Shown here: piece after piece, positions 1 through 37,998 of the stretch
Layout: every line of letters begins with the position of its first letter
Numbering within the stretch: position 1 is the first letter of the stretch
Source of the DNA: a virus
Reading direction: 5' to 3' (one strand)
DNA: 37,998 nucleotides
IMG/VR virus record: IMGVR_UViG_3300006987_000003
Span: 1 to 37,998 of that record
The notes under the pieces: model-generated
Databases searched by the model: none
Told to the model about the DNA's origin: nothing
The model's input: only the letters and a program-made list of their open reading frames with translations
Program-made: the position numbers and the translations under genes

Positions 1-218
1 AAATACATCGCAACCATTGTGACAAGTGTTTAATAAAGACTGATAACTATGTATGGTAGGTGTTTAAAGGGCTTGAGGTAATGCGAGGTTATGTCTAAAT
101 ACAATGATTGGTGCGCTTACAGGTACTCGAATTTATTTAGTAAGGTGCTGATATTTATAGTTATTATTATAATATATGTTGACGATACCGCCATCGATAC
201 CGTCATAGGTGAAAATGG
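1..218. other. Gene-poor left edge
   Basis: I see no convincing gene here. A plus-strand frame opens at 91 but runs antisense into the excisionase-like gene and has poor start signals. The stretch is AT-rich around 150-180 and has two copies of CGATACCG (183-190 and 195-202) 12 bp apart, just past the end of the leftward operon. In lambdoid phages this is where Xis/Int arm sites and the integrase gene lie, so the repeats could be protein-binding sites. That is only a positional guess. Confidence 0.4.
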
Positions 219-428
219 CTACTCTTGCGCTTCGAGTTCGACCCCTTCTTTTGGATTCGAATCAATGCCAACAATAGCATCAATTTTTGATTTTAGCCAC
301 TTGTTAGGGCGGCCTTGAATATCTGGCTCAGGTAAAAAACCAGACTTACGGCGTTGGGCCAGTGTGTCGTCAGACTTCCATTGGAATATCTGCTTAAGGT
401 CCTGAGTGGTGTAGTAGATTCCCGTCAT
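219..428 (-). CDS. AlpA/excisionase-like small DNA-binding protein
   Basis: A 69-aa protein, the last gene of the leftward operon. It opens with a segment typical of MerR/AlpA-like winged helices: residues 6-25 read as YYTTQDLKQIF followed by a polar helix, then RKSGFLPEPDIQGRPNKWLKSKID, where the GRPNKW stretch matches the wing seen in AlpA and excisionase proteins. Its start codon overlaps the stop of the upstream gene (ATGA type), so it is probably translationally coupled. Position at the far end of the early left operon fits an excisionase. A small transcriptional regulator is the alternative. Family assignment is from pattern only. Confidence 0.6.
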   Translation of the reverse strand: MTGIYYTTQDLKQIFQWKSDDTLAQRRKSGFLPEPDIQGRPNKWLKSKIDAIVGIDSNPKEGVELEAQE

Positions 429-742
429 TTTGTCACCTCACTTAATTCACCATCGTAAACATAACGCTCGTAAATATTAACCTCTAATCCTGCTGCCTCA
501 AACTTAACCGCTTTCAACCCCTCGATACTTTCTGCCGCTAAAATCAAAGGTCGGACACGCTTCAAGTCAGCTATAACATCATCCCAGAATTTATCATTAT
601 GTGATTCAAGCTCTTTGATTTGATCATCAACCTGACTCATTACAATATGCTTGGCTTTTGCTAACAGGTCACCGCCATCTGATACTAAGCAACCATGACC
701 ACCCTCATGCACACATACCACCTCAACCTCAATTACTTTCAT
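425..742 (-). CDS. Hypothetical early phage protein
   Basis: A 105-aa soluble acidic protein that I do not recognise. It begins MKVIEVEVVCVHEGGHGC and has a helical middle (QVDDQIKELESHNDKFWDDVIADLKR) likely to form an amphipathic helix. I chose the ATG at 742 because AAGGAGAG lies at the right distance; the GTG at 748 would sit too close. The gene overlaps its neighbours slightly at both ends, consistent with one leftward transcript. No membrane segment or signal peptide is visible. Confidence 0.6.
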   Translation of the reverse strand: MKVIEVEVVCVHEGGHGCLVSDGGDLLAKAKHIVMSQVDDQIKELESHNDKFWDDVIADLKRVRPLILAAESIEGLKAVKFEAAGLEVNIYERYVYDGELSEVTK

Positions 743-744
743 AA

Positions 745-1239
745 TCACTCTCCTTTATGCAAATTTTGCATAGTGCTAAATTCACTAGCCAACATCCAAG
801 CGACAATCTTAAACGGATGCCAACCTTCCTTTTGAGTCCAGCCGTGCAAGTACCAATCATCAGGCTTGATATACATATTGTAGAAACCAGTCCATACCTT
901 GCCGCATTCAGTTAATACTAGGCATTTATCTTTGTCGGTTAGCAACTCCTTGCGCTCAGGCAACCGCTCATTAACATCAATCCAAGTCGGCATCGGCTTA
1001 ACATACGGCTGCATCTTCTCGTTGTAGTGATTCCAAGCCCATGCTTTGGCTTCATCAATGGTTGCAAAGCCAGTGGCAAACTTTGTGTATGTACCACCTG
1101 ATAGTAAGTAGTACGCCACCTTAAACTTGCCATTGCCATCATTCATTACTATATAGCCATGCAACAAGCTGTTACTTACAGGCTCTCCAGTGTATTCATC
1201 AACACCCCAAACCAACGGCTGTAACGGTAAATCACTCAT
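745..1239 (-). CDS. DUF551-domain protein with N-terminal AKAWA domain
   Basis: A 164-aa two-part protein. The C-terminal half (from about residue 86) starts WIDVNERLPERKELL and continues to a tryptophan-rich end, the usual look of DUF551, a small phage/prophage domain of unknown function. The N-terminal part contains FATIDEAKAWAWNHYNEK, closely resembling the end of the 69-aa protein encoded just upstream. I placed the start at 1239 (MSDLPLQ), which overlaps the stop of the upstream gene and has a GGGG element at suitable distance; the ATG at 1251 has no ribosome site. A second DUF551-like protein lies at 20604-20804. Confidence 0.65.
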   Translation of the reverse strand: MSDLPLQPLVWGVDEYTGEPVSNSLLHGYIVMNDGNGKFKVAYYLLSGGTYTKFATGFATIDEAKAWAWNHYNEKMQPYVKPMPTWIDVNERLPERKELLTDKDKCLVLTECGKVWTGFYNMYIKPDDWYLHGWTQKEGWHPFKIVAWMLASEFSTMQNLHKGE

Positions 1240-1441
1240 GACTTGCCCCATATTTATTATGATAGTTTTGCGCCCATGCCTTAGCCGCTGCTACGCTGTC
1301 AAAGTCGCTTGATTGAAAAACTGGGTAATCACCTTTTGCGCTATAAATCACACGATGACTACTGCCGATAGTCTCAATTCGATAGCTGTGACTATCGGTG
1401 TACGCCATATCGTTTGTCGTCCAGTTTAGTTTTTGGGTCAT
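1232..1441 (-). CDS. Small AKAWA-motif early protein
   Basis: A 69-aa protein of unknown function. Its C-terminal part, FDSVAAAKAWAQNYHNKYG, resembles a segment in the next gene downstream (FATIDEAKAWAWNHYNEK), so this looks like a free-standing copy of the domain that is fused to DUF551 there. The rest is predicted beta-strand (SYRIETIGSSHRVIYSAKG). It overlaps the following gene by a few bases, suggesting coupling within the leftward operon. Confidence 0.55.
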   Translation of the reverse strand: MTQKLNWTTNDMAYTDSHSYRIETIGSSHRVIYSAKGDYPVFQSSDFDSVAAAKAWAQNYHNKYGASHE

Positions 1442-1453
1442 TTGTTTTTATCC

Positions 1454-1774
1454 TTATCTACTGACTTCAATTATTGCATCAGGGTATTCAATGCAAGCAT
1501 CTAAATAACTTTTAGTGAAATTTATCAATCCGTCAACATCACCCCAGCCATTTTCAGGGTTCATCGCTTTCATTCTTTCATAGTTTAAATACATCATGCC
1601 AAGCGAGCGCCTTAGGTTTTCGATATTATCGGCAGCCCTAACCACGCCTACGTTTTCAGGTCGCCATAAGTAGTGATAAGCGCCGACTATCGCAGCCATA
1701 TCATTGACGTTATGCGTTATATTTCGCGACCACGCACATTCGCCATCTATAATTAAATCAATATCTAAGCTCAT
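1454..1774 (-). CDS. Hypothetical early phage protein
   Basis: A 106-aa protein starting MSLDIDLIIDGECAWSRNIT, with GAYHYLWRPENVGV in the middle and a helical C-terminal half. I chose the ATG at 1774 because AGAGGA lies about 8 nt upstream. A longer frame extends to 1972 but would overlap the next gene by over 100 bases. I do not recognise the family. The opening LDIDLIIDG and conserved-looking HNVNDMAAIVGAYHYLWRPEN pattern are seen in phage proteins of unknown function, so I give no role. Confidence 0.65.
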   Translation of the reverse strand: MSLDIDLIIDGECAWSRNITHNVNDMAAIVGAYHYLWRPENVGVVRAADNIENLRRSLGMMYLNYERMKAMNPENGWGDVDGLINFTKSYLDACIEYPDAIIEVSR

Positions 1775-1856
1775 AACCTCAATCCTCTTATAAAATAGGG
1801 TGCCCGTATCGTGGGCGTTCGGCTTTGCCTTGACTGCTTTTTCAAAGCACATGTAT

Positions 1857-2393
1857 TTATGCTTTCGCTTCCTTAGTAAATTCATCCCATAAATATTCAT
1901 AGTCAAACGGCTGTACCAAGCCCATGACCGGCACTTTCTTCTGCTGCTTAGCTTTAAGCGCTTCAACATCAATTTCTTTCGGGAATTTGGTCATATCTTT
2001 TTGAGCGCGAACAATGATGTAAGTTTCGCTCATATTCATAAGACCACTACCGTTACGTGCTGCATCGACTGCCATGTTTGCGGCGTCCGGTATCGTTTCC
2101 CGACCGCCATAACTTTGATATTCAATAGTCGCGCAATATCTTTTGCCGTCGGTCATAAAGACGTGGGCAGTGACTACAAACATACGCGGCTCATTCATGA
2201 TCGTTGCGCGCACTTTTGGGCTTACCCAGTCGCCTTCGTACTCAGTGCGGATTCTTACTTCATTCGGGGTGAATGAGTTATTAAGCGGTATGCGCATAAA
2301 GCCTTCGTACATTTCAGGCTTACTTGCTTTAACCTGGTTCGCCTTTTTTATTGCCGACTTTTTGCGTTTGTCGCGGTTCTTAATCTTGGACAT
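1857..2393 (-). CDS. Hypothetical basic early protein
   Basis: A 178-aa protein with a strongly basic N-terminus (MSKIKNRDKRKKSAIKKANQVKASK) that could contact nucleic acid, followed by a mixed region rich in beta-strand. It has a good AAAGGA ribosome site and begins 11 nt after the helicase stop, so it belongs to the same transcript. I do not recognise the family. Being just downstream of the helicase hints at a replication or recombination accessory role, but nothing in the sequence confirms this. Confidence 0.65.
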   Translation of the reverse strand: MSKIKNRDKRKKSAIKKANQVKASKPEMYEGFMRIPLNNSFTPNEVRIRTEYEGDWVSPKVRATIMNEPRMFVVTAHVFMTDGKRYCATIEYQSYGGRETIPDAANMAVDAARNGSGLMNMSETYIIVRAQKDMTKFPKEIDVEALKAKQQKKVPVMGLVQPFDYEYLWDEFTKEAKA

Positions 2394-2404
2394 GGTTTGG
2401 TCCT

Positions 2405-4114
2405 TTAAAATGGAATTAAGTTGCCCGCACTGCTGGGTTTATAACTGATAACTTTTGGCATGTTTGGCGTATTACCGTACTGATATTTTTTAACTTGCAT
2501 AAACTTGCCGTTACGTTGGCACATAATGCGAGTTGGTAGAGCAATAACGCCTTGGCTTGGGTCGTGAATAACTTCAAGCGCTTCATCTACGGTAAATGGC
2601 ACATTGGCGTGTGGCATGTGATCAGTCCACCATTGGCAGCCCATGCGTAGAGCAAAGCCTTCGTGTTCGAAGCACTTCCATTCGCTGATAGGTTCTTCAA
2701 GCTCGCTGTAAAAGTAATCAATCCGCATGGTTGGCGCTTTGCCATTCTTGCCCGGGTGCTTGTAATAACCGATTTGCTGAATATCAAACCATTCTTCAGG
2801 CGGCGTTTGGAAGCCATGCAAGGGCATTGCTTGACCAGCCTTAAAGCCGTGCGGGTCTTTGCTATCACTTGGCATGAACGCGCCACACTCGATACATTCA
2901 TCAAGGTGGATAGGATTAGGGTTTCCGCAATCAGGGCAATATTTAAATGGTGCGCCTTGTTCGGTTGTACTGTTCTGCTTGTTGCGACCTTTGATCAGGT
3001 TGACGGGCCCAAGGTCACGAGTGGTTGATGTGTAATCAAGCCATAAGCAATCCTTTTTACCATCTGCAATCCGCATACCGCGTCCAGCAATCTGCACGTA
3101 AAGAACGGGCGATTTGGTCGGGCGAAGCAGGGCGATAAGGTCAGTTTCAGGCGCATCAAATCCGGTGGTTAAGCAAGCGACGTTGACAAGGCAATCAATA
3201 ACATCGGGGTGACTGCCAGTGGGTGCTTTGTAGTCAAGCAATGTTGCATCGCGTATTCGTGCGGGCGTTTTGCTAGTGACAATGCTTGCTTTAATCTTGC
3301 CACGGTGATTGATTTCATCGAGTACCGCTTGGGCATGAGCAATGGTGACGCAGAACACTAACCACTTTTTGCGCTCTGTGCCACGCTTGAACATATCGTC
3401 AACGGTTGATTTAATGATGGCGGGGTCAATAACTGCACCTTCCAAGTCTTTAATCACATAATCACCGCCAGCTACTTTTACATTGCTTGTATCGATGGTT
3501 TCAGGCGTTTCAGTATCGATGACGAGTGGCGCAAGGTATCCTTGTTCAAGCAATTCATCCATGGACACGCGAGTGGCTGTGCCTTTAAATAATGGGTCCT
3601 TGCCTTGCCATAGCCATACGCCATCACCGCGAAAGGGCGTGCCAGTAAAGCCAATGGTGCAAAGGTAAGGACTGCCAAATTCTTTAAGCTGACTGATAAA
3701 GGTGCGGTACATACCGGCATTGTCGGTATTGACGTTATGACATTCGTCGACGACCAGTAGATTTACAGTGCCGAGCTCGTGAGCTCGTTTTGCAATACTG
3801 CCAATGGTTGCAAAGATGATTTGTGATTCAACGTCTTTTTGACCAAGGGCAGCACTGCAAACACCGGCGGGTGCTTCTGGCCATATTGCCCGTAGCTTGT
3901 CCAAATTTTGTTGGCACAGCTCTTTGCTAGCGACGCACATAACAATGCGCGTCTGTGGGTACTGCTCAATAGCACGTCGGCAAAATTCAGCAATGATGAT
4001 TGACTTACCTGCGCCGACACAAGCATCGACAACGGGATTGCCGTCAGGGTGACGATTCAGCCAATCATACAATTCAGTGAGCGTGCGCTCTTGGTAGTTT
4101 CTTAGCTTATACAC
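2405..4114 (-). CDS. Superfamily 2 DEAD/DEAH-box DNA helicase
   Basis: A 569-aa ATP-dependent helicase. It carries a Walker A motif (CVGAGKS, residues 32-38), motif II DECH (123-126), motif III-like TGTP (157-160) and an arginine-rich motif VI (QIAGRGMRIADG). After the helicase core is a four-cysteine zinc ribbon (YCPDCG...CIECG), then about 150 residues of unknown fold. The arrangement resembles phage helicases of the RecQ/Rad25/UvsW type that remodel forks or D-loops. The start codon is GTG at 4114, with AGAGGA 9 nt upstream. It lies directly after a small ORF and the nuclease gene, so nuclease and helicase are probably made together for recombination or replication. Confidence 0.9.
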   Translation of the reverse strand: MYKLRNYQERTLTELYDWLNRHPDGNPVVDACVGAGKSIIIAEFCRRAIEQYPQTRIVMCVASKELCQQNLDKLRAIWPEAPAGVCSAALGQKDVESQIIFATIGSIAKRAHELGTVNLLVVDECHNVNTDNAGMYRTFISQLKEFGSPYLCTIGFTGTPFRGDGVWLWQGKDPLFKGTATRVSMDELLEQGYLAPLVIDTETPETIDTSNVKVAGGDYVIKDLEGAVIDPAIIKSTVDDMFKRGTERKKWLVFCVTIAHAQAVLDEINHRGKIKASIVTSKTPARIRDATLLDYKAPTGSHPDVIDCLVNVACLTTGFDAPETDLIALLRPTKSPVLYVQIAGRGMRIADGKKDCLWLDYTSTTRDLGPVNLIKGRNKQNSTTEQGAPFKYCPDCGNPNPIHLDECIECGAFMPSDSKDPHGFKAGQAMPLHGFQTPPEEWFDIQQIGYYKHPGKNGKAPTMRIDYFYSELEEPISEWKCFEHEGFALRMGCQWWTDHMPHANVPFTVDEALEVIHDPSQGVIALPTRIMCQRNGKFMQVKKYQYGNTPNMPKVISYKPSSAGNLIPF

Positions 4115-4444
4115 TTAATCATCCTCTCTATCTATCAAACTATGTTCCCAATCGTCGGCATCAAAACCCTTTCCGATGAAAAGTCTGTCTGTGAAATCAC
4201 CTGTTAGAGTGTGTACGAATTGGTTTCCACAACTCTCAACCGGCAAATCGTAGGCAAAAGCGCAGCCGTCTGCCTCTATGCCTATATGCCGCCATCTCTC
4301 ATGTAGGAAGCAAAAAATACTAGGGTCTAATTTTTTAAACTTTGATAGCTGACTAACATAAATCTCGTCACCGGTAAGGTCGCTCGAAGAACCTTTCACT
4401 GTCTTAGTTTCCTTATTGATTACCGCTTGCGTTAGCTTTTTCAT
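4115..4444 (-). CDS. Hypothetical protein between nuclease and helicase
   Basis: A 109-aa protein with a basic N-terminus (MKKLTQAVINKETKTVKG) and an acidic C-terminus (DADDWEHSLIDREDD). It starts within the stop of the nuclease gene (ATGA overlap) with a GAGGTG ribosome site and ends next to the helicase start, so the three are tightly coupled. I do not recognise the family. Constant linkage with nuclease and helicase would support an accessory role. Confidence 0.65.
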   Translation of the reverse strand: MKKLTQAVINKETKTVKGSSSDLTGDEIYVSQLSKFKKLDPSIFCFLHERWRHIGIEADGCAFAYDLPVESCGNQFVHTLTGDFTDRLFIGKGFDADDWEHSLIDREDD

Positions 4445-5616
4445 AATTTCACCTCATATTCTGCTTGGCTAACAATTGAGCCGTTGCCGTTATTCACGTA
4501 GCAATCACTGTCACCCGTTCTGCAGTACCAAACAACGGTTGCGCCAAGTGCGGTTTCTTCAGCTTCTAGCACGCTTAGATTTGGCAGTAATTGCGGCACC
4601 CATCTGTGTTCGCTACAGCCTTCTAATTGCTGCTCATAGGGCAATGTAGTGTTACGCAGCTCGCATAACCATGTGCCGTCAGTTTGCGGTGTGCTATGTA
4701 TGCAAGTACGGCAATTGACGTTTGGCAGTGGGTCGGGGATAACATCAACACCACCATGGCAGTAATCAGAATAGGCGCAAAATCTGCACTCAAACCAATC
4801 AGGCTTTTCGCTTATTCGCATTGGTGGTTCTTCAGCAAAGATAATGCGACGTGCACGCTCAACGTATTCTTCAGCTTTTACTTTGTCGTACTCGATGCGC
4901 TCAGCGTAGAGCGTGTCATCGTTCTTGTTTTTTGCTAAGTAGAAAGCACGAGTTAAGCCAAGGCCCAGCATATAAACTTGGACTTGTGCAAAGTGCATGG
5001 GCTTTGATTTTTCAACGCCGTCTTTTAATAGCAGCTTGAATGACTTGTCGTTGTGCGTTTTAAACTCGCATAAGTGCCACGTCTTAGGTGCTTCCTTAAT
5101 GCCAATGGCAACGCCGTCCGCATGACCTCGAAAGTGTCCGCCATGGAACTGAACGCCAAACTGTTGGCCAGTACGATCATCGACTTCGTAAACTTCGATA
5201 CCAGCATCACGCATGTTTTTGACCATGCGCGGTTCTTCAAGATGACCCGTTTCAAACAAGCGCAGTAAGCGACCGTCGAAGTCTTCAAAGTGTACCCAGC
5301 GGAAGTCGTACCACAATTGACGGGCGCATGACTTACCAATGATAGAGCCGCCAAGGTAACGACGTGGTGAGTCGCTGTGCTTGGCTTTGATGCCGTCATA
5401 TAAGGCATTCAATGTTGCGTCGTCTTTGACGTGTTCGGTTAAATCAGCCATTTCTAATGATTCCTGATGTTTGCGCTCTTTAAATTCACGCATAGCAAAT
5501 ACGCAATCGGCATGAATGGTTCGCCATTCGCCACAATTACGCTCGAAGTGTCCTTGACCTTTTTCTACCCAACCTTTGCAGTAGTAACATGGCCCAGGAT
5601 GTTTATTCCTAGCCAT
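4441..5616 (-). CDS. Cas4/AddB-like PD-(D/E)XK exonuclease with Fe-S cysteine pattern
   Basis: A 391-aa nuclease. The PD-(D/E)XK core shows GHADG (Asp167), EFK (Glu184, Lys186) and QVQVYM (Gln211, RecB-type motif III). Cys97, just before the core, and a C-terminal CX2CX5C cluster (Cys278, 281, 287) match the four cysteines that hold a 4Fe-4S cluster in Cas4 and AddB nucleases. There are extra cysteines at the N-terminus (CYYCKG) and after residue 300 (CRTC, then WLCE and GCSEH), probably zinc sites. It likely resects DNA ends to make single strands for the ATPase and DUF669 protein encoded upstream. The start has a GAGGGC site and overlaps the preceding gene by 8 nt. Confidence 0.85.
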   Translation of the reverse strand: MARNKHPGPCYYCKGWVEKGQGHFERNCGEWRTIHADCVFAMREFKERKHQESLEMADLTEHVKDDATLNALYDGIKAKHSDSPRRYLGGSIIGKSCARQLWYDFRWVHFEDFDGRLLRLFETGHLEEPRMVKNMRDAGIEVYEVDDRTGQQFGVQFHGGHFRGHADGVAIGIKEAPKTWHLCEFKTHNDKSFKLLLKDGVEKSKPMHFAQVQVYMLGLGLTRAFYLAKNKNDDTLYAERIEYDKVKAEEYVERARRIIFAEEPPMRISEKPDWFECRFCAYSDYCHGGVDVIPDPLPNVNCRTCIHSTPQTDGTWLCELRNTTLPYEQQLEGCSEHRWVPQLLPNLSVLEAEETALGATVVWYCRTGDSDCYVNNGNGSIVSQAEYEVKL

Positions 5617-6106
5617 GTTTTAAGCCCTCTAAGGTGTCTTCCAATATCCAGCCGACTGCTGTTTTGTCACTGGTGCTGAGTGTGAGCACGTTTAAGTCAT
5701 TATCACGTAGCTGTCTGATCATCTTAAAAATGGTCTGACGTGAGCGTTCGCCAAAGTCTTCAATCTTGATAAGCTCTTTGTTTCTTAGACGCATTTCAAA
5801 ATTTGCCAAGTCATCGTTGTACTGCTTGACGCTTTCGCTAAATCTAATCTGACCAGTTGACACTCTGGTGTAGGTCTTAGCGGGCTTTCTTTTGACAGCT
5901 TTGGCACGCTTGGGTGCAAGCTCATCTTTGGGCTTGTCTTTATCAAACAAGCGTGACGGGTTTCTGCCATACGCTGCATGGACTTCATCACTGACGGTAA
6001 TGCCAGTCATGTTTTCAGCTTTACGGTGAGGATTATCTTCAAGCCACTGATCAGCAACCGATAGAGGCGTTATTTCGCGTTTGATTTGATTGGTACGTAT
6101 AAGCAT
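5609..6106 (-). CDS. Winged-helix-like protein with VGWILED C-terminus
   Basis: A 165-aa protein with a long basic middle (PKRAKAVKRKPAKTYTR) and a compact C-terminal domain of about 60 residues, EDFGERSRQTIFKMIRQL followed by KTAVGWILEDTL, which looks like a helix-turn-helix with a final strand. The same layout ends the 75-aa protein at 11825-12052, which has EDFKAAG and KALIGWILADEIL. I infer a shared DNA-binding domain. The ribosome site AAGGAA is 8 nt before the ATG. A hairpin and an inverted repeat lie in the 141-bp gap upstream of it. Confidence 0.65.
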   Translation of the reverse strand: MLIRTNQIKREITPLSVADQWLEDNPHRKAENMTGITVSDEVHAAYGRNPSRLFDKDKPKDELAPKRAKAVKRKPAKTYTRVSTGQIRFSESVKQYNDDLANFEMRLRNKELIKIEDFGERSRQTIFKMIRQLRDNDLNVLTLSTSDKTAVGWILEDTLEGLKHG

Positions 6107-6149
6107 CGTTTTATTCCTTACTTTCGTTTTAGTTTGCGTTCATTTTGAG

Positions 6150-6194
6150 GTGCCAACTGGTTCGACTGTGTGATTACTTACACCCAGTTGACAC
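6150..6194. repeat. Near-perfect 11-bp inverted repeat
   Basis: GTGCCAACTGG (6150-6160) and CCAGTTGACAC (6184-6194) are complementary at 10 of 11 positions, separated by 23 bp. It lies in the gap between the DUF669 gene and the winged-helix gene. It could be an operator for the winged-helix protein encoded next to it or a stem in the leftward transcript. Confidence 0.6.
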
Positions 6195-6208
6195 ATGAAA
6201 ATAAAGGC

Positions 6209-6238
6209 GGGTAAGCGATGTTCTGCTTACCCTTTTTT
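6209..6238 (+). terminator. Hairpin with T-tract, antisense to the left operon
   Basis: GGGTAAGC (6209-6216) pairs perfectly with GCTTACCC (6225-6232) and is followed by six T on the plus strand. It therefore has the shape of an intrinsic terminator for plus-strand (antisense) transcription. On the operon's own strand it gives the same stem but without a clean U-tract. It may stop antisense RNA or act as a processing or pausing hairpin between two genes of the left operon. Confidence 0.6.
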
Positions 6239-6247
6239 ATCTAACGA

Positions 6248-6772
6248 TTAACCACGCTGCCAAGGTGGTAAATCACTTTGAGCTGCTGCAGGTTGCTGTG
6301 CTGAGGTTGGTTGACCCTGGGCAGTCACTTGCGGTTGTGCGCTAAACTGTGGGCGACCACCACCAGCGATGGCGGCGAACTTCTTAACTTCATTGCTTGG
6401 GTCATATTGGCCAGTCTTGTCTATACGGATAGACACTTTGATTTCCATCGGGATACCGTGCAAATCGCTGCTGTCTTGTACTGATGACTTGCCGCACGCA
6501 CTAACAAGCTGTGCCATTTGCTTACGTCCGATTTGCTGTGCAATAGGATTGCTATTGCGTAGCGTGATATCTTGAAAGATAAGGCGACCCGCGTGATGGC
6601 CGTCAAGGATTTTTAAGCCAAGGCTTAAGCGGTTGCCACTGCCTGAGTTGTTATCTTTAATCTCAGAGCGGGTGATTTCAGCGGTATAAGTACCGGCTGG
6701 AATTGGGTCGAAATCGTTTTTGTGTGCTTCTTGGATTTCGGTTTGGTCAAACTGCAGGTCTAATAGAGCCAT
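6248..6772 (-). CDS. DUF669-family phage protein, ssDNA-binding-like
   Basis: A 174-aa protein matching the DUF669 pattern: DFDPIPAGTYTAEITRSEIKD, then a beta-barrel-like core with LKILDGHHAGRLIFQDITL. After residue 135 comes a glutamine- and alanine-rich linker ending DLPPWQRG, so the layout (OB-like core, flexible tail, short conserved tip) is like single-stranded DNA-binding proteins. DUF669 genes usually sit beside phage recombination ATPases, as here. It likely coats single-stranded DNA for the neighbouring ATPase; that role is inferred from layout and context. AAGGAA lies 8 nt before the ATG. Confidence 0.8.
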   Translation of the reverse strand: MALLDLQFDQTEIQEAHKNDFDPIPAGTYTAEITRSEIKDNNSGSGNRLSLGLKILDGHHAGRLIFQDITLRNSNPIAQQIGRKQMAQLVSACGKSSVQDSSDLHGIPMEIKVSIRIDKTGQYDPSNEVKKFAAIAGGGRPQFSAQPQVTAQGQPTSAQQPAAAQSDLPPWQRG

Positions 6773-6783
6773 GATTAAATTCC

Positions 6784-7530
6784 TTATGCTTCGTTAGTTT
6801 CGATACTGGTTTCAGTTTCGTTTGATTGGATTACTTCGATTTGTTGCTTATCGCCACGAATTTTCGCAGCGATGGCGGCCAAGTTGGGACGTTCTGCCAT
6901 ATCTAATTTGCCGCTACGGTCTTTTGCAGGGTACTTAGTATCGGCTTGGGTTTGCAGGTAATGCAGGGGAATACCTTGATCATCTTTCTCGACTTTCATT
7001 AAAAATACTTCATCGAAAAAGTAGGGGATGTTTGCGGTCAGCTTTTGACCAGGGAACATCGGACGGTAACGGACGACTTTTGCATCGTCTTGGTAAGATT
7101 CCATCTTGGCGCTAAAGTAGACATTGCGTGGCAAGTCACGATAAGCACGGATAACGTCTTCCACCTTTTCTTGCATGACGCCGTAAGCGGCGCGTGGATC
7201 CTTCGATTCTTTCTTGGCTTGGTTCAGCACGACTTCTGCAATCTCACTGATACTGTCTAAGCAAATCCAGTCGTATGACAGACCTTGCTCAGTCGTCGTG
7301 AGCCATGTATAAGCTTCCAATAGGTCGTTATATGACTCGATAAGCACGACTGGTATGTCGGCATCGGCAATTGAAAGCAGACCTGATTCAGCGGATAGAA
7401 TGACCGTCTTACTATGGTCGGGCGTGGTGGCGCAAAGGACTGTTTTACCAGCACCCGCTTGACCGTAGACCAGCACTTTGACGCCGTTTGCTTGCGCTTG
7501 TTCGCGGGTGGTCGTTAATTTAATGGCCAT
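6784..7530 (-). CDS. RecA-fold AAA_24 ATPase, Sak4-like recombinase candidate
   Basis: A 248-aa P-loop ATPase. Walker A is GQAGAGKT (residues 23-30) and the Walker B strand is DWICLDSISEI (Asp92). The short RecA-like core with little else matches the phage AAA_24/Sak4 type, which anneals single strands and is helped by a partner SSB. Its ATG abuts the upstream stop (TAGATG), so the two genes are coupled. Downstream are the DUF669 protein and the Cas4-like nuclease, a full end-processing and annealing set. The final 35 residues are charged and probably flexible. Confidence 0.8.
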   Translation of the reverse strand: MAIKLTTTREQAQANGVKVLVYGQAGAGKTVLCATTPDHSKTVILSAESGLLSIADADIPVVLIESYNDLLEAYTWLTTTEQGLSYDWICLDSISEIAEVVLNQAKKESKDPRAAYGVMQEKVEDVIRAYRDLPRNVYFSAKMESYQDDAKVVRYRPMFPGQKLTANIPYFFDEVFLMKVEKDDQGIPLHYLQTQADTKYPAKDRSGKLDMAERPNLAAIAAKIRGDKQQIEVIQSNETETSIETNEA

Positions 7531-7986
7531 CTACTTAACCTCCACTGATACGCTAGGTTTAGCAGCTTTGGTGGTCATGTACTGCGCCATAAGTGGTACA
7601 AGGTCATCACGCATGGTTTCAAGTGCGCGCAGCTTAGTGGTATTCAGCGATGCTTTGAAATTGACACACTGCTTAATCTCATTGGGTAGCTTGTCCCAAT
7701 CTGATTGAATGGCCTTATCATCTAATGAGCGGGTGAGCTTGCCGACGGTCTTCACTTTAAATAAGATACCTTCAGCGTTTGTGGTACCTTCTTCAGCGAA
7801 GCCTACCAATTCAGTGATTTGGCTTTCGACTTGTATGCGGCGGTCTTTTGCGGCTGCTTCCGCTTCTTTCGCTTCTTGCCAATGACGGGCAAGAACATCG
7901 ATTTCATTGTCCATGGCCGGTGCAACTGGGGCGATGGCGCTTGGTGCGTTGCTTGCTTTAGCAGCTTGGGTGACAAATGCGTTCAT
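7531..7986 (-). CDS. DUF7173-like phage protein with coiled coil
   Basis: A 151-aa protein. Residues 25-65 (DVLARHWQEAKEAEAAAKDRRIQVESQITELVG) form a probable coiled coil, followed by a compact region with GILFKVKTVGKLTRSLDDKAIQSDW and a C-terminal helix. This is the layout of a common phage family (DUF7173-like) found next to recombination ATPases; the exact family name is from memory. I placed the start at 7986 because GGAAGGAA lies 8 nt upstream; a longer frame to 8091 has no such site and overlaps the upstream gene. Function unknown, probably in the recombination module. Confidence 0.7.
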   Translation of the reverse strand: MNAFVTQAAKASNAPSAIAPVAPAMDNEIDVLARHWQEAKEAEAAAKDRRIQVESQITELVGFAEEGTTNAEGILFKVKTVGKLTRSLDDKAIQSDWDKLPNEIKQCVNFKASLNTTKLRALETMRDDLVPLMAQYMTTKAAKPSVSVEVK

Positions 7987-8011
7987 TGTTTTATTCCTTC
8001 CGTTTGATTGT

Positions 8012-8266
8012 TTACTTCGTTTCGTTTTGCCTATTTGCACGTAAAAATTCATTTGCGTGTTGATTGGCTTTCTTAAAATCGTCGCTGGCAAAATCTATGT
8101 AGACTTGATCAGCGGGGCTTATATAAGTAGTGCGGATGCTATCTTTGTGTAGCTCGACAGCGGCTTGCTCATTGGCGGCTTGTGTAGCGCACGCTTTTGG
8201 CAGAAATACGATGAATATGGCCAAAGCGATGATCGTTACCATGCCTTTCAATACGTTTCTTTCCAT
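8012..8266 (-). CDS. Small membrane or secreted protein
   Basis: An 84-aa protein with one hydrophobic segment near the N-terminus (VTIIALAIFIVFLPKAC), either a signal anchor or a cleaved signal, then a hydrophilic helical tail. The second of two in-frame ATG codons (8266) is preferred because AAAGGA lies 8 nt upstream of it. It is among the first genes read from the leftward promoter. Single-pass small proteins in this place often affect the host envelope or exclude other phages, but nothing here shows that. Confidence 0.6.
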   Translation of the reverse strand: MERNVLKGMVTIIALAIFIVFLPKACATQAANEQAAVELHKDSIRTTYISPADQVYIDFASDDFKKANQHANEFLRANRQNETK

Positions 8267-8369
8267 ATTGGACATCCTTTGTTAGTTGCTTACTGCCTGC
8301 GGTTGCCGTAGCGCCCGCAAGTTTGTAAAAAACCGTACTTCTAATACGCGTGTTTCCACGACTTCCCAT
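8169..8369 (-). CDS. Candidate basic 66-aa leader ORF overlapping the next gene
   Basis: The ATG at 8369 is preceded at ideal distance by a full consensus ribosome site, AAGGAGG (8378-8384), the best in the window. The frame then runs 66 codons and overlaps the membrane-protein gene out of frame by about 100 bases. The product is very basic, rich in Arg, Lys, His and Gly (MGSRGNTRIRSTVFY...), with no known domain. It is the first ORF after the leftward promoter. Either it is a real small protein, or the ribosome site serves a leader that controls the downstream gene. A second frame from an ATG abutting the same site gives 31 codons. Confidence 0.35.
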   Translation of the reverse strand: MGSRGNTRIRSTVFYKLAGATATAGSKQLTKDVQYGKKRIERHGNDHRFGHIHRISAKSVRYTSRQ

Positions 8370-8477
8370 TGCGGCATCCTCCTTAGGTGCAATGTGGGTT
8401 TGGCCTTTTTTGCTGACATGTTTTTAAATAACTAATCGCTGTCTCGTCGACTCGGTGTATCTCGTTGCGATGTGGTA

Positions 8478-8506
8478 ATATTACTACCTAAAGTAGTATA
8501 GTGCAA
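8478..8506 (-). promoter_or_regulatory. Leftward early promoter (PL-like)
   Basis: Reading leftward, TTGCAC (8501-8506) and TAATAT (8478-8483) are separated by exactly 17 bp. The spacer contains a 17-bp operator palindrome (8482-8498), so repressor bound there would block polymerase. Transcripts would start near 8470 and run through the whole left operon. Confidence 0.7.
8482..8498. promoter_or_regulatory. Operator OL1: TACTAC-N5-GTAGTA
   Basis: Perfect 6-bp arms TACTAC and GTAGTA around a 5-bp centre (CTAAA). It lies in the spacer of the leftward promoter. The same pattern recurs at 8524, 10665, 10718 and 10739. Confidence 0.75.
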
Positions 8507-8523
8507 CTAATAATAGTAAATAA

Positions 8524-8540
8524 TTCTACTAAAAGTAGTA
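8524..8540. promoter_or_regulatory. Operator OL2: TTCTAC-N5-GTAGTA
   Basis: A second copy of the operator, one mismatch in the left arm, centred 42 bp (about four helical turns) from the first. It lies just upstream of the leftward promoter's -35, so it could hold a second repressor dimer and allow cooperative binding. Confidence 0.65.
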
Positions 8541-8575
8541 TTATTTTATAAGTTACTGATTTTTAAGCATAAAAA

Positions 8576-8595
8576 AACCACCCGTTAAGGTGGTT
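8576..8595 (-). terminator. Intrinsic terminator 3 after the toxin gene
   Basis: AACCACC (8576-8582) pairs with GGTGGTT (8589-8595). On the minus strand the stem is followed by a run of about seven T. It is the last of three terminators in a row downstream of the toxin-antitoxin genes. Confidence 0.75.
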
Positions 8596-8638
8596 CAATG
8601 GCTAAATATTACTTAGTTAATTGTAAATTTACGAAAAA

Positions 8639-8655
8639 ACCCGCACAAAGCGGGT
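8639..8655 (-). terminator. Intrinsic terminator 2 after the toxin gene
   Basis: ACCCGC (8639-8644) pairs with GCGGGT (8650-8655) with a 5-nt loop, followed on the minus strand by a T-run. Confidence 0.75.
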
Positions 8656-8677
8656 CGGGTGTAGGGTAGGCGATAAA

Positions 8678-8700
8678 AAACCCACTATCATAGTGGGTTT
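8678..8700 (-). terminator. Intrinsic terminator 1 after the toxin gene
   Basis: A stem of CCCACTA pairing with TAGTGGG around a 3-nt loop, with T-runs on the minus strand just after it. It begins only 8 nt past the toxin stop codon. The T/A flanks are symmetric, so it may also work on the other strand. Confidence 0.75.
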
Positions 8701-8707
8701 GCCTAAA

Positions 8708-9085
8708 TTATGCGTTCCAATTTAAGTGCTTTTCATCTGGTAGTTCAAAAGGTGGGTGAGGCGACATATACACTAAAGTTATTTGATCATGTACTACATC
8801 CAAAGTGTAGTGTAAAACATATTCACTAGTTTTATCACCGTATGTGCCCACATAGTAAGTTATGCCAATATGGTAATGCCATAGGTTGTTGTTTTGTGCT
8901 TGTCTGACCTTACTCAACCAATTAGGGTCATCTGTTGGTACATTATCTGAGGACTTATTGCGACCTTCTAAGTTTAATAATCCGTATTGCTTTACATGAT
9001 CAACAAAAGCACCTATTTTTTGCTGGTCTAACTTTGGATAGTTTTTGAGATAGGATATAAAAATAGGAGATAGGTTGACTAGCAT
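8708..9085 (-). CDS. Putative toxin partner of the Panacea antitoxin
   Basis: A 125-aa protein encoded 9 nt after the DUF4065 antitoxin. Its C-terminal half, NLWHYHIGITYY...SEYVLHYTLDVV...ITLVYMSPHPPFELP, gives the alternating strands and closing loop seen in RelE/ParE-like toxins, but I cannot name the family with certainty. The ribosome site is weak, which fits lower toxin than antitoxin output. In SocAB and PanAT systems the partner of DUF4065 is the toxin; targets known for those systems include the sliding clamp and translation. The target here is unknown. Three terminators follow directly. Confidence 0.6.
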   Translation of the reverse strand: MLVNLSPIFISYLKNYPKLDQQKIGAFVDHVKQYGLLNLEGRNKSSDNVPTDDPNWLSKVRQAQNNNLWHYHIGITYYVGTYGDKTSEYVLHYTLDVVHDQITLVYMSPHPPFELPDEKHLNWNA

Positions 9086-9094
9086 AATGAAAAA

Positions 9095-9664
9095 CTATCC
9101 ATTCAACCAAGAAACAAAGTCTTCACCATCAGTAAAATCAGGTACGCGAATAGCTCCGCTATCGATAGAGACCTGCATGGCTTCTACATCGTACGAATAA
9201 GCATGTTTGTCATCATAAGTGTCTGTCATATCTAATAGTTCTTTAAAAAAATTTTTAATGCTGATACATGAAATTTCATTATTATCATGAGCATATGCTT
9301 CTTTCCATGGGCGTTCTTCATGAGTCATGTCACGAAGTTTCCATGGTGAGTACTGACCATACTCGAGTGCTATGCGATTCAAGATAGCTAAGTCATCGTA
9401 ATCGAATACATTGTCATTAAAACTATCTATCGATGGGATACATTGATCACGATAATGCTTATAACAGTGGTAAACACTTTCGACCACGGGGCCGTGTCGC
9501 CAACACTCGATGGGCTCATCAAACAACGGTCTATCCAAAATAGCTAATGAATACCCTTGGGCATAGTACAGTAGCTTTTGTAGTTTGAGATTTGAGATTT
9601 GGTCTCTCTCACCCTCATAGGTATGGTGTAAGAAAAACTGGGCAACTTCATATGCAGTTTTCAT
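9095..9664 (-). CDS. SocA/Panacea (DUF4065) antitoxin-like protein
   Basis: A 189-aa protein with the DUF4065 signature near its start: AYEVAQFFL, then ISNLKLQKLLYYAQGYSLAI and IECWRHGPVVESVYHCYK. This is the Panacea domain of SocA and PanA antitoxins, which neutralise varied toxins encoded next to them. The usual order antitoxin then toxin is kept. The second of two adjacent ATG codons is preferred because AGGAG is better spaced from it. It has its own promoter region with a palindrome over the -10, so self-regulation is likely. Sitting between repressor and OL, it should be expressed in the lysogen. Confidence 0.8.
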   Translation of the reverse strand: MKTAYEVAQFFLHHTYEGERDQISNLKLQKLLYYAQGYSLAILDRPLFDEPIECWRHGPVVESVYHCYKHYRDQCIPSIDSFNDNVFDYDDLAILNRIALEYGQYSPWKLRDMTHEERPWKEAYAHDNNEISCISIKNFFKELLDMTDTYDDKHAYSYDVEAMQVSIDSGAIRVPDFTDGEDFVSWLNG

Positions 9665-9722
9665 CATATCTCCTATTAGGTAAGTAAGTGGGTTTATTAC
9701 AACTATTATAACAAATCAATTT

Positions 9723-9737
9723 ATTTACAATGTAAAT
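9723..9737. promoter_or_regulatory. 15-bp palindrome at the toxin-antitoxin promoter
   Basis: ATTTACA and TGTAAAT are perfect 7-bp arms around a single central base. It overlaps the -10 of the best promoter for the toxin-antitoxin pair, a typical place for an autoregulatory operator. It differs from the phage operator, so it should have its own binding protein. Confidence 0.6.
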
Positions 9738-9756
9738 TTAAAAACAGACACGTCAA
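9729..9756 (-). promoter_or_regulatory. Candidate promoter of the toxin-antitoxin genes
   Basis: Reading leftward, TTGACG (9751-9756) and TACATT (9729-9734) are 16 bp apart. A perfect TATAAT also occurs downstream (9705-9710) but lacks a good -35. Either would give a short leader to the ATG at 9664 and make the pair independent of the repressor promoter. Confidence 0.5.
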
Positions 9757-9787
9757 CAGTTGTCGTAAGCGTTAAAAATTTATTCAA

Positions 9788-9898
9788 CTAATCCCAATCC
9801 AATGCCTCACGATACACGCACCAACCAAATGGAAGCGTATCGACCGGTGTGGCGTGTTTCAAAAAATGGCATATCCAATAGTATTCGTATGGTTTCAT
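9788..9898 (-). CDS. Tiny 36-aa ORF coupled to the repressor
   Basis: The ATG at 9898 comes 3 nt after the repressor stop codon, with AGG in TATAGGTAG at a good distance, so ribosomes ending the repressor could restart here. The product, MKPYEYYWICHFLKHATPVD then LPFGWCVYREALDWD, is aromatic-rich (Tyr, Trp, Phe) with two cysteines and no basic tail. I do not recognise it. It has the composition of a real small protein rather than random sequence, and is in the position of a lysogenically expressed gene. Confidence 0.5.
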   Translation of the reverse strand: MKPYEYYWICHFLKHATPVDTLPFGWCVYREALDWD

Positions 9899-9901
9899 AG
9901 T

Positions 9902-10660
9902 CTACCTATACCTAGTTAGCTTGCTGTCTACGATGCCAACAAGTGTGCATTCACCCATTGGTACGATTTTCTGATCGGGCCAATCTTTATTCAAAGGCTT
10001 TAGATACATATCATCAGGACTGTCGCCAATGATCAACTGCTTAAAGGTCGCTTGTTTGTCGTCATTGCAGTGAATAACAATCAGTGCGCCATCTTTTAGT
10101 TCTAGAGGTGATATATCGGGCTCTACATAAATAATCTCGCCTGGTTTAAAGTCTGGCCACATGCTACGACCTTCTATAATTAAACCAAATGCTCTAGGCG
10201 ATAAGTTGCTAGGCCTATCTATCCACTCAATAGCATCATCAATAGTAACAGGCATCACATCAGAAAAACATCCAGCGGCGACCCAGCTTATTACCGGCAT
10301 CTGGCCTAACATACCGTGGTCAACGGGTACCTTCTTAGTGCCTTCGGGTGTATCTGATGCTCTAGGGCTAATATTATTGCCGTTTTCAATAGCTTTTATT
10401 TTTTCCAATAATTCTGCATGGCTAAGTTTTGTAGTAAATTCCCCACCGTATTCAAGATATTGAGCCGTAGTACCTAAAGCCTTGCTTATATTCTCAAGAC
10501 CTTTGCGTCTTGGTTTAGCTATACCTTCGCTGTAACGCCTGATCATCTCGTAGCTTATCTTGGTTTTGTCGCTTAAAGCGGTTCTATCCAATCCTCTTGC
10601 ATTCATTAAATTAATTAATCGCTTTGCAAACTCAGGATATTTTACCTCTAAATCGCTCAT
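9902..10660 (-). CDS. cI: LexA/CI-type repressor with S24 autocleavage domain
   Basis: A 252-aa phage repressor. Residues 10-70 form a helix-turn-helix of the XRE/CI type. After a linker comes the S24 peptidase domain: cleavage site Ala129-Gly130 (VAAGCF), catalytic Ser166 in EGRSMWPDF and catalytic Lys207 in ATFKQL. It should keep the prophage silent and be cut when RecA is activated by DNA damage. An operator (10665-10681) sits between its weak promoter and its start codon, so it can also repress itself. AGGA lies 4-5 nt before the ATG. The genes downstream are probably co-expressed in the lysogen. Confidence 0.92.
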   Translation of the reverse strand: MSDLEVKYPEFAKRLINLMNARGLDRTALSDKTKISYEMIRRYSEGIAKPRRKGLENISKALGTTAQYLEYGGEFTTKLSHAELLEKIKAIENGNNISPRASDTPEGTKKVPVDHGMLGQMPVISWVAAGCFSDVMPVTIDDAIEWIDRPSNLSPRAFGLIIEGRSMWPDFKPGEIIYVEPDISPLELKDGALIVIHCNDDKQATFKQLIIGDSPDDMYLKPLNKDWPDQKIVPMGECTLVGIVDSKLTRYR

Positions 10661-10664
10661 ATTA

Positions 10665-10681
10665 TCCTACCCTTAGTAGTA
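10665..10681. promoter_or_regulatory. Operator OR3-like: TCCTAC-N5-GTAGTA
   Basis: A copy of the operator with one arm mismatch, starting 5 bp from the repressor ATG. The best -10 for the repressor (TATATT, read leftward, 10684-10689) lies right next to it, so binding here would shut off repressor synthesis, as OR3 does in lambda. No good -35 is visible for that promoter, suggesting it may need activation. Confidence 0.65.
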
Positions 10682-10708
10682 AAAATATAGTTTAGTCGAT
10701 ATAAGCTC

Positions 10709-10738
10709 TTGCGTCACTGCTATTAAAAGTAGTAGTAT
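10709..10738 (+). promoter_or_regulatory. Rightward early promoter (PR-like)
   Basis: TTGCGT (10709-10714) and TAGTAT (10733-10738) are 18 bp apart, and an operator copy fills the spacer, exactly as at the leftward promoter. It would drive the Cro-like gene at 10769 and the right early operon. Confidence 0.6.
10718..10734. promoter_or_regulatory. Operator OR-like: TGCTAT-N5-GTAGTA
   Basis: A weaker copy: the right arm is perfect, the left arm has mismatches. It fills the spacer of the rightward promoter. Together with the next site it makes a close pair. Confidence 0.55.
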
Positions 10739-10755
10739 TACTACTTAAAGTAGTA
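10739..10755. promoter_or_regulatory. Operator OR-like: TACTAC-N5-GTAGTA
   Basis: Perfect arms around TTAAA, centred 21 bp (two helical turns) from the previous operator and covering the start region of the rightward transcript. It ends 14 bp before the Cro-like ATG. Confidence 0.75.
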
Positions 10756-10768
10756 TACGGAGAGTATC

Positions 10769-11026
10769 ATGACTGACAAAACGCCACTTGAACAAGCGTT
10801 TGACATTTTGGGCAATCCCGCTCAATTGGCTTACGCATTAGATATTACCCCTTGGGCTGTCTATAAATGGGATGTTAAAAATCCACCTAAAGACCGTTGC
10901 TTAGACATTCAAAGACTTACTAATGATCAGGTAACCGCTGAGCAACTGCGTCCCGATGTTAATTGGGATTACGAGCGAAGCCAGCGCGAAATTAATAAAA
11001 ACAACAAGGAAGTAGAACATGGTTAA
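10769..11026 (+). CDS. YdaS/Cro-like helix-turn-helix regulator
   Basis: An 85-aa DNA-binding protein read divergently from the repressor. LEQAFDILGNPAQLAYALDITPWAVYKWDVKNPPKDRCLDIQRLT is a typical YdaS/Cro helix-turn-helix, with the recognition helix around TPWAVYKW. GGAGAG precedes the ATG. As the first gene of the rightward operon, right after the operators, it should compete with the repressor and favour lytic growth. The C-terminal 25 residues are charged and probably flexible. The next gene's start overlaps its end. Confidence 0.8.
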   Translation: MTDKTPLEQAFDILGNPAQLAYALDITPWAVYKWDVKNPPKDRCLDIQRLTNDQVTAEQLRPDVNWDYERSQREINKNNKEVEHG

Positions 11027-11258
11027 TAAACCTAAATTGGCCAGCGCCCTTCAATGCCACTTAACGCCTGAATATGCCAACGCTGTTAAAAATCTTGCGT
11101 ATGCAGCGGATATGAAACCTAGTCATTGGCTTAGACGTTTAGTAGTTGCGGAGATTAACCGCCAACACCTACAAGCTAAGGCTACCTTGGCAGCAATGGA
11201 TAGTCTACAAATCGAATCGCTCGAATCGCTCGATGAGGATTATGACGATGACTTGTAA
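11019..11258 (+). CDS. Hypothetical early protein with acidic tail
   Basis: A 79-aa protein: HLTPEYANAVKNLAYAADMKPSHWLRRLVVAEINRQHLQAKATL looks like a helix-rich domain that may be ribbon-helix-helix-like, then an acidic tail ESLDEDYDDDL that includes a short tandem repeat in the DNA (two copies of ATCGCTCGA). The start overlaps the Cro-like gene by 8 nt and uses the AAGGAAG upstream. It could be a small DNA-binding regulator; I cannot name a family. Confidence 0.6.
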   Translation: MVNKPKLASALQCHLTPEYANAVKNLAYAADMKPSHWLRRLVVAEINRQHLQAKATLAAMDSLQIESLESLDEDYDDDL

Positions 11259-11418
11259 AGACTGCCCGCACAAAACTGATGGCAAGTGCTGCCATGAATC
11301 AATTAAGCCATTGCCTCAACGTGTAGCGCCCGAGCCAATGTGTGAAGAGATATTGGAACGCATGAAAGCTCAATATGACGAAGCCTATGAATATTACGGG
11401 GATTGTTATGAAGACTGA
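11248..11418 (+). CDS. Small cysteine-rich protein
   Basis: A 56-aa protein starting MTCKDCPHKTDGKCCHES, with CX2C followed by CC and a further Cys at about residue 32, likely to bind one zinc. I chose the ATG at 11248 because GAGGA lies 7 to 8 nt upstream and it gives an 11-nt overlap with the previous gene; a longer frame starts in the middle of that gene. The C-terminus is acidic and tyrosine-rich (YDEAYEYYGDCYED). Function unknown. Confidence 0.55.
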   Translation: MTCKDCPHKTDGKCCHESIKPLPQRVAPEPMCEEILERMKAQYDEAYEYYGDCYED

Positions 11419-11599
11419 CGGTGACGACTTGGCATGGAAGCGTGAGTTTGAGCAGGTGGAACGTAGGCAAAAACAGCGCAAAAGTAAACGCGAAGGTTGG
11501 GATGGTAAAAACCCACCAAAGGGCTGGGTTGGCAATGTAAGGACGGCATCGGCATGGACATACTCAACAAGCCACTCAGAACAGTTTAACGAGGACTAA
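11408..11599 (+). CDS. Hypothetical early protein
   Basis: A 63-aa charged protein, MKTDGDDLAWKREFEQVERRQKQRKSKREGWDGKNPPKG, with a basic helix in the middle that could touch nucleic acid. The ATG at 11408 has GGGG upstream and overlaps the previous stop by 11 nt. I see no known domain. Confidence 0.55.
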   Translation: MKTDGDDLAWKREFEQVERRQKQRKSKREGWDGKNPPKGWVGNVRTASAWTYSTSHSEQFNED

Positions 11600-11603
11600 G
11601 ACG

Positions 11604-11831
11604 ATGAAATTCAATGAACGCCAAGCGCACATGGCTCTAGTCCAAACCATAGAGCAAAACAAACAGGATGATTTAAGAGCTATGAATAAAAAGACCATCG
11701 ACGATGAAAGCGAGCGTAAGGATTCGGTAAACATGCAGTTTTGGCGCCGTGTTTGGGTGAGCTGCAACGTATTGCTTTTGCTTGTCGTTATTTACGGTTT
11801 ATTCCAATTTTTTACGAGGCAGTTATGTTAG
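11604..11831 (+). CDS. Small tail-anchored membrane protein
   Basis: A 75-aa protein with a charged helical N-terminal half and a single membrane segment near the C-terminus (VSCNVLLLLVVIYGLFQFF), followed by a few residues. This is a C-tail anchor or single-pass inner-membrane layout. GAGGA lies at the right distance from the ATG. It overlaps the next gene by 7 nt. Function unknown. Confidence 0.6.
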   Translation: MKFNERQAHMALVQTIEQNKQDDLRAMNKKTIDDESERKDSVNMQFWRRVWVSCNVLLLLVVIYGLFQFFTRQLC

Positions 11832-12052
11832 ATAGACGTGATCAAGACAAGGTCAAAAGATTGGAAGCGATGCGGGATAAGTTTGAGAAAGGTCAGCTTT
11901 TAGACAGGGAAGACTTTAAAGCGGCTGGGTTTAACGAAGCAGGGACGAAGAACGCGATCGTCATACTTAAAAATAATTACTCGCTGGATATCGTAAACAT
12001 CTGCCGCGGTAAAGCATTGATTGGTTGGATATTGGCGGATGAGATTCTATGA
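11825..12052 (+). CDS. Small winged-helix-like protein, GWILADE C-terminus
   Basis: A 75-aa protein: MLDRRDQDKVKRLEAMRDKF, then LLDREDFKAAGFNEAGTKNAIVILKNN and a final KALIGWILADEIL. It lines up with the last 60 residues of the 165-aa protein at 5609-6106 (EDF, a paired helix, then VGWILED). It looks like a stand-alone DNA-binding domain that the other protein carries at its C-terminus. I set the start at 11825, after the previous gene's membrane segment, since the longer frame begins inside that gene. Role unknown, probably regulatory. Confidence 0.6.
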   Translation: MLDRRDQDKVKRLEAMRDKFEKGQLLDREDFKAAGFNEAGTKNAIVILKNNYSLDIVNICRGKALIGWILADEIL

Positions 12053-12126
12053 AAAAACCCTAAGAGCTGCGAACTCAAAGGGCTTAGAACTTCTTTTAAA
12101 ACAACTTAGTACTTGGAGATTATAGC

Positions 12127-12879
12127 ATGACAGTTAAAAAAATAGAAATAGGTGATGTGTTCCCTACGAATGGGGGCGGTAGTGTCACGGTTATTGAGTA
12201 CAAAGGGTCTAAAAATATCCTCGTAAAACACAATGACAAGCATGAGCATCAGGCCGTTGTTAATTCTACTAACTTAAGAAAGGGTGAGGTTAAAAACCCA
12301 TATCTCCCCGTGATTTTAAATATTGGATTTATGGGAGTGGGTAAATTCAAATCTAAAAAAAATGGCAAGGTCTCTATTGAATATGCCGTTTGGGTGAAAA
12401 TTATAGATAGATGCTATAACCCTGAATTCCACGTTAAATTTCCAACCTATGCCGATTGCAAGTTATGTGATGAATGGCGCAACTTCCAAGTTTTTGCAGA
12501 ATGGTACACAAGTAATAAGTTTTATGGCCTTGGCTATCAAATTGACAAGGACATTTTAAGCAATGGAAAAGGAAAGGAGTATTCGCCAGAGAATTGCACC
12601 TTGGTGCCCTTGGAGATCAACTCATTAATTTTAGATAGGGCCGCCAAGCGCGGAGAATATCCAATTGGTGTTAATTATGACAAAAGTAGAGGTAATTTTT
12701 TCTCAAGTATGAACATAAGGGGGAAAACAAAGAATCTAGGTCGTTTTCATTGCCCTGCTTTAGCTCATAAAGCCTATCTATTAGCGAAAGAAGCTCATGT
12801 CAAGGATATGGCAGAAGAATATAGAGGCAGAGTAGACGATAGGGTTTACGACGCTTTAATGCTTTGGAAAGTAGCTTAA
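12127..12879 (+). CDS. HNH/AP2-like endonuclease candidate
   Basis: A 250-aa protein. The middle part (about residues 105-165) has CDEWRNFQVFAEWYTSN, then YQIDKDILSNGKGKEYSPENCTLVPLEIN, the pattern of a divergent HNH nuclease found in phages. The C-terminal part, YPIGVNYDKSRGNFFSSMNIRGKTKNLGRF then ALAHKAYLLAKE, looks like an AP2 DNA-binding domain. Nuclease plus AP2 is the layout of free-standing homing endonucleases. It sits between small early genes and the primase, is AT-richer than its neighbours, and the following gene has no ribosome site, all of which suggest insertion. Confidence 0.75.
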   Translation: MTVKKIEIGDVFPTNGGGSVTVIEYKGSKNILVKHNDKHEHQAVVNSTNLRKGEVKNPYLPVILNIGFMGVGKFKSKKNGKVSIEYAVWVKIIDRCYNPEFHVKFPTYADCKLCDEWRNFQVFAEWYTSNKFYGLGYQIDKDILSNGKGKEYSPENCTLVPLEINSLILDRAAKRGEYPIGVNYDKSRGNFFSSMNIRGKTKNLGRFHCPALAHKAYLLAKEAHVKDMAEEYRGRVDDRVYDALMLWKVA

Positions 12880-12901
12880 TAATAAAAACGCTAAAAAATA
12901 T

Positions 12902-15208
12902 ATGAGTAAATTTATGAGTACAGAATTAAAAAGCAGCCTAGATTACGCCCTTGCTTATGCCGAATTGGGGTGGAAAATATTTCCTGCTTGGAATATTAAA
13001 AAAGATGGCAGCTGCGCCTGTGGCTCTGAAAAATGCAGCCCCGGCAAACATCCGATTAGCACATTGGCGCCACGCGGTCAGGATTCATCTACCAGTGATA
13101 AAGCAGTTATTACTGAATGGTTTACCACATATCCTGAAGCGAATATCGCAGTTTATTTGGCGGGTAGCGGACTGTGCGCAATCGATATAGACCCTCGTAA
13201 CGGGGGTGACTACACGATGGAAGAACTGGAAGCCGAACACGGTGAGCTTGTCGCTGACGTGGTCCAGTTGACCGGCGGGGCGGGTGAGCATCGTTTGTTC
13301 TTACGTCCCGATGGTACGTTGCCCGGTAAGCTTGGTAAGGGTGTCGATGTAAAGCTAAACGGTTACATTATCGCAGAACCTAGCAATCATATCTCTGGCG
13401 GTGAATACGTTTGGGAAGCGTCAAGCTGTCCGCTCGATGGTGCGGTAGCGGGACCATTGCCCGATTGGATTCGCTCATTTAGTACCAGTCCGGCAACTGA
13501 CGGCAATAGCGGTATGGCTATCAATTTTGGTATGGATGACGGTCAGTATTATGACGTATTAGAGGCGCTGCCATTTATTGATAACGACGATCGTGATACG
13601 TGGTTACGTGTCGGCATGTGCTTATTCACTAGCAATGATAAGCGTGCTTATGGCATGTGGTGCGATTGGTCAGCGGGCAGTGATAAGTATGATCATGATG
13701 ATCAGTACCGAGTATGGCGCTCATTTCGCCATAAAGGACTAGATAGTGTTGATGTTCCGACCATCTTCCATATGGCGCAGGATAGCGGCTGGATTAATAC
13801 AAAGTCAGGTGTTGGCGTGGTTAGCTCGCAAGATATCGATTATGACGCCGAGGATGTGATGATTGAAAAATATAGCAATGCTGAACAGGTGCCTGATTAT
13901 CTAAAAACGATACCCGTCTATAAGCTCAAAGAAGTTACGGATTGGATTGAAGGTAATAGCCGCCAACCGCAGCGCGAAATAACTGTGCTCACAGCATTGT
14001 CATTGGCTTGCACATTGGCCGGTCGCAATTATGCTTCAGAAGAAAACAACACGAGCTCAATGTATTTCATGCTACTGGCTGAAACGGGCGTCGGTAAGAA
14101 CTACGCCAAAACATCGATTCAAACATTCTTGGTTGAGTCGGGTCTTGAGACGCTGCTATCAGGTAGTGGTAACACGTCACCAGGCGCAGTCTATACCGCG
14201 CTATGTAAATCTCCTTGTCATATTCAGGTGACTGATGAAGTGGGCAAGCAGTTGGCTACAGCTCGCAAGGCGGGTAACGGTCAAATGGCTGAAGCATTCA
14301 GCACGCTAACTGAAGCATATTCTGCTACCACGTCTTATATGATCCCTAAAAACTACAGTCAGCTTGGCGATATCGCTAAGGGTAAAGCGACGGCTGAGAA
14401 AAACATTGTCATTCATTGGCCAGCTATTACTACTTTTGGCATTGGTACGCCCGGTCAAATTTTTGACAACCTAACGACGGGTGAGATTGAGGATGGCTTC
14501 TTGAATAGACAAGTCGTTATCCAAGCATCTGAACCATTGGCAGCGCGACGCCGCATTAAAAAGCAGTCGGTACCGGAACACTTGAAAGAATGGGCCCAAG
14601 ACATACGCCATCCACAACCGCAAAGCCGTACTGATTTGACGGGTAATGTTGAAAGCTATGATTTAACGCCGACGCCAAAGATAGTGGCCATTAGTGATGA
14701 AGCGATGGATTTGTTCGACGACTTACTTGACACATTAGAAGCGCAAGAGAAAGCCGGTGCATTTTTACTGCCCGATTTAACACGGCGCTGGGTTGAAAAC
14801 TCCATGCGCTTGGCCACAGCATTGGCCGTGTGCGAAAACTCAGAAAAACCCGTTATTACCGAATTGATTGCTGATTGGTGCATTGCTTACGTGGTTTTTT
14901 ATGGCAAACGGTTTATGCGTGCTGCAGCAACCAATGTGGCGGATGGTGATTTCCATAGATTGTATTTGAATGTGCTTGAAATGGTCAGTCGCACCGGCTC
15001 GAAAGGCGCAACGCAAAGAGATTTATCGCGCAATAGTAAGTTGTTCAGATCGACTAAGCCGAACGACCGTGATCAAGTATTTAAAGCGCTACTCATCGAA
15101 AATCAGATTATGCAGGTATCTATTGATCAGTTTTCTGGTCGAGGTCGTAAAAGAGTCTGTTTTATCACGCCAGATAACTTTGATGATGAAAATATGCAAA
15201 ATGCTTAA
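12902..15208 (+). CDS. PrimPol and DUF3987 primase-helicase
   Basis: A 768-aa replication protein. The N-terminal PrimPol domain (to about 210) has the catalytic CAIDID (Asp95, Asp97) and GEHRLF (His130), plus a CACGSEKC cysteine knuckle. A PriCT-like segment follows (DDRDTWLRVGMCLF...YRVWRSF). From about 330 it is DUF3987, a P-loop helicase, with Walker A AETGVGKN near residue 393 and a Walker B-like IQVTDEVGKQL. It probably primes and unwinds phage DNA at the origin, whose candidate lies just downstream. The ATG at 12902 has no ribosome site, only A-rich sequence; an in-frame ATG 12 nt later is no better. Confidence 0.88.
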   Translation: MSKFMSTELKSSLDYALAYAELGWKIFPAWNIKKDGSCACGSEKCSPGKHPISTLAPRGQDSSTSDKAVITEWFTTYPEANIAVYLAGSGLCAIDIDPRNGGDYTMEELEAEHGELVADVVQLTGGAGEHRLFLRPDGTLPGKLGKGVDVKLNGYIIAEPSNHISGGEYVWEASSCPLDGAVAGPLPDWIRSFSTSPATDGNSGMAINFGMDDGQYYDVLEALPFIDNDDRDTWLRVGMCLFTSNDKRAYGMWCDWSAGSDKYDHDDQYRVWRSFRHKGLDSVDVPTIFHMAQDSGWINTKSGVGVVSSQDIDYDAEDVMIEKYSNAEQVPDYLKTIPVYKLKEVTDWIEGNSRQPQREITVLTALSLACTLAGRNYASEENNTSSMYFMLLAETGVGKNYAKTSIQTFLVESGLETLLSGSGNTSPGAVYTALCKSPCHIQVTDEVGKQLATARKAGNGQMAEAFSTLTEAYSATTSYMIPKNYSQLGDIAKGKATAEKNIVIHWPAITTFGIGTPGQIFDNLTTGEIEDGFLNRQVVIQASEPLAARRRIKKQSVPEHLKEWAQDIRHPQPQSRTDLTGNVESYDLTPTPKIVAISDEAMDLFDDLLDTLEAQEKAGAFLLPDLTRRWVENSMRLATALAVCENSEKPVITELIADWCIAYVVFYGKRFMRAAATNVADGDFHRLYLNVLEMVSRTGSKGATQRDLSRNSKLFRSTKPNDRDQVFKALLIENQIMQVSIDQFSGRGRKRVCFITPDNFDDENMQNA

Positions 15209-15213
15209 TTTTC

Positions 15214-15438
15214 ATTGTTGTCCATTGTTGTCATTGGTTGAATGACGATTATAACGTATATGTAGTAAGGGTTACATCATTGTTGTCATGATTATTATAG
15301 GGGTATATGTATATATATTTTAAAAAGAAATAGGGGTATATAGCCATTAATCATGACAACAAAGCGGAAAGGTATATGTAGTAAGGATTATAACCGTCAT
15401 TTAGGGTATGACAACAATGCGCAAGAATGGACAACAAT
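15214..15438. repeat. Candidate replication origin with symmetric iterons
   Basis: In this 225-bp stretch ATTGTTGTC occurs at 15214, 15224 and 15279, and its complement GACAACAAT at 15410 and 15430, with a one-mismatch copy at 15355. A perfect 15-bp inverted pair lies at 15280-15294 and 15348-15362 around an AT-rich core that holds two copies of ATAGGGGTATAT (15297, 15330). Outside these, a 15-bp direct repeat occurs at 15256 and 15372, and a 13-bp near-perfect inverted pair at 15242 and 15388. Symmetric iterons around AT-rich DNA right after the primase-helicase gene are typical of phage origins. The rest of the gap to 15557 holds no other clear feature. Confidence 0.6.
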
Positions 15439-15557
15439 AGAGGTTTTACGAGGTTTGAATTAAACGGAGTTAATCCAAGAACCCTTAATATACATGGGCT
15501 ACAGACGATAAGTCAAACACTAAAATAATAAATATTACTTAAATAGGAAAAATAAGC

Positions 15558-15956
15558 ATGACCAGACTAACCTTGATAGCAGAATTATCTATCCCAGCAA
15601 TACCGCCAAGCGTGAATCATTACCTCAAACAGCGACGTGGTGGCGGTAAAACGCTTACTGACGCATCAATAGAGTTTAAGCGTACTGCTTATCAAGCAAT
15701 TGGACGTTACGCACCGCACAAGCCATCTGAGAAGCGTATAGCAGTGGAAGTCACTTACTATCCAGCACGTAAAGGCGATAGCGATATTGATAACCGCAAC
15801 AAACTCGTGATGGACGCATTGGTAGAGGCTCAATTCATTGTTGATGATAGTCAGATTGACGAGATATTGATGAAGCGTGGTAAGGAGATCATAACTGGTG
15901 GCCGTACTGATTTGATTGTGTGTGAGATTGACGATAGACGGCAGTTATCAAAATAA
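15558..15956 (+). CDS. rusA: RusA-family Holliday junction resolvase
   Basis: A 132-aa protein with the RusA pattern: IPPSVNHYLKQ near the start, then DSDIDNRNKLVMDALVEAQFIVDDSQI. The aspartates at about 76, 78 and 97 match the metal-binding triad of RusA, and length is normal for the family. It cuts four-way junctions symmetrically, clearing branched DNA before packaging. AGGA lies 9 nt before the ATG. It is often found between replication genes and Q in lambdoid phages, as here. Confidence 0.92.
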   Translation: MTRLTLIAELSIPAIPPSVNHYLKQRRGGGKTLTDASIEFKRTAYQAIGRYAPHKPSEKRIAVEVTYYPARKGDSDIDNRNKLVMDALVEAQFIVDDSQIDEILMKRGKEIITGGRTDLIVCEIDDRRQLSK

Positions 15957-16009
15957 CAACGTATAGAAAAGTATATCGAAGTTTATAAATGTTTATTTGG
16001 GATTGAATT

Positions 16010-16477
16010 ATGAGCGACGTAATTGATAGAGACGTAAAAGTAAAGTTGGCTGCTTGGGGCGCATGGACGCGCAATGTTGGAGATAAAGGCGGTTGCTCAA
16101 GTCCAGCGCAAGCACTCATTAACTGCGCACCAGTTTGTGACAGTGACCACAAACGATATGCGAGATACGAAGCATTTGAGCATATAAGCGATGAAGAAGC
16201 GTTAGAGGTGGAATCGGCTATGGCAACGCTTAAACGCTATTCAGCGCGATTAGACGTAGCATTAGGGCACATGCTAGCGCATGAGCTTGAGGACGATAAC
16301 TTACTAATCTGTGCGCTGATGTATTACGTGTTAGAAGAATACTTTAGACACGATGAATCAGCCAGCCACATTGCAAGAGAGCTGACCAAGAGATTAGGTA
16401 AGAAAATAACAGACGTAAAAGTTAAGGTAATCATGGAGCGAGGCGCGGGATTTATTGAAGGCGTATTAATCTCTTGA
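16010..16477 (+). CDS. Q-like late antitermination protein
   Basis: A 155-aa protein. The N-terminal LAAWGAWTRNVGDKGG is characteristic of the phage 82-type Q family (Phage_antitermQ), and the C-terminal half is helical with a helix-turn-helix look (SHIARELTKRLGKKITDVKVKV). It is the last gene before a strong promoter and terminator (16474-16575), the normal position for Q, which binds DNA at the late promoter and lets polymerase pass terminators. The late operon contains many terminators, consistent with that job. Its stop codon overlaps the -35 of the late promoter. Confidence 0.75.
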   Translation: MSDVIDRDVKVKLAAWGAWTRNVGDKGGCSSPAQALINCAPVCDSDHKRYARYEAFEHISDEEALEVESAMATLKRYSARLDVALGHMLAHELEDDNLLICALMYYVLEEYFRHDESASHIARELTKRLGKKITDVKVKVIMERGAGFIEGVLIS

Positions 16478-16503
16478 CACCTCAATGAGCTATGTAGTAG
16501 TAT
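16474..16503 (+). promoter_or_regulatory. Late promoter (pR'-like)
   Basis: TTGACA (16474-16479, perfect consensus) and TAGTAT (16498-16503) are 18 bp apart. The TGA stop of the Q-like gene lies inside the -35. A terminator follows about 45 nt after the likely start, leaving a short leader RNA, as in lambda pR'-tR'. Confidence 0.75.
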
Positions 16504-16545
16504 CCCTTTATGCTCCGCATTTTATGTGTTGAGCAAGCATATTTT

Positions 16546-16575
16546 AAGCCCTACTTTAACGAGTGGGGCTTTTTT
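16546..16575 (+). terminator. Terminator after the late promoter (tR'-like)
   Basis: AAGCCCTACT (16546-16555) pairs with AGTGGGGCTT (16562-16571), loop TTAACG, followed by a T-run. Without antitermination it should block late transcription. Confidence 0.85.
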
Positions 16576-16601
16576 ATTGTCCAAAATTTGGCAGGGAAGC
16601 T

Positions 16602-16760
16602 ATGGACTACGAGCTAACTAACCAACAGCTTTATCATCGATGGGACGATACTGATAACGAGATTGCAAAGCTATACTGGCTGACCAAGCTAAGAGACCGC
16701 GCTAATTGCAGATATCGTGACGCACAGTATTACGTTGATTTGATTGAAGCTACTAAATAA
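16602..16760 (+). CDS. First small protein of the late operon
   Basis: A 52-aa charged, tyrosine-rich helical protein (MDYELTNQQLYHRWDDTD...). AGGGA lies 6-7 nt before the ATG, just past the leader terminator. A longer frame would begin inside the terminator and is unlikely. I do not recognise it. Its place before the small terminase resembles where many phages carry HNH or packaging accessory genes, but it is too short for those. Confidence 0.55.
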   Translation: MDYELTNQQLYHRWDDTDNEIAKLYWLTKLRDRANCRYRDAQYYVDLIEATK

Positions 16761-16767
16761 CCACTTT

Positions 16768-16797
16768 TGCCCGCCTTGAATGGTCCGGGCATTTTTT
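16768..16797 (+). terminator. Terminator-like hairpin before terS
   Basis: TGCCCG (16768-16773) pairs with CGGGCA (16786-16791) with a 12-nt loop and a following T-run. The long loop makes it weaker than the one before it. Confidence 0.6.
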
Positions 16798-16820
16798 ATA
16801 CTCGCTGATTGGAGGTGAGC

Positions 16821-17483
16821 ATGTCAAAAAAGCTCACTAACACGAAGCATCAAATGTTTGTTGATGAGTACATCATTGACTTCAACGCTAAAGAAGCAGC
16901 AATCAGGGCAGGCTATAGTCCAAAGACGGCAGCACAGCAAGGCTATCGATTATTGCAGGATGAGCTCATAGCCGCAGCTATCGATGAGGCTATTGCTAAG
17001 CGCACTAAGCGCATGCATATCACGCAAGACCATGTTTTAGGAATGTGGTGGCAGATTGCCAATGCTGACTATAATGAGCTGTCTAGCGTGCGTCGTGTTG
17101 CTTGTGGTTATTGCTATGGCGATAACATTACGATGGGCGATGACGATGATGCCCGTGAGATTGACCCAAGCCGCGACCCAAATCCCGACTGCGGTATTTG
17201 TAGAGGTGAAGGTTCGCCCCATGTGCATATCGCAGATACTGAAAAGCTTTCACCAGCCGCTAAACTGTTATACCAGGGCGCTAAAGAAACGAAGTTCGGT
17301 ATCGAGGTTATGACCGCCGACAGAATGAAAGCACTTGATAACGTGGCAAGGCATTTGGGTATGTTTAAAGATACGGTCAATCATGTGTCGGAAGATGGCA
17401 GCATGACGCCGACAATCAACAACTTCAACGGTGACGCTCAAGCAGCAAGCCAAGCCTATCAGGATATTATGGGTGGTAAATAA
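16821..17483 (+). CDS. terS: Small terminase subunit with zinc-knuckle insert
   Basis: A 220-aa DNA-recognition subunit of the packaging motor. The N-terminal [34 protein letters not shown] is a Terminase_2 helix-turn-helix. The centre has CGYCYG and CGICRGEG, two CX2CXG motifs about 35 residues apart, likely to hold zinc as in DnaJ-type knuckles. I chose the ATG at 16821, with GGAGGTG just upstream; a TTG at 16809 is unlikely. The stop overlaps the large terminase start by 1 nt. Confidence 0.85.
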
Positions 17484-19096
17484 TGCCTATCCCTTTTGCA
17501 TTCGATTTTAAAAATCCTGATTATGCACAGGTGTTTGAATGGCGCATTGAGCGACTACAGCGCATTAGACAAAACCCTGAATCATTACCGGCATTAAAAG
17601 CGTTTTACAAAGACAATCCAGCACAATTTATTATTGACTGGGGTGTGACTTATGACCCGCGTAACATTGAGCGTGGCTTACCGTCATACATACCGTTTTT
17701 GTTATTCCCTAAGCAAGAAGAGTGGATTCATTGGCTGATGGACGGTTGGAAGTTGCAAAAACCGTCCATTACGGAGAAGACACGGGATATGGGTATGTCG
17801 TGGCTCATGATGGGCTTGTCATGCTCACTAGGGTTGCATAACAACGGTTTATCAGTCGGCGTTGGTAGTCGTAAAGAGGAATACGTTGACCTGATTGGCA
17901 GTCCTAAAGCATTGTTTGAAAAAGGCCGTATGTTTTTAAGTGGATTACCGCCAGAGTTTCGCGGTGGCTGGATTCGTGAAAAGCACAGCCCCTTCAAAAG
18001 AATTATATTGCCCGAAACTGGCAGCGTGATTACTGGTGAAGCGGGTGACGGTATTGGTCGTGGTGATAGGGCGTCCTTGTATTTTGTTGATGAAGCAGCG
18101 TTTTTGGAGCGTCCGCATTTGGTCGATGCTTCACTATCTGCTACTACTAACAGCCGAAATGACATATCTACGCCCAATGGCAGCAATAACTCATTTGCAC
18201 TGCGCCGACACAGTGGGCGTATTCGTGTATTTACGTTTCATTGGCGTGATGATCCGCGCAAAGATGATGCCTGGTACAACAAACAGTTGGATGAGCTTGA
18301 CGCGGTGACAGTCGCGCAAGAGATTGATATTGACTACTCTGCATCGGTTGAGGGTGTGTTGATACCGTCGGCATGGGTCCAGTCTGCTATCGATGCTCAT
18401 AAGAAACTGGGCATTACTATCAGTGGCAGTAAGATTATGGCGCTTGATGTGGCAGATGAAGGCGTTGATAAAAACTCTATCGCTGGTCGTCATGGCGTAT
18501 TGCTCAATCACTTAGATACATGGAGTGGTAAAGGTTCAGATATTTTTGCCACGTCTAAAAAGGCAGTTGAGATTACAGCCGACAGTCAATCAGAATACTT
18601 TTTGTATGATGCTGATGGATTGGGCGCCAGTGTCAAAGGTGATGCTCGGGTGGTTAATGAGCAACGCAAAGACTTACCTGATGTTGATGCTCATCCATTT
18701 AGAGGTTCAGCCGGTATCTATAAGCCGGAGCGTGAGGATATCTTAGGCAAAAAGAACAGCGATGCTTTTGATAACTTCAAGGCTCAAGCAGGGTGGGCAC
18801 TACGCAAGCGCTTCTTAGTAACTCATAGAGCAGTGACCGAGGGTACGGCGTTTCATCCTGACGACATTATCAGTATTGATAGCACGCTCGATGAACTTGC
18901 CAAGCTAACCACTGAACTATCACAGCCAACCTACGCAAAAACCAATGCGGGCAAAATATTAATCAATAAGAAGCCAAAAGGTACACCATCGCCAAACCGC
19001 TTCGATGCGGTAATGATGGTATTCGCTGACAACATGGTTGAGAAGAAATCCACTAAACGACATAGAGCCACTGCTGGCAAACGGACGTACAGATGA
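17483..19096 (+). CDS. terL: Large terminase subunit
   Basis: A 537-aa packaging ATPase and nuclease. The ATPase domain has a variant Walker A ([10 protein letters not shown], residues 98-107) and Walker [10 protein letters not shown] (Asp203, Glu204). The nuclease half has MALDVADEG (Asp322), YDADGLG and a late [10 protein letters not shown], giving the expected acidic residues. The look is close to Mu gp28-type terminases. It drives DNA into the prohead and cuts it. Coupled by 1-nt overlap to the small subunit, and by 4 nt to the portal gene. Confidence 0.92.
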
Positions 19097-20601
19097 CAGA
19101 CATGACTAAAAAGCCGCGTTACCGTGTCAAAGCTGGCGGCACACTAAGCCAAGAGCAAGCGATTGATTTACGCGGTAAGTTGTTTTATCAACAGCTCATA
19201 CGCCAAGATACTGACGAGATACTTAAGAAAGCCGGTATCAGTCGCTATGCGCTTAAGACGTTACTTACTGACCCCGATATTGACCAAGCAGTGGATAGAC
19301 GTACAGAGGAGCTAACAAGCTCGCTTTATACGTTGATGCCGAGTGAAGGCAAGGTTGCTGAGTTTATCTATGAGCAATTAGATTTGCACTTAGAGCCGAT
19401 ATTGCAGGGCGTGATTGACAGTAAGCTATACGGCTATGATGTCGCTGAGATGGTATGGGGACAAGACGATAAAAAGCGTAATGTCGTCACTAAGCTGACA
19501 AGCAAGCCGATTGATTGGTTTGAGCCTAAAGCCAATGGTGATTTATTGTGGTATCCAAACGATGGCAGCAAGGCAATTACGGTCAGTGACCAAGTGGACT
19601 ATCAGTATCGCTATCTATTCCAGCAGCACAAGCCGACGTACTTAGAGCCAAAAGGTAAGTCATTATTAAGCCGTATTTACTGGTTGCATTACTTTAAGAC
19701 CAACGGCTGGCGTTTTTGGTCTAAGTTTTTGGAACGTTTCGGTTCACCACTATTGATCGGTAAGACTGATGCAACCAGTGATGAGGATGCGCAAAAGTTT
19801 GCGGATGCAGTCCTTTCTGCACACAACTCAGGCGTAGTGACTATTGGTATTGACGAGGATGTCACGCCGGTCACAGGTGGCAGTAATGGTGAAGCGTTTG
19901 TATCGTACAACGATGTGACTAAGCAAGGCATTACGACTTATCTGCTAGGTCAGACCCTAACGAGTGGTACAGACGGCGGCGGTACTTACGGGCAAGGCAA
20001 GATACACCAAGAACAGCAAGAGATTATCTTTAACAGTGACCGCAAGCACGCGCTCAAAGCGGTACAACGGTTTATTGATACTATCTGCTATGCCAATGGT
20101 TATGACGCGCCTGAGTTTAAGTGGATTGCCAAAAAGGTTATTCCAGTTGACCAGTTAGATGCTGACAAAAAAGCCTATGACATGGGCCTACGTTTTAACA
20201 AGTCATACTTTGTCGATGAGCTTGGTTATGAAGAACGCCATATCTCACACGTTGAAACGTTTGGGAGTGCGACTACATTACCGATATCAGCCAAGGCTAA
20301 TTCATTTGCCAGTCAAAAATGGGTGCCGTTTAAAGCCGCTGCCAGTGATAGCGAGTTTACAGACGAACAAATGGAGCTTGAAGCGGTCGCAGATGATGCA
20401 CTAAATGCGAGCGTACAGCCGTTTGATACTAATGCGGTGCTATCGGCTATAAGTAATACTACGGACGCTGACAGCTTACGTGAGGCACTGTTTAACCTAT
20501 GCGGTGAGGGATTGGCTGAGAGTGATTTTACACAGTTGGTTAATACGGCGTTGATGGTTGCTGATGTGCATGGTTTTGCTGATGAAAGTAGCGAGGTTTG
20601 A
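19093..20601 (+). CDS. Portal protein, DUF935 (Mu gp29-like)
   Basis: A 502-aa portal. The pattern [25 protein letters not shown] then [10 protein letters not shown], and later [29 protein letters not shown], matches the DUF935 family of Mu and B3-like phages. The portal ring sits at one capsid vertex, where DNA enters and the tail docks. Family length is about 500, so it is complete. The start overlaps the terminase stop by 4 nt. Confidence 0.92.
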
Positions 20602-20603
20602 TT

Positions 20604-20804
20604 ATGGATACATGGTTAGAGCTGGACAAATCAAAGCCTGCTAAAAATGGCAGGTACTTAATTATGGGTCGTTATTTTAAGCAGATAGAAATTGCTCGTT
20701 TTAATAATGGCGATTGGTACTCGACAGAAAACAATAACGGTCAAACTATCAATAGTGTTATTACCCATTGGCAACCACTGCCTGAAAAACCTAACGAGGT
20801 TTAA
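20604..20804 (+). CDS. Small DUF551-like protein
   Basis: A 66-aa protein, WLELDKSKPAKNGRYLIMGRY, IARFNNGDWYS and a final VITHWQPLPEKP, the short DUF551 layout. It is wedged between portal and head morphogenesis genes, where it has no known role. GAGG lies 8 nt before the ATG; a TTG 6 nt earlier is unlikely. Another DUF551 protein is encoded in the left operon (745-1239). Confidence 0.7.
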   Translation: MDTWLELDKSKPAKNGRYLIMGRYFKQIEIARFNNGDWYSTENNNGQTINSVITHWQPLPEKPNEV

Positions 20805-20807
20805 ACC

Positions 20808-21605
20808 ATGGCAACGACAACAGCAGGATTTGACGTACAGTTTATCGAGGCCATTGCTTACGCTTTAAATCGTAACGTGGTTTTGCCTGATAATTACTAT
20901 AACGTCATGACACCTATTCAGCGTCAACAAGCGGTATCTATCGCAGGGCTTGCACAGACTGAGCAGATTAAGCACGTCATGGGCTTGGTCAACGAGCAAT
21001 TAGTTGATGGCGGTACGTTTGCAGACTTTCAAAAGGCGGTAAAGGCGGGCGATATTGATATCAACCTGCCAAAGCATCGGCTGGATAATATTTTTAGAAC
21101 CAATATCCAAGGCGCTTATGGTCGAGGTCGTTGGTATCAGCAGCAACAGAATAAAGATGAACGACCTTATTTGATACGTGATGGCATCAATGATATTAGA
21201 CAGCGTGATTCTCATAGAAAAATGGACGGCGTTGTAAGGCATATCGACGATCCATTTTGGGATGAATTTTATCCGCCAGACGGTTTTCGTTGTCGCTGTA
21301 TAGCGCGCTCACTTACCAAGTCGCAAGCTGAATCAAAAGGTATAACGACTGACGAGGATTTACCGAACATCCCCAATACTGAGGGATTTGGCGGTAATCC
21401 ATCGCAGTACAATAACCGTATGACAGCACTGGTTAATAACAAAATAGCGGAGCTTGCTATCACTTACTACAAGCAGTCAGGTGCGATACTAGCAGCTAGA
21501 CAGCGTATTGAGGCGGCTATCACTGTGATGTTGGCACAGCCGATACCTGAGCTTGCGACATTGATTGATGAGGCTAAGGAATTGATTGAGGAGCAAGGCG
21601 AATGA
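20808..21605 (+). CDS. Head morphogenesis protein, Mu gpF-like
   Basis: A 265-aa protein. RTNIQGAYGRGRWYQQQ, then DSHRKMDG and DPFWDEFYPPDGFRCRC, is the hallmark of the phage Mu gpF / SPP1 gp7 family (PF04233), whose members ride with the portal and help head assembly or DNA ejection. Length is typical. The stop overlaps the next tiny ORF by 4 nt. Confidence 0.92.
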   Translation: MATTTAGFDVQFIEAIAYALNRNVVLPDNYYNVMTPIQRQQAVSIAGLAQTEQIKHVMGLVNEQLVDGGTFADFQKAVKAGDIDINLPKHRLDNIFRTNIQGAYGRGRWYQQQQNKDERPYLIRDGINDIRQRDSHRKMDGVVRHIDDPFWDEFYPPDGFRCRCIARSLTKSQAESKGITTDEDLPNIPNTEGFGGNPSQYNNRMTALVNNKIAELAITYYKQSGAILAARQRIEAAITVMLAQPIPELATLIDEAKELIEEQGE

Positions 21606-21697
21606 ATAAGCGCAAACGAATACTCAGAGCCATTGTGCTGCTGATAGATATAGCCGTCGTCACTTACTCAAAGCGACGTAAAAAAGACAATCAATAA
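21602..21697 (+). CDS. Tiny 31-aa membrane-like ORF
   Basis: MNKRKRILRAIVLLIDIAVV then TYSKRRKKDNQ: a basic start, a short hydrophobic stretch and a basic tail. The ATG overlaps the stop of the gpF-like gene (ATGA) and GGAGCAAGGC is upstream, so it can be translated by coupling. The stop codon lies inside the left arm of a terminator. Basic residues flanking a hydrophobic segment could mean a single-pass membrane peptide. Confidence 0.45.
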   Translation: MNKRKRILRAIVLLIDIAVVTYSKRRKKDNQ

Positions 21698-21722
21698 GCC
21701 GCCTTAATTGAGCGGCTTTTTA
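21696..21722 (+). terminator. Intrinsic terminator in the head cluster
   Basis: AAGCCGC (21696-21702) pairs with GCGGCTT (21712-21718), then a T-run. It lies between head genes, so late transcription must read through it. Confidence 0.8.
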
Positions 21723-21734
21723 ATGGGTGATGAT

Positions 21735-21905
21735 ATGAGTGCGACATTAGCTGGACTGATAGCAGTTGCTATTTATGCAATTGGTGTACGTATAGGCCTT
21801 TGGATAGGGCGAGGTCACTATCGCCAAGATAATAATAATTTAACTGGCGGTTATTCACCTAAACCAATATTAGGTGTGCGTCCATCACCACCGGGCAAGG
21901 AATAA
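21735..21905 (+). CDS. Small membrane protein
   Basis: A 56-aa protein with an N-terminal membrane segment (ATLAGLIAVAIYAIGVRIGLWIG) and a polar, proline-rich tail. GGGTGAT lies 3-4 nt before the ATG at 21735; an in-frame ATG 12 nt earlier sits in the terminator. It sits between the gpF-like and protease genes and has no clear head role. It might be a small holin-like or accessory protein, but the evidence is thin. Confidence 0.55.
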   Translation: MSATLAGLIAVAIYAIGVRIGLWIGRGHYRQDNNNLTGGYSPKPILGVRPSPPGKE

Positions 21906-21907
21906 AC

Positions 21908-23116
21908 ATGAACTTACAAGCAAAGATTAAGCGCGATATTGATAGTCATGCGCTCATGAGCTGCACAGGGCTTGAGCATCAGCTTGCGTCTATCGACTTC
22001 AAGGCGCTATCACGATATAGCGATGACGACAGTGAAGCGGCTTATACCGTTGAGAATGGCGTAGCGACTATCGATGTGCGCGGTCTGCTAGTACCTGAAA
22101 CCTCAAGCGATTATCGCTCATGGGGTGTGACAGGCTATGCAAACTTAGCGGACTACATTCAGCAAGCCAATGACGACTACGCAGTGTCCAGTATCGTTTT
22201 AGATATTGATAGCGGCGGCGGTTATATCAAGGGAATTGATATTGCAACTGAGGCGATTTATCAATCCACAAAACCGATTGAAACGTTTGTCAGCGGTGAT
22301 ATGTATTCAGCTGCTTACTGGCTAGGTGCAAGCACAAGCAAGGTTACAGCAGAAGGTCAGCTTAATGGCATTGGCAGCATCGGTGTTTATGTGGTCCATA
22401 CCGAGGAAAGCGGTTGGCTTGAACGCTATGGCGAAAAGGTTTCATTGTTCCGTTCGGGCAAGTGGAAAGCCGCTTTTAATTCATTTATGCCATTAACAGC
22501 CGATGAAAAGACGCGCTTACAAGAAGGCGTCGATGAATCTGCAAGTATCTTTTTTAATCATGTAGCAGCACAGCGCAATGTTGATGCCAAAACAGTCAAA
22601 GGCTGGGAAGGCGATGTATTCACCGCCGTTAAAGCAAAAGAATTAGGTCTAATTGATGCGATTGCGGATAGCGTGGCAGTGTCAAGCAGCACCAAACAGA
22701 GCAACACGAATCCAAAAACCGAGGGGGAATCAATGGATTTACAAGAGGCGCAAGCCAAAATCACAGCGCTAGAGGCTGAAAAAGCTCAGGCTGTACAAGA
22801 AGCTACCGACGCAAAAGCCGCAGCACTAGCAGCGCAAAACGCATTAGCAGAAACGCAAGCCGCTACCCGCCAAACGGCTATCGATAAGCTGGCTGTTGAT
22901 ACTGGTCGCACGTTTACCGATGAGCAAGTGACTGCGTTTAAAGCGATGGATAATGCACAGTTTGCTGTTGCTGAATTTATGGCAAAACCAGTTGAGCCTA
23001 AAGCACCTGATTTGCCAGCCGGTCTTGATAAAGAACAGGCAACAAGCGGTCGTCAAAGTGGCGAAAGTAAAATTCTAGCGGCTGTCGAAGCGGCCAAAGC
23101 ACAAGGAACTAAATAA
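21908..23116 (+). CDS. S49 serine peptidase, capsid maturation protease fused to scaffold
   Basis: A 402-aa protein of the lambda gpC type. SSIVLDIDSGGG and SGDMYSAAYWLG hold the active Ser134, followed by LNGIGSIGVYVVH and FRSGKWKAAF, in which Lys185 (or 187) is the likely general base of the SppA/S49 dyad. After about residue 270 the protein becomes a scaffold: a long coiled coil (QEAQAKITALEAEKAQAVQE...) and a flexible tail. An internal start at 22733 can produce the scaffold alone. It processes prohead proteins. Next are the decoration and capsid genes. Confidence 0.92.
   Translation: MNLQAKIKRDIDSHALMSCTGLEHQLASIDFKALSRYSDDDSEAAYTVENGVATIDVRGLLVPETSSDYRSWGVTGYANLADYIQQANDDYAVSSIVLDIDSGGGYIKGIDIATEAIYQSTKPIETFVSGDMYSAAYWLGASTSKVTAEGQLNGIGSIGVYVVHTEESGWLERYGEKVSLFRSGKWKAAFNSFMPLTADEKTRLQEGVDESASIFFNHVAAQRNVDAKTVKGWEGDVFTAVKAKELGLIDAIADSVAVSSSTKQSNTNPKTEGESMDLQEAQAKITALEAEKAQAVQEATDAKAAALAAQNALAETQAATRQTAIDKLAVDTGRTFTDEQVTAFKAMDNAQFAVAEFMAKPVEPKAPDLPAGLDKEQATSGRQSGESKILAAVEAAKAQGTK
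22733..23116 (+). CDS. Nested scaffold protein from an internal start
   Basis: In frame with the protease gene, an ATG at 22733 is preceded by GAGGGGG (22721-22727) 5 nt away, a strong ribosome site inside a coding region. It would give a 127-aa protein starting MDLQEAQAKITALEAEKAQA, the coiled-coil scaffold alone. Lambda makes its Nu3 scaffold the same way from within gene C. The nested product should be made in excess and lost during head maturation. Confidence 0.7.
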   Translation: MDLQEAQAKITALEAEKAQAVQEATDAKAAALAAQNALAETQAATRQTAIDKLAVDTGRTFTDEQVTAFKAMDNAQFAVAEFMAKPVEPKAPDLPAGLDKEQATSGRQSGESKILAAVEAAKAQGTK

Positions 23117-23484
23117 TGCCTAACTTTAATTACACAACCGAACAGCCATTACCAGTCGATATTGCGCCTACCACTGATAGCGTCGTACCGACTACAGCAA
23201 CCGCGTATAAAAAAGGCGACTTGGTAATCATTGCCGCTGATACTAACGCAGCTACTCATAGCGTAACAGGTAAAGACTTTCACGCTATTTGTTTAGCTGA
23301 TGTGACTGCTGCACAAGCGACTGAAAAACTAGCGATGGGCGTTGAAATGCCGGTTTATATCGCAGGTAAGTTTGATGTGGCACAAGTCAAGATTAACGGC
23401 GTTGCATTAACACCAACTCAGAAGTTAGCAGCCCGTGCTCACGCTAATCGTTCATTACCTATTACGCTTAGCGTAGTTAAATAA
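23116..23484 (+). CDS. Head decoration protein, lambda gpD-like
   Basis: A 122-aa protein of the HDPD family (PF02924). Residues 28-60 (TAYKKGDLVIIAADTNAATHSVTGKDFHAICLAD) and PVYIAGKFDVAQVKINGVAL fit the gpD fold. It caps the capsid threefold positions and stabilises the head when DNA is packed. Start overlaps the protease stop by 1 nt. Length matches gpD (about 110). Confidence 0.85.
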   Translation: MPNFNYTTEQPLPVDIAPTTDSVVPTTATAYKKGDLVIIAADTNAATHSVTGKDFHAICLADVTAAQATEKLAMGVEMPVYIAGKFDVAQVKINGVALTPTQKLAARAHANRSLPITLSVVK

Positions 23485-23496
23485 GGATAAATATTT

Positions 23497-24591
23497 ATGG
23501 CTACTTTTGTATTTGATGATGCGCAAATTGATACCGCATCTTTTGAAGAACTTGGCGCGGTTTATGACCACAGCAAGCCAGTTGATAGCTTTTTACGTGA
23601 CCGTTATTTTGGCAATACCATCTTACTAAATGGTCAGGACAAAGTGCCAGTAGGTGAGATTAAAACCTATGTGCCACTAGCACCAGCCGTTTTGCCGACT
23701 GCACAAGGTCGCGTTATCAAAGATAAAGTTGAATTAAACGTCAGCTATATCAAAGCGCCTTACTTAAAGCCCGCTTGTGTCGTTGAGCCGTTGAGCGACA
23801 TTGACGCTAAGATGCAAAAACTATTGCAATCTATGCGCGTTATCGCAACCAATGCCGCCGGTACGCCGCCAAGTATGCAAGACGAATGGGAAATGGCAGC
23901 CGCCAACTCTTACTGGACTATTCGCCAGTCAATCGCTGCCCGTATCGCTTTGATGTGCCGTGATGCTTTGTTATACGGCAAAGTGGTCGTACAAGGTGAT
24001 GATAACGCGGGTGTGACCGTTGATTATGGTCGTCATGCTGATCTTAAGTTTAACCCGTTGGTTGCATGGGATGCAGTAGGCGCTACGCCTTACGAAGATA
24101 TTCGCAAGATGGTTAAGAATTTAACCAAGCATGGCAAGCGCCGCGCTGTTGATGCCCTTATGTCTAGCCGTGTGTTTGAAGCATTGGCAGACAATGAGAA
24201 GTTTAACAAACGCTTTACTGCTGCACTCAATACTAATGTTAGTCGTGTATTTGACGGCGGTTTTGGTGGTGAGACTGAGGCGACCTTACGCGGTACTTTA
24301 GACGGTATCGAATTTTGGACGTATGACGTTGAGTTTGAAAAACAAGACGGCACAAGCGAGCTAATGATTCCAGAAGATGGTTTTTGGTTAGTGTCTGAGC
24401 GTGGTAACAACTTGTACTTCTGTATGATTAAGCATCGTAAAAACCCTGCTAAATTAGCAATGGAATTGATGCCATACCATGTGTTTAGCGACAACCCATC
24501 TGTTGATGAGTTTATTGCTGATTCAAGCCCGTTGCCAGTGACCATCAATAAGAACGGCGCTTGTGGTGGTACTGGTTTTATCACTCTTTAA
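23497..24591 (+). CDS. Major capsid protein, lambda gpE-like
   Basis: A 364-aa HK97-fold capsid protein of the gpE family (PF03864). It shows VDSFLRDRYFGNTILLNGQDKVPVGEI near the start and KKVEFWTYD-like strands later (LDGIEFWTYDVEF), with PFVAWDAV-like and RRAVDALMSSRVFEAL segments in the axial domain. It builds the head with the decoration protein encoded upstream. Length and order (protease, decoration, capsid) are as in lambda. A terminator follows. Confidence 0.92.
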   Translation: MATFVFDDAQIDTASFEELGAVYDHSKPVDSFLRDRYFGNTILLNGQDKVPVGEIKTYVPLAPAVLPTAQGRVIKDKVELNVSYIKAPYLKPACVVEPLSDIDAKMQKLLQSMRVIATNAAGTPPSMQDEWEMAAANSYWTIRQSIAARIALMCRDALLYGKVVVQGDDNAGVTVDYGRHADLKFNPLVAWDAVGATPYEDIRKMVKNLTKHGKRRAVDALMSSRVFEALADNEKFNKRFTAALNTNVSRVFDGGFGGETEATLRGTLDGIEFWTYDVEFEKQDGTSELMIPEDGFWLVSERGNNLYFCMIKHRKNPAKLAMELMPYHVFSDNPSVDEFIADSSPLPVTINKNGACGGTGFITL

Positions 24592-24609
24592 TACTAATTA
24601 ACTTTAATC

Positions 24610-24633
24610 AACCCTGCTAACGCGGGGTTTTTT
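24610..24633 (+). terminator. Intrinsic terminator after the capsid gene
   Basis: AACCCTGC (24610-24617) pairs with GCGGGGTT (24622-24629) with loop TAAC and a T-run. It could lower transcription of genes after the capsid gene, keeping capsid high. Confidence 0.8.
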
Positions 24634-24648
24634 AATGGAGATCATAAA

Positions 24649-24825
24649 ATGTCAAAAGTTTATATTGCAATGAACGCTATCGGTCAATTTAACGCCGGTG
24701 AAGAAGTCGTAGGCTTGGAGGATGCCGAGCGTATCGAATATTTACTAAGTATCGGTGCCATTGAAGAAGCTAATAGTGACGACAAATCAAAGCCTGCAAC
24801 CAAGGCAGCCGCCAAAAAGGACTAA
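24649..24825 (+). CDS. Small head-tail joining-region protein
   Basis: A 58-aa protein: MSKVYIAMNAIGQFNAGEEV, then GLEDAERIEYLLSIGAIEEA and a lysine/alanine-rich tail. It has the look of the small proteins found after capsid genes in many siphoviruses (short beta-barrel with FNAGEEV and a GAIE ending). GGAG lies 9 nt before the ATG. Role inferred from position only, perhaps head completion. Confidence 0.7.
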   Translation: MSKVYIAMNAIGQFNAGEEVVGLEDAERIEYLLSIGAIEEANSDDKSKPATKAAAKKD

Positions 24826-24828
24826 ATT

Positions 24829-25266
24829 ATGTATGCGACTCATGACGATTTAATAAGCCGCTTTGGTGAGCTTGCTATAGCTGAGCTTGAGTCCATGCAC
24901 AATGACGGCTTGCTTGCAGTCACCAACGCACTGTCTGACGCATCAGAGAAGATGAACAGCTACTTATCAATACGCTATAAAACGCCGTTGAATAAGACTG
25001 AGCATTTGAAACTGGTGTGCGCTGACATTGCGCGCTATTTGCTTTATATGAACGAGCCGACCGATGAAGTCGAGGCACGTTATAAAGAAGCGCTTAAGTG
25101 GCTGCAAGACGTGGGTGCAGGTAAAGCCAATGTCACGTTTGCTGAGCCATTGACTGATGACGAGCAGCAATCAACGTACATCAAACCGGCGGTGCCCATC
25201 GGCGATAGTTACCGCGGTCAAGTATTTGGTGATGATGTATTTGCCAAGATGCCGGGTATGAATTGA
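24829..25266 (+). CDS. Head completion protein, DUF1320 (Mu gp36-like)
   Basis: A 145-aa protein with the DUF1320 pattern: MYATHDDLISRFGELAIAEL, helical NALSDASEKMNSYLSIRYKTPL, and LVCADIARYLLYMN. Family members close the head after packaging and present the tail-docking surface. Length is normal. It starts 3 nt after the preceding gene. Confidence 0.88.
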   Translation: MYATHDDLISRFGELAIAELESMHNDGLLAVTNALSDASEKMNSYLSIRYKTPLNKTEHLKLVCADIARYLLYMNEPTDEVEARYKEALKWLQDVGAGKANVTFAEPLTDDEQQSTYIKPAVPIGDSYRGQVFGDDVFAKMPGMN

Positions 25267-25273
25267 GGTCCTT

Positions 25274-25699
25274 ATGATTGATGCTAATTTATCAGGCGGT
25301 GACGAGATCATCAGGCGGCTGGGCGCTTTGTATTTTGATAGCCAAAAAATGCAGAAGTTTAGCCGGTTGGCTGGTGCCGAGATGGTCCATCAAACTGAGG
25401 AGCGCTTTTACAATCAGCACGACTTAGGGCGTCAACCGTGGAAACCATCTCTACGCGCAATAAGAGAGAGCGGTAAAACTCTACGCGATACTGGGCGGCT
25501 TATGGCGTCATTAACTTATATTGCGCTACCTGATGGCGTCAAGTGGGGTACTAACGTGGTTTATGGGCCTTGGATGAATTACGGAGTGACCAAAGAGGGT
25601 AGGTTGGTTACTACAGCTAGACCATTTATGGGCATGAATGACGACGATAGGGCTAGTGTGCTCAATATTATTAATCGAATTATGGACGTGGACCTATGA
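25274..25699 (+). CDS. Virion morphogenesis protein, Mu gpG-like
   Basis: A 141-aa member of PF05069. QTEERFYNQHDLGRQPWKPS and LRDTGRLMASLTY then VVYGPWMNYG and TARPFMGM are typical. In Mu gpG is a tail-completion or head-tail joining protein. It overlaps the next gene by 4 nt. Length fits. Confidence 0.88.
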   Translation: MIDANLSGGDEIIRRLGALYFDSQKMQKFSRLAGAEMVHQTEERFYNQHDLGRQPWKPSLRAIRESGKTLRDTGRLMASLTYIALPDGVKWGTNVVYGPWMNYGVTKEGRLVTTARPFMGMNDDDRASVLNIINRIMDVDL

Positions 25700-26217
25700 A
25701 TAAGAATTATTTTGCAGTAGGTCTTGGACTAATAGACCATTTGCGTAAGGAGTTTAGACCCAAAGATAAAAGGGTTTACGAAACACGTAGTCAGCACGAA
25801 GCTAGGCTATTGGCTGACGAAGAATTATTGATGGCCGCTCAGATCAATGCTGATAAGTGGGGTGTTAAGCATATTGATACTGTAGCAAGTATTAATAATA
25901 TCAATAAGCAGATAACACCCGCTCTATATGTCGTGAATACTTCAAACAATCCAAACTCTAATGGCGCGATAGACAGCCAAGACGCGCAGCGATGGACGCT
26001 CGTTGTTGTTGTGAGCAACCAAGCCTCGCAAACGGATACTACAGGTCTTATGCGCGATTCAGGCGAGCTCATCAGTAAGGTTATTAATTACGTGCAAGGT
26101 TATCAGCTAGATGACTACCACGATGCATTAGAGCGAACATCAACATCGGGAACACCCATTTACTACAGTACGTTAGCGCTTTACCCATTTACTTTTCAAA
26201 CCAAATTTCAGCCTTAG
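25696..26217 (+). CDS. Tail terminator-like protein (Gp37-type)
   Basis: A 173-aa protein positioned right before the tail tube gene, where tail terminator proteins lie. The core has TPALYVVNTSNN, RWTLVVVVSNQASQ and SGELISKVINYVQGY, consistent with the alpha/beta fold of Mu Gp37-like and lambda gpU-like proteins. I am confident about position, less about the family. It would end tail tube growth and join it to the head. Confidence 0.65.
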   Translation: MNKNYFAVGLGLIDHLRKEFRPKDKRVYETRSQHEARLLADEELLMAAQINADKWGVKHIDTVASINNINKQITPALYVVNTSNNPNSNGAIDSQDAQRWTLVVVVSNQASQTDTTGLMRDSGELISKVINYVQGYQLDDYHDALERTSTSGTPIYYSTLALYPFTFQTKFQP

Positions 26218-26229
26218 AGGATATTAATC

Positions 26230-26964
26230 ATGGCAGAGAACTTAAACCAATCCCACGCCTTTATCGGCAAGGGTAAAATCTTTATGACACCCATCACGGG
26301 TGCGGTACGCGGCAAGCCTTTCTGGGTTGGTGTAGCATCCGCATTGTCTTTTGCTCACTCAGTCGAAGATGAAAAAGAATTAATCGAGCATCATTCTGGC
26401 ACCAACCAAGTTTGGGATGTGTCAGCAGGTACGAAAAAGACTACCGTGTCTTTGACTATCCAAGAGCGCCGCTTAGAAGCAATGCGCGCAGCACTACAAG
26501 CAACCGTTGAAACCGTAGCGACTGGCTCAGTGGTAGCAGAAGAACACGCCGTCGATGCAGTTGGTGATATTGCTTTTTTAAAGCACTCAAACGTTACTGT
26601 GACCACCGTTACAGATAGTGCAACTGCGGCATTGGTCGAGGGCACTGATTACAAAATCGATAAGCAGTATGGCCGCATTGAGATATTGAAAGCGGGCTTA
26701 ACAGGTATCAAAGTCGGCTATACCTATGGCGAAGCAACTGTCATGAAGCCAATGACGGATAACGTGGATTTCTACGAGCTACGCATCGACGGTATGAACA
26801 CTGTCGGCCAAAAAGATAAGCAGATTGTCACAGCTTATCGCGTCAAGCTAAATCCATCTGATGCTTACGATCTAATCAATGATGACTTCGCTGAAATGCA
26901 GATTGAAGGCACAGCGTTATTTGATGAAGCCCGTAACGCAGCTTATGAGATTAAAACGATTTAG
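26230..26964 (+). CDS. Major tail tube protein
   Basis: A 244-aa protein with the beta-rich look of siphovirus tail tube subunits: FIGKGKIFMTPITGAVRGKPFWVGVASALSF, KKTTVSLTIQERRLEAMRAAL and, later, VMKPMTDNVDFYELRIDGMN. It should assemble as stacked hexamers. Moderate length and single tube gene with no sheath gene nearby indicate a non-contractile tail. A terminator follows. Confidence 0.82.
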   Translation: MAENLNQSHAFIGKGKIFMTPITGAVRGKPFWVGVASALSFAHSVEDEKELIEHHSGTNQVWDVSAGTKKTTVSLTIQERRLEAMRAALQATVETVATGSVVAEEHAVDAVGDIAFLKHSNVTVTTVTDSATAALVEGTDYKIDKQYGRIEILKAGLTGIKVGYTYGEATVMKPMTDNVDFYELRIDGMNTVGQKDKQIVTAYRVKLNPSDAYDLINDDFAEMQIEGTALFDEARNAAYEIKTI

Positions 26965-26971
26965 TGTTTTG

Positions 26972-27001
26972 CCCTAGTCATAACATCGGCTAGGGTTTTT
27001 T
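26972..27001 (+). terminator. Intrinsic terminator after the tail tube gene
   Basis: CCCTAG (26972-26977) pairs with CTAGGG (26990-26995), followed by a T-run. Confidence 0.75.
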
Positions 27002-27054
27002 GTTTAATCAAGTCATTACGATGTGATGATTTGCTCAAATGAAAAGGATAAATT

Positions 27055-27486
27055 ATGCGTACTAACTCACAAACCAAGCTGACAAATACTGTCACAAACG
27101 CTGTCATCGTCTTGTCTGATAGCTTATATCCTGATGCTGAGCATGATTGGTCATCAGTAGTATCAAATACCAAGTACGCGCTAGACGGTACGATGATTGT
27201 CGAGCAGTCAGTAAGACAAGCGGGGCGACCATACGTGATGCAAGCGCCTGATGGTCATGGCGTACTCAGTCGAGCAACGGTTAATGCGCTAAAATCTGAG
27301 CGTGACAAGCTAGGAGCGACCTTTTGGCTAGATTACTTGGCAGATGGTCAAGTTAAGCGCGTTAAGGTGATATTTGACACTACAGCCGAGGCTATCAATG
27401 CAACGCCAATCAAAGGCAGTACAAGCCCACAGTTGACCGATTATTACAATGTAAAGCTCAGTTTTTTAGAGATACCAAGCGTGTGA
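27055..27486 (+). CDS. Tail protein of unknown role
   Basis: A 143-aa protein between two terminators. It begins with a polar helical stretch (TNSQTKLTNTVTNAVIVLSDSLY) and has AGRPYVMQAPDGHGVLSRATVNALKSERDKLGATFWLDYL. Tail assembly or a minor tail protein is likely by position. I do not recognise the family. AAGGA is 7 nt before the ATG. Confidence 0.65.
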   Translation: MRTNSQTKLTNTVTNAVIVLSDSLYPDAEHDWSSVVSNTKYALDGTMIVEQSVRQAGRPYVMQAPDGHGVLSRATVNALKSERDKLGATFWLDYLADGQVKRVKVIFDTTAEAINATPIKGSTSPQLTDYYNVKLSFLEIPSV

Positions 27487-27502
27487 CTTTATTCAATTAT
27501 TC

Positions 27503-27526
27503 AGCCCTTTATTTAGGGCTTTTTTA
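27503..27526 (+). terminator. Terminator before the large structural gene
   Basis: AGCCCT (27503-27508) pairs with AGGGCT (27515-27520), loop TTATTT, then a T-run and the tail CTACAATTTG, which resembles the downstream flank of two other late terminators. Confidence 0.75.
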
Positions 27527-27552
27527 ATGCCTACAATTTGACGGATGATGAT

Positions 27553-30500
27553 ATGGCGATTACTCAAAACGATTTAGAGATACTAAAGTCCGAAATTATG
27601 GCAGATACGCCTGATGGCGGCGGATTGCCTACAGGTATTGCCGTCATTGATGGGGTATCGAATAACTTATTTCCCGATGTGTCGGATATTGACCGTCTTA
27701 TCGGTCGTGTGCGTCTGCGTAAAGTATCGCTTGCAGTTAAAACGGCTAATGCTGAGCTATTGCAAGCCGTGCGAATGCTATTCACTGAGTTGCCCGAAAA
27801 TCCGAATATCAGTGTCTTTGCATTTAAAGCCAGTAGCTTTGCAGATAGACGAGTTGACGCTCAGAACAAGATTGAGTCATACCTTGCGTTCGGTAGCAAG
27901 TGGGCAGGGCATTTACTTGAAACACAGCTTTCAGGGCAGCGCGTTATTCAGGTCTCATTAGATAAAGGCGACCAAGTGCCAGCAGTCGGTCAGCCGCTTG
28001 TATTGGTGCAAAACGAAGGGCAGTCAGACGAATTTTATCAGTATATCCGTCCGCTTAAAGTCGATGTTATTGAGCGTAGATTTCAGCGTACAGTCAGCGA
28101 ATCGGTAACACGCACAGTAGCAACGATTGAGTTTGGCGATACATTGACAAAGACCTTTAACGGTTTGACCGTGCCTGAATATTATCAAAATACTAACACA
28201 AGCAGACGCGCTGTTTTACGTGAAGCCCGTGTCGCTGACGCTGCTAAGTATTACAGTGCAAGCCGCTTAGCTGAGCCGGTTGTGGCAATGACCAGTCGTC
28301 AAGTTAAGATACAGTCTATTTATACGCAAGTAGTGCCAAGCACCCAAGTTGAAACGCCGATACTACAGCGTGACCCTGCCAATCAAGTCGCTACTCAAGC
28401 GCGTGGCGATGGTGTTATCGCAATCAATCAATCGGTAAACGTAGCGACCAACACGGCGTTTAGTTTACCAAGTGGTATCGCAGTCGGTACGCTGAGCATC
28501 AATGTATCGGGTCGATTATTAACAGACCGTAATGGTCAATTGGTGGACAGCCAAAATAAAGCGTACGCAGCTATCAAGTATGGTGTAGGTCAAATCACAT
28601 GGTATGACTTATTAAGCACAGGGCAAACGATAGTTACAGGTAGCTACAAACCTGCAAGTGAGTTTAACCGTGTGGCGCAAACCGATTATCAAGTTGTAGA
28701 GGATAACGCAGGGTACAACTATGTGCGCGAGCTTGGCGCTGAGCCAACACCTAATAGCCTAAAAATCACTTACACAGTAGGCGGTAATAACTATCTCGTA
28801 CATGACGATGGTCGCGGCGCTTTAGTTGATGACGATGGTAACGGACGAGGCACAGTACAAGGTAAAACAGTGCTGCTTACGACTGCAGCTATACCTGATG
28901 CAGCGAGCTATATTATTTACTCGTTTGGCGTGGATTTAGACACGGTTAAGTATGGCGCTCAAGCGTTACTACCTGCTTATCATATTTTAAAAGTTAACGA
29001 TGTTGTTAGTGGTGATATTGCAGTGACGTGGGGTGTCGATAAGACGGCGACAGTAAGCAGCAATGCTATAACGGGTGATGCAACGGGAGTTATGGTCGGT
29101 GATGAAATACATATCACACCAAAAGAAACTGTTGCAAAAGGAACGGTGTTCAGTCTTTCTTATCAGCGACCCGTAGGTGGTGACAAAAGGTCAATTAACC
29201 AAGAGTCCAATGTGGGATCTGCGGTGGGTGAGTTTGAATTTAGCGGTAGTTTTGATGCAGTAATTACCGGAGATATGTATATCAACCTTACCTTTAATAG
29301 AATTAATTACGGTGGCAATGTCCGAGTTAGGTTGCTATTAGATGGCACAGGAAACGGTCTTGTAGTTGATTCTGTGTTAGTGCCTATAGATTCAAATAAC
29401 TGGGTACGCACAAAAAGCGATGCATGGGCTGCCAATGTTATTAGTAGCACTATTAATAAGTCGACTGGGGGTATTAGTTTTAAAATAAAAGTTGGTCGCA
29501 CTGCACAAAAAGTAGACGTTATTGCAAGACCTGGAGTATCGCCAGTTTTCAAAACTAAAAATGAAAACATACCTCTTGTTATTAACAGTACACAAGTTAG
29601 CATTGTCGCTATTTTGGGATCAGGCACTGAGCCAGCTACGTTAGAAATACCTACTGATGCAATATACATTGACACCCCTCAAGATTCATCAGCACCTATC
29701 GTCAGTGGCTCAGTCTTTATTGATGCGCTTGGTCAGAGCTTACGTGATGGCAATGGCAAGATAAAAAATGGCGCTGATGTTGTCGGTAATATTAATATCA
29801 AGTCAGGCGTTATCGAGCTGACAACATGGCAAGCAGGGCAAGCCAACACGGTTAATCTCAAATCAATGCTACGTGAAAACGACCCTGTGCCGCTTGCTAA
29901 CTTGGTATTTAGAACGCCAGTCGCACCGCTTAAAAAGGCATCACTACAAATCAGTGCTGAGCTTGCAGACGGTACGATGTTGTCGCTATCAACAGACGCG
30001 CAAGGCGGTATAACAGGCAGTAAGTACGCTCATGGTACGGTTGATTTTAAAGCTGGATTTGTAGCGCTGTATTTTTATGAAAAGTTAGGCGTGACGGCTA
30101 ACCCCAATATTGTGAATGAGAGCTGGTACGACGCGGCCAACATTTACATGGAGAGCGGCACAAACTATATCAATAAACCGATATACGTTAAGCCGGACTC
30201 TATACGCTATAACGCCATTGCTTACAGCTACTTGCCGTTAGATAAAGAGCTTATCGGACTTGATCCGGTGCGCTTACCAACCGACGGTCGTGTACCGTTT
30301 GTTCGTAAAGGTGACAGCATAGCGATTACTGAGCTTAAGACGATGCAGCTACCAACCAATGCTCCAAATGATACGTTTGATTTAGGCTTTGAGCGTTTAT
30401 CTGATGTGAATGTAGTCGATAGCACAGGTAAAAAGGTCAGTTTTGATTATCTCGATATTGATTTAGATGCTGGTACGTTAAAGCTTAACGGCTTGCTTGA

Positions 30501-31119
30501 TATGTCGTCTTATACAGCGCCACTTACTGCTAAATATCGCATTATGGATATCGCGCTAGTGATTGAGACGGATATTTCAGGTCGTGTCACGCTATCAACG
30601 CTTATCACGCATGACTACAGCACAGCCGCCGTCTTTAGCTCAATGCTATTGGCAGGTGATATGCAAGCTCGAGCGTATAACGTGTTTGGTCAAAAGTCAT
30701 GGTCAGGCGTTTGGAGTGATAGTTTAATAGGCGATGCCACAACGTCGCAGCTACAGGTAACCAATAACCCTATCGTTGTGACTAATCGAGATTCGATAGA
30801 GGAGCGATGGGCGTTAGTCTTTACCAGTGATAAGGTGTTTAGGATTATCGGTCAGACAGTAGGTGAGATTGGTACTGGCTCAACATCTGGAGTAACAAGC
30901 CCGCTTAATCCCATGACCGGACACCCGTATTTTACAATACCTCAAGGGTCGTGGGGTGTTGGCTGGTCAGCCAATAACGTAGTGAGATTTAATACGGTAA
31001 CAGCTAAATATCCTGTATGGATTGGTAATGCTATTCAACAACATCAAGGGTCAAGTAAAGACAACTATGATTTTACGATTGGTTATCACGCCAACATTGA
31101 CAGAGATAGGGGTAAGTAA
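27553..31119 (+). CDS. Very large tail or baseplate structural protein
   Basis: A 1188-aa beta-rich protein with no domain I can name. It alternates short Ig-like or beta-sandwich segments such as YLVHDDGRGALVDDDGNGRG and SGSVFIDALGQSLRDGNGKIKNG. There are no clear membrane segments or long coiled coils. Residues about 530-700 look like an inserted module, with AT-richer DNA and different composition. It is likely a tail-tip or side-fibre component. The ATG at 27553 has ACGGA 8 nt upstream; a TTG at 27538 is less likely. The stop overlaps the next start by 1 nt. Confidence 0.7.
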   Translation: MAITQNDLEILKSEIMADTPDGGGLPTGIAVIDGVSNNLFPDVSDIDRLIGRVRLRKVSLAVKTANAELLQAVRMLFTELPENPNISVFAFKASSFADRRVDAQNKIESYLAFGSKWAGHLLETQLSGQRVIQVSLDKGDQVPAVGQPLVLVQNEGQSDEFYQYIRPLKVDVIERRFQRTVSESVTRTVATIEFGDTLTKTFNGLTVPEYYQNTNTSRRAVLREARVADAAKYYSASRLAEPVVAMTSRQVKIQSIYTQVVPSTQVETPILQRDPANQVATQARGDGVIAINQSVNVATNTAFSLPSGIAVGTLSINVSGRLLTDRNGQLVDSQNKAYAAIKYGVGQITWYDLLSTGQTIVTGSYKPASEFNRVAQTDYQVVEDNAGYNYVRELGAEPTPNSLKITYTVGGNNYLVHDDGRGALVDDDGNGRGTVQGKTVLLTTAAIPDAASYIIYSFGVDLDTVKYGAQALLPAYHILKVNDVVSGDIAVTWGVDKTATVSSNAITGDATGVMVGDEIHITPKETVAKGTVFSLSYQRPVGGDKRSINQESNVGSAVGEFEFSGSFDAVITGDMYINLTFNRINYGGNVRVRLLLDGTGNGLVVDSVLVPIDSNNWVRTKSDAWAANVISSTINKSTGGISFKIKVGRTAQKVDVIARPGVSPVFKTKNENIPLVINSTQVSIVAILGSGTEPATLEIPTDAIYIDTPQDSSAPIVSGSVFIDALGQSLRDGNGKIKNGADVVGNINIKSGVIELTTWQAGQANTVNLKSMLRENDPVPLANLVFRTPVAPLKKASLQISAELADGTMLSLSTDAQGGITGSKYAHGTVDFKAGFVALYFYEKLGVTANPNIVNESWYDAANIYMESGTNYINKPIYVKPDSIRYNAIAYSYLPLDKELIGLDPVRLPTDGRVPFVRKGDSIAITELKTMQLPTNAPNDTFDLGFERLSDVNVVDSTGKKVSFDYLDIDLDAGTLKLNGLLDMSSYTAPLTAKYRIMDIALVIETDISGRVTLSTLITHDYSTAAVFSSMLLAGDMQARAYNVFGQKSWSGVWSDSLIGDATTSQLQVTNNPIVVTNRDSIEERWALVFTSDKVFRIIGQTVGEIGTGSTSGVTSPLNPMTGHPYFTIPQGSWGVGWSANNVVRFNTVTAKYPVWIGNAIQQHQGSSKDNYDFTIGYHANIDRDRGK

Positions 31120-31460
31120 TGGTATTAACTGACAATGCAAAAAATGCCATGCTGCAAGGCTTGGCAAATAAGCTAAACATAGGTACTAACTCGCTATTGT
31201 CCGTCTATGTGGACGCGACTTTAGCGGTTGAGCTAGTGCTGACCAACCCTGTTGAGCTTAGTGTAACAGGTGGTGTGTTGACGTTTAACGTGCCACCGCA
31301 AGCTATAGCGATTGCGTCAGGCATACCAACAATCGCTAAGATATTAGATGCGTCAGGCGCTCTTATGGTTACGCTGCCCGCGTCACTAATCACACTTGAT
31401 AAAGATAAAATTTATCAAGGCGGTTATGTAGGTGTGCAGTCAATTAAGTTTAGCATTTGA
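31119..31460 (+). CDS. Small tail protein of unknown role
   Basis: A 113-aa protein. NIGTNSLLSVYVDATLAVELVLTNPVEL and a C-terminal half of short strands ending KIYQGGYVGVQSIKFSI suggest a small beta-sandwich. It starts at the stop of the large structural gene (TAATGG overlap) and is followed by the LamG gene. Probably a minor part of the tail tip. No family recognised. Confidence 0.6.
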   Translation: MVLTDNAKNAMLQGLANKLNIGTNSLLSVYVDATLAVELVLTNPVELSVTGGVLTFNVPPQAIAIASGIPTIAKILDASGALMVTLPASLITLDKDKIYQGGYVGVQSIKFSI

Positions 31461-31470
31461 GGGTAACGAT

Positions 31471-32337
31471 ATGGCTGACAACAAAATAACGGGGCGTGCA
31501 AAAAAATATGACGGCACTCCTATTGATTACGTTTCTATTTTTAATTGGACTGATGGAAGGTGTATCGCTCAAGTTACGCCTGATATAAAAGGGGATTGGT
31601 TTTTTGGCAGTACGTCAAATATGTATTTTGGTGTAACTTATGTTGCTAATGGTTGTGAGCCTGTTACACATGGTCCCTATAATTACAACTATCAGGTTGG
31701 TATCCCTGACGACTATGTGCTCGCTTACAGTTTTAATGGTGGCACATTGGATAGCTCTGTAAATAACAATCATGGCATAAAATCAGGCTCTGTGAGTTTC
31801 TCGGCTGGACGCAAGATAGGTGTGCAAGCTTTAGATTGTAAAGGTGGTATTGTTCAGACGGTATCGCCATTACGCTTAAATTCAGACAAGGTTACTGTGA
31901 GTTTGTGGTTGAGTCATAATAATTCTACGATTGGCATCCCTTTAGAGCTTAGTGCTAACGCTAATATTAACAACGCTTTTGCTTTCTATCTCAGAAACCA
32001 ACTATCAGGGTACGTCATGGGCGGCAACGCGGCACCTAAAGTTGAAAACGCAGCAAACATAAATACACCGAACTCGACACTGTGGACGCACTTTATTTTT
32101 AGCATTGATAGATCGTTAATAGCAGACGAGCAAATTAAAATATATAGAAACGGTGTTTTGGAATCTACGCGCCACCCAACATTGAATGCCAGGCTGAGCG
32201 GGGCTTTTTCAAGCCATATTTTAAATATAGGCTCTGATACATCTGGTCGCTATCCATTTATTGGATTGATGCAGGATTTGCGCATTTACAACCGAGTTTT
32301 GACCGCCGAAGAAAGAACACGACTATTCAATGAGTAG
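31471..32337 (+). CDS. LamG-domain receptor-binding candidate
   Basis: A 288-aa protein. Residues 3-80 look like a carboxypeptidase-regulatory-like beta-sandwich (GRAKKYDGTPIDYVSIFNWTDG). From about 88 it is a LamG/concanavalin-like domain: DYVLAYSFNGGTLDSSVNNNHG, then KVTVSLWLSHNN, and the diagnostic end GLMQDLRIYNRVLTAEERTRLF. LamG domains bind sugars, so it likely binds the host surface or decorates the virion. I put the start at 31471, with GAGGG 7-8 nt upstream; a GTG at 31432 lies inside the previous gene. Confidence 0.78.
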   Translation: MADNKITGRAKKYDGTPIDYVSIFNWTDGRCIAQVTPDIKGDWFFGSTSNMYFGVTYVANGCEPVTHGPYNYNYQVGIPDDYVLAYSFNGGTLDSSVNNNHGIKSGSVSFSAGRKIGVQALDCKGGIVQTVSPLRLNSDKVTVSLWLSHNNSTIGIPLELSANANINNAFAFYLRNQLSGYVMGGNAAPKVENAANINTPNSTLWTHFIFSIDRSLIADEQIKIYRNGVLESTRHPTLNARLSGAFSSHILNIGSDTSGRYPFIGLMQDLRIYNRVLTAEERTRLFNE

Positions 32338-32340
32338 ATT

Positions 32341-34401
32341 ATGACTTATGTAGCGCCTGATCTGAATATTGATATTGTGCTAAGGGCACAACTGTCGCCG
32401 CCAACATTGCCGCTTGATGTAACTTTATGTGCGCCTGACAACATAGAAATCACCAATATATCGATTGATGCAAGTATTGTTGTTAGTGCATCTGTCGATT
32501 TGACAATAGGCAATGCGCCAACTGTTGAGATTGGTGCTATTGACGCAGTTATTGATGTTAACGCATCTGTTGAGCTAACAGCTACCGTGTTTGCGGTCGG
32601 CGTTAATATTGACGCTGTATTGTCGATTAATCCACTGATGGAGATTGTCGCCACTTATGATAGCAATGTCTTTCGCGGCGCACAGCTTGATGTGTCTGGC
32701 AAAATAGAATACTCAAAACTGCAAGGGATTGATACGCAATCTAAGTTTGAAAGTAACGACAGTTTGAAACATGATGTTAGTGTAGATTGGCAGCAAGCAA
32801 AACTTATCGGTGTTGATAGTCAGGCGCAGTTTGAGGCTAACATCAAGCTCAATACTAGCAAGCAGATATTAGCTGAATCCGCAAAGCGCGTCAGTGTTAG
32901 CAGTGCTCATAAAAACGAGTATAGTCAGCTTATCGGTCAGTTAAAATCATTGCTCAACGAGCAATCAAAGCTGGTCGGTCAGTCTGACTGGTTGAGTTTT
33001 GAAGCCATGCTTGCGCGTCAAACACAGCGCAAGGTACAAGGCGAATATAGCTATCTTGATGCAATCATGCGTCACGCTAGTAGCGAGTACGGCAAGTTAG
33101 TAGGGTATCAGTACCAGGCGTTAACTGAGACTGCAAAATTACCATCTTGGTTCGTTGGTTATCAGCCTTATCCGTTATGGCAAACGGTCATATTAAGGCA
33201 GCAATTATCAGCACCAACATTGCCGCTTGATGTAACTTTATGTGCGCCTAAAAGTCAGTCGCCACGATCTAAACTGTCAATCGCTCAAAGCGATATTGAC
33301 GTTTACGGCTATCTGGTATTAACAACTAAAGAGAGTGACGGTACTGAGCCGCAGCCCCAAAAAGGAGTTATATTTGTGACAAACAGTGTGTCATTAGTGC
33401 GCTCCGATAATGGGCGTGAGATTAAGCTGTTAGGCTTTAGCGTGGGCATTGATAGTAATAGCTATACATGGTCCTTTAGTGCGACTGTGCCGCTATCAGA
33501 GCTATCTAAAGTCGATACGGCACATGAGCAGCGCATTGGCGTAGACTTTACGTGTAACGGCAATCTGTGGCGATTTATCTTAGATGATTGCAGTGACAGT
33601 GTGTCCTTTGGTGAAAGCTCGCTAACGATTAAAGGTAAGTCACGCGCAATGCTATTAGCGCACCCATACGCTACCCAAAGAGGCTTTAAGTTTGATACGC
33701 CTATGAGCGCAAGGCAGATAGCAGAAAGCGAGCTAAACCGCAACGGCGTAGCGTCAGGATTTACATTGGATTGGCAATTAGCAGGGGTAAACGGTTGGAA
33801 TGTACCGGCCAATACTTACAGCTATACAGGCAAAACGCCTATCAACTCATTGCAATGGATAGCTGAGGCAGCAGGTGGCTTTATCAATGCTGATATGAGT
33901 GCTGATATATTGCACGTACTCGCACACTATCCTATCCCGTCATGGGAATGGGCAGCGCAAACGCCTAGCATTAATCTACCAATGTCGCTTATCACCAGTC
34001 GCAGCCGTGGGCGCACTAATAAACCTACATACAATGGCGTGACTATCTACGGTGAGAATGATAACGGCCTCGGTGCGTTAATTAAGCGCACAGGCACAAG
34101 CGGAGGTTATCAGCCGCCTATGGTCACAAGCGACTTAATGACCGATACAGCAGCAGCTATTAGTCGAGGCAAGATGATATTAAGCGACACAGGTGATATC
34201 GGTAACATCGGTATCTCAATGCCGCTAGTTGCTGATGTAGGCGTATTAAAACCATCTACCTTAATCGGTGTTAATGATGGTGAATCATGGGTCGGTATGG
34301 TCAGAGGCACGACAATCACAGGTCGTCTATCGAGCAATCGAGCGTTAGAGATTGACCAGTCTATTGATGTTGAGCGTCATTTTGATAAGGAGGTCATGTA
34401 A
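32341..34401 (+). CDS. Tail hub-like protein with internal duplication
   Basis: A 686-aa protein. The first 280 residues are strand-rich and helical filler, bordered by two copies of QLSxPTLPLDVTLCAP (near residues 17 and 288) encoded by an identical 36-bp repeat. From about 330 the fold looks like a baseplate hub of the gp27/gpD kind: GVIFVTNSVSLVRSDNGREI, TAHEQRIGVDFTCNGNLWRFILDD, then ARQIAESELNRNGV and INSLQWIAEAAGGFINADMS. A hub would sit at the end of the tail tube under the tip. Its stop overlaps the next start by 1 nt. Confidence 0.65.
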   Translation: MTYVAPDLNIDIVLRAQLSPPTLPLDVTLCAPDNIEITNISIDASIVVSASVDLTIGNAPTVEIGAIDAVIDVNASVELTATVFAVGVNIDAVLSINPLMEIVATYDSNVFRGAQLDVSGKIEYSKLQGIDTQSKFESNDSLKHDVSVDWQQAKLIGVDSQAQFEANIKLNTSKQILAESAKRVSVSSAHKNEYSQLIGQLKSLLNEQSKLVGQSDWLSFEAMLARQTQRKVQGEYSYLDAIMRHASSEYGKLVGYQYQALTETAKLPSWFVGYQPYPLWQTVILRQQLSAPTLPLDVTLCAPKSQSPRSKLSIAQSDIDVYGYLVLTTKESDGTEPQPQKGVIFVTNSVSLVRSDNGREIKLLGFSVGIDSNSYTWSFSATVPLSELSKVDTAHEQRIGVDFTCNGNLWRFILDDCSDSVSFGESSLTIKGKSRAMLLAHPYATQRGFKFDTPMSARQIAESELNRNGVASGFTLDWQLAGVNGWNVPANTYSYTGKTPINSLQWIAEAAGGFINADMSADILHVLAHYPIPSWEWAAQTPSINLPMSLITSRSRGRTNKPTYNGVTIYGENDNGLGALIKRTGTSGGYQPPMVTSDLMTDTAAAISRGKMILSDTGDIGNIGISMPLVADVGVLKPSTLIGVNDGESWVGMVRGTTITGRLSSNRALEIDQSIDVERHFDKEVM
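32401..32436 (+). repeat. 36-bp direct repeat, copy 1
   Basis: Identical over 36 bp to 33214-33249. The distance between copies, 813 bp, is a multiple of three, so both lie in the same frame of the hub-like gene and encode TLPLDVTLCAP. Confidence 0.9.
33214..33249 (+). repeat. 36-bp direct repeat, copy 2
   Basis: Second copy of the repeat inside the hub-like gene. Crossing over between copies would delete 271 codons in frame. Confidence 0.9.
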
Positions 34402-34634
34402 TGGCTAGTGGTAATTTATGGCAGCTATTCAAGAACGTCACTGAGCAAGGGGCTAAGCAATTAGCGACTGTCATTGATAGGCAAGGCTCAAACTATACAG
34501 TAACGATGCAGGGCGGTGGCAACACGATTGTGCAATCAAACATGGCTTACGAGCTACAATCCAAAGTCTTTATCAGAGATGGGCAGATTGTAGCGCAAGC
34601 ACCTAATTTAACTTATACAGAGATTAGCGTATGA
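34401..34634 (+). CDS. Small tail protein of unknown role
   Basis: A 77-aa protein: MASGNLWQLFKNVTEQGAKQ then IDRQGSNYTVTMQGGGNTIVQ and beta-strands to the end (KVFIRDGQIVAQAPNLTYTEI). The layout suggests a small beta-barrel such as an OB-fold spike or hub accessory. It overlaps both neighbours (1 nt and 4 nt). Role inferred from position only. Confidence 0.6.
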   Translation: MASGNLWQLFKNVTEQGAKQLATVIDRQGSNYTVTMQGGGNTIVQSNMAYELQSKVFIRDGQIVAQAPNLTYTEISV

Positions 34635-35065
34635 CAGACATTAAAAAAGACGATAGCGTTAAAACTATCAAGGTAGCAGGGCAAGAGATTGTAATCAATC
34701 GCGTCAAAGTTAAAAACCTACACGAAGTAACGCGGGCATTTACGCCTTTTGTCGCTGAGTTTGAGCGCATTGTGAAAGCTAAAAAAGGTATGCCAGAGAG
34801 CGAATTAATGGCACTTATCGGTACGTTTACCGATGAAACGGTTATCTTAGCCTCAACACTGACAGACCAACCGCCAAGTTTTTATAGAGAGCTTGAGCCG
34901 CTTGAAATGTTACAGGTCATGCAGGAGGTAGTATCGCATAGCGGTGATTTTTTTATGCGTCAGATTTTCATACCCCTAAAACAGTTGGGGGCGCAACTGG
35001 CGTTACTTGGTACGACAGCTTATTACCATTCTACAAAATCGGAATCAGAGAATCTGACATCTTAG
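34631..35065 (+). CDS. Tail assembly chaperone, G-like
   Basis: A 144-aa protein: IKVAGQEIVINRVKVKNLHEVTRAFTPFV and EPLEMLQVMQEVVSHSGDFFMRQIF. The opening strand pattern, mostly helical body and place before the tape measure match tail chaperones of lambda gpG type. At residue 120 is a run of five G, where a -1 slip would enter a longer frame (next entry). Such chaperones bind the tape measure and help it fold. Here three other genes separate the two. Confidence 0.75.
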   Translation: MTDIKKDDSVKTIKVAGQEIVINRVKVKNLHEVTRAFTPFVAEFERIVKAKKGMPESELMALIGTFTDETVILASTLTDQPPSFYRELEPLEMLQVMQEVVSHSGDFFMRQIFIPLKQLGAQLALLGTTAYYHSTKSESENLTS

Positions 35066-35199
35066 ATATGGTGTTTGGCGAATGGTGGGGCTTATCTAAA
35101 GCACTGGCTAAAGATAAGCAGCAAAGTGTCAAAGATATGGCCATCGCTATGCGTATGTCGCAATTAGACACTAAAAACTGGAAAGAGTTTATGAAATAG
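34631..35199 (+). CDS. Frameshifted tail chaperone, GT-like (-1 at 34987-34991)
   Basis: At TTG GGG GCG (34985-34993) five consecutive G allow the tRNA on GGG to slip back one base and still pair. The -1 frame then reads 69 more codons, open from GGC (34990) to TAG (35199), with GATGVTWYDSLLPFYKIG, then ILDMVFGEWWGL and helical AKDKQQSVKDMAIAMRM. The combined product would be 189 aa. The downstream frame has no ribosome site of its own, so frameshifting is the likely route, as in lambda G/GT. Confidence 0.6.
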
Positions 35200-35256
35200 T
35201 AGCGTAACAACGGTTAATCGACTAAAATTGAGTGAATACTATTTTGGTGATGGGCT

Positions 35257-35835
35257 ATGAAAAAGCTATTGGCTGTGGGATTGGTGTTGGTGCTAAGTGG
35301 TTGCGGCGGTGGGTATGACAGTTTGCCGCCACAAGTAAGCAATGGGAATGGTGGGACAATCGGTGCTGGCAGCACATTTCCTACAGATAAAGGCAATTGG
35401 AAGTATGGCAACACAAGTGATGAGAACGGCTTATTTTCTTTAACCGCTAGAATAGATGCTACCAATACATATACGGTTCCGAAGTATCCAAATCTTGAGC
35501 AGCGATCATGGATTGAGTTAGAAAAGAGGAAGTCATTTGATGGTAGTATCTCAAAAAGATTTCTGATTTTTGCACCTGAGCAGGTTAAGTGTACGCCAGG
35601 TTGCAACATAAGAATTAAGTTTAATGGCAATACAGCGACTTATAGCTTTTTGCAGAGTAGCGAGGGCGTGTTAACTCCGTCAAGCAGTGAGGTGGCATCT
35701 GAGCTGTTTGACAAAACTACGCAATCTAATAGAGCTACTATTTATCTACCTATTGTGGGTTTAAGTAAAGAGTTTGGGTCTGAGTTTAATCTTGGGGGCT
35801 ATGATGCGACTAAAATGAAATTTATAAGCGAGTAA
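35257..35835 (+). CDS. Lipoprotein, possible superinfection exclusion protein
   Basis: A 192-aa secreted lipoprotein: MKKLLAVGLVLVLSGC is a signal peptide with lipobox LSGC, so Cys16 should be lipidated and the protein held in the envelope. The mature part begins GGGYDSLPP and has two more cysteines close together (VKCTPGC). It lies between the tail chaperone and the tape measure, a place where phages insert cargo genes expressed in the lysogen. A weak promoter (TTAATC, 35214, and TACTAT, 35237, 17 bp apart) precedes it. Exclusion of other phages is a guess from these features. Confidence 0.7.
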   Translation: MKKLLAVGLVLVLSGCGGGYDSLPPQVSNGNGGTIGAGSTFPTDKGNWKYGNTSDENGLFSLTARIDATNTYTVPKYPNLEQRSWIELEKRKSFDGSISKRFLIFAPEQVKCTPGCNIRIKFNGNTATYSFLQSSEGVLTPSSSEVASELFDKTTQSNRATIYLPIVGLSKEFGSEFNLGGYDATKMKFISE

Positions 35836-35839
35836 TGAT

Positions 35840-36544
35840 GTGGCTAAACTAATTAAGTGTTCCGATTGTCGTAAGAAAATAAGTGTAAATGCTAATACGT
35901 GCCCTAATTGTGGTGCGCCAGTTTTAGCCCAAAGAAGCAATAGCTTGGGCGTTAAGAAAGATAGTGCAAAATGGGGTTATATTTTTGGTGTATTTTTCAT
36001 ACTTATGAGTGTAAGTGCATTTGCAACCAGTTTTTTTGCAGGAGTTATGATTTTAATTGGTGGGGTTTTAGCACTGCCAGTTGCACAGCGTGCTTTAATT
36101 GTACGCAATATCACATCAACGAGCGCACCTATTATTATTGCTAGCGTTATATTGGTTATAATCGGAACACTTATTACGATTAATAAGAGCCAGAGTGATC
36201 GAGAGGATTTTATTAAGAATAACCCGGAAGCTTACGCTGCTGAGCAAGCAGAAATAGCTAAGCGAGATACAGAAAAACAAGCACAAGAAAGTCAGAAACA
36301 GGAAGGTAGAAAAACATCGGAATCAACATTGCTTACGCTATGCCAAATAAATGTAAAAAATAGTATGAAAGATCCTAGTTCTTTTGATATGAACTACAAC
36401 TCAAAAAGGTTTTCGTCTGCTGGGGATGGTTATACGATAAACTTTAGTTACACTGGTACAAACAGTTTCAATGCAACAATAACATCGGTAGCAACTTGTA
36501 ATTTTGATAAAGATGGTAGATTGCTTGGCATTAGCTCAAATTAA
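35840..36544 (+). CDS. Zinc-ribbon membrane protein
   Basis: A 234-aa protein. The N-terminal zinc ribbon is CX2C...CX2C (Cys7, 10, 21, 24; KCSDCRKK and TCPNCGAP). Then come hydrophobic segments near residues 45-80 (YIFGVFFILMSVSAFA and GVMILIGGVLALPVA) and 97-116 (IIIASVILVIIGTLITI), a charged coiled coil (AAEQAEIAKRDTEKQAQESQ), and an outer domain of strands with Cys (DPSSFDMNYNSK...SVATCNF). It starts with GTG. It follows the lipoprotein by 4 nt and ends in a strong terminator, so the two form a unit. I do not recognise a function. Confidence 0.7.
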   Translation: MAKLIKCSDCRKKISVNANTCPNCGAPVLAQRSNSLGVKKDSAKWGYIFGVFFILMSVSAFATSFFAGVMILIGGVLALPVAQRALIVRNITSTSAPIIIASVILVIIGTLITINKSQSDREDFIKNNPEAYAAEQAEIAKRDTEKQAQESQKQEGRKTSESTLLTLCQINVKNSMKDPSSFDMNYNSKRFSSAGDGYTINFSYTGTNSFNATITSVATCNFDKDGRLLGISSN

Positions 36545-36561
36545 TACAAAAACTATCAAAC

Positions 36562-36589
36562 AAAACCCACCATTTAATCGGTGGGTTTT
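36562..36589. terminator. Strong symmetric terminator after the cargo genes
   Basis: AAAACCCACC (36562-36571) pairs with GGTGGGTTTT (36580-36589) with loop ATTTAATC. A/T flanks on both sides mean it should work in either direction. Confidence 0.85.
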
Positions 36590-36613
36590 CGCTTGTAGAC
36601 TTTACAGTTACTG

Positions 36614-36635
36614 CACTCTGCAAATTTGCAGAGTG
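36614..36635. repeat. Perfect 22-bp palindrome
   Basis: CACTCTGCAAA is followed directly by its exact complement TTTGCAGAGTG. It lies 30 bp upstream of the next gene's ATG. No loop means it is more likely a protein-binding operator or dimer site than a hairpin terminator. Confidence 0.8.
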
Positions 36636-36664
36636 GTTAATTAAACATATTAGAGGGGGTAGTT

Positions 36665-36982
36665 ATGACAATCACACCTAAAAAATCACCACCAGACATT
36701 AACTATATTACACCTGACCAATTCCCTAATGATTATGATATTTGGGGTGATGAGGGCTTTGAGCGTATCAATAACCTTTTAGATAAAGCGGTGCATCTAG
36801 TTAGTAGAAAAGCTAAAAATGAAGTGATGCACTATGCTGGATTGTCAAAGAATAAAAGCAAGGACGGTAAAAAGCCAGTTGTCTTTATTGATTGCGATAG
36901 CTTGAATCGCTACCACATTGATGAGCGCCATATTAAAGCCGGCAAATTACCAAAACCCGATAGGGCTAGCGCTTTTAAATAA
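36665..36982 (+). CDS. Hypothetical protein before the tape measure
   Basis: A 105-aa soluble protein with AGAGGGGGT close upstream of its ATG, a strong ribosome site. It includes YITPDQFPNDYDIWGDEGFERINNLLDKAVHLVSRKAKN and a basic C-terminal half with VFIDCDSLNRYHIDERHIKAGKL. Flanked by terminators on both sides and a palindrome upstream, it looks like an independently controlled cargo gene. I do not recognise the family. Confidence 0.65.
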   Translation: MTITPKKSPPDINYITPDQFPNDYDIWGDEGFERINNLLDKAVHLVSRKAKNEVMHYAGLSKNKSKDGKKPVVFIDCDSLNRYHIDERHIKAGKLPKPDRASAFK

Positions 36983-37000
36983 ATAACGAACAACTTAACA

Positions 37001-37027
37001 AGCTCACTTTAATTAGTGGGCTTTTTT
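37001..37027 (+). terminator. Terminator just before the tape measure
   Basis: AGCTCACT (37001-37008) pairs with AGTGGGCT (37015-37022) with a TTAATT loop and a T-run, then CCAAAATTTG (37032-37041), as after the terminator at 16546. Confidence 0.75.
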
Positions 37028-37051
37028 ATGCCCAAAATTTGAGGTGAGACA

Positions 37052-37998
37052 ATGGCAGGTGATTTAGATTTTAGCGTACAGTTGCGGCTATTGAATGACC
37101 AGTTTAATAATGGCATCAATGAGGCGCGTGACAAGTTCACAGCATACGCGCAATCCGTACAGCGCAATGTGACACAGATGAACGCTGATACTGAGCGAGC
37201 CACAGCATCATTGGCAGGGCTTGGCAATGTGCGTCCTGATAGATTGACGGCTGAGCTGCGCGCAACGGCTGACCAGTTAAGACAGATGGGTGCAGGTGCT
37301 AACTTATCAGGTGAGCAAGTACAAAACGCTATGCGTACCGCCGCAGGTCAGGTGACGCGCTTAGGTACTGAGCTTAACGAGGCGAAGTTAGAAGCCGCAC
37401 GATTAGCGCAGACAGGTGCAAGCCCACGAGATTTGGAAGCAGCAGCGCAAAAGGTCAACCGTTTAGAGACTGAATTAAACGAGGCTCGCAGTGCCAGTGT
37501 TAGCCTTGCCAATGAGCTATCAGGTGCGATGAATCGTGCATCTAATACGGCAGATGGCGCACGCAATGCTATTTATCGCATTACAAACATTCGGGTGCCC
37601 GAAACGATACGCGGTGAGATTGACCAAATCAGCCGATCATTGGTAGATTTTCAACGCAATAGTGGTCGTCCTGCAGAAGAAATAGACCGAGTAACAAGAG
37701 CGGCACAAGAACAAATCAGACGGCTTGAGGCGGAATTGCGAGGGCTTGATGACACGCAAGATAGGGTTAATCAAGGCTCAAATAACTTAGGCGGCGGCGT
37801 TAATAAGCTGCGTGGTGCATTTGGTAGCTTACAAGGGCTATTAGCGGCGGCTGGACTTGGTATCGGTGTCGCTGAGATTATCGCAGTATCTGATGCTTTT
37901 ATTAACCTAGAGGCAAAAGTAAAGCTCGCTACTGGTGAAGGTGCAAACTTTGTAAACGGCTTTAATGGCGTCAAGCAGATTGCGGCCGATACATTTAG
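37052..37998 (+). CDS. Tape measure protein, N-terminal part
   Basis: An open frame runs from ATG 37052 to the window end (315 codons shown, no stop). MAGDLDFSVQLRLLNDQFNNGINEARDKFTAYAQ is a typical tape-measure beginning, followed by long alpha-helical repeats with heptads (LGTELNEAKLEAARLAQTGASPRDLEAAAQKVNRLETELNEA). After residue 250 comes a hydrophobic stretch GSLQGLLAAAGLGIGVAEIIAV, as in tape measures that insert in membranes. It sets tail length. GAGGTGAG precedes the ATG. The gene is truncated by the window edge. Confidence 0.9.
   Translation, partial: MAGDLDFSVQLRLLNDQFNNGINEARDKFTAYAQSVQRNVTQMNADTERATASLAGLGNVRPDRLTAELRATADQLRQMGAGANLSGEQVQNAMRTAAGQVTRLGTELNEAKLEAARLAQTGASPRDLEAAAQKVNRLETELNEARSASVSLANELSGAMNRASNTADGARNAIYRITNIRVPETIRGEIDQISRSLVDFQRNSGRPAEEIDRVTRAAQEQIRRLEAELRGLDDTQDRVNQGSNNLGGGVNKLRGAFGSLQGLLAAAGLGIGVAEIIAVSDAFINLEAKVKLATGEGANFVNGFNGVKQIAADTF

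What the first reader, a model, noticed from the sequence alone, without database searches (positions are those of the whole stretch)
35200..36982. Cargo island between the chaperone and tape measure
In most siphoviruses these genes are adjacent. Here a lipoprotein, a zinc-ribbon membrane protein and a small soluble protein intervene, with a candidate promoter, a strong symmetric terminator and a 22-bp palindrome. An envelope lipoprotein next to a membrane protein suggests a superinfection-exclusion or defence unit expressed in the lysogen. I know of no described system with this combination, so it may be new.
Basis: partly seen in the sequence, partly recalled or inferred. Interest (0 to 1): 0.65.

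Follow-up and report, generated by a model that had tools for sequence, protein, structure and literature searches.

The report
Prophage cargo slot encoding envelope proteins
Between two tail genes, this Psychrobacter virus carries a swappable cargo cassette, with its own promoter-like and terminator signals, that encodes a lipoprotein and a membrane protein which most likely help a resident virus keep rival viruses out of its host cell; this kind of slot is known, but these protein families are undescribed.

Summary
The island is real: between the tail-assembly chaperone and the tape-measure gene (TMP) lie a lipoprotein (L), a zinc-ribbon/TM protein with a two-cysteine C-terminal domain (Z) and a 105-aa protein. 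It is a moron slot, a known kind: HK97 keeps its exclusion moron gp15 in the same place. In 23 related Psychrobacter loci the interval is never empty; about seven gene families shuffle through it (L in 16) between a conserved promoter-like element and a terminator. The element travels with cargo: its six hits in 105 genomes precede L (four) or M (two), including copies outside this slot. Z's domain sits at the chaperone-TMP junction of other tail types, also on other membrane anchors, and in Psymv2 adjoins an Ltp-type exclusion gene. Best reading: envelope proteins made in the lysogen that probably block superinfecting DNA entry. Slot about 0.9; exclusion about 0.5, untested. No homology to gp15, Ltp or PADLOC models was found, and L has no significant PDB fold match. 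The 22-bp palindrome does not belong to the L/Z unit: 30 of 33 exact viral copies lie in KilA-N antirepressor genes or their fragments, unexplained.

The parts
34631..35065 (+). Tail assembly chaperone (5' boundary gene of the slot)
   Evidence: phrog_1442 E=1.3e-12; 75-98% identical in relatives
34948..35199 (+). -1 frameshift extension of the chaperone: slippery T-TTT-TTT at 34948-34954; frame open to the stop at 35197-35199 (not a separate 43-aa gene)
   Evidence: Same heptamer at the same phase and an open, conserved -1 frame in relatives
35200..35245 (+). Conserved promoter-like element (TACTAT/TATAAT at 35237-35242) at the 5' edge of the slot
   Evidence: 80.6% mean pairwise identity over 19 loci vs 65.4% at third codon positions of the adjacent frame; found upstream of L and M copies elsewhere
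35257..35835 (+). L: 192-aa lipoprotein, probably outer membrane (Gly after the lipobox Cys), conserved C-x-P-x-C pair
   Evidence: structure model pLDDT 82; in 16 of 23 related slots
35840..36544 (+). Z: 234-aa protein, N-terminal zinc ribbon, hydrophobic segment (about 3 TM), C-terminal two-cysteine (DPSSF-type) domain
   Evidence: PF13240 E=1.1e-5, phrog_32961 E=1.7e-17; domain alignments; hydropathy
36562..36589 (+). Symmetric terminator-like stem-loop after Z
   Evidence: 10-bp arms, 100% complementary; dG -15.9, z -4.1
36614..36635 (.). 22-bp perfect palindrome CACTCTGCAAATTTGCAGAGTG; not conserved in other slots with p105; identical to a segment of KilA-N genes
36665..36982 (+). p105: 105-aa protein without TM, unknown function, usually the last cassette before TMP
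   Evidence: phrog_29597 E=4.6e-12, unknown function; in 13 of 23 slots
37000..37030 (+). Terminator before TMP (3' boundary of the slot), kept in most relatives
   Evidence: dG -12.0, z -5.3; same hairpin, or another one, before TMP in the relatives compared
37052..37996 (+). Tape measure protein, N-terminal part (runs off the record)
   Evidence: phrog_12706 E=1.4e-18

Best explanation
The island is a moron slot of a temperate Psychrobacter siphovirus at the chaperone-TMP junction. A promoter-like element just after the chaperone would transcribe L and Z from the otherwise repressed prophage, and terminators would keep that transcript out of the TMP gene. L would be anchored in the outer membrane; Z in the inner membrane, with its zinc ribbon in the cytoplasm and its two-cysteine domain in the periplasm. 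The most likely function is superinfection exclusion: the envelope-anchored domains obstruct the route (receptor, TMP channel or inner-membrane entry) by which another long-tailed phage injects its DNA. Shown from sequence: slot, boundaries, shuffling, travelling element, anchors, conserved cysteines. Inferred: expression in the lysogen, topology, exclusion.
For: Slot always filled, cassettes swap, flanks conserved. L divergence is unrelated to chaperone divergence (Mantel r=-0.04; mean distance 0.39 vs 0.14). HK97 has chaperone - Gp15 moron - terminator - TMP, and gp15 blocks DNA injection (PMC10883804). The promoter-like element accompanies L or M at six places in 105 genomes, including copies without the chaperone. 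First-in-line cargo is nearly always envelope-targeted: L lipobox; Z, z, M, C with TM segments. Z's domain lies at the chaperone-TMP junction of another tail type, occurs as a lipoprotein, and adjoins an Ltp/phrog_15667 exclusion gene in Psymv2. CI-like and Q-like genes are present.
Against: No expression or challenge data. No homology of L or Z to gp15, Ltp or any PADLOC model. Lone chromosomal L and M copies fit a general host-fitness role as well. The -35 region of the element is weak and the consensus scan is not above chance. L occurs without Z and Z-type domains without L.
Confidence: 0.52

Rival explanations
1. Lysogenic-conversion morons for host fitness rather than phage exclusion: L and its partners change the envelope (stress tolerance, surface properties, grazing or complement resistance), in the manner of lambda Bor and Lom.
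For: L and M persist as stand-alone genes in Psychrobacter chromosomes next to housekeeping genes; envelope anchors.
Against: In viruses the genes keep returning to TMP neighbourhoods and Z's domain adjoins an exclusion gene in Psymv2; fast turnover fits an arms race.
Confidence: 0.27
2. Virion or tail-assembly genes: L, Z or p105 help build or modify the tail during the lytic cycle.
For: Position in the structural operon on the same strand; p105 is often the last gene before TMP.
Against: L is missing from 7 of 23 loci that keep chaperone and TMP; terminators separate the unit from TMP; lipid and TM anchors suit the host envelope.
Confidence: 0.08
3. Non-adaptive hitch-hiking cassettes: the junction tolerates insertions and the genes do nothing for phage or host.
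For: High turnover of content; low GC3 of Z (0.26 vs 0.43 for the genome) suggests recent foreign origin.
Against: Intact reading frames and invariant cysteines kept down to 43% identity; conserved promoter-like element; the slot is never empty.
Confidence: 0.07

Closest known systems
HK97 gp15 moron (superinfection exclusion)
   Same: Same slot between the frameshifted chaperone and TMP, followed by a terminator; membrane-anchored product; gp15 blocks DNA injection (PMC10883804)
   Different: gp15 is one 62-aa gene with one TM; here several larger genes; no sequence similarity
Ltp-type exclusion lipoproteins (TP-J34 Ltp, PF07553)
   Same: Lipid-anchored extracytoplasmic prophage protein; TP-J34 Ltp is expressed in lysogeny and targets TMP (PMC3952083); an Ltp gene adjoins a relative of Z's domain in Psymv2
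   Different: L and Z lack the Ltp repeat; TP-J34 ltp lies in the lysogeny module, not beside TMP (PMC3952083)
Psychrobacter phage vB_PmaS_Y8A
   Same: Nearest sequenced phage (82.6% DNA identity over 62% of the 5.7-kb query), same slot also filled
   Different: Its slot holds Arc-like, KilA-N, small genes and a LITAF-like protein, no L or Z; its authors report no exclusion genes (PMC10434257)
Psychrobacter phage Psymv2 gp37/gp38
   Same: gp37 carries Z's two-cysteine domain; gp38 beside it is an Ltp-type exclusion gene
   Different: Located between head closure and later tail genes, single TM anchor, no zinc ribbon, no L

Membership tests
Phage moron (HK97/HK022 sense) | Extra gene(s) inserted between conserved phage genes, variable among relatives | tested here: met
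   23 loci, differing cassettes, conserved flanks
Phage moron (HK97/HK022 sense) | Own promoter | tested here: inconclusive
   Conserved element that also precedes L and M outside this slot; no transcript data; consensus scan not above chance
Phage moron (HK97/HK022 sense) | Own terminator | tested here: met
   Stems at 36562-36589 and 37000-37023; terminator before TMP in relatives; predicted only
Phage moron (HK97/HK022 sense) | Different base composition | tested here: inconclusive
   GC3: Z 0.26, p105 0.35, L 0.39, genome 0.43: clear for Z only
Phage moron (HK97/HK022 sense) | Expressed in the prophage state | not testable with these tools
   No expression data
HK97 gp15 family | Sequence homology to gp15 | tested here: not met
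   blastp best E=0.095 over the TM of z; phmmer none
Ltp family (PF07553) | Ltp repeat domain | tested here: not met
   No PF07553 in L relatives, Z or p105, while Psymv2 gp38 scores E=3.6e-26
Ltp family (PF07553) | Lipid anchor | tested here: met
   Lipobox in L conserved in relatives
Superinfection exclusion protein (function) | Protects a lysogen from other phages | not testable with these tools
   Needs plating assays
Known defence systems (PADLOC-DB 2.0.0) | Match to a model | tested here: not met
   No match at E<=0.1 for L, Z, p105, M, C or the two Psymv2 proteins

The most novel reading that the evidence does not exclude
L plus an inner-membrane-anchored, two-cysteine periplasmic partner (Z, z or M) form an undescribed two-part envelope exclusion system of Moraxellaceae phages, in which an outer-membrane lipoprotein and an inner-membrane partner jointly block the TMP-dependent DNA channel. 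The two-cysteine domain would be a new exclusion domain swapped among lipid, single-TM and zinc-ribbon/TM anchors, and the units would move with their own promoter between phage slots and the chromosome.
Probability: 0.2. Interest if true: 0.65.

Novelty: new member of a known kind. Interest (0 to 1): 0.42.

Why it matters
If exclusion holds, Moraxellaceae phages carry at least two undescribed envelope protein families that shut out rivals, in the same place where HK97 keeps gp15. That would mark the chaperone-TMP junction as a recurrent exclusion locus worth mining. The promoter-like element and the two-cysteine domain are concrete search handles, and clean gene-removal tests are possible.

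Tried and rejected
(1) 'L-Z-105 is one fixed system': rejected, the genes occur apart. (2) Palindrome as a conserved operator of the island: not supported, absent upstream of p105 in the other loci compared; it matches KilA-N genes. (3) Palindrome as a repeated operator in this phage: only one copy in the window at up to 3 mismatches. (4) Folds: L has no significant PDB match (best E 0.28); six BFVD matches at E<=0.001, the named ones all uncharacterised. The Z model is weak (pTM 0.33), with only weak NTF2-like matches (best E 0.024); not used. (5) Z searched directly in viral contigs: none; the domain alignment found seven loci. (6) L in phage and plasmid records: none. (7) L profile against PDB sequences: nothing significant. 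(8) Literature search for the palindrome string: none. (9) Promoter from the sigma-70 consensus alone: not above chance. (10) A first attempt to hand in this report failed its schema.

Full report
CHECK OF THE OBSERVATION. The window is a whole 37,998-base IMG/VR record of a Psychrobacter-type siphovirus; the nearest isolate is phage vB_PmaS_Y8A. It has a CI-like repressor and a Q-like antiterminator, so a temperate life is likely, although I did not find an integrase among the proteins scanned. Between the tail assembly chaperone (phrog_1442) and the TMP (phrog_12706) lie a lipoprotein L, a zinc-ribbon/TM protein Z and a 105-aa protein. The symmetric stem at 36562-36589 and the palindrome at 36614-36635 are beyond chance. 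The sigma-70 scan is not. A second terminator sits at 37000-37023. The apparent 43-aa ORF 35068-35199 is the tail of a -1 frameshift product of the chaperone, with a slippery T-TTT-TTT kept at the same phase in relatives.

THE SLOT. Chaperone-based searches of viral contigs and of 105 Psychrobacter genomes, plus Y8A and the window, gave 23 distinct loci after I merged near-identical records by eye. The interval is never empty; the shortest is 0.66 kb. Counts from those tables: L in 16, p105 in 13, a small LITAF-like zinc protein C (PF10601) in 9, a 200-aa single-TM protein M in 3, Z or its short relative z in 3, Arc plus KilA-N in 2 (for Y8A from its annotation). Nineteen loci share a 46-nt element right after the chaperone, whichever cargo gene follows; it is more conserved than third codon positions of the adjacent frame (80.6% vs 65.4%). 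By inspection, a terminator hairpin precedes TMP in the junctions printed. L does not track the chaperone (Mantel r=-0.04; mean distance 0.39 vs 0.14; 12 loci), so cassettes reassort on a stable backbone. The HK97 record shows chaperone - Gp15 'moron product' - terminator - TMP: the site is a classic moron position.

A PROMOTER-LIKE ELEMENT THAT MOVES WITH THE CARGO. L also occurs outside this phage group: before TMPs of another type (L079, L081; phrog_28420) and without recognisable phage neighbours in chromosomes (L073-L078, L080). Copies L073, L074 and L079 carry the same upstream element although the chaperone is absent or different. A scan of 105 Psychrobacter genomes for its 26-nt core (up to 3 mismatches) gave six hits: upstream of L in G001, G063, G087 and G091, of M in the G010 slot, and of a lone M in G072. 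The reversed-pattern control gave two hits. In G087, L and M sit together outside any visible tail genes. This is the best evidence that the unit is autonomous. That the element is a promoter remains an inference; its -35 region is weak.

THE PROTEINS. L keeps its lipobox and a C-x-P-x-C pair down to 43% identity. Its model is confident over residues 28-177 of the mature form, with no significant PDB match and matches only to uncharacterised or unnamed viral proteins. Z has a zinc ribbon, a hydrophobic stretch long enough for three TM helices, and a C-terminal domain with two invariant cysteines. The same domain occurs behind a single N-terminal TM (z, Psymv2 gp37, Mcat17) and as a lipoprotein (L150-L152); the lipoprotein form places it outside the cytoplasm. 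It occupies the chaperone-TMP interval in this group, in a phrog_3336-type tail (L148, L163) and, judging from gene order only, in Moraxella phage Mcat17; elsewhere it lies at other structural junctions (L154, Psymv2, L162). In Psymv2 its immediate neighbour is a PF07553/phrog_15667 superinfection-exclusion gene, and an Ltp gene lies within about 1 kb of it in L149.

HOW IT PROBABLY WORKS. Shown: position, boundaries, shuffling, anchors, conserved cysteines, travelling element. Inferred by analogy with HK97 gp15 and TP-J34 Ltp (PMC10883804, PMC3952083): the proteins are made in the lysogen and obstruct DNA entry of superinfecting phages at the envelope. I put the moron-slot reading at about 0.9 and exclusion at about 0.5. 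A general host-fitness role is the main rival, because L and M persist in chromosomes. No homology links L or Z to gp15, Ltp or PADLOC models, so membership in those families is not claimed; 'works like gp15' is.

THE PALINDROME. It is not part of the L/Z unit. Thirty-three viral contigs hold the exact 20-bp core; by my count 30 lie in KilA-N genes or in truncated stretches with the same flanks, where it encodes (H/N)SANLQS; many are near-identical prophages. Other KilA-N genes have a different palindrome at the matching place, sometimes two in tandem: in seven of nine genes analysed none of 200 synonymous-codon shuffles reached the observed arm length, in one three did, and Y8A's copy is imperfect. 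Arc/KilA-N is itself one of the cargo families of this slot. The cause is unknown.

NOVELTY. A new member of a known kind: undescribed protein families in a known moron position. Interest is moderate.

Noticed in passing
window 36614-36635; L166:1498-1521; L190; L193; L028; L162: KilA-N antirepressor genes of Psychrobacter, Acinetobacter-like and other phages carry one or two 20-24-bp palindromes at a matching place in the coding sequence, with differing sequences and compensatory changes, beyond synonymous-codon shuffles in most genes tested. The window has the same palindrome in a non-coding position. Unexplained; operator or RNA hairpin are possibilities.
   Followed up: partly
34948-35199: Conserved programmed -1 frameshift (T-TTT-TTT) in the tail chaperone of this phage group; the Y8A record annotates the extension as a separate hypothetical gene.
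   Followed up: yes
L205:6623; L198:1167; L216:338: Exceptions to the KilA-N location of the palindrome: inside an ORF that looks like a portal protein (L205), and in stretches without a KilA-N gene (L198, beside chaperone-like and Arc-like genes; L216).
   Followed up: no
L074; L233: Outside the tail slot, L+M (G087) and M followed by a zinc-ribbon protein (G072, beside phage-like genes) sit behind the same promoter-like element.
   Followed up: partly
L026, L027, L083, L088: The best TMP match begins at query residue 97 about 2 kb downstream of the slot, with long reverse-strand ORFs between, suggesting a TMP with an enlarged, possibly repetitive N-terminal part.
   Followed up: no
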